DNA of 64,000 nucleotides from Candidatus Saccharimonadota bacterium (lineage in GTDB: Bacteria; Patescibacteriota; Saccharimonadia; Saccharimonadales; Saccharimonadaceae). Position numbers and translations under genes: made by a program. A model generated the notes under the pieces. The model did not search any database. It worked only from the letters and a program-made list of their open reading frames with translations, and had not been told where the DNA came from. The stretch covers positions 1 through 64,000 of the forward strand of contig WRLC01000004.1 of the NCBI GenBank assembly GCA_009777795.1. Reading direction: 5' to 3'. This document shows positions 1 to 64,000 of the stretch, piece by piece (the first letter of the stretch is position 1; every line of letters begins with the position of its first letter).

Positions 1-2
1 CT

Positions 3-1841
3 CCAGCCATCTTCAGCAATAGCATTGATACCAGCAACTGGGGCTTTGCCATCCCTAGCTCCCAAGTCCAAGGTATCACCAATGGTTTCGACTCTAGCTA
101 TAGTATCCTAGGCCCAGCTAATGCTAATAACACAGCTAAGTTCGCTTCCGTACCAAGTACAGCTACTCCTATCTCTTCCACTACAGCAGCTAACCCCACA
201 GCCGACAACTATGACTTCTTCTTTGCTGTCTCTTCTGGCTCCTACATGCCTACAGGCACCTATACAGGCAAAGTCATCATCTCTGCTCTAGGTAATGCTG
301 CCATGCCTCCTAGTCCCCTCTACTTACAGAACATCACGATTAATAACTGTCCTGTTGTCCGTACTATGGCTGTGGATGCTAGAGACAACCACACTTACTG
401 GGTGAGGAAGATTGACAATCTCTGCTGGATGGAGACTAACCTTGCTTATGCTGGTGGCACTTCTAATGGTGGGGTCAGTACTTTTGGCGACACTCTCGCC
501 ATGACCCAAGGCCGTTCTAACTCTCCCACTGCCATGCTCTATGATATCCCACCCGGCGCTAACCCAACTACAGCTCCAGCCGAACCCAGCACCAGCACTA
601 CCGGCACTGGCCAGTACGGCTACTTATACAACTGGTGTGCTGCCATGGGTGGCCAAGCCTCTGCTTGCCAGACCAGTACTGCCACTCAACCCGATACTAC
701 TATTAACGTCTGCCCATCCGGTTGGAGGCTACCGACAGGAGCTGCGACAACTGGAGAATTCACCTTGCTAAATAACAGCATAAATGGTGGCTCGACCACC
801 AGTCCGGCTGGACTATTCGCGCAGGGTTTGTACCTTTACGCCGGCGGCTTCAGTGGTGGCGCGTTCTACAATCAGGGCTCACGCGGCAATTATTGGTCTT
901 CTACAGTTGACAGCGCCGACACTGCCTTCAGACTGCTCTTCAACAGTTCCGAGGTCTATACTGCGACCGCGGGCAATAAGAGCTACGGCTACTCTGTCCG
1001 TTGCGTCAATGACTCTACCACAGCAGCCCAGCCAAGAGACTTACCTCCTCCAGCCCCAACCGGCTCCGACATCCAGCGTATCACCCTAGAGGGTACGCCC
1101 GGCAACTATTCTTGTCCCATCACCAGAACCCGAGTACGAGACGCTCGTGACGACTCTACTTATTGGGTGCGCCGCATTAATAGTACCCAATCTGGTGGTG
1201 GGGACCTTTGTTGGATGGAGACCAACCTAGCCTATGCTGGCGGAGGGGATAGTACTTATGGCGATGTCTTGCCAGCTTTTACTCAGGGCATTGGCGCCAA
1301 CATTGCATCCGGACAGGCCTGTTATGGCGATAATACAACAATGGCCGCCAACCCTGCCACCCTCTGTTATTGGAACCCTCCCGGCTCAAATATCACCACA
1401 GGTACTACTGACCCAAGCACCAGCACTACAGGTACAGGTCAATATGGACTGCTATATAGCTGGTGTACCACTATGGCCGGACAATCAGCCGCTTGCCAAA
1501 CTAGCACCGCCACTCAACCAGACCCAGATGTCAGTATCTGCCCGGCGAATTGGAGACTGCCAATCGGCGGCACTGGTGGTGAGTTTGTCCTCCTCAACAA
1601 TACCATCAATGGTGGCTCGACCACAAGCCCAAGCGGGCTCCTCACCAACAGCCTATACATGTACGCTGGCGGTTTCTTCGGCGGAGTACTCGGCAGTCCG
1701 GGCTCGGGTGGCTACTACTGGTCTTCTACCGTCTATAGTGCCGCCGCTGCATTTAGGCTGGGCTTCACCAGCTCCACTGCTGCTCCCGTGGACTCTAACG
1801 GTAAAGGCATCGGCTACTCTGTTCGGTGTGTTGCGCCCTAA
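3..1841 (+). CDS. FISUMP-domain (Fib_succ_major) secreted surface protein, two domains, 5' truncated by window edge
   Basis: Frame open from base 3; motifs DARDNxTYWVRKI..LCWMETNLAYAGG..YLYNWCAAMGG..CPSGWRLPTG..GEFTLLNN..YWSST..SVRCV occur twice. Confidence 0.9.
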   Translation, partial: PAIFSNSIDTSNWGFAIPSSQVQGITNGFDSSYSILGPANANNTAKFASVPSTATPISSTTAANPTADNYDFFFAVSSGSYMPTGTYTGKVIISALGNAAMPPSPLYLQNITINNCPVVRTMAVDARDNHTYWVRKIDNLCWMETNLAYAGGTSNGGVSTFGDTLAMTQGRSNSPTAMLYDIPPGANPTTAPAEPSTSTTGTGQYGYLYNWCAAMGGQASACQTSTATQPDTTINVCPSGWRLPTGAATTGEFTLLNNSINGGSTTSPAGLFAQGLYLYAGGFSGGAFYNQGSRGNYWSSTVDSADTAFRLLFNSSEVYTATAGNKSYGYSVRCVNDSTTAAQPRDLPPPAPTGSDIQRITLEGTPGNYSCPITRTRVRDARDDSTYWVRRINSTQSGGGDLCWMETNLAYAGGGDSTYGDVLPAFTQGIGANIASGQACYGDNTTMAANPATLCYWNPPGSNITTGTTDPSTSTTGTGQYGLLYSWCTTMAGQSAACQTSTATQPDPDVSICPANWRLPIGGTGGEFVLLNNTINGGSTTSPSGLLTNSLYMYAGGFFGGVLGSPGSGGYYWSSTVYSAAAAFRLGFTSSTAAPVDSNGKGIGYSVRCVAP

Positions 1842-1882
1842 CCCCAGCGATATTAGGCAAGTTGTGTGCTATAATATTAACT

Positions 1883-2566
1883 ATGCTACATCACATCGGT
1901 TTTATCGTCGACGGCAATCGCCGCTGGGCCAAAGAGCGCGGCCTACCCACGCTTGAGGGGCATCGCCGCGGCCTTGACGCCCTGATGGAAGTCATTGAGG
2001 CCTGCTTCGAGTCCGGTATCGAAATCGTTTCTGCCTACATCTTCTCTACCGAAAACTGGGACCGCAGCCAAAAAGAAATCTCCTACCTGATGGAACTCTT
2101 TGAGGTCATGTTCGACCAGCAAGTCAAAGCCCTGCATGAAAAGGGCGTCAAAGTCTGTTTTCTCGGCAGCCGCACCTACAACGTCTCGCCCAAACTCGTC
2201 AAGCTCATCGAAGAGGCCGAAAACCTCACTAAAGACAACACCAAAAAGACCCTCGCCCTCTGCTTCAACTACGGTGGCCAGCTCGAACTCGCCGAAGCGG
2301 CCCAAAAGATTGTGGGGGGGGGCTTTCGTCAGGAAGACATCACGCCCGAGCTCATCGCCCAGCACCTCTACCACCCCGAAATCCCGCCCGTCGATTTCCT
2401 CGTCCGCACCTCCGGCGAGCAGCGCATCTCTAATTTCATGCTCTGGCGCATCGCCTACGCCGAAATGTTCTTCCCCAGCAAAGCATGGCCCGAGATGACC
2501 CGCGAGGACGTCCCCCTCCTAATCAAAGAATTCAGCCGCCGCCAGCGCCGTTTCGGTGGCAACTAA
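1883..2566 (+). CDS. uppS: Isoprenyl transferase (undecaprenyl diphosphate synthase)
   Basis: MLHHIGFIVDGNRRWAKERGL...DFLVRTSGEQRISNFMLWRIAYAEMFF; start moved to ATG 1883, 7 nt after TATAAT (1870-1875). Confidence 0.93.
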   Translation: MLHHIGFIVDGNRRWAKERGLPTLEGHRRGLDALMEVIEACFESGIEIVSAYIFSTENWDRSQKEISYLMELFEVMFDQQVKALHEKGVKVCFLGSRTYNVSPKLVKLIEEAENLTKDNTKKTLALCFNYGGQLELAEAAQKIVGGGFRQEDITPELIAQHLYHPEIPPVDFLVRTSGEQRISNFMLWRIAYAEMFFPSKAWPEMTREDVPLLIKEFSRRQRRFGGN

Positions 2567-2576
2567 ACTTCAACAA

Positions 2577-3977
2577 CTAACCCAATTTCTTCAGCAGCAG
2601 TTCCCGCGCTCGCGCCGGGTTCGCCTTACCGCCCGACTCTTTCATAATCAACCCAATCAAGAAGCCCACTGCTTTCATCTCGCCAGCTCGCACATCTGCC
2701 ACCGCCGCCGCAGCCGCCGGGCTGGCCATCACTCCGTCAATTATTTTCTCTAGCGCCGCGTCGTCATTTTCCTGCAATAAATTCATTTCTTTCGCTAACT
2801 CCCGCGCAGTTTTGCCATCGCTAAAGTTCACCAAAAGCTCTTTCGCCGCCGTTTGCGAAACTTCCGACCCCTGCACCATTTTTGCCAGCTCCAAAAGCTG
2901 CTCTGCCGTCGGCGCCTCGTCCATCACCACGCTCGCCAGCCAATTCGCCACAATCTTCCCCGTCGCCGCATCCGACTCTTCCAGCACCGCCATCAATAAC
3001 TCGGCATAGCTCTGCCTGTCCAAAATTAATTCTACAATTTCACTAGGCACCCCAGCCTCCCGAAACGCCGCCCGATAATCCTCTGGCAACTTCGGCATTT
3101 CGGCCAAAACTCCCGCAATATATTCCTCCGCCAAATTTAGCGGCGGCACATCCGGATCCGGCATATAGCGGTAATCCTGCGCCTGCTCCTTGCTCCGCTG
3201 CGCCGTCGTTTTGCCTGTCGCATCGCTCCACCCTCGCGTCTCCTGCCGAATCTCCCCACCTCGCCCCGCCTCTATTAGCTCCGTCTGCCGACCAAACTCA
3301 TAAGCCGCCGCCCGCTCCACCGACCGAAACGAATTTAAATTCTTAATCTCCACCCGCGTACCTAATTTCTTAGCGCCAACCGGAGCCACCGAAATATTCA
3401 CATCAAAGCGCATATTCCCATGGTACAAATCTCCATAACTCACCCCCGCGTAGGTCATTAACCGCCACAGTTCCTCCGCATACAACCGCGCGTCTTCCGC
3501 CGAATGGATGTCCGGCATCGACACAATCTCGAGCAGTGGCGTCCCTGCCCGGTTCAAATCCACCAAGCTATAATCACCAAAATGCGTCAACTTCCCCGCG
3601 TCCTCCTCTAAATGCGCATGCTCAACCCGCACCTCATGCCCATTTGCCAGCACCACCTTCCCCTCGCCGATAATCGGCTTATAAAACTGCGAAGTCTGGT
3701 ATCCTTTCGGCAAATCCGGGTAGAAATAATGCTTTCGGTCAAAATGCGACCTCTGGTTTATCTTCGCCCCCAGCGCATACCCCGCCCGCACCGCCAACTC
3801 CACCGCCCGGGCGTTCAAAAGCGGCAACATCCCCGGCAACGCATAGTCCACCGGGCTCACGCACGCGTTCGGCTCCTTCTCTCGCGCGTCATTATCCACC
3901 GCACTAAACAACTTCGTCCTCGTCGCTAGCTGCACATGGCACTCTATCCCCACCGTCATTTCATATTTGCCGCTCAT
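2577..3977 (-). CDS. gatB: Asp-tRNA(Asn)/Glu-tRNA(Gln) amidotransferase subunit B
   Basis: YEMTVGIECHVQLATRTKLFS...HFDRKHYFYPDLPKGYQ. Confidence 0.96.
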   Translation of the reverse strand: MSGKYEMTVGIECHVQLATRTKLFSAVDNDAREKEPNACVSPVDYALPGMLPLLNARAVELAVRAGYALGAKINQRSHFDRKHYFYPDLPKGYQTSQFYKPIIGEGKVVLANGHEVRVEHAHLEEDAGKLTHFGDYSLVDLNRAGTPLLEIVSMPDIHSAEDARLYAEELWRLMTYAGVSYGDLYHGNMRFDVNISVAPVGAKKLGTRVEIKNLNSFRSVERAAAYEFGRQTELIEAGRGGEIRQETRGWSDATGKTTAQRSKEQAQDYRYMPDPDVPPLNLAEEYIAGVLAEMPKLPEDYRAAFREAGVPSEIVELILDRQSYAELLMAVLEESDAATGKIVANWLASVVMDEAPTAEQLLELAKMVQGSEVSQTAAKELLVNFSDGKTARELAKEMNLLQENDDAALEKIIDGVMASPAAAAAVADVRAGEMKAVGFLIGLIMKESGGKANPARARELLLKKLG

Positions 3978-5350
3978 TTTGCCCCCTCAATTTCCGCCGC
4001 CAACTGCAACAGCCGCGCATCACTTCCCCTCGGTCCAATCAGTTGTACCCCCACCGTCAGGCCGCTCTTCGTCTCCCCCGCTGGCGCCGCCAATGCTGGC
4101 AGACCCGCCAGCGACGGTGGCGTCGTCATCACGTCCTCCAGATATAATTTCAAAATATCATCATCATGCTCACCCACCTTAAACGCTGGCCCGGGCGCCA
4201 CTGGGCAAACCAACACGTCATATTTCTCGAACGCCTCCTCGTAAGCCTTAATAATCAAAGTCCGGACTTTCTGCGCCTTCAAATAGTATGCGTCAAAGAA
4301 CCCCGACGACAACACAAAGTTCCCAATCATAATCCGCCGCTTATTCTCCGGCATAAAGCCCTCATCGCGGCTCCTACCATAAATCTCGCCCAGCGTCTTC
4401 GCATCCTTCGCCCGATAGCCATAACGAATCCCGTCATATCGGCTCAAATTCGACGAAATCTCCGCCGGCACCACAATATAATATACCGCCAACGCATATT
4501 TCAGAATCGGCAAGCTCACCTCCGCCACCTCATGCCCCGCCTTTTCCAATTTCTTTATATAATCCTTCACCGCACCCACCACCTCCGTATCCACCCCCTC
4601 ACCCATAAAGTCTCCAATCACCCCGACTCGCAGTTTTGAAGTTTCTACTGGCTGGTCAAAAAAGTCCGGCAGTGTCGTGTGGTCCTTCTCATCCTCCCCG
4701 GCCATAATCGACATCACCAACCGCGTATCCTCCGCCGTCTGCGCCAAGCACCCCACCGTGTCGGTCGACGACGCCATCGCCACCACCCCATAGCGACTAA
4801 CCGCGCCAAAAGTCGGCTTCATCCCAAACACTCCATTATAGCTCGCTGGCTGCCGAATCGACCCGCCCGTGTCCGACCCTAGCGCAAACGGCACAATATC
4901 CAACGCCACCGCCACCGCCGACCCGCCCGACGAACCACCCGACACCCGCGTCTTATCCCGCGAATTCAGCGTCACGCCAAACACCGAATTTTCCGTCGAG
5001 GCGCCATGCGCAAAAGCATCCATATTCGTCCAGCCAATCATAATCGCACCCTCGTCCTCAATCCGCTTCACCGCCGTCGCCGTCACCGGCGCATGGTAGT
5101 TCTTTAGCATCTCCACGCTCGCCATCGTCAAATCATCCGGGTCGCTAAAATTGTCTTTTAGCGCATACGGCACGCCCGCCAACCGCCCGACCTCCTCACC
5201 CGCCGCAATCCGCCGGTCAATCTCCACCGCCCGCGCCAACGCCTTTTTCTCATTCAGCTTAGTGAATATATTATATGCTTCATATTTCTTCGCCGCCGCC
5301 AAGGCCTCCTTCACGCGCTCCAAAGAACTCTTCCCATCGGATTTCTTCAT
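3974..5350 (-). CDS. gatA: Asp-tRNA(Asn)/Glu-tRNA(Gln) amidotransferase subunit A
   Basis: Amidase signature GGSSGGSAVAVALDIVPFALGSDTGGSIRQPA. Confidence 0.96.
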   Translation of the reverse strand: MKKSDGKSSLERVKEALAAAKKYEAYNIFTKLNEKKALARAVEIDRRIAAGEEVGRLAGVPYALKDNFSDPDDLTMASVEMLKNYHAPVTATAVKRIEDEGAIMIGWTNMDAFAHGASTENSVFGVTLNSRDKTRVSGGSSGGSAVAVALDIVPFALGSDTGGSIRQPASYNGVFGMKPTFGAVSRYGVVAMASSTDTVGCLAQTAEDTRLVMSIMAGEDEKDHTTLPDFFDQPVETSKLRVGVIGDFMGEGVDTEVVGAVKDYIKKLEKAGHEVAEVSLPILKYALAVYYIVVPAEISSNLSRYDGIRYGYRAKDAKTLGEIYGRSRDEGFMPENKRRIMIGNFVLSSGFFDAYYLKAQKVRTLIIKAYEEAFEKYDVLVCPVAPGPAFKVGEHDDDILKLYLEDVMTTPPSLAGLPALAAPAGETKSGLTVGVQLIGPRGSDARLLQLAAEIEGAK

Positions 5351-5634
5351 AATACCCTCGGAACTTTTATTTGATCATCCTTCACCTCCGGCGCCAACGC
5401 CAGCAACTCCGCCCGCCCCGCCTCGAACTGCACCACCTCATCCGCCCGCCAAACATTCTCCATCGGGAACACCTGAAAAGTCGGCTCCACATCCGTCGTA
5501 TCCAATTCATTCAACTGGTCAAAATAAGCAATCACCCGCTCCATATCCGCCCCCAACGACGAAATCTCCGCTTCCGACAGCGACAAGCTCGACAACTCCG
5601 CCAAATGCTCTATCTCGTCCCTACTAATTCCCAT
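5347..5634 (-). CDS. gatC: Asp-tRNA(Asn)/Glu-tRNA(Gln) amidotransferase subunit C
   Basis: 95 aa, IEHLAELSSLSLSEAEI...; gatCAB order with 4-nt overlaps. Confidence 0.92.
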   Translation of the reverse strand: MGISRDEIEHLAELSSLSLSEAEISSLGADMERVIAYFDQLNELDTTDVEPTFQVFPMENVWRADEVVQFEAGRAELLALAPEVKDDQIKVPRVL

Positions 5635-5685
5635 AGAGATAGTCTAGCATATTTTCGCCCTCTATGCTATACTTTTCCTGTAAAG

Positions 5686-6378
5686 ATGCGTAAATCTCGT
5701 AAACTTATTAACCAAATCTTCAATAGTAAAGCCCTCTTCATCTTCGTCCTCATTTCCCTCGTCGCAGCCACCGTCTATCTCACCGTCCGCCTCATCACCA
5801 AAACCGAAACTCGCGATGATTACCCCATGTCTCTCATCCAATCTCTGCTCGGCATCTTCCTCCTCTTTCTACCTAGCATCGCCGCCCGCCGCTTCAAAGC
5901 CACCCTCTCCTCTTGGATGCTAATTGTCTACGTCGTCTTCATTTATTGCGCCATCTACCTCGGCGAAGTTCACAATTTCTATCACCGCGTCCCCCACTGG
6001 GATACCCTCCTCCATTTTACCAGCGGCATCTTGCTCGGCATCCTCGGCTACACCCTCATCAGTTTCCTCAACAACTCCCGCGACATTCCAGTCGCCCTTT
6101 CGCCTATTTTTGCTGCCCTTTTTATTTTCTCTTTCTCCATGGCCCTCGCCGTCATTTGGGAGATCTACGAGTTCTCCGTTGACGCCATTTTTGGCCTCAA
6201 CACCCAGAGCTGGGCGCTCGAGGACGGCACTGTCCTCATCGGCCGCGCCGCCCTCCAAGATACCATGAAAGACCTCATCGCCGCCACTATCGGTTCCACC
6301 ATTTTTTCCATCATCGGCTACTTCGCCATCAAGCGCAAATCCAGCTGGCTCAAAACCCTATCTCTTAAACGTCTCTAA
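5686..6378 (+). CDS. Membrane protein, DUF2238/YjdF-like
   Basis: Multiple TM segments, HWDTLLHFTSGILLGILGYTLI..EIYEFSVDAIFGLNTQ..QDTMKDLIAATIG; start ATG 5686 after TATACT 5668-5673. Confidence 0.7.
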   Translation: MRKSRKLINQIFNSKALFIFVLISLVAATVYLTVRLITKTETRDDYPMSLIQSLLGIFLLFLPSIAARRFKATLSSWMLIVYVVFIYCAIYLGEVHNFYHRVPHWDTLLHFTSGILLGILGYTLISFLNNSRDIPVALSPIFAALFIFSFSMALAVIWEIYEFSVDAIFGLNTQSWALEDGTVLIGRAALQDTMKDLIAATIGSTIFSIIGYFAIKRKSSWLKTLSLKRL

Positions 6379-6394
6379 CTAGCACACCAAACCC

Positions 6395-6423
6395 TTGCAT
6401 CCCCAACTTACTTATGCTAAACT
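6395..6423 (+). promoter_or_regulatory. Promoter TTGCAT-17-TAAACT of poly-G FISUMP gene
   Basis: cccTTGCATccccaacttacttatgcTAAACT; same module at 41222, 43526, 52990. Confidence 0.75.
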
Positions 6424-6462
6424 ATAAACAAGTAATCGATAAGTGCAAGGGAGATAAGGGCA

Positions 6463-8000
6463 ATGAGCAAAGTAAAGACGTACCAAGTAGCTGGGGGGGG
6501 GGTTATTTAAGGCCTAATTTCCTCCAACTTACTCAAAGAGTAGCCACCGCGACCCTAAGTATCGCGGCTTTCTTAATCCTCTCCGCCACCATCACCAATC
6601 AATTCCACTCCACTCATGCCGACGGCCTCGAGAACACCTTCGCCATCAGCAATGCCGCTGGCAGTCTAAGTATCTCTTCCATCACCGACACCACCTGCGC
6701 CAACTACAATGTCGCTAACTCCACCCTCTCCCTCTCCACCACCGGCAACAGTATTGTCGCCGACTGTATCACCTACCTCGCCTCGACCGATAACGATTAT
6801 GGCTATACTCTAACCATCAACGGCCCCGCGACTGGCAACTTAAGCACTTCAGACAATCTCTCCCACATCACCTCCACCACCGGAATCATTATCGCTCCTG
6901 CTACCTTCGCCACCCAAACCAGTGGCGGCGCTTGGGGCTTTGCCATCCCAAGCGGCCAAATGCATGACGTACCTAATGGCTTTGACGCTACCTACCAAGT
7001 CCTCGGCTCAACCAATCGCACTAACACCGCCCGCTATGCCGCCGTCCCCACCTCTCCCACCATCTTCTCCCAGACCACTACCGCCAACACCACAGACGAC
7101 CAATACAACATCTTCTTCGCCGCCGCCATCGGCACTACCATGCCTACAGACGAATATTCCGGCACTATTGTTATCTCCGGCACTCTTAATGACGCTCCCA
7201 TCGCCCAAATTGGCGACTATCTCCAAACCATCACCGCCGCCAACTGTCCAACCGAACGCACCCGAGCCGTTGACGCACGCGACGGCAACACTTACTGGGT
7301 TCGCCGCATTGGTGACCTCTGCTGGATGGAAACTAATCTCGCCTATGCGGGTGGTGGCACTAATACCTACGGCGACGCACTTCCCACCTTCACTCTTGGT
7401 AACTCTCATACTACTTCCACACAAGCCTGCTATGGTAACAATGCGACAATGGCCGCTAATCCAACCGCCATGTGCTATTGGACACCGCTCAATGCTAACC
7501 CAACGTCCGGCACGACTGACCCTAGCTTAGCCACAGACGGCGGCATAGGTATCAACAACACTACCGCCGACACTAGACCCACCAGTACCAGAGCTCAATT
7601 TGGCTACATCTACAGTTGGTGCACCGCCATGGCCGGACAGTCCGCCGCCTGCCAAACAACCACCGCCACCCAACCAGACCCTAGCGTTAGTATCTGTCCA
7701 GCTGGTTGGCGCTTGCCAACTGGCCAAGCTACCACCGGTGAGTTCACCCTCCTCAACAATACACTCAACAGCGGCTCAACCTCCAGCCCAAGCGGCCTCT
7801 TTACCAACGGTCTTTATATGTACGCCGGTGCTTTTGTCGATGGCTCGTTCAACAATCAGGGCTCAAACAGCGGCTATTGGGCTTCTACTGTTGATGGTGT
7901 CAACACTGCCTTCAGACTGTACTTCACCAGCGCCGATGTCAATCCCGCGCGCTCGGCCAATAAGGGCTACGGCACCGCCGTCCGCTGCGTCGCCCCTTGA
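6463..8000 (+). CDS. FISUMP surface protein; out of frame with ATG 6463 because of a G10 tract (OFF as assembled)
   Basis: SD AAGGGAGATAAGGG then ATG 6463 reads MSKVKTYQVAGGGVI*; signal peptide/body frame GYLRPNFLQLTQRVATATLSIAAFLILSATI... continues to 8000. Confidence 0.85.
6493..6502 (+). repeat. Poly-G tract G10 (candidate contingency locus)
   Basis: Counted directly: gtagct + 10 G + ttattt. Confidence 0.95.
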
Positions 8001-8025
8001 CAACCCGCTTTTGCTTTGCTATAAT
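7997..8025 (+). promoter_or_regulatory. Consensus promoter TTGACA-17-TATAAT, -35 overlapping the upstream stop codon
   Basis: ccccTTGACAacccgcttttgctttgcTATAATgac. Confidence 0.85.
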
Positions 8026-8031
8026 GACTTT

Positions 8032-8102
8032 AATGAGGCTTGCCTGCAAAGGCGACAAACCTCAATGGGTGTTCTAACTGCTAGAGATAGCAGTTAGCTT
8101 TT
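8032..8102 (+). ncRNA. Candidate small RNA ending in intrinsic terminator
   Basis: No ORF; TGAGG..CCTCA with inner GCCT..AGGC; perfect 10-bp CTAACTGCTA-GAGA-TAGCAGTTAG hairpin followed by CTTTT. Confidence 0.6.
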
Positions 8103-8447
8103 AGCGTTTCCGCCCCGAAAAGAGCGATACGGTAACACGCACAAACCAAAGCTCAAGCGTTATACTCATAACCTTCCTCCTTTCCTGACTTCTAATGTCC
8201 TATGCCCATTGTTCATGAAGCCATCACCTTTTCACGAACACACCTTAACCCACAGTTTATCTTACCACACTAGGAGCCGAGAGAAAAGGAAGTTTACTTC
8301 CTTTTAGGAGGCGACGACGTGTGGGAGAGATTTGCGTAGCAAATGCTCTATCACACCTGTCGGCCAAAACATATTGCTAACGCTAAGCTAACCTAGCCAA
8401 CCCCGCCCCCACTTCCAATCCCCAACCAAATAAGCTATAATAAGCTT

Positions 8448-11075
8448 ATGTTTATTCTCAAACACCGCAAAAACCTCACCCAAAAAAAGGACCAAACCGA
8501 GCGCCAACTCAAGAAATCCGCCCTCCTCTCCTACCGCGAAATCGTCGACAAATACAAAATCACCTTTTCCGACACCAAAGAACCACTCGGCCTCTCTGGA
8601 GCCGCCGCAGACACCAAGTTCGAGAAGTTTGGCCCCAATGAAATCACCCTCAGCAAACACCAAACCACCACCACTCGCGCCTTCGAGGCCGCCGTCAACC
8701 CTTTTAACGGCGTACTTTTGTTGATTATCCTCGTCTCCTACTTCGCTGCCCGTTTCGCCGGTGACGGCCCCGACTGGGTCGCCATCGTCATCATCTTCGT
8801 CATGATTGTCGTCTCCAGCCTCGTCTCCTTTGTCCAGAGCCAGCGCTCCCATAACGCCGCCGAAAAACTCGCCTCCATGATCTCCAACACCGCCACCGTC
8901 TACCGCGACGGCGAAGCCATCGAAGTCCCGATGGACCACCTCGTTCCCGGCGACGTCATTAAGCTCGCCGCCGGCGACATGATTCCCGCCGACATCCGCT
9001 TCCTCTCCACCAAACACCTCTTCGTCGCCCAAGCCGCCCTCACCGGCGAGTCCGTACCGGTCGAAAAAAAGGCCGGCGCCCAAGTTTCCGACAAAGACTC
9101 CCTCACCGACATCAAAAACCTCGCCTTCATGGGCACCAACGTCGTCTCCGGCTTTGCCACCGCCGTCGTCCTCGAGACCGGCAACAACACTTACTTCGGC
9201 TCCATGGCCAAAACCCTCAATAACGACAAGGGCAAAAACGCCTTCGAGCGCGGCGTCGCCTCGGTCAGCCGCCTCCTCATCCAAATGATTATCGTCATGG
9301 TCCCCCTCGTTTTCCTCATCAACGGCTTCCTTAAAGCCGACTGGTCGCTCTCCCTCCTCTTCGCCATCTCGGTCGCCGTCGGCCTCACCCCCGAAATGCT
9401 TCCCGTCATCATGACCTCCACCCTCGCCCTCGGCGCCGTCGGCATGTCCAAGCACAAAGTTATCGTCAAAAACCTCGGCGCCATCCAAACTTTCGGCGAG
9501 ATGGACATCCTCTGCACCGACAAAACCGGTACCTTGACCGAGGACAAAATCATCCTCGAGAAGTACCTCGACCTCCACGGCAACGAAAGCCTGGCCGTTC
9601 TCCAAGCCGCCTACTTAAACTCCGCCTTCCAAACCGGCCTCAAAGGCCTCCTCGACGTCGCCGTCATCGCCCGCGCCGAAAAGAACGGCCTCAGCCCCAA
9701 GCTTGGTGAATACGAACGGCTCGGCGAAATCCCCTTCGACTTCATGCGCCGCCGCCTCTCTGTCATCCTCTGCACCAAAAACAAAAAGCGCTTTCTCATC
9801 ACCAAAGGCGCCGTCGAAGAGATGCTCGCCAGCTGCAAACTCACCGACAAGGAGCTCAAAACCGCCCAAGCAACTTACGAAAAATACAACCAAAAAGGCT
9901 TCCGTGTCCTCGCCGTCGCCGTCCGCCAAATGCCACCCAGCGAAGACCGGAGCTATGACCCCAGCGACGAGAAAGACATGGAGTTTGCTGGCTTCATCGG
10001 CTTTTTCGACCCGCCCAAAGCCTCCGCCGTCCAAGCCGTCGCCGGCCTTCGCAAGCACGGCGTCCGCACCATTGTCCTAACCGGCGACTCCCTCGGCGTT
10101 GCCAAAAACGTCTGCGAAAAGGTCGGCATCGACACCAAACACGCCCTTTCGGGCGCTGATGTCGACAAGCTAAGCGACGACAACCTCACCGCCGCCGCCC
10201 GCGAATGCGAGCTCTTCGTCAAGCTCAGTCCCGCCCAAAAAGCCCGCATTGTCAGAGCCATCCAAGATTCCGGCCACACCGTCGGCTACCTCGGCGACGG
10301 CATCAACGACGCCCCACCCCTCCACCAAGCCGACATCGGCATTTCCGTCGACAACGCCGTTGACATCGCCAAAGAAACCGCCAACATCATCCTCCTTAAA
10401 AAGGATTTGACCGTCCTCGACGAAGGCGTTATTGAGGGCCGCCGCACCTTCGGCAACGTCTCCAAATACATCAAGCTCGCTGTATCCGGCAATTTCGGCA
10501 ACATCATCTCTGTCATCGTCGCCAGCGCCTTCCTGCCTTTCCTCCCCATGCTCCCCATCCAACTCCTCGCCCAGAACCTCCTCTTCGACTTCTCCGTCCT
10601 CGGCATACCTTTCGACAACGTTGACGATGACTACCTCAAAAAACCCCGCAAATGGGACCCCAAATCGATCCGCCGCTTCATGTTCTTTATCGGCCCCGTT
10701 TCCTCGATTTTCGACATCCTCGCCTTTGCCCTCCTCTATTTCGGCTTCGGCTGGCACACCGAGGCCACCATCCCCCTCTTCTGGGCCGGTTGGTTCGCCG
10801 TCGGCATCACCACCCAAGTCCTCATCATGCTCATCGCCCGCACTGACAAGACCAACCTCTTCCTCTCCAAGCCCGCCAAGCCGCTCATCCTTTCCACCCT
10901 CTCGGTCCTCGCTCTGGCTCTCTTTATCGCCTTCTCACCTATCGCCGAGGCCTTCCAGATGACCCACCTGCCGCCAGTCTTCCTCATCCCTCTCGCCGGC
11001 CTCATCGCCCTCTACATCGGCGCCATCCAGCTCGCCAAAGTTCTCTACATCCGCGTCTTCAAAACTTGGCTCTAA
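8448..11075 (+). CDS. mgtA: Magnesium-translocating P-type ATPase
   Basis: DKTGTLTEDKIILEKYLD, TGES, GDGINDAPPLHQADIGISVDNAVDIAKETANIILL; type IIIB architecture. Confidence 0.9.
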   Translation: MFILKHRKNLTQKKDQTERQLKKSALLSYREIVDKYKITFSDTKEPLGLSGAAADTKFEKFGPNEITLSKHQTTTTRAFEAAVNPFNGVLLLIILVSYFAARFAGDGPDWVAIVIIFVMIVVSSLVSFVQSQRSHNAAEKLASMISNTATVYRDGEAIEVPMDHLVPGDVIKLAAGDMIPADIRFLSTKHLFVAQAALTGESVPVEKKAGAQVSDKDSLTDIKNLAFMGTNVVSGFATAVVLETGNNTYFGSMAKTLNNDKGKNAFERGVASVSRLLIQMIIVMVPLVFLINGFLKADWSLSLLFAISVAVGLTPEMLPVIMTSTLALGAVGMSKHKVIVKNLGAIQTFGEMDILCTDKTGTLTEDKIILEKYLDLHGNESLAVLQAAYLNSAFQTGLKGLLDVAVIARAEKNGLSPKLGEYERLGEIPFDFMRRRLSVILCTKNKKRFLITKGAVEEMLASCKLTDKELKTAQATYEKYNQKGFRVLAVAVRQMPPSEDRSYDPSDEKDMEFAGFIGFFDPPKASAVQAVAGLRKHGVRTIVLTGDSLGVAKNVCEKVGIDTKHALSGADVDKLSDDNLTAAARECELFVKLSPAQKARIVRAIQDSGHTVGYLGDGINDAPPLHQADIGISVDNAVDIAKETANIILLKKDLTVLDEGVIEGRRTFGNVSKYIKLAVSGNFGNIISVIVASAFLPFLPMLPIQLLAQNLLFDFSVLGIPFDNVDDDYLKKPRKWDPKSIRRFMFFIGPVSSIFDILAFALLYFGFGWHTEATIPLFWAGWFAVGITTQVLIMLIARTDKTNLFLSKPAKPLILSTLSVLALALFIAFSPIAEAFQMTHLPPVFLIPLAGLIALYIGAIQLAKVLYIRVFKTWL

Positions 11076-11083
11076 CTTTGTCC

Positions 11084-11112
11084 TTGACAACGCGATAACC
11101 ATAAGCTATAAT
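11084..11112 (+). promoter_or_regulatory. Promoter TTGACA-17-TATAAT of orphan poly-G leader
   Basis: TTGACAacgcgataaccataagcTATAAT; resembles promoter at 60856. Confidence 0.8.
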
Positions 11113-11143
11113 AACCACACAAGAATGTATTAAAGAGGTAAGC

Positions 11144-11230
11144 ATGAGTCAAACTGTTATAATGTGCGCGGCGATGTCTGGGACAATGTCGCACAATAAA
11201 AAAACAGGGGGGGGGGGATTTAGATGGTAG
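11144..11230 (+). other. Orphan poly-G leader ORF (short peptide) homologous to the 60919 leader
   Basis: ATGAGTCAAAC...ATGTCGCACAATAAAAA..(G)11 parallels ATGAGTCAAAG...ATGTCGCACAATAAAAAG..(G)11 at 60919-60991. Confidence 0.6.
11207..11217 (+). repeat. Poly-G tract G11
   Basis: Counted directly. Confidence 0.95.
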
Positions 11231-11340
11231 CTACCACCCAACTCCTTCATCACAATTAATACAGCGAGCCGAGTCTCGCCTTTTTTCTTCATTTTTGCGC
11301 CTTCAGTTAACTCTGCTTGGAGGCGGCTATATTAAGCTAG

Positions 11341-11386
11341 AAATGCTCCGATGGCGTCCCTTTACTACGTCCGTCGGGGCATTTTT
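11341..11386 (+). terminator. Intrinsic terminator
   Basis: AAATGCTCCGATGG...CCGTCGGGGCATTTTT. Confidence 0.75.
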
Positions 11387-11444
11387 AGCCTAATTTTAGC
11401 AAAAAAGAGTTAGAGTCAAATTTAAAAAAGGTAAGGAGCAGTAA

Positions 11445-12836
11445 ATGAGAACATTAGTAAAACGAGTAGCGAGTGCGGCAGCCGGAGCAGCAGCATTTGC
11501 AATCATAACAGGCGTGGTTGTGAGCGGCTTTCGCCCCATAAGTGCCGAAGAGGTACAAGTCAACACAACCGTGGGCGTGGGCTTCGTCCAAATATCCGAC
11601 CAAGCCTGCTCTGTCGATGGCCCCCAGCCCGCCTATGACGCCCAGAATAACGTCTTAGACATCGAGGTGCTCGCCGGTAGCATCGCCAGCAACTGCATTG
11701 GCCTAGCCGTGACCTCGTCTTACGAGTATGGCTACACCCTGACGCTTGAAGGCCCGCCAAACGGTGAGCTAACCATGGGGGGTGAGGTCTTCTCTAGCTG
11801 GAATAGTGAAATCCGAGATGTTTGGGATCTATCCGGAGGTGGTAGCTCGAGCTTATGGGGTTTCGCCATACCACACGGCCAGATGCATGGCATCGCCAAC
11901 AACTTTGACGCCGCCTACCAAGTCCTCGGTCCGTCCAATAAGAACTACACTGCCGTCTACGCCGGCGTCCCCGACACCGCCACACCGATTTCCATTACCG
12001 ACACCGCTAACACCACCGCCCACAACTACGATATCTTCTTCGCCATGGCACCCAAGTCCCTCGCACTGACCGGCACCTATTCCGGTATCGTGACCCTGAC
12101 CGCAGCGGGTAATCCGGTGTTCCCGTCCGACACCATGCCTGCCATGCAGACGATCACACTTTCCAACTGCCCGACAAGCCGAACAGTGGCTTTTGACGCC
12201 CGCGACGGTAATACCTATTGGGTCGGTATGTTTGGTAGCACTTGCTGGATGATGACTAACCTCGCTTACGCCGGCGGCGGCGATGACACCTATGGCGACA
12301 CTCTCGGTCTCTATGATGACTACATTAGCGACTTTCTCAGCCCCCAATACTTCGTCCCCGCCGACGCCAACCCAACCAGCGGCACCAGCATCCCCAGCTC
12401 CAATAACTTCGGTGGGCAACAGGACCCGCAATATGGCTACCTCTATAACTTCTGCGCCGCTATGGGCCACCAAGAAAACACTTGGGCTTGCTGGGGGTCA
12501 AGCGCCCCGCCCTACGTTTCAAATCCTGACCCAGACATTTCCGTCTGCCCAGCTGGTTGGCGGCTGCCAGCACCTAGCGAGTTCGACGGTATACCAGCGA
12601 CGCATGGTGGCAATCTTGGCTCATTCACATACGGTTGGACCGCCATGTACAGCGGCCTCTGGGAAGGTGGCGACTTCTCTGGACAAGGCGTTTTAGGCCT
12701 CTATTGGTCCTCGGAGGTGCTAAGCGGCCCGCCATACGCCTACTCCCTTTATCTTACTCATTCTCCAACGACTTGGAGTAGTGAAAATGCCGCAGATCGA
12801 GACTCTGGTCTCGCCGTCCGCTGCGTCGCCATGTAG
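11445..12836 (+). CDS. FISUMP surface protein without poly-G tract
   Basis: Own SD (GGTAAGGAG) and signal peptide MRTLVKRVASAAAGAAAFAIITGVVVS; FISUMP motifs, SGLAVRCVAM C-terminus. Confidence 0.85.
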   Translation: MRTLVKRVASAAAGAAAFAIITGVVVSGFRPISAEEVQVNTTVGVGFVQISDQACSVDGPQPAYDAQNNVLDIEVLAGSIASNCIGLAVTSSYEYGYTLTLEGPPNGELTMGGEVFSSWNSEIRDVWDLSGGGSSSLWGFAIPHGQMHGIANNFDAAYQVLGPSNKNYTAVYAGVPDTATPISITDTANTTAHNYDIFFAMAPKSLALTGTYSGIVTLTAAGNPVFPSDTMPAMQTITLSNCPTSRTVAFDARDGNTYWVGMFGSTCWMMTNLAYAGGGDDTYGDTLGLYDDYISDFLSPQYFVPADANPTSGTSIPSSNNFGGQQDPQYGYLYNFCAAMGHQENTWACWGSSAPPYVSNPDPDISVCPAGWRLPAPSEFDGIPATHGGNLGSFTYGWTAMYSGLWEGGDFSGQGVLGLYWSSEVLSGPPYAYSLYLTHSPTTWSSENAADRDSGLAVRCVAM

Positions 12837-12860
12837 TTTATAATGTGATATACTAAAAGT

Positions 12861-13361
12861 ATGAAAAACAAATTCTTGTTGGGGGTTTTGGTGGCACTCG
12901 CTATACCGCTCGGTGTGCCGCTCCTCTTGGTGGTTCTCGCGGTAGCATTAGGGCTCGCTGCCGGCGCCGTCGGCCTAGTCTTCGGGCTAGCGGCAGGTGT
13001 CGTCGCCCTCGCGGTCACAATTTTAGCAGCCATCTTCGGCCTCTGGGTTGCCGCGCTCTGCGTCGCCTTCTCGGTCTGGGTTTCGCTCATCGCCGTCGCG
13101 CTCACCGCGCCGGTTCTCGCCATCGTCCTCTTCACCCGCGGCGAAGTCTCCTTCCCCGCCATCCTCGCCGGCCTCGGCTTGATGCTCATTTTCTTCCCTC
13201 TCGCCACCGAATTTTGCCGCCTCGTCTTCAGTCTCTTTAAGGGCAGCATCTCCTTCTCGGTCGGCAAAATCAGCGAGGCCAAAAGCCACCGCGGCGCCCA
13301 AAAAGCCAAGTCCACCCCCAAGACCCCCAAAACCACAACCAAGAAAGCGAGGTCAAAATGA
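12861..13361 (+). CDS. Hypothetical membrane protein
   Basis: Very hydrophobic Ala/Val/Leu-rich N-terminal half, basic C-terminus; TATACT 12849-12854 six nt upstream of ATG. Confidence 0.6.
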   Translation: MKNKFLLGVLVALAIPLGVPLLLVVLAVALGLAAGAVGLVFGLAAGVVALAVTILAAIFGLWVAALCVAFSVWVSLIAVALTAPVLAIVLFTRGEVSFPAILAGLGLMLIFFPLATEFCRLVFSLFKGSISFSVGKISEAKSHRGAQKAKSTPKTPKTTTKKARSK

Positions 13362-13507
13362 AAAAATGGGCACGAATTAGTTTACTCGCCGGTCTCTTCC
13401 TCTTAATCACCGCTCTGATTTGGTCGGTCGCCGCCGGCAACCCTATCTGGACGCAATTCTACGACGCCTGCTCCACCGAAGCCGGTTGCGTCGTCTGGGG
13501 CAATTAA
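13358..13507 (+). CDS. Small membrane protein (49 aa)
   Basis: MKKWARISLLAGLFLLITALIWSVAAGNPIWTQFYDACSTEAGCVVWGN; overlaps preceding stop by 4 nt. Confidence 0.55.
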   Translation: MKKWARISLLAGLFLLITALIWSVAAGNPIWTQFYDACSTEAGCVVWGN

Positions 13508-13747
13508 GTGAACCACCACCCCAGCGATAAGCCTCGGGCTGTCAAAATCCACGGCATCTACAAGCATTACAAAGGCGACCTCTACATCGTCGAAGCCATC
13601 GCCACCCACTCCGAAACCGGCGAGCCCCTCGTCATCTACCGCGGCCTCTACGGCGACTCACCACTCTACGCGCGCCCCTACGATATGTTCTTAGACGAAG
13701 CCAACAAGAACGAGCAGAAGTATCGCTTTGAGCTGCAAGAACCCTAA
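13508..13747 (+). CDS. DUF1653-family protein
   Basis: [52 protein letters not shown] start abutting previous stop. Confidence 0.8.
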
Positions 13748-13756
13748 ATATAACTT

Positions 13757-14464
13757 CTAGCCGAATCTGATTTCAAGATCGTCTTTGATACTACGCCAGT
13801 TATTTGGAAGATGCGACTCCATAAGCCGATAAAAGGCAGTATCGTGGTCAAGGTGCTTGATATGAGATAGCTCATGAATGCATACATAGCGAATTGCTTC
13901 CATCGGTGCTTCGATCAGTTTTGGGTTCAGGGTTATCACTTTGCCATTCTTTGAGCAGCTGCCCCATCGTTGACTCATCTCTCTTATTTTGATTTGCGGG
14001 ATACGTTCGTAACCGAACTGTTCCCATGCGGCAACCAGTTGTTTTTTGTAGATCTCGTTTCGTCGATTATCAAGCCACTTCTTCAACAGCAGCTCGTTAT
14101 ATTCAGAATCAACGATAGATTTTGTAGATATGATTTGTATTTTTCCACCCACTTTTTTCACACAGTCTTGCTTACCAGTTACGATATCCAGAATATATTG
14201 TCGGCCAAGGTAGTACATAGATTCACCAGCTAGATACTTTCGAGTATACTGCGCCTTTTTATATTTCTCAAACTCGGCTAGCTGCTTCTCTAGCCAGACC
14301 CATTTACGCCTTAGAAATCCCTCAATCTTCTCTTCAGTTGCATGGGCTGGGGCTTTTACAGCGATATTACAATTTGGATACACCACTAGCGATAAGGACT
14401 TGCGATCTTCGAAGCTCAGGTGGTAGACATAAAATCTACTACCATAACAGAACTTATTTTGCAC
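13757..14464 (-). CDS. YgjP-like (DUF45/SprT-like) zinc metallopeptidase
   Basis: RYVCIHELSHIKHLDHDTAFYRLM (HExxH), SQRWGSCSKNGKVITLNPKLI; overlaps hsdR by 11 nt. Confidence 0.85.
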   Translation of the reverse strand: MQNKFCYGSRFYVYHLSFEDRKSLSLVVYPNCNIAVKAPAHATEEKIEGFLRRKWVWLEKQLAEFEKYKKAQYTRKYLAGESMYYLGRQYILDIVTGKQDCVKKVGGKIQIISTKSIVDSEYNELLLKKWLDNRRNEIYKKQLVAAWEQFGYERIPQIKIREMSQRWGSCSKNGKVITLNPKLIEAPMEAIRYVCIHELSHIKHLDHDTAFYRLMESHLPNNWRSIKDDLEIRFG

Positions 14465-17400
14465 TGTGATTGAACTCCGAATGGTTAAATTCAGCCAGCT
14501 TCATCACTTCGGCTATGATTATTTCGGCGTCATCATAATCCACGAGCTGGCGATTCTCATATAGGTAATCATCTAATTGTTCTCGCATCTGGCGCTTAGT
14601 TTCATGATTGCGATACCAATCTACAAGAGCGTTCTTTTTGATTTCTTGCGCCAAGCCTATAACTAGATTCTCATAATCTCCGACTGGGTTATTGAGTGCG
14701 GTTCGTAGATTGCGATACAGGACATCCGCACCGCGAACTGCCGCCACCCTTTCTGGCAAAGAGTCATCTTTCTTGGTCTCTACCTCTTTATCGATTATGC
14801 GTAATTGCTTCAGAGCTTCCGCATCTTCAATCTTGCTTTGGTGCATCAACTCCAACAGCTCCTTGATGCGCTCCGAAAACTTTTGATAATAAACCCGATC
14901 TGTCTCGTATCGCTCTCTTATGATGCGCGTGGTCTGTGCCGCAATCGCTTCAGCACGTGATTTGTCATTACCTAGACCGTCTATTGCGGCGTTGAACTCC
15001 ATGTCGAATATGGCAACCTCATCCGTCATCGTTTCTACCTCGTTTGCTACCACATGCTGGTCTAGTATTCGTGCAATCTCCCTATTATATTTTTTAAAAT
15101 CGACCCTTTCACCATAGCGCAATTCAACTGTCTTCTTCAACTCAAGTAGTTTTTTGATCTCTTTCTGCATTCGATTAAACTTTTCAATTCCGAACATATC
15201 AGAAAAATCGCGCAGGTTCATACATTCGTCCCAGACAGCAAATAGCCTATTAAACTCATCCTTGAATTTGCGTCGCTCTGGCTCACTCTTCAGGAAATCT
15301 ATATAAGCGTGGTCACTATTTTCTACACCACGAAAATTGTCTAAAAGCCCGTCGTGTAAACTCTTCAAATCATCGATCTTACTCTTTATATCGATCAGTG
15401 CACTCTTTACGTCCGCATCGTCGTAATTGCCAAATAACGCCATTGCAGTTTTTATATTCTTGGCGTTTTCTGAATAATCTATAATATACCCAGCTGTCTT
15501 TGAGTACTCTCCATTATCAAAGATGCGGTTTACGCGCGCGATTGCTTGCAAAAGGTTGTGGTCACGAATCGGCTTAGCTATATAGAGCACTGTGTTGCGA
15601 GGTGCATCAAATCCCGTCAATAATTTATCGACCACGATAAGTAGTTCAACACCATATTTTTCTGTCTTGAACCTCTGGGTTGTCGCATCTTCATATTTCT
15701 TCAAGTCACCATAGCTACCAGCTTGTTTATCAAGGTAAGCTTTTACTTCCTTCTTATGGACTTCTTCGTCCGATATCTCGCCGTTCTCATCGCTTATTAT
15801 CAGCGCTGTTTCAATAGCACCATTCCGTTCAAACCATTGCTGCATTATCAAGGCCGAATATTTATCTGGCGCAACGATTTGGCCTTTTAAGCCTGTATTC
15901 TGGAATCTTTGAACATAATGCTTCTGTATATCTGCGCAAATCTCCTCCAGTCGGCTTGTAACCTTCGAGATGCCACTTTTTTGCATGGTCGAAGCAAGCT
16001 GGTGTTTCTGCTGTTGGGTCAAACTACCTTCGGTTATTCGATCAATCTGCCGGTCAATCTGCTTTTCATTTTGCTCTAACGGTACATAGCGACCTTCATA
16101 AATCAACGGCACAATCACTTCGTCATCTAAAGCATCGTCAATCGTGTATTTATCAATAAAGCTCCCAAATTTCCTTAAAGATTTATCCTTCTTCAATAAA
16201 GGCGTGCCAGTAAAGCCGATAAAGCAAGCATTCGGCATAACCTGTTGCATCGCAGCAGCCGCTTTGCCATACTCAGTTCGGTGGGCTTCGTCGATTAGGA
16301 CAATAATATTTTCATCCGTATCACGGAATCCGGCAGATTTGATGGCTGCTTTCTGGAATTTGTGAACTAGTGTAGTAAGTACTGCAGAATCCTTATCTTT
16401 TATATGGTTGAGTAGATTCTGACCTGAAGTCATACGCTTAACATCGTATTTCAGTTTTCCATTCTTAAAGGTTTCAAAAATCTGTCTGTCCAAATCAATG
16501 CGGTCGGTCACGACGACCATCCGCGGATTGCTTATTCGTTCATCCTCTATAATTGCTCGCACCAACATCACCATAGTCAGTGACTTGCCAGAGCCTTGGG
16601 TATGCCAAATTAGGCCACCTTTGCGTCGGCGACCATTCGGTGTTTCTTCAAACTCATTGATTCTAGTCAAAACTTTATCAACCGCACGTGTCTGTTGATG
16701 GCGAGCAACCTTTTCATCGCCTGCATCAAAGAAAACAAAGCGTTTAATAAAATCAAGAATGGTATCTTTAGACAGCATGCTGACGACAGTCTTGTCTTGC
16801 GGCTTAACCCCACGGCTAAGCTTTTGCGGATAAATCTTAGAATCTAATTCCGGCCTAAAATCAGCCAAGAGCTTAGTGTAAACTGATCCATCAATCGGTC
16901 TTGCTATAATTTCGCGAATAGTGTCCTCACCAATTGGGTGTTCGTCCCTCCAACGTGTGTAAAATTCCGCTGGTGTGAGTGCTGTACCATACAAAGCATT
17001 TTCTGAGTCCATTGCAAACAATAGCTTCAGGTAAGGATAAATTGACGGGATCTCAGTTGGGCGCTGGTAACGCAATAGTTGTGCTATGGCCTTCTCGTAG
17101 CCAACGCTGCTACGCTTATTTTCAATCTGAATCAACGGAATTCCATTAATGAAACAAACGATATCCATGCGGCGCGGTTCGCGGTCAGTGTATTCGTATT
17201 CCACGGTTACGTGATAGTCGTTGTTTTCAGGATTATCAAAGTCAAAGTAGCGAATGTTCTTGTCCTCGTATCGTCCACCGTTCAGCACCCTTATCGTCCC
17301 GCCGCCGATCTTTGGCATGATAGTGGCACTAATGTTCTTACTAGTTTCAATTAGCCCGCCGGGCTGCTGTTCACTCTCCAGTTGGTCGACTTTTTCTGCG

Positions 17401-17621
17401 ATATCTGCCTCGCTGAACTGTAGCTCTCGCCCGTCTACTTCATAACTATTCAGTCTCATGAGGTTACGCGCTAGCACTTCAGTTAAAAGAGCGCGCGTGT
17501 TGTCGCCACGTCGTACTTTTAGAGCTTCAGCAGATGGCAAATATTGCCAGCCCATTTTTATCAACATCTCCACAGCCGGGAGCTGTGATTGCTTTATCTC
17601 GTCGTAATCTTGCTCGTCCAT
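14454..17621 (-). CDS. hsdR: Type I restriction enzyme R subunit
   Basis: GLIWHTQGSGKSLTMVMLVRAI, DEAHRTEYG, GFTGTPL, long C-terminal helicase/coupling domain. Confidence 0.95.
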   Translation of the reverse strand: MDEQDYDEIKQSQLPAVEMLIKMGWQYLPSAEALKVRRGDNTRALLTEVLARNLMRLNSYEVDGRELQFSEADIAEKVDQLESEQQPGGLIETSKNISATIMPKIGGGTIRVLNGGRYEDKNIRYFDFDNPENNDYHVTVEYEYTDREPRRMDIVCFINGIPLIQIENKRSSVGYEKAIAQLLRYQRPTEIPSIYPYLKLLFAMDSENALYGTALTPAEFYTRWRDEHPIGEDTIREIIARPIDGSVYTKLLADFRPELDSKIYPQKLSRGVKPQDKTVVSMLSKDTILDFIKRFVFFDAGDEKVARHQQTRAVDKVLTRINEFEETPNGRRRKGGLIWHTQGSGKSLTMVMLVRAIIEDERISNPRMVVVTDRIDLDRQIFETFKNGKLKYDVKRMTSGQNLLNHIKDKDSAVLTTLVHKFQKAAIKSAGFRDTDENIIVLIDEAHRTEYGKAAAAMQQVMPNACFIGFTGTPLLKKDKSLRKFGSFIDKYTIDDALDDEVIVPLIYEGRYVPLEQNEKQIDRQIDRITEGSLTQQQKHQLASTMQKSGISKVTSRLEEICADIQKHYVQRFQNTGLKGQIVAPDKYSALIMQQWFERNGAIETALIISDENGEISDEEVHKKEVKAYLDKQAGSYGDLKKYEDATTQRFKTEKYGVELLIVVDKLLTGFDAPRNTVLYIAKPIRDHNLLQAIARVNRIFDNGEYSKTAGYIIDYSENAKNIKTAMALFGNYDDADVKSALIDIKSKIDDLKSLHDGLLDNFRGVENSDHAYIDFLKSEPERRKFKDEFNRLFAVWDECMNLRDFSDMFGIEKFNRMQKEIKKLLELKKTVELRYGERVDFKKYNREIARILDQHVVANEVETMTDEVAIFDMEFNAAIDGLGNDKSRAEAIAAQTTRIIRERYETDRVYYQKFSERIKELLELMHQSKIEDAEALKQLRIIDKEVETKKDDSLPERVAAVRGADVLYRNLRTALNNPVGDYENLVIGLAQEIKKNALVDWYRNHETKRQMREQLDDYLYENRQLVDYDDAEIIIAEVMKLAEFNHSEFNHSAK

Positions 17622-19117
17622 TATCCTATCCCCAGTTCTTTCAGTGTGGCACGAATCTTTTTGTCTAGCTCTTCAATCTGCGGTTTTAGCTCATCGATTC
17701 GTTGTAGCGTTGCCTTGATGTTGATCTCTTTTTCCTCTTCGAAAGTATCGACGTATCGTGTGATATTCAAATTGTAATCATTCTCCATCACTTCGGAAAT
17801 CGGCACGACACGGCTGAATTTCTTCACTTCTTTCCGCTCGGCAAAGGTCTCATAAATTTTATCGGCGTTGTTCTGTTCAAGAGTATTCATAGCTTTCCCT
17901 GGCTTGAATTCTTTGCTTGCTTCTATAAACAAGATGTCTTTTTCGTCTTCCCGTTCTCCACCTTTGGCGCGAGCTTTATCAACAATCAAAATTGCTACCG
18001 GAATACCTGTAGTCTGGAACAGCCCAGCCGGCAGGCCGATCACCGCGTCAATCAGATTCTCGTCAATCAGCTGTTTACGAATTTTACCCTCGGCAGCGCC
18101 GCGGAATAGCACGCCATGCGGCACAATTACCGCCATGCGCCCAGTTTTTTCACGCAGAGTCTCGACCATGTGGAGTATAAAGGCATAATCGCCTTTGCTT
18201 TTTGGCGGCACCCCGCGCCAAAAGCGGTGGAACCTATCAACTTCGGCATTTTCTGCGCCCCATTTATCAAGCGAAAATGGCGGGTTAGCCACACAAACAT
18301 CGAATTTCATCAACTGGTCGTTTTCCAGCAATAGAGGGTTATTTAGCGTATCACCCCATTCCAGGTGAGCTGAGTCCATACCGTGCAAGAACATGTTCAT
18401 CCGCGCCAGCTGAAAGGTCGAACCGACCTTTTCTTGGCCATAAAGTGCGTAATCACGACCATCGACATTACTCCCGGCAAGCAGTAGCAACCCACCAGAT
18501 CCACATGTCGGATCGCAAATACGATCGCCGGCTCGTGGCCGCGCAAGCCGTGCGACGAGCTTTGCTACTGACGCCCGCGTAAAGAACTCGCCTGCTTTCT
18601 TCCCGGCATCTGAACCGAACTTTTCAATCAGATACATGTACGCATCGCCCACAACATTTTCAGTTTCATCGGACAAGTCAACGGCGTTGAAATCATCTAA
18701 TAGATTACGCAGCATCTTGTTGCGTTGATCGAGCTTGCCCAGCGTTGACTCAGAGTTGAAGTCGACCGCAAATACACCTTCGAGCTTTGCTTTGTTCTGG
18801 TTTTCAATTGCTCGTAAGGCTATGTTCAAGTGTTCACCGATATTGTCATCGTCTTTCTTCGCGTAAATCTCGTCAAAACTAGTGCCAGTCGGCAAGTAAA
18901 ACCGCGACATCTTCATTTTAGCTTCGGCCCGCTCGGCGTCACCATTAAATCGTCCAAGATATTTCGCCCGCTCAATTTTGTTCTTGTCCGAAAGATACTT
19001 GTAAAACAGCATAGACAGCGAATAGTCTTTGAAAACTGACGCATCGACCAGGCCACGCGAGCTATCGGCCGCTGCCCATAGTAGTCTATTTAGTTCGTCT
19101 TGATTATATTTACCCAT
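17621..19117 (-). CDS. hsdM: Type I restriction-modification M subunit
   Basis: GEFFTRASVAKLVARL, DPTCGSGGLLLLAG, CVANPPFSLDKWG (NPPF). Confidence 0.95.
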   Translation of the reverse strand: MGKYNQDELNRLLWAAADSSRGLVDASVFKDYSLSMLFYKYLSDKNKIERAKYLGRFNGDAERAEAKMKMSRFYLPTGTSFDEIYAKKDDDNIGEHLNIALRAIENQNKAKLEGVFAVDFNSESTLGKLDQRNKMLRNLLDDFNAVDLSDETENVVGDAYMYLIEKFGSDAGKKAGEFFTRASVAKLVARLARPRAGDRICDPTCGSGGLLLLAGSNVDGRDYALYGQEKVGSTFQLARMNMFLHGMDSAHLEWGDTLNNPLLLENDQLMKFDVCVANPPFSLDKWGAENAEVDRFHRFWRGVPPKSKGDYAFILHMVETLREKTGRMAVIVPHGVLFRGAAEGKIRKQLIDENLIDAVIGLPAGLFQTTGIPVAILIVDKARAKGGEREDEKDILFIEASKEFKPGKAMNTLEQNNADKIYETFAERKEVKKFSRVVPISEVMENDYNLNITRYVDTFEEEKEINIKATLQRIDELKPQIEELDKKIRATLKELGIG

Positions 19118-19118
19118 T

Positions 19119-20282
19119 TTACCCTCCTTTTCCCTTAAATTGTGGCAACCTTACTTTGCCAGTTACTAAATTATTCAGTAGCCATTTCTTTTGCTTGGCG
19201 GTTTCATCGCGCAGGGATTTCAGGGTGTCGATTTGGGCATCGAAATCGGAGAGAAAGGTGGCGATTTTTCGTTGCTCAGCGATTGTCGGTGTTATGACGG
19301 GAAAAGTTTGCAGCATCCCGAGTTTAATATAGGGCATAGCACTTGTCTGTTTTTGCGCATTAACAAAATTTTGAAAAGCAAAACTTAAATATCTAAAGAG
19401 AAATTTTCCATCTATCTTAAAATCTTGCAACACATAAGTCCTTTGATATGCTTCAAAATCGCCATTATAATACTGGCATAGACCAACCTCTCCGTTACCG
19501 GCTATGAGAATAGCTTCTCCGCTAAACGAAAACCCATCGCTATATGTATGTGTTTTGGCACAAGTGAAGAAAGGATATTCACCATTAGGGTTGCCTTGAT
19601 TCACATCTTTTTTGCCAGTCGTTATTGTCGCGATTTCACTTAGCTTTTTCTTTTCCCACGCTGGGAAGCCGCCACCGTTGTCGTCCTTGAAGCGAAGCTT
19701 GCCAGAGAAAATCTGTTGCATCAATCCCTTCTTAAGTTCGATCATCCGTTCGATTTCAACATCTTGTGAAATGAGCGTTCTGTCAAACACATCGAGTTTG
19801 TTGGCATAGTCATCTTGCGTTTTCCTATCTGGAACTGGAAGCTCTATTTTTATCATTTCTTTGATGTGAGCATGTACGATGGATTTACCTTGTCCAATTG
19901 CGCGCAAGTTTTTTCTCGCAAGTGGTGAGTTAAGTAAATACGCCAGAAATACAGGATTATTTTCAGAATTTGGTCTCAATATGAGCGTGTCTCCGCTCGC
20001 GTATCCATTTTTGTCGAGTAAGTAAACAGCCGATTTGGCTATTTCGTCTATCGATTCACCCGAACCCGCAAAGATGATATCGCCGTATTGGATTTCTTGT
20101 GACTGGCTCGCAACCTGCTCACTGATGCCCGAGCGAGTTTCTTCGATTTTTATATTGTAGGTAGTATAGAGCTCGCCATATCGGACTGCTGGCAAATCTC
20201 CGCTATTCGCATCGTCTTTTGCAATGCCTGCACCCTTAAACCATTCACCTAATTCGCCCAGCTTCTTTGTTTGCCAGTTAGT
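19119..20282 (-). CDS. hsdS: Type I restriction specificity subunit, two TRDs
   Basis: WQTKKLGELGEWFKG...PAWEKKKLSEIATITTGKKDVN...TIAEQRKIATFLSDFDAQIDTLK; start probably ATG at 20282 (ORF track 20297). Confidence 0.9.
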   Translation of the reverse strand, partial: TNWQTKKLGELGEWFKGAGIAKDDANSGDLPAVRYGELYTTYNIKIEETRSGISEQVASQSQEIQYGDIIFAGSGESIDEIAKSAVYLLDKNGYASGDTLILRPNSENNPVFLAYLLNSPLARKNLRAIGQGKSIVHAHIKEMIKIELPVPDRKTQDDYANKLDVFDRTLISQDVEIERMIELKKGLMQQIFSGKLRFKDDNGGGFPAWEKKKLSEIATITTGKKDVNQGNPNGEYPFFTCAKTHTYSDGFSFSGEAILIAGNGEVGLCQYYNGDFEAYQRTYVLQDFKIDGKFLFRYLSFAFQNFVNAQKQTSAMPYIKLGMLQTFPVITPTIAEQRKIATFLSDFDAQIDTLKSLRDETAKQKKWLLNNLVTGKVRLPQFKGKGG

Positions 20283-21294
20283 CATACGACACCTCACTCA
20301 GCGACCTCGTAGCTCGTTCTAGGACGTGGTCATATGTCAATATAGCCAAGTTAATGTAGTTCGCGTTCAATAGTCTAAAAGCTCGTCGCTCTCGTTCACC
20401 CCACATATGGGAGCGCCCGAATATAAGTGTCGCACGTGGTTTTATGATTGGCACCCCATCAAGCTTCTCCTGCATTTTTAAACTATTCATTTCCTCTTCA
20501 AGTTCTTGAATATAGTTCTGAACCTGTGTCACGGCCTTAATCAAATCTTGATGTGGCACAAGATTGCTATGGTCATCGCATTCCGACCAGAAATGTAGCA
20601 TACCTTCTGGCCGTTTTATCTCTATCAAATCGACAAATCCATCAAAGGTTTTCATTAGGTAGTCAGCGATGTTCTCTGTGTCAATCTTTCTTTCATCTAA
20701 GATATCGACAAACTCGTTACCCAACACCCAACTGTTCTGCTCGAACCACTTTTGCCACTCATACTCGACTTCGTTTCCCTCTAGCTTTTCAGCAAATTCA
20801 TGTATCGCGCGCCGACGCTTATTGAATTCCATGATATCGGCGCAATCGGAAGGCAATAGTTCGTTAGCACATAGCCACTCTGCTATAGATCGTGCATCCT
20901 TGTTTTCGAATACTTCTTGAAGTCGTTTCGCTAACCCTACGTCAAGGTTAGATGAAGCCTTTATGTAATGCCCCACTCCGATGGTCAGTGGGGTATAAGT
21001 CTCCTCAATAAAATTCAAAAGCGCACGGAACTCTTCGTCATCTAGAGTCAGCTCACTCTTCGGCGTACTGCTCTCCAGGGAAGCAGAGAACCCTCCCAGT
21101 AGACCCGCTTTATTTTTATTATACCGACCGATTTTTAGTGCGGCCTCATCATTTTCAGGATTCTTATGTTGGATCTTCATTAGCACAGCCTTTGTCTGCA
21201 CTGTCTGCTTGTCTTTCAGGATAATAGCCCTGTGCGGTACACCTCTCCAGCTGGTTGCTATAGTAGTCTCACTCATCTTCCCCTCTTGTAGCAT
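20278..21294 (-). CDS. Shedu-like (DUF4263) nuclease-family protein
   Basis: YEWQKWFEQNSWVLGNEFVDIL...FDGFVDLIEIKRPEG...DLIKAVTQVQNYIQELE...PRATLIFGRS. Confidence 0.75.
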   Translation of the reverse strand: MLQEGKMSETTIATSWRGVPHRAIILKDKQTVQTKAVLMKIQHKNPENDEAALKIGRYNKNKAGLLGGFSASLESSTPKSELTLDDEEFRALLNFIEETYTPLTIGVGHYIKASSNLDVGLAKRLQEVFENKDARSIAEWLCANELLPSDCADIMEFNKRRRAIHEFAEKLEGNEVEYEWQKWFEQNSWVLGNEFVDILDERKIDTENIADYLMKTFDGFVDLIEIKRPEGMLHFWSECDDHSNLVPHQDLIKAVTQVQNYIQELEEEMNSLKMQEKLDGVPIIKPRATLIFGRSHMWGERERRAFRLLNANYINLAILTYDHVLERATRSLSEVSYD

Positions 21295-21955
21295 CTCGCT
21301 TCGCTACAGCAACCTTAGCGCCTTCAGGCAAGCCGTTAAACATTTCATCCAGTTCCTTTGGTTGGGTTATCATACGGTCCGCGATATAGTTGATCAGGCT
21401 AAACATCTTCTCGACCTTTTCAGGTTCAGCGACGAGGTCAATCTCCCCGGGGTGCGCGCCATTATTCCCGATCACCTTGAGTGAATCTGCGGCTTTTTGC
21501 AGACGCGCGTCAATTTTGTCAGTTTTTACAAACTCGCCTATATTTTCGTGGATAGTTTTTTTAGCATTTCCACCGAGCTCGACAAGTAGCGTCTGTAGCG
21601 CCAGACGCAGGAGCGCGGCTGCTGCACGAGGAGAATCGGCTAATACTAATGCTGCTTCGTTGTACAACTCCTTAACCTCATCACTTAAATCGTCGTTTGG
21701 ACACTCCACTGGGATTGACTTTGGGATAATGATCTTTTTCGCAAGCCAAAGAATACATTTCTTGCAGTGCTTGCATTTTGACACGGCATAGTCGTTACCC
21801 AAGTGTTCGCTAAAAGTCGGTACATCACCCGGCCTGTCCGCCTGGCTCCCCGTAGCAAACAGAGACGCCCATTGTTGTTCCGCAAAAACTCCACAATACA
21901 CACAATTGAACTCCGCCTTTGCGTATTCGGCTGGTACATACTCTTGTTTCTTCAT
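21269..21955 (-). CDS. DUF4145 protein with N-terminal zinc-ribbon-like cysteines
   Basis: FNCVYCGVF..CKHCKKC...DSPRAAAALLRLALQTLLVEL..KVIGNNGAHPGEI. Confidence 0.8.
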   Translation of the reverse strand: MKKQEYVPAEYAKAEFNCVYCGVFAEQQWASLFATGSQADRPGDVPTFSEHLGNDYAVSKCKHCKKCILWLAKKIIIPKSIPVECPNDDLSDEVKELYNEAALVLADSPRAAAALLRLALQTLLVELGGNAKKTIHENIGEFVKTDKIDARLQKAADSLKVIGNNGAHPGEIDLVAEPEKVEKMFSLINYIADRMITQPKELDEMFNGLPEGAKVAVAKRDATRGEDE

Positions 21956-22503
21956 TATTTCTCCTTTTCCATCACCTGATGCATGATTTCCTCGTTCGCT
22001 GCGATCTGCTCGAGCGCCAGCTTGCGCTGTGTTGCCACATCTGCTGCCATTCCGGCGATTTGTCGTTGCCTCTCGATCGGCGGCACCGCAATTTGCATCT
22101 CCCCCAGCACCGATTTTGTCAAGGCTGGTATGTATGACTGCGTGGCAGCTGAAGCAAGTGTTGCCTGACCTCGTCGTGAATTAAAGAAAGCAACAAGATA
22201 TTGCGGCAATATCCGCTCGTCACGCACTTTCAAGATAAAGATCGAGGCCGGTAATACATATTCACCCGGATGAGTCATAATTGCAGCCCGGAATTTGCCC
22301 CGGTTAGACAAGAGTATATCACCATCGTTCAAACTGAGAACCGGCGCGTTCAGTGCATAACCACCGATTTTCGTCTCGTCGAAGTTGTCTAAATCGCTGG
22401 GTCGTATCAGTTTCATTCCCCCGGCGGCAAGATTAGCCAGACTGCCCCGAAAAGCGTGCCCAGAAGTGACCGAAACTAATTCCTCTAATCTTATCATATC
22501 CAC
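21955..22503 (-). CDS. Half-length HsdS (single target recognition domain)
   Basis: IRLEELVSVTSGHAFRG...SYIPALTKSVLGEMQIAVPPIERQRQIAGMAADVATQRKLA. Confidence 0.8.
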   Translation of the reverse strand: MDMIRLEELVSVTSGHAFRGSLANLAAGGMKLIRPSDLDNFDETKIGGYALNAPVLSLNDGDILLSNRGKFRAAIMTHPGEYVLPASIFILKVRDERILPQYLVAFFNSRRGQATLASAATQSYIPALTKSVLGEMQIAVPPIERQRQIAGMAADVATQRKLALEQIAANEEIMHQVMEKEK

Positions 22504-22504
22504 A

Positions 22505-22533
22505 GTATATCACATGGAATCGGACCTGTCAAT
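22505..22533 (-). promoter_or_regulatory. Internal promoter TTGACA-17-TATACT for half-HsdS
   Basis: Minus strand TTGACAggtccgattccatgtgaTATACT, -10 ends 7 nt before ATG 22497. Confidence 0.8.
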
Positions 22534-22578
22534 ATGAAATCACATATTGCATAAAAATCTATTTATCATCCTGAGTTG

Positions 22579-22878
22579 CTATATCGCCAAGCTTTCTTGC
22601 ATATATCGATAAACGACCGATATGATACTCTGCACATTGTCGTTTGTATTCTTATAGTATAGTCTCTCAAGAGCATCGTTGCGCAACAGCCTAATCGGTT
22701 CACTAACTAGCGCATGTATAAAAGACTGAGTCGCACCCTCGACTCCCTCAAAATCCAAAATCACTTCGTTTCCCTCTGACAGGGATGGTAAAATGATCTC
22801 TTCGCGTAGCTTTTTAGCTACCTCTTTATTCTCTGCAAAATCACCTATAAGTTGATGCATTTTAATCATATTTTTCAT
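22579..22878 (-). CDS. STAS-like DUF4325-family protein
   Basis: EGNEVILDFEGVEGATQSFIHALVSEPIRL...; overlaps the HATPase ORF by 4 nt. Confidence 0.65.
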   Translation of the reverse strand: MKNMIKMHQLIGDFAENKEVAKKLREEIILPSLSEGNEVILDFEGVEGATQSFIHALVSEPIRLLRNDALERLYYKNTNDNVQSIISVVYRYMQESLAI

Positions 22879-23843
22879 ATAAATTTTGGCCCCTTAAATT
22901 TAGCACGTTTTCTCTCCTTTATGGCGTCATCGTAAACTTGGCTTATGATATTTAGCAGAGCTGTAAGTTCTGGCGTTTCGTCAAGTGAAATATCGACAGC
23001 AACCAAAGTCCCTTCAAACGCTGGCGCATCGTTTGTAGCTGTATGCCTATCCCTAAACGGGTCGGCATACAATGTTGGCGTGCCTTTTATGTCGCTCCGA
23101 TGCTTTAATAGCGTGTATTCAGCGCTGCCACTATAAATTGCAAAATAACTGCGAGTAATTTTTGCCATAGACTTCGTAAAAAAGAGTCCAGCTCCGCCAT
23201 TTTCTATTGATCCGCCCTCGTTCCTTGTAGTACCAGTTATGCCTGGGGTTAACGCTAGTCTAATTGCATCTAGGTCCGTTTTGGGTTGCCAATTTTCGCG
23301 CATACTCTTCCAGATCCCTATTCCTGTATCACAGATGCCAATACTTATGCGGTTAGTCTTTTTGTAATACTGCGCTGCCACAATAGCACCATAAGGTGAC
23401 AAGGAATGCTCTAGTACGTTCCGCACCAATTCGCTGAAAATATATTTCACCACTATCGCATTTTGCTCTGACAAATGCAGCAAGGGGACCATTTCTGGTA
23501 TAAAGCATGATTGGTCGTCGGCGGTTTTTATCTCAGAAAGCGGCACGAAGCGACCCGCCGGTTCTTTCTCGCTATAAGCAAAAGTTGACGGAGTTTTTGT
23601 GAATTTGTACAGCCCCATACGATCGAGATATCGACCTGTATCAGGTATATCCCCTAATATTGCCGCATTCTGCTTGCCTACTTTTACCGCCAGAGCCGCA
23701 GCAAGCACCAAATGAGCTGGATGAACTGTAATCCATTTATCATGAGTCGTAATTTCAAGTTTTGATGGATCGGAAAAGTCTAATGATCGTACAAACGCTT
23801 GAAAATTGCGTAAATTACCCTGATTTGAAAAATGTATCTTCAT
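22875..23843 (-). CDS. GHKL/HATPase_c-domain protein
   Basis: KYIFSELVRNVLEHS (N box), ICDTGIGIW, NGGAGLFFTKSMAKI. Confidence 0.75.
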   Translation of the reverse strand: MKIHFSNQGNLRNFQAFVRSLDFSDPSKLEITTHDKWITVHPAHLVLAAALAVKVGKQNAAILGDIPDTGRYLDRMGLYKFTKTPSTFAYSEKEPAGRFVPLSEIKTADDQSCFIPEMVPLLHLSEQNAIVVKYIFSELVRNVLEHSLSPYGAIVAAQYYKKTNRISIGICDTGIGIWKSMRENWQPKTDLDAIRLALTPGITGTTRNEGGSIENGGAGLFFTKSMAKITRSYFAIYSGSAEYTLLKHRSDIKGTPTLYADPFRDRHTATNDAPAFEGTLVAVDISLDETPELTALLNIISQVYDDAIKERKRAKFKGPKFI

Positions 23844-23851
23844 TACCCATA

Positions 23852-23880
23852 ATTGTACCAGTCAGATACAGTTTTGTCAA
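23852..23880 (-). promoter_or_regulatory. Promoter of the defence operon (TTGACA-17-TACAAT, minus strand)
   Basis: -35 = complement of 23875-23880, -10 = complement of 23852-23857. Confidence 0.8.
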
Positions 23881-23946
23881 TATGTATCAGACAGGTATAA
23901 TATCACCCGTAGAATACGAATAATAATATATGTACCAGACGGGTCA
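23855..23946. promoter_or_regulatory. Three operator-like pseudo-palindromes GTAYCAGNCRGRTAY
   Basis: GTACCAGTCAGATAC (23855), GTATCAGACAGGTAT (23884), GTACCAGACGGGTCA (23932). Confidence 0.7.
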
Positions 23947-24013
23947 AATAGGCCTTTTCAACCATAACCACTTTCCACCAGCCAGAAATATGATATAATA
24001 CCAGAGTAAACAC

Positions 24014-24090
24014 GGGTCAGTAGCTCAGCCGGTTAGAGCACCTGCCTCTTAAGCAGGGTGTCGTGGGTTCGAGTCCCACCTGACTCACCA
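24014..24090 (+). tRNA. tRNA-Lys (CUU), CCA encoded
   Basis: Cloverleaf; anticodon loop CTCTTAA; GGTTCGAGTCCC T-arm. Confidence 0.95.
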
Positions 24091-24115
24091 TATAATTACA
24101 ACAATAGCCATCATT

Positions 24116-24949
24116 ATGGAAGCTATAGAAATAATAATATCTTTGAGTGGTGTATTGCTCGCAACCTTAATTTTCTTTATCATACGCAACACCGTACTCA
24201 TTTCCAGCATCAAGCAAAACAGCACCCTATTTGCAGCACTCCAGAATCTCAACGCCGAGTATGCGCCACTTTTTCTCAAACTAGACAAAACCATCAAGAT
24301 TCCCTTCCCTTGCACTAAACCAAAGACTTTTCACAACAATAACAATAAGAACTCCATCTTTGACTACACGTGTGGCTTTTTCATCAACAACAAAGCCGCC
24401 CAGCGTACCCTCTACAGCCGTCAGAGCAACAAGGCCAACCTCAGCACCTACTTGACCCGATACAACAAAATCGAAGCAGCCCTCGGCGGTAAAAGCTACG
24501 CAAAAGTAAAGCCGAAATCCTTACTCACCTCAGAGCTACAATACAAGAGAGCCGAACAGAAGTTTTGCCGCCGCAAACAGCTCAAGCCAGACCTAAAGCT
24601 AAACATCGCCGTTCGCCTCAGCTACTCATCCCCCGCCGGCCGAAGACAATACGTCTCCACTTACAAAATGTCTGGCCCCACCATTGACAACATCCTCGCA
24701 CAAATAGAGGGCAAAAGACGCTACGAATTACACAAAAAGCACCAAAGAGCCTTGATAACAAAAGCCGTTCGATTCGAAATCCTAAAAAGAGACGGCTATG
24801 TCTGCCAAATCTGCGGAGCCAGTAGGGCAGAGGGCGCTAGGCTCGAGGTCGACCACAAGCTCGCCGTAGCAAACTGGGGTACAAACACAAACAACCTCTG
24901 GACCCTCTGCCACGACTGCAACAACGGCAAAGGCTCTAAAGAACTTTAA
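24116..24949 (+). CDS. HNH endonuclease-domain protein with N-terminal TM segment
   Basis: RFEILKRDGYVCQICGA...LEVDHKLAVANWGTNTNNLWTLCHDCNNGKGSK. Confidence 0.85.
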   Translation: MEAIEIIISLSGVLLATLIFFIIRNTVLISSIKQNSTLFAALQNLNAEYAPLFLKLDKTIKIPFPCTKPKTFHNNNNKNSIFDYTCGFFINNKAAQRTLYSRQSNKANLSTYLTRYNKIEAALGGKSYAKVKPKSLLTSELQYKRAEQKFCRRKQLKPDLKLNIAVRLSYSSPAGRRQYVSTYKMSGPTIDNILAQIEGKRRYELHKKHQRALITKAVRFEILKRDGYVCQICGASRAEGARLEVDHKLAVANWGTNTNNLWTLCHDCNNGKGSKEL

Positions 24950-25033
24950 TCCCCTCCCATATTCTTGGCCGCCCCAGTGGACGGATCACCACCTTTATGA
25001 TATACTAAAAGCAACAACTTTTAAGGAGAAAAC

Positions 25034-25591
25034 ATGATAGTACTATGGATTTTATTAGGCATTGTCGTCCTCGGCGCCCTCTTCATTTGGGCCACCTACA
25101 ACGGCCTCGTCCGCCTCAACGAACGCGTCAACGAAGCCTGGTCCGACATCACCGTCCAGCTCAAATACCGCGCCGACCTCATCCCTAACGTCGTCGAAAG
25201 CGTCAAAGGCTACGCCAAACACGAGCGCGAAGCCTTCGAAAGCGTCACCAAAGCCCGCACCAGCATCATGAGCGCCAAAACCGTCAAAGAATCCGCCGCC
25301 GCCGAAGGCGCCCTCGAGCAAGGCCTCGGCCGCATCTTCGCCATTGCCGAAGCCTACCCCGAGCTCAAAGCCAACACCAACTTCATCAAGCTCCAAGACC
25401 AACTCCAAGACACCGAGGACAAACTCCAAGCCGCCCGCCGCTTCTACAACAACGGCGCCAAAGACTTAAACACCAAAATCAAAACCTTCCCCACCAACGT
25501 CTTCGCCCGCAAACTCGGCTTCGCCGTCCGCGACTACTTCGAGGTCAAAGACCGCGCCAAAATCGAAGACGCCCCAGAGGTCAAATTCTAA
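25034..25591 (+). CDS. lemA: LemA family protein
   Basis: YNGLVRLNERVNEAWSDITVQLKYRADLIPNVVESVKGYAKHE. Confidence 0.95.
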   Translation: MIVLWILLGIVVLGALFIWATYNGLVRLNERVNEAWSDITVQLKYRADLIPNVVESVKGYAKHEREAFESVTKARTSIMSAKTVKESAAAEGALEQGLGRIFAIAEAYPELKANTNFIKLQDQLQDTEDKLQAARRFYNNGAKDLNTKIKTFPTNVFARKLGFAVRDYFEVKDRAKIEDAPEVKF

Positions 25592-25594
25592 TCA

Positions 25595-26455
25595 ATGTAT
25601 AAAGAAATCGCCCGCAACAAACGCCGCACCATCGCCCTCATGTTTGTTTTCGTCCTCTTCATCGGCCTAATCGGCGCCGCCTTCTCTGCCATCTATGACG
25701 ACTACTGGATTCTCATTTGGGTCCTCACTCTCACCCTCGTCTACACTCTTTTCCAATACTTCATGAGCGGCAAAATCGCCGTCGCCATGTCCGGCGCCAA
25801 AGAAATCCAAAAAAAGGACCACCCTCGCCTCTATAATATCGTCGAAAACCTCGCCATCCAAGAAGGCATGCCGATGCCCAAAGTCTACCTCATCCAAGAT
25901 CCCAGCCCCAACGCCTTCGCCGCCGGCCGCGACCCCAAACATGCCGTCGTCGCCGCCACCACTGGCCTACTCGACCTCATGGACGACCGCGAAGTCCAAG
26001 CCGTCATGGCCCACGAAATCGCTCACGTCAAAAACTACGACATCCGCCTTGCAACCATCGTTTTCGGCCTCGTTTCCGCCATCGCCATCCTCTCTGAAAT
26101 CGGCTGGCGCGTCGCCCTCATCGGCGGCAACCGCAACCGCAACAGCGGCGCTTTCGGCGCTGTAGCCCTACTCCTTGCTGCCATTCTCGCCCCTCTCATC
26201 GCCACCATCGTCCAGCTCGCCGTCTCCCGCCAGCGCGAGTACCTCGCCGACTCCACCTCCGCTCTCATCACCAGAAACCCCGACGCCATGATTTCTGCCC
26301 TCCAGAAACTCGGCGCCGCTCCCAAAGATAAAAAACCCAAAAATGCCGCCCTCCAAGCCCTCTACATCAGCGACAACGCCAAGGGCTTCTTCTCCACTCA
26401 CCCACCCATCGCCAAGCGCGTCGCCCGCCTCCAAGCCTCCAAATCCAAGTTCTGA
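25595..26455 (+). CDS. htpX: M48 zinc metalloprotease HtpX
   Basis: AVMAHEIAHVKNYDIRLATI (HExxH), SRQREYLADSTSALITRNPDAMISAL. Confidence 0.95.
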   Translation: MYKEIARNKRRTIALMFVFVLFIGLIGAAFSAIYDDYWILIWVLTLTLVYTLFQYFMSGKIAVAMSGAKEIQKKDHPRLYNIVENLAIQEGMPMPKVYLIQDPSPNAFAAGRDPKHAVVAATTGLLDLMDDREVQAVMAHEIAHVKNYDIRLATIVFGLVSAIAILSEIGWRVALIGGNRNRNSGAFGAVALLLAAILAPLIATIVQLAVSRQREYLADSTSALITRNPDAMISALQKLGAAPKDKKPKNAALQALYISDNAKGFFSTHPPIAKRVARLQASKSKF

Positions 26456-26471
26456 TCCTCCCGACCCCTTA

Positions 26472-26500
26472 TTGACTGCGGTCGTCCGGTGTGGTATAAC
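26472..26500 (+). promoter_or_regulatory. Promoter TTGACT-17-TATAAC
   Basis: Precedes a ~100-nt 5'UTR of the 26606 gene. Confidence 0.7.
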
Positions 26501-26605
26501 GAAACTAACCAGTGTGGTTCTATCTGGCCCTACCTCTGGCACCTACCCCATCGGGAAAACGGGCAGCGGAACTTTACAGGAAACTATTTTAAGGAGGATG
26601 ATTTA

Positions 26606-27610
26606 ATGAAGAATCATCGCAAACGGCTTTTTTCTGTTTTACTTGCACTTGTTTTAACCCTCGCACTCGCAACACCAGCTTTCGCGGCCACCCTTGACGG
26701 CAACCGCTCTTTCTCCACGCGCGAGCTCGAAATCACCATTGACGCCGCCCGCCCGCTCCATTACTGGACCGCCAACGAAACCCGCGGCACCCGTTTCACC
26801 CCGTACGTCGACGTCCGCGACGTCGCCCAAAGCCTAGGTGGCTACCACGTCGAGTTTGCCACCGGCGGTCAATGGTATCTGGACCCCGCCCAAAACGAAT
26901 GGGTATGGCTCTATCACGACACCTACGTCATCTACCCCTCCAGTTCGAGCCGGTCTACCACCAGCAACATCCGCAGCGACACCAAAGGTCTCGACCTAAC
27001 TTGGCGCACAATCTGCATTTGGCAACCTTATGAAACTACGTCAATCTGGCGTAGTGTCTATGAGGTTCAGAGCACCCGTTGGGGCGGCGGCTTCCTCTTC
27101 TCGATTTACGACATCCCACTCCTCTTCCCCACAATCGAGACCGTCGAGCTCGCCCAGAACTCCGCCCACCGCTTCCGCCTTAGCACCAAACCCATCGCGC
27201 CACCGTTCGACCCCTATCAAGAGCGCCCCAATGACGCCAAGGCCACCGGTGTTGACCTCGTCCAGTCCCTCTACCGCAAAGTCCATGCCACCAATGTCAG
27301 CGCTAACACAGCCATTCAGTGGGCTTTCAACCTCGGCCTCTTCAACCGCAATTACCGCGACAACTTTCTTGACAGAACCATCAGCCAAGCGGCCACTTAT
27401 ACCATTCTGGCCGCCTACTTTAGCGACGACACTAACTGGGACTTCCCCTGCGTCATCCCGCTCGAATCACGCCTCCTCTGGGCCACCTCTGGCATCAATC
27501 GCGCTTGGCATAACAACTGGTTCTACTACGACTACGACTTTGACGCCGGCCTCTCCCACTTCGACCTCGACCGACTGATTGACCGAGCCTTCGTCCAAGA
27601 AAAGCGCTAA
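26606..27610 (+). CDS. Secreted hypothetical protein (signal peptide)
   Basis: SD AAGGAGG, MKNHRKRLFSVLLALVLTLALATPAFAATLDG. Confidence 0.7.
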   Translation: MKNHRKRLFSVLLALVLTLALATPAFAATLDGNRSFSTRELEITIDAARPLHYWTANETRGTRFTPYVDVRDVAQSLGGYHVEFATGGQWYLDPAQNEWVWLYHDTYVIYPSSSSRSTTSNIRSDTKGLDLTWRTICIWQPYETTSIWRSVYEVQSTRWGGGFLFSIYDIPLLFPTIETVELAQNSAHRFRLSTKPIAPPFDPYQERPNDAKATGVDLVQSLYRKVHATNVSANTAIQWAFNLGLFNRNYRDNFLDRTISQAATYTILAAYFSDDTNWDFPCVIPLESRLLWATSGINRAWHNNWFYYDYDFDAGLSHFDLDRLIDRAFVQEKR

Positions 27611-27628
27611 GCCCAATAGTTTACCCGA

Positions 27629-27656
27629 GAACCAGCCCCAGTAGGCTGGTTTTCTC
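27629..27656. terminator. Bidirectional terminator between convergent genes
   Basis: GAGAACCAGCC-ccagta-GGCTGGTTTTCTC. Confidence 0.8.
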
Positions 27657-27662
27657 CTGTTT

Positions 27663-30476
27663 CTACTCCCCTAGTTCCCTTAGCAGCCGCCCCAAGAGCT
27701 TTTGTTTTGCGCCCAAAACCGCCCGGCTCTCTTCCACCAACTCAGCCGGCGCCTTCGCCACATAGGCCTCATTCGCCAAACGCTTCTCAAGCTGCGCGAT
27801 TTCCTCTCGTACATCCTCCACTCGCGCCCGCAAATTCGCCCCGTACTTCTCAACTTCCTTCTCGCTTATATCCAGCCACGCCTTCCGACCCGAGTTCGCC
27901 AAACGCAGACCAATATGCTCCTTCTCTGCCAGCTGCTCCTCTTCCTTCTCCGAAAGCGGCCGCACCTCTTCCAGCTTCGCCAGACCCCGAATCAACTCCG
28001 CGTTTTCCTTTATCAACGGATCATCCCCGTAAATCAACCTGTCTTTCTGTTTATGCTCTGGGATATTCGCCTCCACAAACCGGATTTCCTCCACCAATTT
28101 GATAACCTGCTCAAACTCTTCTACCTTCTTTATGTCATATATAGCATAATCGCCCCATTTTTCGTCGGCCAACAGATCATCTGTCCAAGACAACGACTGC
28201 CAAATCGCCTCTGTCGCAAACGGCGCAAACGGGTGCAACAACTTCAAACAAAACTCCAACACATAGGCCAACATCTGCGGATTTTGTACCGTCTTTTCCG
28301 CCTCAATAAACCAATCCGCCACCTTCGTCCATGTCATCCCGTAAACCACCTCAATCGCCTCCGCAAACCGATACTCGCCCAGCAACCGCTCCACGTCCTC
28401 CCGCGCTTGGTTCAAACAGGACACCACCCAGTGTCCCGCTGGCGTCTTTAGCTCCACCTTGCTCAACGGCGTTTCCTCGTGCTCTCCCTGTAAATCTATA
28501 TCATCGCGGTCATTGTTCGCATCCTCGCCCAGCCACTGCTCGCCGTAATCCTCACCCACTGCATGCTGCACAAACCGCGCCATATTCCACAACTTATTAC
28601 AAAAGTTCCGCCCCGAGACCACCCCCGAACGCGAAAACGCCTGCGCCTGCCCTGCCGACCGATTCGCAATAATCCCCAGCCGAAACGCATCCGCCCCATA
28701 TTCCGCAATCACCTCCATCGGCGAAATCACATTCCCCTTGCTCTTACTCATCTTTTTGCCATGCTCATCCTGCACCATCCCATGGAAATAAACCTCCCGA
28801 AACGGCACCTCCTCCGTCGCATACAGCCCAAACATAATCATCTTCGCCACCCACGGCCGCAGCAAGTCCGTCCCACACTCCATCACACTATTCGGATAAT
28901 ACTTAGTCAAGGGTGATAGGTCTACGCCAGAATCACCTGCTGAGGAACTTTCGGAGGGCGGCAGCCCGAGAACGAGACGCGGTTCACCCGTGGCGACGGG
29001 ATGAACCGACGGCGTGTCCGAAGCAGGTGTTTTGGTGTAGACCGGGTAATCCGTCGTGATAAACGGCCACTGCCCCGACGAGAACCAAGTATCAAACGTA
29101 TCCTCATCCCGCTTATACTTCTTGCCATCAACCTCAATATACTCCTCTTCCACCCGCGTATCAAAAATCCAATCCTCCGGGTCGTCCACATTACAAAACG
29201 CCGGAATCGGAATCCCCCACGGTATCTGCCGGCTAATATTCCAGTCCCTAAGCTCATTGTAATAGGCTAGGAGCTCGTTTTTCTTGCCAGCTGGGTAAAA
29301 TACCACCTCGTTATCCATAAGCGCCTTAGAAGCCCTCTCCGCAAGCGGCCGCACTTTAATAAACCATTGATCCATCAACATCGGCTCAATCACCTCATCA
29401 CACTTATAGCAATGCGGCACCCGATTCACATAATCTTCATCCACGCGCACCAACAAATCCATTTCCTTCAGCGCCTTCACCACTTCTTTGCGCGCCTCCA
29501 ACACCGGCATATGCTCAAAACGCCCCGCCGCCGCTGTCATCCGCCCGTCCTTGTCGACCACCTGCACCACTGGCAAATTATGCCGCTCGGCCATCTCCCA
29601 GTCATTAAAATCATGCGCCGGCGTTATCTTCACCACCCCTGTCCCAAACGTCATATCCACCGCATCGTCCGCAATCACAATCACCTTAAACGGCCCGTTC
29701 ACCCCCTGCACCTCAATCTCTTGCCCAACATACTTCTTATATCGCTCGTCGTCCGGGTGCACCGCCACCGCCGTGTCGCCAAACTTCGTCTCCGGCCGCG
29801 TCGTCGCCAAAACAAACGGCCCATACTTCATATAGTAAAGCGGCGTCTTTTCCTCCCTGTAATTCACTTCAATATCGGCAAAACTCGTATGATGTTTCGT
29901 ACAGTAGTTAACCAGCTTCTTGCCCCGATAGATCAACCCATCCGCCCACAACTGCCGAAACGTCTCATAAACCGTCTTCACCACCTTCGGATCCAACGTG
30001 AACGTCATCGCGCTCCAATCGCACGAAATCCCCAGTTGCCGAATCTGAATCTCCATATTATACCGATTTTTCTGCACAAAATCCCACACCTGTTGGTACA
30101 GCTCATCCCGCGTAAAATCAAACCGCGTCTTCCCTATCTCCTCCAGCGCCCGCTCATAGACCACCCACGTCTCAAACCCCGCATGATCCGCCCCCGGCAA
30201 ATAGGCTACATCCCGCCCCAACAACCGGTAGTGCCGCGCCAAAACATCCTTCAAACTCATCTCAAAACCATGCCCAATATGCAAGTTCCCATTCGCGTTC
30301 GGCGGCGGCATCACCGTCGACCAAACCTCACGTGGCTGCACCCCCGGCTTACTCTTGTCGCCATCTATCTCCTGCTCATGCGCCCGACCCCCGGCCTTAA
30401 AGACCCCACTCGCTTCCCACAACGCATAAATCTTCGCCTCTGTCGCCTGCGGCTCGTAAACTTTATCAAATCTCAT
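27663..30476 (-). CDS. valS: Valyl-tRNA synthetase with an in-frame inserted palindromic element
   Basis: PPPNANGNLHIGHG, KMSKSKGN; unusual insert TPASDTPSVHPVATGEPRLVLGLPPSESSSAGDSGVDLSPLT before KYYPNSVMECGTDLLRPW. Confidence 0.95.
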   Translation of the reverse strand: MRFDKVYEPQATEAKIYALWEASGVFKAGGRAHEQEIDGDKSKPGVQPREVWSTVMPPPNANGNLHIGHGFEMSLKDVLARHYRLLGRDVAYLPGADHAGFETWVVYERALEEIGKTRFDFTRDELYQQVWDFVQKNRYNMEIQIRQLGISCDWSAMTFTLDPKVVKTVYETFRQLWADGLIYRGKKLVNYCTKHHTSFADIEVNYREEKTPLYYMKYGPFVLATTRPETKFGDTAVAVHPDDERYKKYVGQEIEVQGVNGPFKVIVIADDAVDMTFGTGVVKITPAHDFNDWEMAERHNLPVVQVVDKDGRMTAAAGRFEHMPVLEARKEVVKALKEMDLLVRVDEDYVNRVPHCYKCDEVIEPMLMDQWFIKVRPLAERASKALMDNEVVFYPAGKKNELLAYYNELRDWNISRQIPWGIPIPAFCNVDDPEDWIFDTRVEEEYIEVDGKKYKRDEDTFDTWFSSGQWPFITTDYPVYTKTPASDTPSVHPVATGEPRLVLGLPPSESSSAGDSGVDLSPLTKYYPNSVMECGTDLLRPWVAKMIMFGLYATEEVPFREVYFHGMVQDEHGKKMSKSKGNVISPMEVIAEYGADAFRLGIIANRSAGQAQAFSRSGVVSGRNFCNKLWNMARFVQHAVGEDYGEQWLGEDANNDRDDIDLQGEHEETPLSKVELKTPAGHWVVSCLNQAREDVERLLGEYRFAEAIEVVYGMTWTKVADWFIEAEKTVQNPQMLAYVLEFCLKLLHPFAPFATEAIWQSLSWTDDLLADEKWGDYAIYDIKKVEEFEQVIKLVEEIRFVEANIPEHKQKDRLIYGDDPLIKENAELIRGLAKLEEVRPLSEKEEEQLAEKEHIGLRLANSGRKAWLDISEKEVEKYGANLRARVEDVREEIAQLEKRLANEAYVAKAPAELVEESRAVLGAKQKLLGRLLRELGE
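28934..29029. repeat. Structured palindromic element, copy 1 (inside valS)
   Basis: CACCTGC...GCAGGTG terminal stem; internal GGGC-GGCA-GCCC and CGGTTCA-CCCGT-GGCG-ACGGG-a-TGAACCG hairpins; 96 bp. Confidence 0.7.
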
Positions 30477-30822
30477 AGCCCCTATTGTATCACAAAATTA
30501 ATTTCTCGTCCACTCTACTCTCACCGCTTGCCACCCCTGTACACAATTTGTTCACTTTTCATAATACAACATATTTCATAACAAAAGTCAATAACCCCGC
30601 CGACCCCTATTATTGCCCTCCGCCTCGCTCTCGCGCTCTTCCCGACTCTCGCGCTCCCAGAAAAAAGAATCGCGCAAAAAAATCTCGCGACGCTCCGCGC
30701 CAAACATATAACTACAACATATTACGTAAAAAAGTCAAACCCGCCGCCGCGCCCCTTCTCTGGTTTTGCCTCCCCACGCGCTCTCCCACAAAAAAGTTTC
30801 GCGACATTCTCCCACAAAACAC

Positions 30823-30852
30823 TTGACAACCCAAACACGCTCATGCTAACAT
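30823..30852 (+). promoter_or_regulatory. Promoter TTGACA-18-TAACAT
   Basis: No ORF follows until 31705. Confidence 0.65.
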
Positions 30853-30858
30853 AGTAGT

Positions 30859-31037
30859 TAGTTAAATCGGTCCAGTTGAGAGGACAATTAACGGGAGACA
30901 GTTGCACCTTATCCTTTCCACTTTCTGCTCGTGCCCCTTTCGTGCGAGCAGAAGGTCAGGATATTACCATAATCTTTGCATTTGTCAAGGGTGGTATTTG
31001 CATGTCTACGCGCTTTTTACAGAGAAGGCGCCTTTTT
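30859..31037 (+). ncRNA. Candidate noncoding RNA
   Basis: TATCCT..TTCTGCTCG(30923-30931)/CGAGCAGAA(30945-30953)..AGGATA long hairpin; GCGC..GCGCC-CTTTTTC terminator-like end near 31035. Confidence 0.5.
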
Positions 31038-31075
31038 CTGACCTCTTGAAAATAATCTAAAAATATTGCAAAAAT

Positions 31076-31108
31076 AAATCAGGCCAACAAGATTGTGGCC
31101 TGATTTTT
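31076..31108. terminator. Terminator hairpin
   Basis: AAATCAGGCC-acaagattgt-GGCCTGATTTTT. Confidence 0.8.
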
Positions 31109-31117
31109 GCGTGTACG

Positions 31118-31435
31118 CTATGTTTCGCTGCCAGCCCCACCCATACTCGATTTCTTCGAGTTTAGCGCTATAATCGCTGGCCTGTACGCTGCGTGTGCGA
31201 GTTCATTGATTGCTTGCTTGATGTCTTTTTCGCTCAAAACTTTCAGTTTATCACGCCATCCACCTCTGTTAGTGATAAACATAAGCATCTTGCATTCTAT
31301 CACCCTCATCACTTCAGCAATCGCTGCCTCTTCGCTTCGCTCGTTCAACCATTCCGGGTGTTTTTCGACCGTCGCTTCAGCTGCCTTCATCACAATCTCC
31401 GCGTTCACGCTTAAATTTCCCCTACCTACTGACAT
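31118..31435 (-). CDS. Hypothetical protein (105 aa)
   Basis: Helical, charged ORF ending next to terminator 31076-31108; SD-like aggaggtgat upstream of start. Confidence 0.6.
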   Translation of the reverse strand: MSVGRGNLSVNAEIVMKAAEATVEKHPEWLNERSEEAAIAEVMRVIECKMLMFITNRGGWRDKLKVLSEKDIKQAINELAHAAYRPAIIALNSKKSSMGGAGSET

Positions 31436-31505
31436 ACTATCACCTCCTTCTGTCTGCAGATACGATAACCTTACTCTACCACATCTTTCCCAAAAGTCAA
31501 CTGGA

Positions 31506-31624
31506 CCCCCTCACTAACCGACCCCGAAGGACATTCGGACCGCGGCAGCGGGAGAGCGAGACGCGTCTGTCCTGTGGCGACAGGGTCAGACGACGTCGTG
31601 CCTGAGGGGTCGGTTATGAGGGGG
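31506..31624. repeat. Structured palindromic element, copy 2 (intergenic)
   Basis: CCCCCTCACTAACCGACCCC...GGGGTCGGTTATGAGGGGG terminal stem; CCGC-GGCA-GCGG and GTCTG..CCTGT-GGCG-ACAGG..CAGAC internal hairpins. Confidence 0.7.
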
Positions 31625-31627
31625 GGG

Positions 31628-31656
31628 TTGACTTTTTGGCTCGAGTGTGATATACT
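31628..31656 (+). promoter_or_regulatory. Promoter TTGACT-17-TATACT, -35 abutting a G8 tract (31620-31627)
   Basis: Upstream of the deacetylase gene. Confidence 0.75.
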
Positions 31657-31704
31657 GGGGAGGGTAATCTAAACAAACAGCCCAAAATAAAAACATACAA
31701 CAAA

Positions 31705-32844
31705 ATGGCAAAAAAGTCAAGTAAACCAACCAAACCGACCAAACCAAGCTTTTCCTTGCGCAATTATCGCCACAAAACAGGGGCGCTTTGCCACCCCAAC
31801 GAACCCGAATGCGGCACTCGCGACCAACTTGACCACCAACCAAAGCATATCCGTGAGCAAATCTTTGACGACCAAGTCATCACCAAAAGCCAGCTCAAAG
31901 CCGAGCATCGGCAAGCTCTCAAAGGGCTCCTCACCTCTGATGAACCCACCGCTGGGGCCAAAAGACAACCTGACCTTACTACGCCCGGCTCTTTCAACGG
32001 CTATCGCATTCAGCGCAGCCATTTTACCATCAGCACTTTGGGCTTCGTCCTTATGCTTGGCGTTTTGCTCAGCCTTTCCATGGCTCGAAGCGGCCTCGCC
32101 GACTACCAAGTCTCCGACCCCGAGCAAGACCTTGCCGGCCTCGAAATCATCGTTCCTGACACCGGTAGCAACAGCTCCGACAACTCCGACCCCGACCCGG
32201 ACGACCAGCTTGACGTCCCCGACACTGGCGACAACGAGGCAGAGCAGGGGAGCCAAAAACTCATCGCTATCACCTTCGATGATGGCCCCAGCTCACTCAC
32301 CACTCCGCGCCTGCTCGATATCCTCACCCGCGAAAACGTCCCCGCCACCTTTTTTGTCCTCGGCAGCCTCGCCGCCCGCAACCCTCAAATCGTCTCCCGT
32401 GCCGCCGCCGAAGGCCACGCTGTCGGCAGCCATTCATGGGGCCACGCCAATTTGTCCCAAATGTCAAGCACAAGTATTATCGCCGACTTGACAAGAGCCA
32501 ACAATGCTATTCTCGCTGCCACAGGTAGCGCCCCCACACTCTTTCGCCCGCCTTATGGCGCCATTTCCAAAACCCTGCAGAACTCCGCTGGCCTACCCCT
32601 AGTACTCTGGTCGGTTGACACCCGCGACTGGCAAAGCAAAAACGTCGAGTCCATCTATAACATCGCCATCCAAAACGTCAAACCCGGCAGTATCATCCTC
32701 TTCCACGACATCTACCCCACCACTGTCGTCGCGGTCGAACGCCTCATCCCGGCCCTCAAACAGGCCGGCTACACCTTCGCTACCATCCCCGAACTCTTCG
32801 ACCAACCCCTCGAAAGCGGCCGCATCTACCGCGGCTCCTTCTAG
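31705..32844 (+). CDS. Polysaccharide deacetylase (NodB homology), membrane anchored
   Basis: LIAITFDDGPSSLTTPRLLDIL, HSWGHANLSQMS, FRPPYGAISKT, IILFHDIYPTTV. Confidence 0.93.
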   Translation: MAKKSSKPTKPTKPSFSLRNYRHKTGALCHPNEPECGTRDQLDHQPKHIREQIFDDQVITKSQLKAEHRQALKGLLTSDEPTAGAKRQPDLTTPGSFNGYRIQRSHFTISTLGFVLMLGVLLSLSMARSGLADYQVSDPEQDLAGLEIIVPDTGSNSSDNSDPDPDDQLDVPDTGDNEAEQGSQKLIAITFDDGPSSLTTPRLLDILTRENVPATFFVLGSLAARNPQIVSRAAAEGHAVGSHSWGHANLSQMSSTSIIADLTRANNAILAATGSAPTLFRPPYGAISKTLQNSAGLPLVLWSVDTRDWQSKNVESIYNIAIQNVKPGSIILFHDIYPTTVVAVERLIPALKQAGYTFATIPELFDQPLESGRIYRGSF

Positions 32845-32882
32845 CTTGCGAAACCCAACGATTTGTGATAATATATAGCCAC

Positions 32883-32959
32883 GCACCCGTAGCTCAGCGG
32901 ATTAGAGTACTTGGCTTCGAACCAAGGGGTCGCAGGTTCGAATCCTGCCGGGTGTACCA
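32883..32959 (+). tRNA. tRNA-Arg (UCG), CCA encoded
   Basis: Cloverleaf; anticodon loop CTTCGAA. Confidence 0.93.
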
Positions 32960-32990
32960 GCCTAGTAGGGATGAAAAAGTAAGCATAATT

Positions 32991-33512
32991 ATGATTAGTA
33001 TCGTCGCGGCCGTCGGCCAGAATTTAGAGCTCGGTAAGCAGGGCAGGGTAATCTGGTCTTTTAAAGAGGACCTCGACTTTTACCTTAGTCAAACCCGCGG
33101 CAAAACCCTCCTCGTCGGCAAAAAAACTTTCGACAGCATGCCCTCATTCCCCAGCAATTCGACTCTCCTCGTTTTGAACGAATTCGACTTCGACGCCGCT
33201 AGCCACCGCCAATCCGACTGGGGCCGCGCCCACACCCACGTCGTCACCGACCTACCCAAAATCATCGACCAATACCAAAACAACGACGACGAGCTCGTCG
33301 TCATCGGCGGCGCCGGCGTTTACGCCCAAACTTTGCCCCATGCCTCCCACCTCTACCTCTGTGAAATCCAAGCCACCGACCCCGACGCCGACGTCTTTTT
33401 CCCCGATTTCGACCGCTCTGCCTTCACTCGCACCGTTTTAGGGCAGGGCAGGGTAGCGTCCGGCGAACATCAGGGGCTAGAATATCAATTGGTCCACTAC
33501 ACTCGCCGATAG
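32991..33512 (+). CDS. folA: Dihydrofolate reductase
   Basis: MISIVAAVGQNLELGKQGRVIWSFKEDLDFYLSQTRGKTLLVGKKTFDSMP; start ATG 32991. Confidence 0.9.
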   Translation: MISIVAAVGQNLELGKQGRVIWSFKEDLDFYLSQTRGKTLLVGKKTFDSMPSFPSNSTLLVLNEFDFDAASHRQSDWGRAHTHVVTDLPKIIDQYQNNDDELVVIGGAGVYAQTLPHASHLYLCEIQATDPDADVFFPDFDRSAFTRTVLGQGRVASGEHQGLEYQLVHYTRR

Positions 33513-33619
33513 CATCCTCAAAATCACAAAACACCTACCACCACTTAAATCTCCCCCTTGACTTTTCCAAAGCGCTCATGTATAAATAGTACAGGATAGG
33601 GGAGAATGCGAGATGCAAC

Positions 33620-34753
33620 ATGAACCCAAAAACCCCAATTTCCTTTAAAACCACAGCTGCTGGCATCCTCTTTGCCGTCTTTTTTGTCTCCCTCGCCGGG
33701 GGCTTTTATTTTTCCCGCTTCGGCTTCTCCTTGCCCGAGGAGACCCACGCTCTGCCCGGCGAAACCCACGCCACCACTGACGCCCTGCCTGCCTTCGCCC
33801 CCGCGACCAACCGCCAAGACTACACCGTCTGCCTCTTCCCCAACGACTTTTTTGACACCACCTGCCAAGACCCCGGCCGCCAGTACTTGACCGCTCTCAC
33901 CGACAAAATCAACTTCCACTTCGGCTACCAACTCGCCCTCGACGCCCCCCTCACCTACCACTATCACCACACCATCACCGCCCAGCTCATCGTCTACGAC
34001 CGCGACAATCGCGACAAAATCATCTTCTCCCGCGACTATCTGCTCCAAGACGCCGTTCGCGGCGCCCGCCAAGACACCAGCGAAATCGCCATCAACCACA
34101 GCTTCGCCCTCGACTTCCAGCCCTTCAACCTCGCCGCCACCGCCTTCAAACAACACCACGACCTCCATGGCGACGCCGTTCTCATCGTCCAAATGCCCCT
34201 CGAACTCACCGTCTCGCATGGCGACCGCTCGCTCACCCGCCCCATCCCGCTCGAGTTCACCATCCCTCTAGCCAAACAAACCTACAACATCAAGGTCGGC
34301 AAATTGCCCAGTAGCGACGACATCCTCGCCTTCGCTGCCCTCGAGTCCGGCCTCACCCAGCGCCTGCTCCTGCTCGGCCTGCTCGCCGCCCTCGCCCTCG
34401 CCGCCACCTCTGTCCTCATCTTCTTCTTCGTCCAAAAACGCCGCTCCCACCCCAAGAACCTCTGCCAGCGCTACGACGAAAAAATCCACAAAGAATACGG
34501 CCGCCTCATCGTCGACCTCAAGACCCCCCTCCGCTCCGGCGACTACAAATACCGCTACTTCGTCCAAGACTTCGACGACTTGATCGACAAAGCCGACCGC
34601 GTCATGCAAAACATCCTCTACTACCGCCTCCCTAGTGGCCGCACCTTCTACGCCGTCGTCGAGGACGACCACCTCTTCCTCCACGGCTGCCCCTACGCTA
34701 AGCAAAACAGAGAGTCAAAGGAGGTCAAACATTCAACCAAACGCGCAAAATAA
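33620..34753 (+). CDS. Membrane protein, possible DUF5305-like, part of signal peptidase cluster
   Basis: N-terminal TM, large extracytoplasmic domain, TM LLLLGLLAALALAATSVLIFFFV near C-terminus. Confidence 0.55.
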   Translation: MNPKTPISFKTTAAGILFAVFFVSLAGGFYFSRFGFSLPEETHALPGETHATTDALPAFAPATNRQDYTVCLFPNDFFDTTCQDPGRQYLTALTDKINFHFGYQLALDAPLTYHYHHTITAQLIVYDRDNRDKIIFSRDYLLQDAVRGARQDTSEIAINHSFALDFQPFNLAATAFKQHHDLHGDAVLIVQMPLELTVSHGDRSLTRPIPLEFTIPLAKQTYNIKVGKLPSSDDILAFAALESGLTQRLLLLGLLAALALAATSVLIFFFVQKRRSHPKNLCQRYDEKIHKEYGRLIVDLKTPLRSGDYKYRYFVQDFDDLIDKADRVMQNILYYRLPSGRTFYAVVEDDHLFLHGCPYAKQNRESKEVKHSTKRAK

Positions 34754-34785
34754 AGCAACTTTAAGTTATCAACGAAAGGATTTTT

Positions 34786-35424
34786 ATGAAAAAACCAACC
34801 AAAAAGCCAACCAAAAAACCCCAAGCCAAGCCCAAGACCAAACTCACCCAGCAGGGGATTGCTCTCTGCGTCCTCGCCGCGGTGCTCGCCCTTGGCGGCG
34901 TCGTCTTTGCCGCCTACAGCGCCACCCTCACCATCAAAGGCGGCGCCTCTTATAACCAAGACGCTCCCTTAGTCCGCTGGCAAACCGGCTCCATCAGCAA
35001 ATCGTCCACTGGCGGCGGCTCGTTCGACGGCGCCATCAACACCAATATCAGCCCCGACCAACTTACCATCGCCTCCTACATGGCACTCTTTAACTATGCC
35101 GGCTCCACCACCTTGCAGGCCACCATCGAAAACGTCGGCTCCCAAGACGCCGAAATCACCGCCGTCGGCACTCCATCAATCAGTTGCACCCCTCAAGGCG
35201 CCGCCGACGCCACCTTTGCCACCGCCATCTGCAACCAGCTCTCCTACGTCTTTGAATACACCGACAATACCCCAATCCTCGTCGGCGACATCCTCGATGC
35301 CGGCACCGACATTGACGTCCACGTCGTCATCACCCTCGCCGCCGTCCCAACCGTCGGCACCCCCGGCGAAGTCCAAATCACCATCGGCGACCAGACCATC
35401 AGCTACGGCGAAGTCTCCGAATAA
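34786..35424 (+). CDS. Secreted TasA/camelysin-like protein
   Basis: GIALCVLAAVLALGGVVFAAYSATLTIKGGASYNQDAPLVRWQTGS; adjacent to SipW-like peptidase. Confidence 0.5.
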   Translation: MKKPTKKPTKKPQAKPKTKLTQQGIALCVLAAVLALGGVVFAAYSATLTIKGGASYNQDAPLVRWQTGSISKSSTGGGSFDGAINTNISPDQLTIASYMALFNYAGSTTLQATIENVGSQDAEITAVGTPSISCTPQGAADATFATAICNQLSYVFEYTDNTPILVGDILDAGTDIDVHVVITLAAVPTVGTPGEVQITIGDQTISYGEVSE

Positions 35425-35426
35425 TC

Positions 35427-36578
35427 ATGCCTCGTTCCGCGCGCTATTCCCAACATTTCCTCCTCCTGCTCGGCGGCCTGCTCACCCTCGTCGCCGCCAC
35501 CTTCGCCCTCCCGCTCTCGCCTTGGCTCGTCGCCGCCATCAGCCTCCTCGTCCTCCTCATCACCTCGCTTAAACTCGGCCTCGAACCCGTCCGCTGGCGC
35601 GCCAAAAGCACCTACCTCACCGTCATTCTCGCCGCCTGTCTCATCTGGTGGGTCGTCCAATTCCTCCTCGCCTTCCTCTTCGGTCTCGTCCGCCAAACCC
35701 CCATCAGCCAACACCTCCTCCCCGCCGCCCTCGTCATCGTCTCCTCCGAAATCACCCGCACCAACCTCATCACCAAAGGCGCCCCCAGCCGCCTCGCCTT
35801 TGTTCTCTCCACCCTCCTTATCACCCTCATCGGCGCCCGCCTCCTCCTCTCGCTCGCCCCGTCCTCCACTTCCGCCCCCCTCGCCCTCGCCCAATTCCTC
35901 TTCACCCGGCTCACCCCTTGGCTCGCCAGCAGCCTCTTCCTCTCCTTTTTCGCCCGGCGCTCCGGCTGGCAACCCACCGCCCTCTACCGCGCCCTCACCG
36001 AACTCCCATTCCTCGCCCTACCCGTCCTCACCAACTTCGGCGACTTCCTCCTCGGCGTCGTCCATCTAAGCCTCCCCGTCGTCTGTTTTTTCCTCATCCG
36101 CGCCCTCGCACCTGCCCCTGCGCCGCCCAGCCTCCTTTCCTCACCCCACTCCCAACGCACCCTCCGCGCCACTTTTCTCGGCCTTGGCCTCACCCTCGCT
36201 GCCCTCATCCTCCTCCTCTTTAGCGGCCTCTTCAAATATTATCCCCTCGCCATCGCCACCGGCTCCATGCAACCCCACCTCCAAATCGGCGATTTCGTCC
36301 TCGTCCAGCGCCTCGCCCCCGCCGAAATTGACCAACTCCAAACGGGCGACATCCTCATTTTCAGCCAAGACGACCGCGTCATCGTCCACCGCATCATCGC
36401 CATCGAGCACGACACCACCGGCCAACCCTCCTTCACCACTAAAGGCGACGCCAACCAATCGCCCGACATCTGGCCCGTCGCCCCCGATCACGTCATCGGC
36501 CTCACCCGCTTCCGCGTCCCGCTGCTCGGCTATCCCACCCTCTGGCTCCACGGCCAACTTTCCGGAGGCCAATTATGA
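35427..36578 (+). CDS. SipW-like S26 signal peptidase with multi-TM N-terminus
   Basis: YYPLAIATGSMQPHLQIGDFVLVQRL...GDILIFSQDDRVIVHRIIAIE...FTTKGDANQSPD. Confidence 0.85.
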   Translation: MPRSARYSQHFLLLLGGLLTLVAATFALPLSPWLVAAISLLVLLITSLKLGLEPVRWRAKSTYLTVILAACLIWWVVQFLLAFLFGLVRQTPISQHLLPAALVIVSSEITRTNLITKGAPSRLAFVLSTLLITLIGARLLLSLAPSSTSAPLALAQFLFTRLTPWLASSLFLSFFARRSGWQPTALYRALTELPFLALPVLTNFGDFLLGVVHLSLPVVCFFLIRALAPAPAPPSLLSSPHSQRTLRATFLGLGLTLAALILLLFSGLFKYYPLAIATGSMQPHLQIGDFVLVQRLAPAEIDQLQTGDILIFSQDDRVIVHRIIAIEHDTTGQPSFTTKGDANQSPDIWPVAPDHVIGLTRFRVPLLGYPTLWLHGQLSGGQL

Positions 36579-38185
36579 GCCGCCGCGAGTGTCCGGACAT
36601 TCAGAACAGAGGTAATATCGAGTGCCCGGCGCTTTTCACCCCGATTTTCCTCACTTTTTTCCTCCCCATCGCCCTCGCTGGCGTCGCCTTCGCCAGCTTC
36701 ACCGCCCACCTCATCCTCCAAGGCACCGCCCATTTCGACCCCGGCCCCATCCCCGTCCTCTCAATGGCCGGCAACAGCCGCAACTTCTCGATTTTCCGCG
36801 GCGAGGCCACTTTCACCCCCGCCGACCTAACCGCCCGCTTTAGCGCCACTAGCGACCTTGACGGCGACCTCACCCCCGCCATCTACCGCGAATGCGCCCT
36901 CGCCGCCCAAACCGTCGCCTGTCCCGACACTTGGCAAGACTGGCCCTACGGCGACTATACCATCACCTACCAAGTCCAAGATTCCCTTGGCCGCCCCGCC
37001 CAATCCATCACCGTCGAAATCGAAATTTGGCAATTTCTCAGCATCCAAAACGGCATGCGCCACGTCGTCGCCCTCGGTTCCAACGGCTCGGTCTGGACCT
37101 TTGGCTGGAACAACAACGGCCAGCGCGGCATCGGCAGCCCTACCGCCAGCGCCGCCGGTTTTCGCGCTCCCACACAGCTACCCCCAAGCGCCTTCGGCAA
37201 CCTGCCCGTCATTGACGTCGCCTCGGCCTTTCACACCTCTTGCGCCATCAACCTAGCTGGCGCCGCCTATTGTTGGGGCCATAATGCCGCCGGTTCCGTT
37301 GGCGACGGCACCACCACTAATCGCACCTCGCCCGTCCCCGTTGTCATGCCTGCTGGCATCACCTTCCGCCAGCTTTCCGGCTCCTCCGGCAACGACAATA
37401 GTGGCTCCTTCGGCGCTCTCGGCTCCGACGGTAATGTTTATGTTTGGGGCTCCGGCGCTGGCTACACGCTCGGCACCGGCGCCACCGCCAATCGTAATAC
37501 TCCCACGCAAATCACCTCCACCGGCGACTTTGTTTACGTCTGGCAGGGCAACCGCGGTGGCGTCGCCGTTAATGACCAAGGCCAAGTCTACGTCTGGGGC
37601 GCCAACGGCAATGGCCAGCTCGCCCTTGGCAACACCGTCGCCGCCAACGCCACTAACAGCCTGCCCAATCTCGTCAACGGCCTGCCGCCCATCAGCCGCG
37701 TCGCTTACGGCGGCTATGGCACCAACGGTTTCATCATTGCCCTCGCCGAAAACGGCGACGTCTGGGGCTGGGGCCGCAACTACGGCCTCTGGGGCGCCGC
37801 CGCCCCCGCCAGCCAAACCACCCCCACCCAGCTAAGCAGCCTCAGCCAAATCCGCCGCATCAACGCTGGCGCCGATTTCTCCCATTTTGTCATGGGCCAT
37901 CAAGTCTATTCCGTCGGCTATAATAATTACGGCGAATTACTCGACGGCACCACCGCTACTCGCAACGCCCCCGTCCTCTCTGGCCTTGCCAATGTCGCCG
38001 GCAACGTCGGCATGACCACCGGCGGCTACAGCAACGCCTACGTCCTCAGCCTCGACGGCATCACCGTCTGGGGCATTGGCGACAGCTCCGCCGCCTACCA
38101 AGCCTTCGGTAGCACTCTCGTCCAGTCCAACTCCACTTCCGCCGTCGTCCCTTGGACCATCACCACCCAATACCTCGAATGGTAG
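36575..38185 (+). CDS. Secreted RCC1-repeat protein
   Basis: Repeats SNGSVWTFGWNNNGQRG, AYCWGHNAAGSVGDGTTTNRTSP, VYVWGANGNGQLALGN. Confidence 0.85.
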   Translation: MSRRECPDIQNRGNIECPALFTPIFLTFFLPIALAGVAFASFTAHLILQGTAHFDPGPIPVLSMAGNSRNFSIFRGEATFTPADLTARFSATSDLDGDLTPAIYRECALAAQTVACPDTWQDWPYGDYTITYQVQDSLGRPAQSITVEIEIWQFLSIQNGMRHVVALGSNGSVWTFGWNNNGQRGIGSPTASAAGFRAPTQLPPSAFGNLPVIDVASAFHTSCAINLAGAAYCWGHNAAGSVGDGTTTNRTSPVPVVMPAGITFRQLSGSSGNDNSGSFGALGSDGNVYVWGSGAGYTLGTGATANRNTPTQITSTGDFVYVWQGNRGGVAVNDQGQVYVWGANGNGQLALGNTVAANATNSLPNLVNGLPPISRVAYGGYGTNGFIIALAENGDVWGWGRNYGLWGAAAPASQTTPTQLSSLSQIRRINAGADFSHFVMGHQVYSVGYNNYGELLDGTTATRNAPVLSGLANVAGNVGMTTGGYSNAYVLSLDGITVWGIGDSSAAYQAFGSTLVQSNSTSAVVPWTITTQYLEW

Positions 38186-38202
38186 ATAAAATAATATAAT
38201 TT

Positions 38203-38280
38203 TGGTGGGTCGCGAGGGACTCGAACCCCCGACTTTCTCGGTGTAAACGAGACGCTCTAGCCAACTGAGCTAGCGACCCA
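38203..38280 (-). tRNA. tRNA-Val (UAC), CCA encoded
   Basis: Reverse complement TGGGTCGCTAGCTCAGTTGG...TCTCGTTTACACCGAGA...GACCCACCA. Confidence 0.93.
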
Positions 38281-38332
38281 TATACCTATTATATCACAAA
38301 ACATGTTAAAATAAAGAAAAGATGGAGAAGAT

Positions 38333-39067
38333 ATGAGGATTTTATTAAAAATTTCCGGCGAACAGCTGGGCTATGAGCAGGACGGCAAGGGCAGGGGATT
38401 TGACGTCGAGCGCGCCAAGTGGCTGGCTGGCGAAATCCGCCAAACTCTCACCGACGCCCTCAACAACGGCCCAACCGAAATCGCCATTATGGTCGGCGGC
38501 GGCAACCTAGTCCGCGGCGCTTTTTTTGACGACGCCATTAAAAATAACCAAATCGGCCAAACCACCGCCGACAACGCCGGCATGCTCGCCACCATCATCA
38601 ACGCTACTTTGCTCGGCGACATCTTCCGAGCCGAAGGCGTCCCCACGGCCGTCCTCTCAAATGTCAACGTCCCCCAAGTTGTTGACGATTTCACCTACCG
38701 CCGCGCCGAAAGCCACTTCAAAAAGGGTAGGGTAGTCATCCTTGGCGGCGGCACCGGCCGGCCGCTCGTCACCACCGACACCGGCGCCGTCAACCTCGCG
38801 CTTGAGCTCAAATGCGACCTCGTCGCCAAAGCCACCAAAGTCGATGGCGCCTACACCGACGATCCCAAAGTCAACCCCACCGCTCAAAAAATCGACCAAA
38901 TCTCCTACGCCGACGCCATCAACGACCCCAAAATCCGCATCATGGACAAAGCCGCCCTCGGCATGGCTGGCGACCACCAACTCCCCATCGTCATCTTTGA
39001 ACTCCTCCAAGACGGCAACATCGCCCGCGTCGCCGCCGGCGAAACTATCGGCACCCGGGTTAATTAA
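38333..39067 (+). CDS. pyrH: UMP kinase
   Basis: LLKISGEQLGYEQ..IAIMVGGGNLVRGA..RRAESHFKKGRVVILGGGTGRPLVTTDTGA. Confidence 0.95.
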   Translation: MRILLKISGEQLGYEQDGKGRGFDVERAKWLAGEIRQTLTDALNNGPTEIAIMVGGGNLVRGAFFDDAIKNNQIGQTTADNAGMLATIINATLLGDIFRAEGVPTAVLSNVNVPQVVDDFTYRRAESHFKKGRVVILGGGTGRPLVTTDTGAVNLALELKCDLVAKATKVDGAYTDDPKVNPTAQKIDQISYADAINDPKIRIMDKAALGMAGDHQLPIVIFELLQDGNIARVAAGETIGTRVN

Positions 39068-39120
39068 TCTTGATTTCCTAAATTACTTATGCTAAACTAG
39101 AATCATGACAGAAGGGTGGC

Positions 39121-40689
39121 ATGCAAGGACTAGCTAATTATCTCAACCGACGACTCGACGGCATCGCTTACGTTGCCCAGCGAGTTCGCGGCGCCTACAC
39201 CACCGACTACAGCTCACTCAAAATCCGCCCCACCATCGTCGTCGTCCCCAGCTCCACCCGCGACATCCAGCGCGTCGTCGCCTTTGCCAACATGGTCCAG
39301 AAAAAAGGCGTCAAACTCGGCATCACCACCCGCGGCTCCGGCACCGACAAAACCGGCGCCGCCATCGGCAACGGTATCGTCCTCGACATGCGCGGCGAAA
39401 TGAACAAAATCATGGAGCTCGATAGCGGCCAACGCCTAATCCGCGTCCAAGCCGGCATCTCACTGCGCGAACTCAATAACGCCCTCGCCGTCCAAGGTCT
39501 CACCATCCCCGTCGCCGCCGCCGAACAAACCATTGGCGGCATGCTCGCTAATAATTATATGGGCGTCCTTTCCCACAAATACGGCGGCATCCTCCGCTAT
39601 GTCATCAGCGCCGAAGTCGTCCTCGCCGACGGCAGCCTGATGCGCTTCGAACGCCTCAGCGACCGCGCCTTCGCCCGCCGCGCCCAAAAAGTCAGCGGCC
39701 TCGAGCAAGCCATCTACGACCAACTCCCTTCAATTATCTCCCAAAACGCTGACCTCCTCGCCGAAACTCGCTACCGCAACGCTGGCTACGCCCTCGACCG
39801 CGTCCGCGTCAGCCGCAACTTTAACCTCCTGCGCCTGCTCGCTGGCTCGCAAGGTACTCTTGGAGTAATCACCGAGCTCATCCTCCACGCCGACTATTTC
39901 GAGGAGATGCCCACCATGCTCATCGCCTACGCCCAAACTGCCGACGAGCTCACCACTTGGGCCCAAAAATCCCAAGAGCTCGGCGCCGTCTTCGCCGACT
40001 TTTACGACAAAGATTTAGTCCAGCACGCCGCCCTCCTCGGCAAAGGCAACGAACTCCTCGACGTCCCCGACTCCGCCGCCTACCTCGCCGTCTTCGCCTT
40101 CGACGACCACTCCGCCATGAAACGCCGCCACAAAATCAACAAGCTCGCCAGCGTCCTCGGCAAAGTCCACATCAGCGACGAAAACAACTACGGCCAATTC
40201 CTCGCCACCCGCGAAATGCTCGGCATCTACCTCAACGACACCACCCGCGGCGAACGCACCGCCGTCATCGACGACGTCTACATCGCCCCAGAAAAGCTGC
40301 CCGACCTCGCCGCGAATGTCCGGACACTCGCCTCTGCTACCGGCCTCGATTTGCAACTTTTCGGCTCGCTCTCGACCGGCATCGTCAATCTCCGCCCCCG
40401 CTTTGAACTCGGCTCGGTCCAAGGCCGCCAACGCATGCAATTCTTGGTCGAAAAATACGCCAAAATCATCGCCAAGGTCGAGGGCGACATCACCGGCGGC
40501 GCCCCCGAGGGCCGCACCAAAGCCCACCTCATCAACTGGTCGGACGAAGAGCGCGACCTCCACCAATCCGTCAAAGACCTCTTCGACCCCGAAAACCTCC
40601 TCAACCCCCACGTCAAACTCGCCGTCCCCAAAAACCTCTTCCAAAAATCCTCCCGCGAAGAATACCTCCCCGGCGTCATCATCTCTTGA
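39121..40689 (+). CDS. FAD-binding oxidoreductase (GlcD/FAD_binding_4-like)
   Basis: RPTIVVVPSSTRDIQRVVAFANMVQKKGVKLGITTRGSGTDKTGAAIGNGIVLDM; ..LFDPENLLNP. Confidence 0.88.
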   Translation: MQGLANYLNRRLDGIAYVAQRVRGAYTTDYSSLKIRPTIVVVPSSTRDIQRVVAFANMVQKKGVKLGITTRGSGTDKTGAAIGNGIVLDMRGEMNKIMELDSGQRLIRVQAGISLRELNNALAVQGLTIPVAAAEQTIGGMLANNYMGVLSHKYGGILRYVISAEVVLADGSLMRFERLSDRAFARRAQKVSGLEQAIYDQLPSIISQNADLLAETRYRNAGYALDRVRVSRNFNLLRLLAGSQGTLGVITELILHADYFEEMPTMLIAYAQTADELTTWAQKSQELGAVFADFYDKDLVQHAALLGKGNELLDVPDSAAYLAVFAFDDHSAMKRRHKINKLASVLGKVHISDENNYGQFLATREMLGIYLNDTTRGERTAVIDDVYIAPEKLPDLAANVRTLASATGLDLQLFGSLSTGIVNLRPRFELGSVQGRQRMQFLVEKYAKIIAKVEGDITGGAPEGRTKAHLINWSDEERDLHQSVKDLFDPENLLNPHVKLAVPKNLFQKSSREEYLPGVIIS

Positions 40690-40778
40690 CAATCTCTTCC
40701 CGCATACAAGAAAAGAACGCACTATAGCTTCAATTCAGTAGCGCATGCGTTCTTTATGCTTAGATTATATCATATGGG

Positions 40779-41168
40779 CTATTTAATTTCAAGTACTTCT
40801 TTTTTCTTGGTGATGATGATGACTTGCTTGAACTTACTGGGGTCTTTTTTCAGAAAGAAGCTAGTTCTACTTCGGGCTTGCTCGGTTGTCATTCTAGTGC
40901 GGGATAGGCCGATTACCACGTGTTTTGACTGGCTGCTTGCTTCGCGTAAATTATTCTGGATTGTGAATTTGCCATTGCCGCGGATATTTTTGGTTTCCCA
41001 GTGGGTATGAGTTCGCATGATTAGAATGTCCGGCGACTTCTTGGAACTACGTTCAACAAAACTTACGTTGCTCTTGAAATAGCCAGCCATAATTTCTGCC
41101 ACAGCCCATTCGTATACATCTGGCTTTGGCTTCATACCGGTGGGCGTGATGATATTATATTTTTTCAT
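40779..41168 (-). CDS. Small PD-(D/E)XK (CdiA_C-like) nuclease-family protein
   Basis: PTGMKPKPDVYEWAVAEIMAGYFKS..KSPDILIMRTHTHWETKNIRG..QSKHVVIGL; PD-x10-ExK. Confidence 0.6.
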   Translation of the reverse strand: MKKYNIITPTGMKPKPDVYEWAVAEIMAGYFKSNVSFVERSSKKSPDILIMRTHTHWETKNIRGNGKFTIQNNLREASSQSKHVVIGLSRTRMTTEQARSRTSFFLKKDPSKFKQVIIITKKKEVLEIK

Positions 41169-41221
41169 ATCTTAACTCTACCACACCCCTCAGCAGAAAC
41201 ATATTACTCACGTTAAAACCC

Positions 41222-41250
41222 TTGCATCCTCAAACCGCCTATGCTAATAT
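41222..41250 (+). promoter_or_regulatory. Promoter TTGCAT-17-TAATAT of poly-G FISUMP gene
   Basis: Near-identical to the promoter at 43526. Confidence 0.8.
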
Positions 41251-41259
41251 AATTATATA

Positions 41260-43031
41260 ATGAGGATAAGGGCTACAAGCAGGGCAGAGACGCGCCAAAG
41301 AGTTGGGGGGGGGGTCTTTCTAGGCTGGCTGTTGCCGTACTTCTAGCCTCCACTTTTGCCATTTTCACCGGCCTCCTCGCCGACTCCTTCCGTCCCACTC
41401 GCGCCGACGACGGCCTTTCAAACACCATTCTTATCAACAACGTCATCGGCTCGCTCAGCCTCACCTCCCTCACCGATTCCACCTGCCCCAATTACGACGC
41501 CCCCAGCTCCACCCTCGAGTTCGCCAGCCGCGGCAATCGCATTGTTGCCGATTGTATCACCTACCTCATCTCTACCGACGGCGATTACGGCTACACCGCC
41601 ACCATCGTCGGCCCAGAAGACGCCAGCCTCTCGACCTCCGACGACCTCCACCACATCACCCCCATCTCTGGCACCATCGAGTCTCCCGCCACTTTCACCG
41701 CCCAAACCACCGGCGGCGCTTGGGGTTTCGCCATTCCCAGCTCCCAAGTCCACGGTCTCCCTACCGGCTTCGACTCTACCTACACCCGCCTTGACACCAC
41801 CAACACCACCAACACCGCCAAATACGCCGCCCTCCCCACCACTCCCACCACCTTCTCCCAAACCACTACCTCCACCACTACCGACGACATTTATAATATC
41901 TTTTTTGCCATTGCCGCCGGCCCCGCCATGCCCGCCGGCGAATATCAGGGCACCATTACCGTCTCCGCCATTGTCAACATGTCGCCACCTCCCTCTATCA
42001 GCAGCGTTTCACCCAGCACCGGCCTAACAACCGGTGGCACCACCATCACTATCAGCGGTCTTTATTTCTCCTCTGGCTCCAATAACTTAGTTCTCTCCGT
42101 CGCCCTTGGCGACTATCCTTGCACTGACATTACCGTCATCAATCCTACTACTCTTACCTGCATCACATCGCCCGCTAGCCCCGGCGCCCAAGATGTTGTC
42201 ATCACCACCATCAGCGGCACCGCCACTCTTGCCGCTGGCTTTACTTACCTAACTATCGCCCAAACTGGCGACCCAATCCAAACCATCACGGCCGTTAACT
42301 GCCCAACGACCAGAACACGAGCGACCGATGCTAGAGACGGCAATACTTACTGGGTGAGGAAGATACCCGGCACAGGTGCTGGTGGGACTGACCTTTGTTG
42401 GATGGAAACTAATCTAGCTTACGCTGGCGGCGGCTCTGACATTTACGGCGACACCTTACCTCCTTTTACCCAAGGCATTGGTGCCAATATCGCTAGTGGA
42501 CAGGCTTGCTATGGCGATGGCGTCTCCATGGCCGCTAATCCCACTGCTCGTTGCTACTGGAACCCAGTCGGCAGCAACGTAACTTCCGGCACGACCGACC
42601 CAAGCACCAGCACCAACGGCACAGGGCAATATGGCTACCTCTATAACTGGTGCACCGCCATGGCCGGACAGTCCGCCGCCTGCCAAACAACCACCGCCAC
42701 CCAACCAGACCCTAGCGTTAGTATCTGTCCATCTGGTTGGCGCTTACCTACTGGAGAGGCGACTACTGGAGAGTTTACACTACTTAATAATGCCATCAAT
42801 GGCGGCTCAACCTCCAGCTCAGCAGGCTTACTCACTAACGGCCTTTATATGAACGCCGGCGCCTTCTACAATGGCTCCTCCCTCGTTCAGGGCTCAGGCG
42901 GCTTCTATTGGTCTTCTACCGTTGCCAGTGTCTCCAGTGCCTTAAGCCTGTACTTCTACAGCTCCAATGTCGATCTTGCGAACGTGCGCAGCAAGGGTTA
43001 CGGCTTCTCCGTCCGCTGCGTCGCCCCCTAA
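41260..43031 (+). CDS. FISUMP surface protein with an IPT/TIG-like domain; OFF as assembled (G10)
   Basis: ATG 41260 reads MRIRATSRAETRQRVGGGVFLGWLLPYF*; body frame GLSRLAVAVLLASTFAIFTGLLAD...SVRCVAP runs to 43031; ISSVSPSTGLTTGGTTITISG = IPT/TIG-like. Confidence 0.8.
41305..41314 (+). repeat. Poly-G tract G10
   Basis: Counted directly. Confidence 0.95.
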
Positions 43032-43120
43032 CCCCTTGGCACACCTAAATACTTGCGCAAAGAAGAAACGCACGAGGATGGACTTTCGTACATTTCGTGC
43101 GCTTCGACACCACCATTATA

Positions 43121-43460
43121 TCAAACATCTTTCACTATGTCAATAATCTGGCGACGCTTGGTTATTAGCTTAACTTCTGATATTCCGTCGATAAACTTCA
43201 GTTTCGCCCTTATCTCACGTTCCACAGCTCTATCAGGTAGCCCCTTAATCCTATAAGTATCAAAGACAATTTTATCCGATTGCCTCTTCGCCCGCCGCAG
43301 ATTTTGCTCTACTATCGACATCTTCTTACCGTTTGGGGCTTTAAACTCCCACAGCTCCCCGTTTAGAAGGCAATCCGCAGAACTTTCGCCAAACCTTTCG
43401 CTCCTTTCGCGAAACTCAACATAAAACCCCAGCCTTATATCCCAGCCCTTCTCCTTTTTT
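43121..43460 (-). pseudogene. Remnant of a small PD-(D/E)XK nuclease ORF lacking an in-frame upstream ATG
   Basis: Open frame DKSKKEKGWDIRLGFYVEFRERSERFGESSADCLLNGELWEFKAPNGKKMSIVEQNLRRAKRQSDKIVFDTYRIKG..; only late ATG at 43321. Confidence 0.5.
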
Positions 43461-43525
43461 GACTTGTCTCATATCTCCATCCTATCACATCTGTCCCTCA
43501 AAACATATTACTCACGCTAAAACCC

Positions 43526-43554
43526 TTGCATCCCCAAACCGCCTATGCTAATAT
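43526..43554 (+). promoter_or_regulatory. Promoter TTGCAT-17-TAATAT of poly-G FISUMP gene
   Basis: Direct. Confidence 0.8.
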
Positions 43555-43590
43555 ATATAATATATAGTAAGGATAAGGGAGATAAGGGCG

Positions 43591-45215
43591 ATGATTAAAA
43601 TAAAAATGCACCAAAGAGTTGGGGGGGGGGTTATTCAAAGCTTGACTTAATCCAAATCGCCCGCCGCATATCCACCGCGACCCTAGCAGTCGCGGCTTTT
43701 TCAATCTTAAGCGCCCTTATCACCAATTCCTTCCATCCCACCCACGCCCAAGACACCCAAATAATCGCCAGCTTCGGCTCTGGCTCCCTTCAGCTAACCG
43801 ATAGCGCTTGTGCTCCCAGCCCCGACCAACCCGCCTACGACCCAGCCAATAACACCCTTAGTATGAGCGGCCTCGCTGGCAGCATCGTCAGCAACTGTAT
43901 GAATCTTACCGTTAGTATTAGCAGCACTTGGGGCTATACTTTGACTATCGCCGGGCCGGATGACGGCAACCTGACGCTCGCTAACCAAGCCATCACTGCC
44001 ACAACTGGCACTATTGAGACCCCCACAACCTTCGCCAGCCAAACCACTGGTGGTGCTTGGGGCTTCGCTATCCCAAGCGGCCAACTGCAGGGTACTGTCC
44101 TAACCGGTGGCGACCTGCCTAATGGCTTCGACTCTAGCTATAGCGTGCTCGGCCCCTCTAACCAGACCAATACCGCCAATTACGCCGCCGTCCCCACCAT
44201 CGCCACACCTGTTTCTACGACCGAGGCAGCTAGCAGCACTGCCGATAGCTACGACATCTTCTTTGCCGCCTCAGCTGGTGCCTATATGCCAACCGGCTCT
44301 TATACCGGTATCGTGACGATTTCGGCCTTTGGCAACGGTGCGCCAATGCCTACCGAAGCCCCTACCGGCGCCCCACTCCAACGCATCACGCTTGATGGTA
44401 CGCCCGGCAACTACTATTGCCCCACCACTCGCACTCGTGTCATTGACGCCCGCGACGGCAACACCTACTGGGTCCGTCGCATCAACGGCACCCAAGCCGG
44501 CGGCGGCGACCTTTGCTGGATGGAGACTAATCTTGCTTATGCTGGTGGAGGGAATAATGCTTATGGTGATGCTTTGCCTCCTTTTACCCAAGGCATTGGC
44601 GCCAATATCGCTAGCGGCCAAGCTTGCTATGGCAATAACGCAACAATGGCAGCCAATCCAACCACCATGTGCTATTGGATACCACTGAATGCCAACCCAA
44701 CGTCCGGCAGTACTGACCCATCCGGAGCAACTAATGGCGGGGTAGGCATCAACAATACTACAGCCGACACGAGGCCCACCAGCACCCGAGCTCAGTTCGG
44801 CTACCTCTACAGTTGGTGTACCGCAATGGCCGGGCAACCAGAGGCCTGCCAAATTACGGCAGCAACTCAACCAGACCCGAACATTAGTATTTGCCCAAGT
44901 GGTTGGAGACTACCTACAGGCACGGCAACAACTGGTGAATTCACATTATTAAATAACACAATTAATGGTGGGGCAACGAATAACCCAAACAGCAATCCGC
45001 CGGGCGTTGGGCTATTTGCGCAGGGCTTGTACCTTTACGCCGGATACTTCAACAATGGCTCGTTCTACAATCAGGGCTCAAACGGCCTCTATTGGTCTTC
45101 TACCGTTAACAGTGCCACCGATGCCTTCAGACTGACCTTCAGCAGCTCCAATGTCAATCCTGCGTTCGCGGGCAGTAAGGGCGCCGGCTTCTCTGTTCGC
45201 TGTGTCGCCCCCTAA
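43591..45215 (+). CDS. FISUMP surface protein; OFF as assembled (G10)
   Basis: ATG 43591 reads MIKIKMHQRVGGGVIQSLT*; body frame GYSKLDLIQIARRISTATLAVAAFSILSALITNSF... to 45215. Confidence 0.85.
43621..43630 (+). repeat. Poly-G tract G10
   Basis: Counted directly. Confidence 0.95.
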
Positions 45216-45229
45216 ACGAAAGGAACCTC

Positions 45230-45514
45230 ATGCAAAACCAATCACCAAAACATAAACTCTCCCGCATCCTCCAAATCACCAACTGGTCTCATGACCGCCT
45301 AGCTGATATGCTCGATATTAGCAATGGCACACTAAGACGCTGGCTCAAAGGCCGCACTATCAAGCACCCTAAGTACATTGCCCACATTGACTGGCTCTAT
45401 TCTGATATAGTCGAACCTCTCGAATGCGAAATCCTCACCCGCTCCAACCGGGCAGAGAAGCGCCTCCTCCAGTCCCGCGCCTCCCGCATCCCCGACCCAA
45501 CCTCCTGCCACTAA
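45230..45514 (+). CDS. Helix-turn-helix protein
   Basis: LSRILQITNWSHDRLADMLDISNGTLRRWLKGRTIKHPKY; AAAGGA SD, 14 nt after FISUMP stop. Confidence 0.6.
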   Translation: MQNQSPKHKLSRILQITNWSHDRLADMLDISNGTLRRWLKGRTIKHPKYIAHIDWLYSDIVEPLECEILTRSNRAEKRLLQSRASRIPDPTSCH

Positions 45515-45559
45515 CCACCAGCAATATGTTTCCGCCCCCACCTATGATAAAATGCCCTT

Positions 45560-45943
45560 ATGCGAAAGATTGACGTTCTCATCCCCCACGGCTATAAGCC
45601 ACCTAAGAAAGACATTGACGCCGCTTGGATTTTGGCAAAATACCACAAAACCACCATCAACATCCTCCGCCCAGTTAATAAATATAAGGTCAAGACCCCA
45701 GACTTCTTCTTCAACAACGTCTACTTCGAACTCAAACTTCTAACCAGCTCCCAAGTGCGCCAACTCCTCGTCTTGCTCACTGAGGCCAAAGAGCAGGCCG
45801 ACAACATCATTATTGATATTCGTAAAACTAAAATTACCGAAAAGCGAGCCACCGAAGTCTGCCAAGAGTTCCTGCGTAAGCACAAGAAATATCGAGTATC
45901 ACTTATTACCTCGGCCGACAAGATACTTGACATCAAAGCCTAG
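45560..45943 (+). CDS. Small PD-(D/E)XK (CdiA_C-like) nuclease-family protein
   Basis: PHGYKPPKKDIDAAWILAKYHKT..KTPDFFFNNVYFELKLL..EQADNIIIDI; same layout as 40779-41168. Confidence 0.6.
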   Translation: MRKIDVLIPHGYKPPKKDIDAAWILAKYHKTTINILRPVNKYKVKTPDFFFNNVYFELKLLTSSQVRQLLVLLTEAKEQADNIIIDIRKTKITEKRATEVCQEFLRKHKKYRVSLITSADKILDIKA

Positions 45944-45955
45944 CTCATATATAAT
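45927..45955 (+). promoter_or_regulatory. Consensus promoter TTGACA-17-TATAAT overlapping the end of 45560-45943
   Basis: TTGACAtcaaagcctagctcataTATAAT. Confidence 0.85.
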
Positions 45956-45961
45956 ATAATT

Positions 45962-46047
45962 GCAGAGTGACCGCGCGACCGTATCGGGGGCGAAAGGAGT
46001 ACTCTCAACATTATAGAAGCCCTCGCAGGAAGCAACGCGAGGGTTTC
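45962..46047 (+). ncRNA. Candidate small RNA with terminator hairpin
   Basis: No ORF; GAGT..ACTC stem; CCCTCGC(46020-46026)/GCGAGGG(46037-46043)TTTC. Confidence 0.6.
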
Positions 46048-46055
46048 ATCTATCT

Positions 46056-47369
46056 CTAACCCTTCCGCTGCAAAAACTTGATGATTGGTAGTAGCAACAT
46101 CACCGCCATCCCCGCCGCAAAACCATTATTATATAAGTTCAGCCCGCCATGCACCAGCCCCACATACGGCACCAGCGCCTGATGCAAAAAGCCCGCCACC
46201 ACCCCCCAGCCCGCACCATAATTTTTACTTAGTGGCGCGAGGCAGGTCGAAAATATCGCCCCCACCAAAAACGCCGGACTATTAAACGCCTTGCCCGTCA
46301 TCGCCATACTCACCACCGCCGCCAACATCGCCCCCGCCATCGCCGGCAGGGCATGCCTTAGCGACTTGCCAAACGCCCCAAACCCCACCACCGGCATAAT
46401 CGCCCCCAGCACCGGCCCCGAATACTCGCCCCCCACCATCGCCATAAACCCAAGCATCGCAAAGCCCATCAGCCCCATCGCTTGGTATGCCTTCTCCTCG
46501 TAGCGCCGATAATAATCATTGTCCGGCGCGTCAATATCCACCAGCTCGCCCAGCGACAAATTTCGCCCCATCGACAAAAGCCCACAGAGCGTAAAATAAA
46601 CCGCCACCACCGCCAGAAAAATCGTCAACTCCGTATTATGCCCGCTGCTCCAAATTTGCGCCGCCTCAAAGCTAATCCCCACTAGCCGCATCAAAGCAAA
46701 CAACCCCATCCCCAAAATCCCCGCCGAAAATCCCACGTTGTACAAATTATTTCCCTCATGCACTTTCGCCATCGCCTCCGCCACCGGCTTTATCACGAAT
46801 CCGATTAACAGCCCCACCGCCACCCCTAGCACTAACCCCAGCGTCCAATGACCCACACCTGCCATCTGCCCCACCGCCGGCGCCAAGCAAGTCCCCAGCA
46901 CTACCGGCAACACCACATCTCGGTAGGGCTTCTTCATAAATTTACTGTACAGCAGCCCGCCCAACAATATCGGCGCCATATTCAGCGGATTCTTGCCAAA
47001 GAACGCAAACCCCGCCACCAACCCCAGCGCCCCCATCGTCAGCCCCGTCGGCCGCTGCCCCGACATCTTCAACACCCCCACCGCCAGCAGCCCTGCCAAA
47101 CCCACATTCACCAGCGCCGCCCCCAGCCCCCCGACCGCGATATAATCCGTCACCAACACCCCCGGCGCCACCACAATCGCCCAGAGCCCCCGCCCGATTT
47201 CCCCCGGCGTCGCCCAGCAAAACCCCTGCACAATAAACAACCCAAACAACACCCCCCACACCTTATACGGATCGGTCAGAAACCGCCCCTGCAGCCACCC
47301 TTTCGCCCGCTGCCATGCCCTCATAGTAATAATTAGTATAGTAGTGTATAATATATATGTCAACAACAA
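46056..47369 (-). CDS. Multi-TM protein, DUF1576-like
   Basis: Gly/Ala-rich polytopic; LYNVGFSAGILGMGLFALMRLVGI..LYNNGFAAGM. Confidence 0.7.
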   Translation of the reverse strand: MLLTYILYTTILIITMRAWQRAKGWLQGRFLTDPYKVWGVLFGLFIVQGFCWATPGEIGRGLWAIVVAPGVLVTDYIAVGGLGAALVNVGLAGLLAVGVLKMSGQRPTGLTMGALGLVAGFAFFGKNPLNMAPILLGGLLYSKFMKKPYRDVVLPVVLGTCLAPAVGQMAGVGHWTLGLVLGVAVGLLIGFVIKPVAEAMAKVHEGNNLYNVGFSAGILGMGLFALMRLVGISFEAAQIWSSGHNTELTIFLAVVAVYFTLCGLLSMGRNLSLGELVDIDAPDNDYYRRYEEKAYQAMGLMGFAMLGFMAMVGGEYSGPVLGAIMPVVGFGAFGKSLRHALPAMAGAMLAAVVSMAMTGKAFNSPAFLVGAIFSTCLAPLSKNYGAGWGVVAGFLHQALVPYVGLVHGGLNLYNNGFAAGMAVMLLLPIIKFLQRKG

Positions 47370-47387
47370 ATCAAGAAAGGAAGTCGC

Positions 47388-49145
47388 ATGGACGCACTAC
47401 AAGCTACCCGCCACACTTTGGCGCATATTTTAGCATTGGCGCTCCAGACGACGTACCCCGGCAAAGTCAAATTCGGCACCGGCCCCGCCACCGAAAACGG
47501 CTTTTATTACGACGTCCATTTTGACGGCATCGACTTTAGTGCCGACAACCTCCCCGCCATCGAGGCCGCGATGACCAAAATCGTCCAGCAAGACCTCGAG
47601 ATTAAATTCTTTGACCTCTCCATCGCCGATGCCATCAAATGGGCTAAAGAAGCCGGCCAAACCTACAAGGCCGAGCTCATCAACGACCTCAAAACCGAGG
47701 GCGAGAAAACCGTCCACTTCTACCAAATCGGCGATTTCGTCGACTTATGCAAGGGCCCCCACCTCACCCGCACCAGCCAAGTCCCGCTCGGCAGCTTCGC
47801 GCTCGACAAAGTCGGCGGTGCCTACTGGCGAGCCGACGAAACCCGCGACCAAATGACCCGCGTCAGCGGCATCGCCTTCGCCGACGCTAACTTACTCCAA
47901 GAGTATCAGACCATGTTAACAGAGGCCGAGAAGCGCGATCACCGCAAACTTGGCCGCGAGCTCGACCTCTTCACCATGAGCCCGCTAGTCGGCGCCGGCC
48001 TGCCCATGTTCACCCCCCGCGGCACCATTTTGCGCGACTTACTCACCGACTATTCCCTCAGCCTCCGCAAAAAACACGGCTACCAAAAAATCTGGACCCC
48101 CCACATCACCAAAACCGACCTCTTCAAAGTCTCCGGGCACTGGGACAAATTCGGCGACGAGCTCTTCCTCGTCCAAAGCCAAGAAACTTCCGACCAATTC
48201 GCCATGAAGCCGATGAACTGCCCCCACCAAATCCAAATCTACGCCTCCCGCCCCCGCACCTACCGCGACCTACCGATTCGCTACATGGAGTCCACCACCG
48301 ACTACCGCGACGAGAAAAAGGGCGAGCTCGGCGGCCTCTCCCGCGTCCGCGCCCTGACCCAAGATGACTCCCACGTCTTCCTCCGCGAAAGCCAAATCAA
48401 AGACGAAGTCGGCACCCTCGTCAAAGTCGTCCACGAATTATACAACCAACTTGGTATGTCTCGCCTCCGCGCCCGCCTCTCTTATCGCGACGATGGCGGC
48501 GGCTACCTCGGCGACCCCGCTCTCTGGGAAAAGGCCCAAAAGTTCATCAAAGAACTCGCCGTCGAAAACCAGCTCGACTACTTCGAGGCCGAGGGCGAGG
48601 CCGCTTTCTACGGGCCGAAAATCGACTTCATGGCCAAAGACGCCATCGGTCGCGAGCACCAAGTCGCCACCATCCAGATTGATTTCTTCATGGCTGGCCG
48701 CTTTGGTCTCGAGTTCACCAACGAGCAGGGCAGGAAAGAGACCCCCGTCATGCTCCACCACGCCACCCTCGGTTCCATCGAGCGCTTCCTTTCCGTTTTT
48801 ATCGAGCATACCGCCGGGCACTTCCCATTCTGGTGCGCGCCCGAGCAAGTCCGCCTCATCACCGTCAATCAAGATGCCAATGACTACGCCAAAGAAATCG
48901 CCGCCGTTCTCGAAAAGACCACTCTCGAGCAGCCAATCCGCCATAACGACCTCCGCTTCACTCTCGACCTCGCCAAAGACAACCTTTCCAAAAAAATCAA
49001 ACGCGCCGCCGAGCTCAAAATCCCCGTTCTCATCATTGCCGGCCCGCGCGACGCCGCCGCCCAGCAACTTACTCTACGAGTAAACTCCGAGGAAACCACC
49101 ATTCCGCTCGCCAAACTCGCCGATTTTATCCGGGAAGTTAATTAG
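47388..49145 (+). CDS. thrS: Threonyl-tRNA synthetase
   Basis: ATRHTLAHILALAL, MKPMNCPHQIQIYASRPRTYRDLPIRYME, class II motifs. Confidence 0.96.
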   Translation: MDALQATRHTLAHILALALQTTYPGKVKFGTGPATENGFYYDVHFDGIDFSADNLPAIEAAMTKIVQQDLEIKFFDLSIADAIKWAKEAGQTYKAELINDLKTEGEKTVHFYQIGDFVDLCKGPHLTRTSQVPLGSFALDKVGGAYWRADETRDQMTRVSGIAFADANLLQEYQTMLTEAEKRDHRKLGRELDLFTMSPLVGAGLPMFTPRGTILRDLLTDYSLSLRKKHGYQKIWTPHITKTDLFKVSGHWDKFGDELFLVQSQETSDQFAMKPMNCPHQIQIYASRPRTYRDLPIRYMESTTDYRDEKKGELGGLSRVRALTQDDSHVFLRESQIKDEVGTLVKVVHELYNQLGMSRLRARLSYRDDGGGYLGDPALWEKAQKFIKELAVENQLDYFEAEGEAAFYGPKIDFMAKDAIGREHQVATIQIDFFMAGRFGLEFTNEQGRKETPVMLHHATLGSIERFLSVFIEHTAGHFPFWCAPEQVRLITVNQDANDYAKEIAAVLEKTTLEQPIRHNDLRFTLDLAKDNLSKKIKRAAELKIPVLIIAGPRDAAAQQLTLRVNSEETTIPLAKLADFIREVN

Positions 49146-49155
49146 GAGCTAGCGG

Positions 49156-50136
49156 GTGGCGATTCTCTTCAGTTTCCTCATCACCATCGCCGGCCTCATC
49201 CTGCTTGCCAAAATGACCGGCATTTTTGTCGACGGCGCCTCTAGTATCGCCAAGCACCTCCGCGTCTCGGCCACCGTCATCGGCCTCACCGTCGTCGCCT
49301 TTGGCACCAGCGCCCCCGAATTTTTCATCTCCCTCACCGCCCGCTTTTCCGAAACCGGCAGCACCGACATCGCCATGGGCAACATCATCGGCGCCGGCAT
49401 CATCCGCATCCTCCTCATCCTTGGCATGACGGCCGTCATCCGCCCCATCCGCGTCGAAAATTCCGTCACCAAGCGCGAGCTGCCCCTCCTCGTCCTCGCC
49501 ACCTGCGCCTTCGCCGCCACTTTCCTCGACACTTTTTTAAACGACGCTCCCGTCAACACCTTCTCCCGCTCCGACGCCCTGATGATGCTCTTGATTTTCG
49601 GCATTTTCATTTTCTACCTCAAGAGCATCGTCCAGCACCGCCGCCTCGTCCAGTCGGCCGACACTGTTGACGCCGTTGCCGACGTCAAACTTTCCAAAGG
49701 CCGCGCCATCTTCGCCATCGTCGGCGGTCTCACCGGCCTGCTCATCGGCGCCCACCTCACCGTCGCTGGCGCCAGCGCTGTCGCCGGTGGTCTCGGCCTT
49801 AGCCAGCGCGTCATCGCCCTCACTATCGTTAGCATCGGCACCAGCCTACCCGAACTCCTCGTCGCCATCGTCGCCGCCCGCCGCCGCGAAAGCGCCCTCG
49901 CCGTCGGCAGCATCATTGGCGCCTGCATCTTCGACATCGGTTTTGTCATCGCCCTACCAACCCTGATTTTCGGTGGCTTCTCGGTCGCTGGCTTCAGTTA
50001 TGTCGACCTCGCCGTCCTCCTCCTCGCCGTCCTCCTCCTCACTTTTTTCGCCAATTCCGACCGCCGCATCAAACGCTCCGAAGGCCTCGCCATGCTCTCG
50101 ATTTTCGCTATCTACATGCTCTACTTGATTTTTTAG
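49156..50136 (+). CDS. Calcium/sodium antiporter (CaCA family)
   Basis: VVAFGTSAPEFFISLTA..GNIIGAGI; second repeat IVSIGTSLPELLVAIVAA..GSIIGACIFDI. Confidence 0.9.
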   Translation: MAILFSFLITIAGLILLAKMTGIFVDGASSIAKHLRVSATVIGLTVVAFGTSAPEFFISLTARFSETGSTDIAMGNIIGAGIIRILLILGMTAVIRPIRVENSVTKRELPLLVLATCAFAATFLDTFLNDAPVNTFSRSDALMMLLIFGIFIFYLKSIVQHRRLVQSADTVDAVADVKLSKGRAIFAIVGGLTGLLIGAHLTVAGASAVAGGLGLSQRVIALTIVSIGTSLPELLVAIVAARRRESALAVGSIIGACIFDIGFVIALPTLIFGGFSVAGFSYVDLAVLLLAVLLLTFFANSDRRIKRSEGLAMLSIFAIYMLYLIF

Positions 50137-50161
50137 CCCCGGTCATATATAATATATCTAC

Positions 50162-50238
50162 GGGCTCGTGGTATAGTGGTCTAGTACGCCTCCCTGTCAC
50201 GGAGGAAATCGCCGGTTCAAATCCGGTCGGGCCCGCCA
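50162..50238 (+). tRNA. tRNA-Asp (GUC), CCA encoded
   Basis: Cloverleaf; CTGTCAC anticodon loop. Confidence 0.93.
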
Positions 50239-50253
50239 AACTACTGGCGGCGT

Positions 50254-50329
50254 GCCGTCTTAGCTCAGTTGGTAGAGCGGCGCATTCGTAACGCGCAGGC
50301 CACCAGTTCAATCCTGGTAGACGGCTCCA
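50254..50329 (+). tRNA. tRNA-Thr (CGU), CCA encoded
   Basis: Cloverleaf; TTCGTAA anticodon loop. Confidence 0.92.
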
Positions 50330-50347
50330 ATGTGATATAATATATAT

Positions 50348-51385
50348 ATGAAATTGTTTGAAAAACTCCCGGGGGGCAAAAAAAGAAAGCTCGAGGACGG
50401 CATCGTCACCAACGCCACGCTCGACGAGCACCGCGAAGTCCTGCTCAAAAGCGCCAACAAATTCAAATACCAAGTCCAATACGAAAAGCATAAAGTCATT
50501 ATCAACACCATTATTATTGTCGTCCTCCTTTTGGCCAGCGCCATCACACTCGGTTGGTACAGCCTCTACGTCGCCCGCATCGAAAACAACGCCGCCTTCC
50601 TCATCTCCCGCGTCGCCCCACTCCCCGTCGCCAATATCGCCGGCCAAAATGTCCGCTATTCCGACTATCTCGCCCAATACCTCGCCAGCGTCAATGTCGT
50701 CGAACGCCAAGAAGGCACCATCCCCCGCGACGAAGACGGCGACTCCCAGCGCGAGCACTACCGCCAAAGCGCCATGGCCAATTCCATTCTTGACTCCTAT
50801 GCCCTCAAACTCGCCCGCGAGCTTAACATCCGTGTCAGCCGCGCCGAGATTGACGACGCCCTCGCCGAGCGCCGCCGCATTGGCGAGCATGCCGTTAGCG
50901 AAACCGACTTCGAGCGCATCATCCGCGACAGCTACGGCCTTAGCCTCGGCGAGTACACCCGCGCCTTTGTCGAGTTGCCGCTCTATCGCCAAAAGGTCGC
51001 CGAAGCCATCGACACCCAAGCCCGCGCCGCCATCGACGAGCTCCGCACCCGCCTAGCCGACGACGGCAGCAACTTTGAAACCGTCGCCGAATCTCTCGCC
51101 GACGACACCCGCATCCGGGTTGGCGGCACCAGCAGTGGCAACGCCGTTGACATGCTCAGCCTCGATGGTGGCCGCGCCATGGTCGCCAACGCTCAGGAGG
51201 TCGGCCAAGTTTCCGCCCCCTTTGTCAGCCGCGCTGGCGATGGCTTCTATATTGTCAAAACCACCGCCAAGACCCGCGACGGCCGCGTCGAATACCTCTC
51301 ATTTTTCGTCGCCTTCACCGAGCTTGAGGCCCGCGTCGAGCAGCACCAAGCCGATGGCCACGTCAAAATCTTCATCAACATCTAA
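50348..51385 (+). CDS. Peptidylprolyl isomerase (SurA/PrsA-like), membrane anchored
   Basis: TM segment then SurA_N-like helix region and parvulin-like tail FETVAESLADD..FVSRAGDGFYIVKTTAK. Confidence 0.8.
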   Translation: MKLFEKLPGGKKRKLEDGIVTNATLDEHREVLLKSANKFKYQVQYEKHKVIINTIIIVVLLLASAITLGWYSLYVARIENNAAFLISRVAPLPVANIAGQNVRYSDYLAQYLASVNVVERQEGTIPRDEDGDSQREHYRQSAMANSILDSYALKLARELNIRVSRAEIDDALAERRRIGEHAVSETDFERIIRDSYGLSLGEYTRAFVELPLYRQKVAEAIDTQARAAIDELRTRLADDGSNFETVAESLADDTRIRVGGTSSGNAVDMLSLDGGRAMVANAQEVGQVSAPFVSRAGDGFYIVKTTAKTRDGRVEYLSFFVAFTELEARVEQHQADGHVKIFINI

Positions 51386-51417
51386 CATTCCGCCCGGCGG
51401 TATGCTATAATATATAT

Positions 51418-52980
51418 ATGAGCAGGGTGGTTCTAGTTGTTATGGATGGCATCGGGCTTCGTGATAGCGAGCAGGGCAATGCCGTCAAACTCGCCCGCAC
51501 CCCCAACCTCGATAAACTCTGGCAAGACGGCGCCACCACCAGCCTCGGCGCCAGCGGTACTTATGTCGGCATGGACAACGGTGAGCAGGGCAATAGCGAG
51601 GTCGGCCACCTCGCCCTCGGCACCGGCCAAATCCTCGCCCAAGACGCCCGCCGCGTTGACGAGTGGCTCGGTCTCCTCGGCCTGCCGTCTCAGCTCCCCA
51701 CCGCTCTCGCTTGGCAAGAAGTCCGCGCCCGCGCCCAGCACGGAGGAACGCTACATATTTCTGGCATCTTTGCCGATGGCCGCGTCCACTCGGATGTCAA
51801 GCACTTCTACGCCATCCTCGCCCAAGCCGCCAAAGATGGCATCAAGCGCGTCCGCCTCCACCTCTTGACCGACGGCAAAGACGTCCCGCCCCAAAGCGCC
51901 CTCGAATACGTCGACAAAGTCGAGCAAGTCTTCGCCGACTACAACCAACAAGGCTTCGACTATGCCATCGCCGACGGCGGCGGCCGCGAAGTCATCATCT
52001 GCGATCGCTATTATTCCAACATCAGCTGGGTCGAAAAGGGCTACAAACTCTGGACCACCGGCGAGGCCCGCGCCTTCAAGAGCGCCCGCGAAGCCATCGA
52101 GACCTACCGCGCCGAAGACCCCGACCAGCAAGACCAATTCATGCCTACCTTCGTCATCCCCGAATCCGACGGCACCATCAAAGACGGCGACGCCCTGATT
52201 TTCTTCAACTTCCGCGCCGACCGCGCCATCGAAATCTCCGAAGTCTTCGACAGCCCCGCTGGTTGGTATCACCGCTTTGACATCTCCGGCCGCCCCGACG
52301 TCCTCTTCGTCGGCCTCATGCATTACGACCCCGACCAAAACATCCCCTCCCGCTACCTCATGCAAAAGCCCAAATACACCAACGTCCTCGCCGAGATTCT
52401 TGAGCAATCTGGCAAAAAATCCTTCGCCGTCTCCGAAAGCTGGAAGTTCGGCCACATTACTTTCTATTGGGATGGCCTCAAATCCGCTCCCTACTTCGGC
52501 GAAACCGTCGTCGACATCCCGGCCACCCAGACTCCCTTTGTCGACCGCCCATGGATGAAATCCGCCGAAATCACTGATCAACTCATCCAAGCCCTCGACA
52601 CCGGCGAGTTCGACTTCCTCCGCGCCAATTACCCCAACGGCGACATGGTCGGCCACTCGTCCGAGCTCGACCCGACCATCCAATCCGTCGAAGCCGTTGA
52701 CCTCGCGATCGGCCGCCTCATGCAAGCTTGCGAAAAAACCGGCGCCATCCTCGTCGTCACCGCCGACCACGGCAAGGCCGAGGAGCTAATCTACCCCGAC
52801 GGCACCCCCATGACCTCGCACACCCTAAACCGCGTACCCTTCACCATTTGGAATTATCAAGAGCCGATTACCCTCTGCCCCGGCCAAGAATGCGGCCTCG
52901 CCAACGTCGCCGCCACCGTCGCCCAACTCCTCGACCTCCCCCCCCACCCCAGCTGGCAAAAATCCCTCATCCAACCATAA
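51418..52980 (+). CDS. gpmI: 2,3-bisphosphoglycerate-independent phosphoglycerate mutase
   Basis: VVLVVMDGIGLRDSEQGNAV, GNSEVGHLALGTG, ILVVTADHGKAEEL. Confidence 0.96.
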   Translation: MSRVVLVVMDGIGLRDSEQGNAVKLARTPNLDKLWQDGATTSLGASGTYVGMDNGEQGNSEVGHLALGTGQILAQDARRVDEWLGLLGLPSQLPTALAWQEVRARAQHGGTLHISGIFADGRVHSDVKHFYAILAQAAKDGIKRVRLHLLTDGKDVPPQSALEYVDKVEQVFADYNQQGFDYAIADGGGREVIICDRYYSNISWVEKGYKLWTTGEARAFKSAREAIETYRAEDPDQQDQFMPTFVIPESDGTIKDGDALIFFNFRADRAIEISEVFDSPAGWYHRFDISGRPDVLFVGLMHYDPDQNIPSRYLMQKPKYTNVLAEILEQSGKKSFAVSESWKFGHITFYWDGLKSAPYFGETVVDIPATQTPFVDRPWMKSAEITDQLIQALDTGEFDFLRANYPNGDMVGHSSELDPTIQSVEAVDLAIGRLMQACEKTGAILVVTADHGKAEELIYPDGTPMTSHTLNRVPFTIWNYQEPITLCPGQECGLANVAATVAQLLDLPPHPSWQKSLIQP

Positions 52981-52989
52981 CCAAAACCC

Positions 52990-53018
52990 TTGCATTACCA
53001 AACTGCCTATGTTAATAT
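52990..53018 (+). promoter_or_regulatory. Promoter TTGCAT-17-TAATAT of poly-G FISUMP gene
   Basis: Direct. Confidence 0.8.
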
Positions 53019-53062
53019 ATATAATATATAGTAAGGCGTAAGGAAAAGGGAAGGCAAACACC

Positions 53063-55410
53063 ATGAATAAAGCATTCATTTACCAAGAGTTGGGGGGGGG
53101 GATTTAAAGCTTGATTTAATCCAAATCGCCCGCCGCATATCCACCGCGACCCTAGCAATCGCGGCTTTCTTAATCCTCTCCGCCACTATCGCTAACCAAC
53201 TCAAGCCCTCCAACGCCCAAGAAGTCATCATCGGCGCCAACCTTGGTATAGGCTCGGTCCAGTTAACCGACACCCCATGTTCCGTATCAGACCCTAGCCA
53301 ACCAGCCTATGACCTAGCTAACAGTACGCTAAACATCAATATCCTGACTAATGCTGTAGCCAGCAACTGTCTCGGTATCAGTGTCATCTCCACCAACGAA
53401 CTCGGCTACTCCATGACTATCCAAGGCCCTAGTACAGGTAATCTCACCCTCGCTAACCAAGTCATCACTAATACCACAGGTACTATCACTACTCCAGCCA
53501 TCTTCAGCAATAGCATTGATACCAGCAACTGGGGCTTTGCCATCCCTAGCTCCCAAGTCCAAGGTATCACCAATGGTTTCGACTCTAGCTATAGTATCCT
53601 AGGCCCAGCTAATGCTAACAACACAGCTAAGTTCGCTTCGGTACCAAGTACTGCTACTCCTATCTCTTCCACTACAGCAGCTAACCCCACAGCCGACAAC
53701 TACGACTTCTTCTTTGCTGTCTCTTCTGGCTCCTACATGCCTACAGGCACCTATACAGGCAAAGTCATCATCTCTGCCTTAGGTAATGCTGCCATGCCTC
53801 CTAGTCCTCTCTACTTACAAGCTATTAATATCAATAACTGTCCTGTTGTCCGTACTATGGCTGTAGATGCTAGGGATAACCATACTTACTGGGTGAGGAA
53901 GATAACTGGCACTGGTGCTGGTGGGACTGACTTATGTTGGATGGAGACCAACCTTGCTTATGCGGGTGGAGGCACCAACACCTACGGTGATACTATCAAT
54001 GGCATGACACTGGGCACAGGCGCCAACATCGCATCAGGCCAAGCTTGCTATGGTGATAATGCGACAATGAACACCAACGGCCAAGGCTGTTTCTGGGAGC
54101 CTACAGGTAGCAATATCACAGCAGGTGCAACCGAACCCAGCACCAGCACTACCGGCACTGGCCAGTACGGCTACTTATATAACTGGTGTGCTGCCATGGG
54201 CGGCCAAGCCTCTGCCTGCCAGACCAGTACTGCCACTCAACCCGATACCACTATCAATGTCTGCCCAGCTGGTTGGAGGCTGCCGACAGGCCCAGCGACA
54301 ACTGGAGAGTTCACATTGCTCAACAACTTAATCAACAGCGGCTCAACTTCTAGCCCTTCTGGGCTCTTCAATAATGGCCTTTACATGTATGCCGGTACAT
54401 TCTACAATGGCTCGTTCAGCGATCAGGGCTCAGGCGGCTACTATTGGTCTTCTACTGTTAGTAGCGCCGCCAATGCCTTCAGACTGTACTTCACCAGCTC
54501 CAATGTCGCTCCTGCGAGCGCGAACATTAAGGGCTACGGCCGCTCTGTTCGTTGTGTCAATGACTCGATTACGGCAGCCGAGCCATTGCCTCCACCTGTG
54601 CCAGCTCCCACCGGCTCCGACATCCAGCGTATCACCCTAGAGGGTACGCCCGGCAACTATTCTTGTCCCATCACCAGAACCCGAGTACGAGACGCTCGTG
54701 ACGGCTCTACTTATTGGGTGCGCCGCATTAATAGTACCCAATCTGGTGGTGGGGACCTTTGTTGGATGGAGACCAACCTAGCATACAAAGGCGGTGGTAC
54801 CAACACTTACGGCGATACCATGACTATCACTGCAGGTACAAGTATTGCCGGCTCATTAAACGCTAACTCAACTGGGTCATCATCAGTCTGCTATGGTAAT
54901 AATGACTCTATGAACACCAACGGCCAAGGCTGCTTCTGGGAGCCAACTGGTAGCAATATTACAGTTGGCGCAACTAACCCTTCAACCAGCACCACTGGCA
55001 CTGGCCAATACGGGGTACTCTATAACTGGTGTGCCGCAATGGGCAACCAATCAGCTGCCTGCCAGACAGGCGCTGCCACCCAACCCGATACTACTATTAA
55101 CGTCTGCCCAAGCGGTTGGAGGCTCCCTACAGGCCAAGCTACAACTGGCGAGTTCACCCTACTTAACAACACGCTTAACAGCGGAAGCACAAGCAGCCCT
55201 ACAGGCCTCTTCACTAACGGCCTTTACATGTACGCCGGCGCCTTCAACTATGGCTCGTTCGGCAATCAGGGCTCATACGGCTACTATTGGTCTTCTACTG
55301 TTAGTAGCACCACCACTGCTTTCAGTCTGTACTTCAGCAGCTCCAGTGTCAGTCCTGCGGCCACGGTCAATAAGGGCGCCGGCTTCTCTGTTCGCTGTGT
55401 TGCGCCCTAG
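53063..55410 (+). CDS. FISUMP surface protein, two domains; OFF as assembled (G10)
   Basis: ATG 53063 reads MNKAFIYQELGGGI*; body frame DLKLDLIQIARRISTATLAIAAFLILSATIANQ... to 55410. Confidence 0.85.
53092..53101 (+). repeat. Poly-G tract G10
   Basis: Counted directly. Confidence 0.95.
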
Positions 55411-55417
55411 CCGAAAG

Positions 55418-56716
55418 CTAAATTATGTCTCGGCCCACTAGCTCGGCGAGGGCTTTTGGCAGGCGGACTTGGTTGTCGGCGGTTTGGCCGTTTTCAATTA
55501 TCGCAATCATAATCCGCCCCAGCGCAAACGCCGTCGCGTCATTCGTATGCGCCAGCTCAATCGAGCCATCCGCCCGGCGGATCCGCGTCTTCAGCCGCCG
55601 CGTTTGATAATCCGTCATATAGTCGGCCGTATGCGTCTCGCGGTATTTACCTTGCCCCGGCAGCCAAACTTCCAAATCCACCCCGCGCGCATTCGGCTTG
55701 CCAATGTCAAACGTGCACTTCTGTATCACGCGGTAGGGAAGACCTAGCCCCTCCAAGAGCGCCCGCTGAATCGCAATAAACAAATAATGTTCCGCTAGCG
55801 AAGTCTCCGCCGTTCCCAGCGTCTCCATCTCCAACTTGTCAAACTGGTGCATTCGAAAAATCCCCTCCATGTCCTTGCCATACGACCCAGCCTCCTTCCG
55901 GAAAGAAGTCGCAAAGCCCAGCATCCGAATTGGGCAATCCTTCTCCTCGATAATCTCATCCGCATACATCGAGCCCAGCACATGTTCTGCCGAACCTTGC
56001 AGCCACAATTCTTCGCCCTCGATTTTGTACCTATCCTCGCTCGGTTGCAGCCGATCCATCGCGTCATACATCTCCGTCTTAATCATCAGCGGCGGCAAAA
56101 CCGGCACAAACGGCTTGTCCGACAGGCCCTTCAGCCCTTGCTCTTTTATCAGCCCTGCCAAAAAATCTCTATCTGTTAAGTGTCGAATTACGTAGTTAAT
56201 TATCGCCATTTCCAAGAGCACCAAATCCGACTTAATGTAAGCAAACCGCGTCCCCGCGACCTTCGTCGCCCGCTCTTTGTCAATCCAGCCCCGCGCCTCG
56301 GCAATCTGCCAATGGTTCTTTGCCGCAAAGTCAAACTTCGCCGGCTCACCCACGGTTTCTGCCACCACATTTTCGTCTTCCGATAGCCCGACCGGCACGT
56401 CGTCCGTCGGCGCGTTGGGGATTTGCTTCAAAAGCTCCAAAAACTTCGCCTCGGTCGTCGCCAACTCCGCCTCCAGTACCGCTAGCTCCGCCTTGATTTC
56501 CTTACCCCGCGCCACTTGCTTGGCACTTGGCTTTTCGCCCTTTGCCGCCGTCGCTAGAGCATTACGCTCCTCGCGCAAGACATTGATTTTACCCTCCAAC
56601 TCCCGCCGCGCCTCGTCCAGCGCCAAAGTCTCCTCCACATCCACCTTGCACCCTTTATTTCTAGAAAACTCCTTAACTCCCTCCGCGTTAGCTCGTATGT
56701 AGTTTATGTCCAGCAT
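55418..56716 (-). CDS. serS: Seryl-tRNA synthetase
   Basis: MLDINYIRANAEGVKE..., GSAEHVLGSMYADEI, FRKEAGSYGKDMEGIFRMHQFDKLE. Confidence 0.96.
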   Translation of the reverse strand: MLDINYIRANAEGVKEFSRNKGCKVDVEETLALDEARRELEGKINVLREERNALATAAKGEKPSAKQVARGKEIKAELAVLEAELATTEAKFLELLKQIPNAPTDDVPVGLSEDENVVAETVGEPAKFDFAAKNHWQIAEARGWIDKERATKVAGTRFAYIKSDLVLLEMAIINYVIRHLTDRDFLAGLIKEQGLKGLSDKPFVPVLPPLMIKTEMYDAMDRLQPSEDRYKIEGEELWLQGSAEHVLGSMYADEIIEEKDCPIRMLGFATSFRKEAGSYGKDMEGIFRMHQFDKLEMETLGTAETSLAEHYLFIAIQRALLEGLGLPYRVIQKCTFDIGKPNARGVDLEVWLPGQGKYRETHTADYMTDYQTRRLKTRIRRADGSIELAHTNDATAFALGRIMIAIIENGQTADNQVRLPKALAELVGRDII

Positions 56717-56790
56717 AAGATTAGTATATCACATGTGGCGTTCTAATATATAGCATTGTAAAATCTCGTCGTTAGACGTATACTATTATC

Positions 56791-58356
56791 ATGAGAAAAG
56801 GACTTTTGCTAGCGGCAGCCATCGCCAGCGCGCTCGGGCTTTCGCTTGCTTTCCTCTCTACCCTCATCGATAGCAATTTTGTTTACTACTGGATTGCACT
56901 CTCCCGCCTGCTTGTCCTACTCTTGGCCGCCGCCATCATCGTCGGGCTCGTCTTTCTCACCACCCGCGCCAAACCCATCACCCAGCTCGCTAGCCGCCTC
57001 GCCAAGCGCGAAAATCTCTATTTACTCGGCTTTTTCGCCGGGCTAATTTTACTCCAATTATTCATCTACCGTTTCATCGCCATCACCCAAAACGGCTGGG
57101 ATAACGAAACCGTCTTCCGCGCCGCCGGCCTCGCCGCCGAGGGTCATTTGACCGAAGGTCTCCGCCACTACCTCACCCAATTCCCCAACAACTTCGGCAT
57201 CACCCTCCTCATGGGCTCGTGGTTCAACCTCACCAGCTGGCTGCCCGTCGGCTGGACTGTCCGCGCCCTCGCCCTTAATATATTATTCGTCAACATCAGC
57301 ATTCTCCTAGTTTATGCTAGCGTCCGCGCTCTCCGCGGCACCGCCGCCGCCATCAAGAGCTCTTGGCTCGCCCTGCTTTTCTCGCCCTTTTTCCTCTACC
57401 TGCCACTATTCTACACCGACACCCTCTCCATGCCCTTCGCCATTGGCCTCGTTTGTGCCTATATCTACCTCAAGTGCGCCGAGACCCCCCTCCACAAATG
57501 CATCCTCGCCGCCACCATGGGGCTACTCGCCGTCTTCGCCTTCGCCCTCAAACCCACCTCCCTCATCATCCTCATCGCCATCCTCATCTACGAACTCCTA
57601 ACCTTGCCTAAGCCTCGGCTGGCCGCCCTCAAAAACACCCTTAAACTCCCAGTCATCTTTCTGGCTGTCGCCTTGCCCGGCGTCGCCCTCTTCACCACCG
57701 CCCAAAACATGGTCGCCCTCGAGGGTGTCGAGCCCCTGCCTTGGCAAGAATACGTCAAAATGGGCGCCCAGGGCGAGGGCGGCTTCTATCGCCCCGACCG
57801 CAACCTCGCTCTCGACCGGCTCAACCGCGAGGGCTTCAGCTCCAGTAGGGCAGGGCAGCTAGCTTGGGTCGAATACCGCGCCCGCGTCGTCCGCTTCGGC
57901 CCGCTCGGCTATGCCAATTTCCTCGTCCACAAACTCTCCTACACTTGGGGCGACGGCACTTTTTACGCCCCCAACAAACTCGAGCGCTCACCCATCTCGG
58001 CCGAAACCGGCGACGGCTCCAAAACTTGGCTTCAGCAAATCGTCCTGCCCGAAGGCCGCTTCTTCACCGCCTTCCTCTACCTCCAAAACGGCTTTTGGCT
58101 CGCCTGCCTCTTCCTTTTCGCCTTTAGCGCTTGGCGCGGCATCTCCAAGGCAAGTACCGCTCCCGGAGCCCCCCTCACCGTCGAAAACGTCAAGCTCATC
58201 CTCCGCCTCACCCTCCTCGGCGTCATCCTTTTCTTCCTCTTCTGGGAGACCCGCTCCCGCTACATCGTCAACTACACGCCAATCTTCCTCCTCCTGCTCG
58301 CCCTCGAGCTCCATGATTTGCGTCATCTCATCAAAATTAAAAGGCGGTCCAAATGA
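56791..58356 (+). CDS. Polytopic membrane protein, glycosyltransferase-like (GT-C type)
   Basis: ~10 TM segments, ETRSRYIVNYTPIFLLL motif, upstream of GtrA. Confidence 0.6.
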   Translation: MRKGLLLAAAIASALGLSLAFLSTLIDSNFVYYWIALSRLLVLLLAAAIIVGLVFLTTRAKPITQLASRLAKRENLYLLGFFAGLILLQLFIYRFIAITQNGWDNETVFRAAGLAAEGHLTEGLRHYLTQFPNNFGITLLMGSWFNLTSWLPVGWTVRALALNILFVNISILLVYASVRALRGTAAAIKSSWLALLFSPFFLYLPLFYTDTLSMPFAIGLVCAYIYLKCAETPLHKCILAATMGLLAVFAFALKPTSLIILIAILIYELLTLPKPRLAALKNTLKLPVIFLAVALPGVALFTTAQNMVALEGVEPLPWQEYVKMGAQGEGGFYRPDRNLALDRLNREGFSSSRAGQLAWVEYRARVVRFGPLGYANFLVHKLSYTWGDGTFYAPNKLERSPISAETGDGSKTWLQQIVLPEGRFFTAFLYLQNGFWLACLFLFAFSAWRGISKASTAPGAPLTVENVKLILRLTLLGVILFFLFWETRSRYIVNYTPIFLLLLALELHDLRHLIKIKRRSK

Positions 58357-58802
58357 AAACCGGCAAGCGAGTCGGTATCTTTGCCCTAGTCGGCATCGTC
58401 AACACCCTTTTCGACTATATATTATTCATGATTTTCGCCAGCTTCCTTAGCAACGTCGTCGCCAGCCTCATCAGCGCCACCTTCGCCATCGTCCTCGCCT
58501 TTTTCTTGCACAAAAAATTCACTTGGGGCGACCGCCAAACTTCCCGCGCCAGCATGATCCAATTCCTCGTCTTCACCGCTGCCGTCATGTGGGGCATCCG
58601 GCCTTTCCTCATCTGGGGGCTCACCGCCGCCTCGACCGGCTTCATGCTCCCCCTCTACGAGTTCGCCCATTTCATCCTCCGCTTCCTCTCCTACGATTTC
58701 GTCGTCCGCACCGGTATCTTCGCCTTTGCCACCCTCGCTACCCTGACCATCAACTACCTGCTCTATAACAAAATTATCTTCCGTCATGCCAAAGTGGACT
58801 AA
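58353..58802 (+). CDS. GtrA family protein
   Basis: RVGIFALVGIVNTLFDYILFMIFASFL...FFLHKKFTWGDR..INYLLYNKIIF. Confidence 0.88.
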   Translation: MKTGKRVGIFALVGIVNTLFDYILFMIFASFLSNVVASLISATFAIVLAFFLHKKFTWGDRQTSRASMIQFLVFTAAVMWGIRPFLIWGLTAASTGFMLPLYEFAHFILRFLSYDFVVRTGIFAFATLATLTINYLLYNKIIFRHAKVD

Positions 58803-59529
58803 AACTCTCGTCATCGTCGGCCCCACCGCCAGCGGCAAAACCGGCGTCGCTATCGAGCTCGCCAAACAACTCGGCGGCGAAATCATCTCCGCCGATTCCC
58901 GCGCTATCTACCGCGGTCTCGACATCGGCACCGCCAAACCCACACCGGCAGAGCAGGGAGGCATCCCGCACTGGGGTATCGATTTGGTCGACCCCGACCA
59001 ACGCTTCACCGCCGCCGACTTCAAAAATTATGCCCGGCAGAAAATCGTCGAAATCCTCGCCCGCGGCCACCTGCCCATCGTCGTTGGCGGCACCGGCCTA
59101 TATGTCGACGCCTTGGTCTACGACTACCAATTTACGCCCGCCGCCAAGTCCAGCCAGTCCGACCGCCAGCAAGCTGAACACAATTTTTATACAGTCGGTA
59201 TCAAGGTCGATAAAGCCGAGCTCCGCCAGCGTATCCAGCAGCGCGCCCGCCAAATGTTTGATAACAAAATTGTTCAGGAGACCGAGCAACTCGCTGCCCG
59301 CTATGACTTCCAACTCCAATCGATGCGTTCCAATATCTACCCGATAGTCTGGCAGATGATTCAGGGCCAGCTAACCGAGGAGCAGGCCATCCACGCCTTC
59401 GAGCAAGACGATTGGCACCTCGCCAAACGCCAAATTACTTGGTTTAAACGCAACCCCGACATCGTTTGGGCCGAGCGCGACGAAATTATAAATTTGGTGT
59501 ATAATAATCTTGCATTGCTCCAAAAATAG
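58786..59529 (+). CDS. miaA: tRNA dimethylallyltransferase (short form)
   Basis: VIVGPTASGKTGVAIELAKQLGGEIISADSRAIYRGLDIGTAKPT..VVGGTGLYVDALV. Confidence 0.93.
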   Translation: MPKWTKTLVIVGPTASGKTGVAIELAKQLGGEIISADSRAIYRGLDIGTAKPTPAEQGGIPHWGIDLVDPDQRFTAADFKNYARQKIVEILARGHLPIVVGGTGLYVDALVYDYQFTPAAKSSQSDRQQAEHNFYTVGIKVDKAELRQRIQQRARQMFDNKIVQETEQLAARYDFQLQSMRSNIYPIVWQMIQGQLTEEQAIHAFEQDDWHLAKRQITWFKRNPDIVWAERDEIINLVYNNLALLQK

Positions 59530-59546
59530 TGATAATATAATTATAT

Positions 59547-60212
59547 ATGGATGATACAAAAGTTGAGGTAAAGCGCACCGCACCAAACGAAGACGAGTCA
59601 AACATGCTCGAAAAGATTTTCGGCTCCCGCACTCGGGCCAAACTACTCCGCCTGTTTTTTGAGAGCGTCGATCGCCAATTTTTCACTCGCGAGATTACCC
59701 GCGTCATTGGCGAGCAAGTTAACTCCGTCCGCCGCGAGCTGCAAAATCTCGAATCCCTCGGCGCCATCAAAAAGGAAGTCTACGACAAAAAAACCTTCTA
59801 CACCGTCAATAAAGGCTTCGCTTTCTACCGGCCTTTCGTCAGTCTCTTTGCCACCAAAGTCGGCCAAGAGCGTAAAGAAACTACCGACGAGCGCTGGCAG
59901 CGCCTCACCGCACCTGTCGCTAACGAGCTCCAAGCCGTCGTCGTGGTCGAGCGCCTGCCCGGCGATAACGGCGTCGAGCTCCTCCTCATTGGCAACGAAA
60001 CGCCCGGCAAAAAACTTGGCGCTTGGGCTGAATACCTCGAGCGCGCCCTCTGTAAGCCCATCCGCTACGCCATCGTACCCAAGGCCGACTACTTCTTCCG
60101 CCGCAGCGTCCGCGACGATTTCCTTGACGAAATCTTCGCCTCCGACTACCGCGCCGCCTATGACCCAGCCGGCATCATCGCCGCCACCGAAAAAAGAGAA
60201 AGGAAAGCCTAA
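59547..60212 (+). CDS. Winged-helix transcriptional regulator-like protein
   Basis: SRTRAKLLRLFFESVDRQFFTREITRVIGEQVNSVRRELQNLESLGAIKKEV. Confidence 0.7.
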   Translation: MDDTKVEVKRTAPNEDESNMLEKIFGSRTRAKLLRLFFESVDRQFFTREITRVIGEQVNSVRRELQNLESLGAIKKEVYDKKTFYTVNKGFAFYRPFVSLFATKVGQERKETTDERWQRLTAPVANELQAVVVVERLPGDNGVELLLIGNETPGKKLGAWAEYLERALCKPIRYAIVPKADYFFRRSVRDDFLDEIFASDYRAAYDPAGIIAATEKRERKA

Positions 60213-60848
60213 ATGTTCGAAATCAGCTATTTTGGCGGCAACGCCATTGAGATTACTACCAAAGACATCACCCTAGTCTTCGATGCCGACCGCAGCTCCT
60301 TTGGCAAAAAGAACCTCTCCGTCAAAGACGGCGCCGAGTTCGCCACCGAAGAGCGCTTTCTCACCAACGACCCCGCCTTTCGCGTCTCTCTCTTCGGCGC
60401 TGGCGAGTACGAAGTCTCCAATGTCATGCTCCAAGGCGTCGCCGCCACCCGCCATCTCGATGACCCAAAAGGGGAGCAGGCCAGCACCGTCTTTAGCGTC
60501 CGCATTGGCGACTACCAAATCGCCCTCCTCGGCAATATCCTTGGCCCATTGACCGACGACCAGCTCGAAGCCCTCGGTATGGTTGACATTCTGATTATCC
60601 CTATCGGTGGCAACGGCTACACTCTTGACGCCGCCGACGCCGCCAGAATCATCAGCCAAACCACCCCCAAAATCGTCATCCCCGTCCATTACTCCGAGAG
60701 TGGCCTCAGCTACGAAGTCCCTCAAGACAGCTTCCACGAGTTCGCCGACCAAGTCAAAGCCGAAGTCATCGAGGAGCGCACTCTCAAAGTCAAACCCAGC
60801 ATGACCATCCCCGCCTCTCTCACCATCTACAAACTCACCGCCCAATGA
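60213..60848 (+). CDS. MBL-fold (UlaG-like) hydrolase
   Basis: MFEISYFGGNAIEITTKDITLVFDAD...DILIIPIGGNGYTLDAADAARIISQTTPKIVIPVHY. Confidence 0.75.
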   Translation: MFEISYFGGNAIEITTKDITLVFDADRSSFGKKNLSVKDGAEFATEERFLTNDPAFRVSLFGAGEYEVSNVMLQGVAATRHLDDPKGEQASTVFSVRIGDYQIALLGNILGPLTDDQLEALGMVDILIIPIGGNGYTLDAADAARIISQTTPKIVIPVHYSESGLSYEVPQDSFHEFADQVKAEVIEERTLKVKPSMTIPASLTIYKLTAQ

Positions 60849-60855
60849 TTTGCAC

Positions 60856-60884
60856 TTGACTTGCCAAAAACCATAAGCTAAAAT
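60856..60884 (+). promoter_or_regulatory. Promoter TTGACT-17-TAAAAT of poly-G FISUMP gene
   Basis: Direct. Confidence 0.75.
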
Positions 60885-60918
60885 AATAGTGTATTAATGT
60901 ATCAAGCGAGGTAGCAAC

Positions 60919-63223
60919 ATGAGTCAAAGCAAAATAATCAGTGCGGCAGGGCAAAAGCCAATGTCGCACAATAAAAAGTCGGGGGGGGGGGTCTTTAGAT
61001 GACAGCCCATCCAGCAAGTTCCTAGAGCTCACACATAGAATCAGTCTCGCGACCCTAGCAGTTGCGGGATTTGTTGTTGCCAGCGGGGCAATTGTCGGCA
61101 ACATCCGCTTATCTAGAGCCCAAGACACCAAAGTTGTCGCTAGCTTCGGTTCGGGCTCGCTCCAGCTCACCGACAGCCCTTGCGGTGTCAGCCCCAACCA
61201 GCCCGCCTATGACTCGGCCAACAACATTCTAAGCCTCTATGGCTTGGCCGGCAGTATCGTCAGCAACTGTCTAAATATCACTGCCGACACCAACAGTACT
61301 TGGGGCTATACCCTAACTATCGCCGGCCCGAATCACGGCAACCTAACCTTAGCCAACGTCGCCCTCGACCCGATTAGCGGCACCATCGCGTCGCCTACCG
61401 TCTTTGCCTCCCAGTCGACTGGCGGGGCTTGGGGCTTCGCTATCCCCAGCGACCAGATGCTAGGAGTCGTCAATGGTTTTGATGCCAACTATGACGTCCT
61501 AGCGCCCACCAACACAACCAACACCGCCAATTACGCCGCCGTCCCCACGACCGCCACTCCTTTCTCCATCACTACCGAAGCTAACGTCGCACCCGACAGC
61601 TACGACATCTTCTTTGCTGCGGCCGCTGGCGCCTATATGCCTACTGGTTCCTACACTGGCGTCATTACTATCTCTGGCGTAGGTAATGCCAAACCGGTCC
61701 CGGGCACCACCGGCTCCTTTATACAAGACATCACAGCCGATAATTGCCCTTCGGAACGGACGCGGGTTGTCGACGCCCGTGATGACAGAACTTATTGGGT
61801 CCGCAAAATCCCCGGCACCGGTGCGGGCGGTACCGAACTCTGCTGGATGGAGACTAACTTAGCCTATGCCGGGGGCGGAGATAATACTTATGGTGATGTC
61901 AAGGCACTTAATCGCGGTGCGTCTAACAACCCGAGCGCCGCGCTCTATGAAGTGCCAATTGGCGGCAACCCGACTAGCGGCACTACCGACCCCTCGACCA
62001 GCACCAACGGAACGGGGCAATATGGCTACTTATATAACTGGTGCGCCGCCATGGGCGGACAACCCGATGCCTGCCAGATAGACGATGCCTTGCAACCCGA
62101 TCCTAACATCAGTATCTGCCCGGCAGGCTGGAGGTTGCCGACTGGTGAAGCAATAACCGGAGAGTTCACCTTACTCAATGACACTATTAACGGAGGGATA
62201 ACCTCTAACACACTTGGCCTCTTCACCAATGGCCTTTACATGTACGCTGGCGGCTTCACCAGCAGCACACTCTTCAATCAGGGCTCAAACGGCAACTATT
62301 GGTCTTCCACCATCAGCACTTCCACCACCGTCTTTGCTCTTTACTTTGTCAGCTTCAATGTCGTACCATCAATCTCACTCACCAAGGACTCCGGCTATTC
62401 TGTTCGCTGCGTTTCCGACCCCCTACCACTCGGCGAAGCACCCGCCGGGGCAGACATGCAACGCATCACACTTGCCGGCGCGCCCGGGCGCTACTCTTGC
62501 CCAACTACTCGAACCCTAGCTGTTGATGCTAGGGACGACAGCACTTACTGGGTCCGCAAGATTGGCGACCTCTGCTGGATGGAAACCAACTTGGCCTATG
62601 CAGGGGGTGGAGACAATACCTACGGCGACGCCCTCCCCGCCTTCACCCTCGGCAACTCGCACACTGGCAGCAGCGACCCATGCTACGGCAATAACGCCAC
62701 CATGGCAGATAACCCAACCACACGCTGCTACTGGGCCCATGCCGATGCCAATCCTACCAGCATTACCACCGAACCACCGGTCAGCTCCTCCGGCTCTCCA
62801 CAGTATGGCTACCTCTACAACTGGTGTACCGCCATGGCCAACCAACCCGAAGCCTGCCAGATTACTACTGCTAGCCAGCCAAACCAATCAGTTAATGGCG
62901 CTACCCTCTACAACATCTGCCCTAGCGGTTGGCGGCTACCGACAGGGGAGGCTACAACCGGCGAGCTAGCAATTTTGAACGGCCAAATAAATAGCGGATC
63001 GAGCGGGTCGCCCTCTGGCTTGCTTTATTATGGCCTGCTTCAACGGGGAGGCAGTTGGACCAATGGCGCGTTTGCGAACCAAGGCAGCTATGGTTATTAT
63101 ATGTCTTCTACAGCATCTACCAACAACCAATCCTTCGGTATGCATTTCACCGACATCATGACCGTGACTGGGTATAGCTTATCCAAGGGGACTGGCCTGT
63201 CTGTCCGCTGCGTTAACTCTTAA
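60919..63223 (+). CDS. FISUMP surface protein, two domains; OFF from ATG 60919 (G11)
   Basis: ATG 60919 frame ends ..SGGGVFR* at TGA 61000; body frame is shared only by a GTG at 60941 lacking an obvious SD. Confidence 0.85.
60981..60991 (+). repeat. Poly-G tract G11
   Basis: Counted directly. Confidence 0.95.
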
Positions 63224-63463
63224 CTAAGCGGTAATCTGCTTGCCAATCACTGGCTTGCCAGCTGGACCTTGGCCTAGCGCACCCTTTTTCTTCAGCGTCC
63301 GGATGCCCTTAGCCGATACCTTCAATCGCACCTTTTGCCCCTCAACCATCACAGTTTTAGTCTGCATATTTGGGCTCCACGCCTTCTTTGTCCGGCGCTG
63401 CGAAAAGCTCACGTTATGCCCGTGTTGCTTGCCTTTTCCTGTAATCATACAAATCGCCATCAT
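63224..63463 (-). CDS. rpmB: 50S ribosomal protein L28
   Basis: MICMITGKGKQHGHNVSFSQRRTKKAWSPNMQTKTV-like L28 signature. Confidence 0.93.
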   Translation of the reverse strand: MMAICMITGKGKQHGHNVSFSQRRTKKAWSPNMQTKTVMVEGQKVRLKVSAKGIRTLKKKGALGQGPAGKPVIGKQITA

Positions 63464-63544
63464 TACTCCAATACTATTTCACCTATTATAGCAGATAGAG
63501 CAGGGAAAATCAAGATTTTTTGCCAAATCGTGTATAATATAACC

Positions 63545-64000
63545 ATGTTAATCAGTATTCTCATTGTTCTTATCGTTATTTTGGTCTCCATGACCCTCCA
63601 CGAGCTAATGCACGGCTTCGTCGCTTACAAGCTCGGCGACGACACCGCCAAAGACCTCGGCCGCCTCACCCTAAACCCGCTCAAACACCTCGACCCTTGG
63701 ATGAGCGTCGTCTTTCCACTCCTCATGCTCCTGACCGGCGGGCCAATCTTCGGCGCCGCCAAGCCCGTCCCCATCAACACCCGCATGCTCCGCTACAACG
63801 AATGGGGCTTCGCCCTCGTCGCCCTCGCCGGCCCTCTGACCAACTTCGTCCTCGCCTTTATCGGCTACATTTTTTGGTATCTTAGCGCCAATGTTGTCGG
63901 CGCGCCCGACCTCGTGCTGCTCTTCTGGAATTATTGGGTCGTCGTCAACCTCGGCTTCTTTGCCTTCAACCTCCTGCCCATCCCACCTCTTGACGGCTCG
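63545..64000 (+). CDS. Site-2 protease family (M50) metallopeptidase, 3' truncated by window edge
   Basis: SMTLHELMHGFVAYKLGDDTAKDLGRLTLNPLKHLDP..FFAFNLLPIPPLDGS. Confidence 0.93.
   Translation, partial: MLISILIVLIVILVSMTLHELMHGFVAYKLGDDTAKDLGRLTLNPLKHLDPWMSVVFPLLMLLTGGPIFGAAKPVPINTRMLRYNEWGFALVALAGPLTNFVLAFIGYIFWYLSANVVGAPDLVLLFWNYWVVVNLGFFAFNLLPIPPLDGS

Follow-up and report, generated by a model that had tools for sequence, protein, structure and literature searches.

Until now, protein-coding palindromes had been described chiefly in Rickettsia and Wolbachia; ORF fusions also arise from ERIC and RU elements. To our knowledge, the mobility of protein-coding palindromes has so far gone unexplained. 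The Rickettsia palindromic elements (RPEs) are 105-146 bp long, palindromic, and found both between and inside genes, where they lie in frame within conserved proteins (PMC2229807, PMC10969869). The targets of the Yersinia element YPAL (RU-2) span or adjoin regions of dyad symmetry (PMC2229807).

Here we describe a family of folded mobile elements of about 120 bases in gut and oral parasitic Saccharibacteria, previously undescribed in the open-access literature, where we found no report of such elements in these bacteria; in Rfam no family scored above its gathering threshold. Like the RPEs, these elements fall mostly within that size range (115-127 nt), are both intergenic and intragenic, and are fused in frame into conserved proteins. 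They differ from them in phylum, in a core that forms a three-way junction with two hairpins and coupled loops, in the use of both orientations and four common frames, and in their termini, where arms that are particular to each copy and derive in part from the host replace a fixed repeat. Since taxon and terminal arms differ, we do not class them as RPEs, the RPE families having been compared by description. With YPAL they share a small palindromic form and targets with dyad symmetry, such as terminators; however, Rfam searches detected no family common to them and YPAL or ERIC, and the elements described here as a rule insert into housekeeping ORFs. As with the REP/RAYT systems, hairpins are spread without a gene of their own, but these are ~120 nt long and branched.

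The window, by which we mean the whole 64-kb stretch analyzed, contains two copies, one inserted in valS and the other intergenic (Table 1). The preliminary description of this DNA had delimited the valS copy as a 96-bp element bounded by CACCTGC/GCAGGTG. Both motifs are in place (28934-28940 and 29023-29029), but the palindrome is longer, measuring 125 nt from GGTCTAC to GTAGACC, and covariance model R2 matches it at 28918-29041 (E 1.1e-26). The two hairpins reported in it are present, and the fold is far better than those of dinucleotide shuffles (z = -5.3). Its proposed homology to a copy near 31506 was borne out, although the extent of the latter had to be redrawn as in Table 1: model R1 matches that copy at 31503-31625 (E 1.1e-26), it likewise folds far better than shuffled sequence, the window has two occurrences of the motif CGAGACG-N-GTGGCGAC as against 0.00 in shuffles, and the sequence differences between the copies are paired changes. 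The 3' arm of the intergenic copy continues into a promoter-like TTGACT-17-TATACT (31628-31656) ahead of the gene at 31705, and the -35 half of this sequence is mirrored in the 5' arm. Elsewhere in the window (1-1848, 6975-8007, 11898-12569, 41763-45222, 53492-55417 and 61118-62964) are many diverged tandem and dispersed paralogues with TWY..WMETNLAYAGG-type repeat domains, which resemble Fib_succ_major paralogous domains and are probably surface or variable proteins.

Table 1. Coordinates of the two element copies and the valS host gene in the 64-kb window
Feature	Position	Strand	Basis
Whole palindromic element in valS, folding strand	28919-29043	+	Sequence, covariance model, absence in relatives
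5' outer arm (P1) GGTCTACGCCAGAATCACCTGCT	28919-28941	+	Partner is 29022-29043
P3b hairpin GGGC-GGCA-GCCC	28956-28967	+	Helix 98.7% paired in 101 copies
P4 hairpin CGCGGTTCA-CCCGT-GGCG-ACGGG-A-TGAACCG-A-CG	28978-29011	+	Covariation
3' outer arm (P1) AGCAGGTGTTTTGGTGTAGACC	29022-29043	+	ValS alignment
valS host gene, 937 aa	27663-30476	-	ORF list, alignment to relatives
Second copy, intergenic, extended outer inverted repeat CCAAAAGTCAAC/GTTGACTTTTTGG	31490-31639	+	Sequence

A pattern search of the window's own genome (G000, 559 kb) yielded seven strong copies, which can be aligned along 123 columns without a gap and in which paired changes are seen. A first covariance model built from these seven counts 18 copies in the window genome and, among 61 related genomes, detects the element in 8, every one of them a member of the same family. 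A second, built from 69 matches, extended them to 202 of the 394 genomes and 12 of the 61 genera of this Saccharibacteria family, one large genus being nearly saturated. Sister families of the same order gave no copies in the 24 genomes searched. The taxonomic range is not the CPR at large, as had been supposed, but one family of Saccharibacteria. Matches to the model are found in ORFs and outside them. Among named genomes, the exact core pattern occurs mainly in Candidatus Saccharibacteria, Nanosyncoccus alces among them, from termites and the guts of ruminants; there were few matches to it in other phyla, and those that were scored were not copies. Carriage by phages was considered and rejected: three viral contigs fit the core pattern, none of them convincing as a copy (best E 0.025). 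One copy (L026, in the region G000:C5:28227-28347) is nested in an older element of the family within a long VWA-domain ORF. Five others (L058, L060, L063, L065 and L066) have a P3b or P4 loop enlarged by ~30-40 nt of hairpin sequence; L063 and L066 have almost the same one, which is perhaps a second, smaller mobile hairpin.

The element has a branched core of ~80 nt, which a long terminal stem closes off, and folds as a three-way junction made of this stem (P1), a short P2, the hairpin arm P3/P3b, and P4. In an alignment of 101 distinct copies fitted to the model, double-sided changes occur in 41 of 44 base pairs and 93% of the cells are paired; covariation is 0.77, compared with 0.20 in shuffled alignments and at most 0.12 with slid partners, and the ungapped seven-copy set agrees. 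The P3b stem alternates between GGGC, CCGC, GGCT and GCGC among copies with pairing kept, while P4 covaries in 11 of its 13 pairs and is 95.3% paired. The loop types are coupled, P3b GGCA going with P4 GSCG and the UACG type with RACG, with few exceptions; the GGCA and GGCG loops may be in contact with each other. On the modelled strand G-U pairs outnumber A-C pairs, both over all stems (301 versus 76) and in P1, with the register set by Watson-Crick pairs alone (46 versus 12), and the excess is equal for sense and antisense insertions. As the bias follows the strand of the element in both orientations, it points to the element itself as a folded single strand and not to a role in host mRNA, and suggests a single-stranded intermediate of either RNA or ssDNA.

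The deep structural conservation, together with several intergenic copies positioned at terminators or promoters (including window 31628-31656), could also be read as the mark of a selected functional RNA, such as a regulatory leader, attenuator or terminator, and not of a selfish element. We hold this to be extremely improbable, given that the wobble bias tracks the element strand and not the mRNA strand, that most copies lie in ORFs, where they take both orientations and more than one frame, that relatives are without copies at the same places, and that positions are largely random and without conserved gene context. The conserved fold with variable sequence and the strand asymmetry are also reminiscent of integron attC sites, which would imply folded ssDNA sites captured by a tyrosine recombinase; this is very improbable, as no cassette arrays or carried genes were seen between copies, and single dispersed ORF insertions are unlike the behavior of attC sites.

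Most copies are situated within ORFs, and both orientations and all frames are used, four of the latter being common. The host genes, identified by Pfam and in some cases named by eye from the translation, include obgE, trxB, recJ, valS, dnaX, tilS (two copies), leuS, femAB, a Mur ligase, a UvrD-like helicase (two), ileS, der, topA, uvrC, tatD, alaS, ligA, tgt, uvrB, queA, iscS and mnmA (three copies in one G399 gene). The family has been mobile over evolutionary time. Empty sites were found in relatives for valS and 11 further genes of the window genome, and also for ligA, tgt, uvrB, mnmA, iscS, alaS and queA, and three intergenic empty sites are available at the nucleotide level. The genes with empty sites include recJ, tilS and der. 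The valS segment is not conserved in all relatives: G009 has TDY-LDSGELARFYP without it, in G001 there is no more than a short linker unrelated to it, the inserts of G003 and G014 are likewise unrelated, and G005 has a degenerate element copy of its own at the same spot. The G003 gene (L107) is a 1133-aa ORF with several more E/G/A/D-rich insertions that do not match the element model, which may be decayed elements or another family. The obgE copies of G000 and G002 are in opposite orientations, so the same linker was struck independently. Where related genomes carry several insertions at the same site, these are not independent data points.

The reading frame was assessed, with no open frame presupposed, in 44 copies flanked on both sides by sequence that matches one relative protein: in 43 the frame is unchanged and open, the one exception being at a gene start. 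Stop codons are not strongly avoided in the element itself (279 versus 298 expected). The net gain where the native linker is short is about 36-40 codons, and the net insertion is shorter than the palindrome. Judging from the open frame, in-frame insertion would add 35-40 residues to flexible loops or linkers. The preliminary proposal, that small palindromic elements of a new family had entered genes in frame as the RPEs of Rickettsia do, was thus supported by every check, namely the covariance-model search, the empty sites in relatives and the frame of the ORF insertions.

The fixed terminal repeats which that description assumed gave way to arms specific to each copy. P1 scores 15.8 when each arm is paired with its own partner and 2.4 with those of others; the own partner is the best in 78 of 87 copies, and no fixed terminal sequence is common to all of them. 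The copy in G312 (L112:18585-18707) has as one of its arms GAGAACCGACAGGCACTCTGAG, the 3'-terminal sequence of the host gene, which is also present in the empty site of G214; the other arm, the reverse complement of the first, is absent there. Two other intergenic copies sit within the loops of native terminators. In the window's valS, the outer end of the 3' arm codes for the PVY of ValS, which recurs in G001 (TDYPVY); the residues encoded by the 5' outer arm are not common to relatives. More generally, arm-encoded residues are nearer to the host's native residues than are the arms of other copies (mean z 0.86, n=36, and 0.48, n=35). In an orthologous copy common to G312 and G380, both arms have changed together. 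Which side carries the native arm differs from copy to copy; a strict polarity, with it always on the element's 3' side, fits the first cases and fails for tilS, ileS and the Mur ligase. No direct target duplication was evident at the three nucleotide-level empty sites, where identity is only ~80%.

Certain arms do recur. Three copies in the window genome have a common 17-bp arm, CCTCACTAACCGACCC, each with a shorter private outer repeat in addition; a weak GCAA..CTGG motif recurs among copies, and one locus (L018) has arms of two different types. Such element-borne sequence means that host origin covers only part of each stem. The common arms and the recurring motif would be expected of an ordinary MITE with element-borne terminal inverted repeats, moved by an unseen IS transposase, whose arms diverged by compensatory drift. 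We regard such an origin as unlikely: the common terminal repeat of a MITE is lacking across the 87 copies, where arms pair with their own partners, the G312 arm is host gene sequence, net insertions fall short of the palindrome, and the Y1 transposase is absent from all 19 genomes searched for it, in which respect the element also differs from REP/RAYT.

We posit that this is probably a non-autonomous mobile element, which has spread within one Saccharibacteria family and is copied as a folded strand into hairpin-prone sites. The mobile form would be the modelled strand, folded and single-stranded, either as RNA or as ssDNA. Its targets would be terminator loops and other sites where a short inverted repeat is already present, with copying folding back on the host strand. 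Such fold-back copying would yield a closing stem made partly of host sequence and its inverted copy, and not a fixed terminal repeat. Alternatively, the perfect arms might arise by quasipalindrome correction after insertion, with the same outcome as fold-back synthesis. Genic copies would persist if the frame is kept, and the mobilizing enzyme may be supplied by the host. We advance more tentatively, as a possibility short of an even chance, the wider notion that a structured single strand builds its closing stem from the target, with inverted replacing direct duplication, without an element-specific enzyme, and thereby reshapes essential proteins across the family.

The RNA-like fold, the UACG-type tetraloops and the one-strand G-U bias might instead reflect element RNA that is reverse-transcribed at the 3' end of the target, for instance by the enzyme of a diversity-generating retroelement, the copy then snapping back. 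RVT_1 matches do occur in G000, G002 and G003, but this route is quite improbable, for RVT_1 is absent from the copy-bearing G004 (100% complete, at least 10 copies) and G001 (98% complete). Reverse transcriptase as the mover was rejected, there being no consistent co-occurrence. The two RVT_1 genes of the window's own genome (G000:C2:109828-110427 and C1:121208-121879) are possibly diversity-generating retroelements.

The Saccharibacteria family adds a second, very abundant case of protein-coding palindromes, in epibionts with reduced genomes, and its hundreds of copies of differing age provide filled and empty sites in quantity. The copy-specific, partly host-derived arms and the one-strand wobble bias together furnish a clue that makes the mechanism testable. 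The extra residues in ValS, RecJ, TilS, Der and other Saccharibacteria proteins are insertions and not ancestral features; accordingly, in annotation the 35-40 extra residues in proteins of these bacteria should be counted as such.
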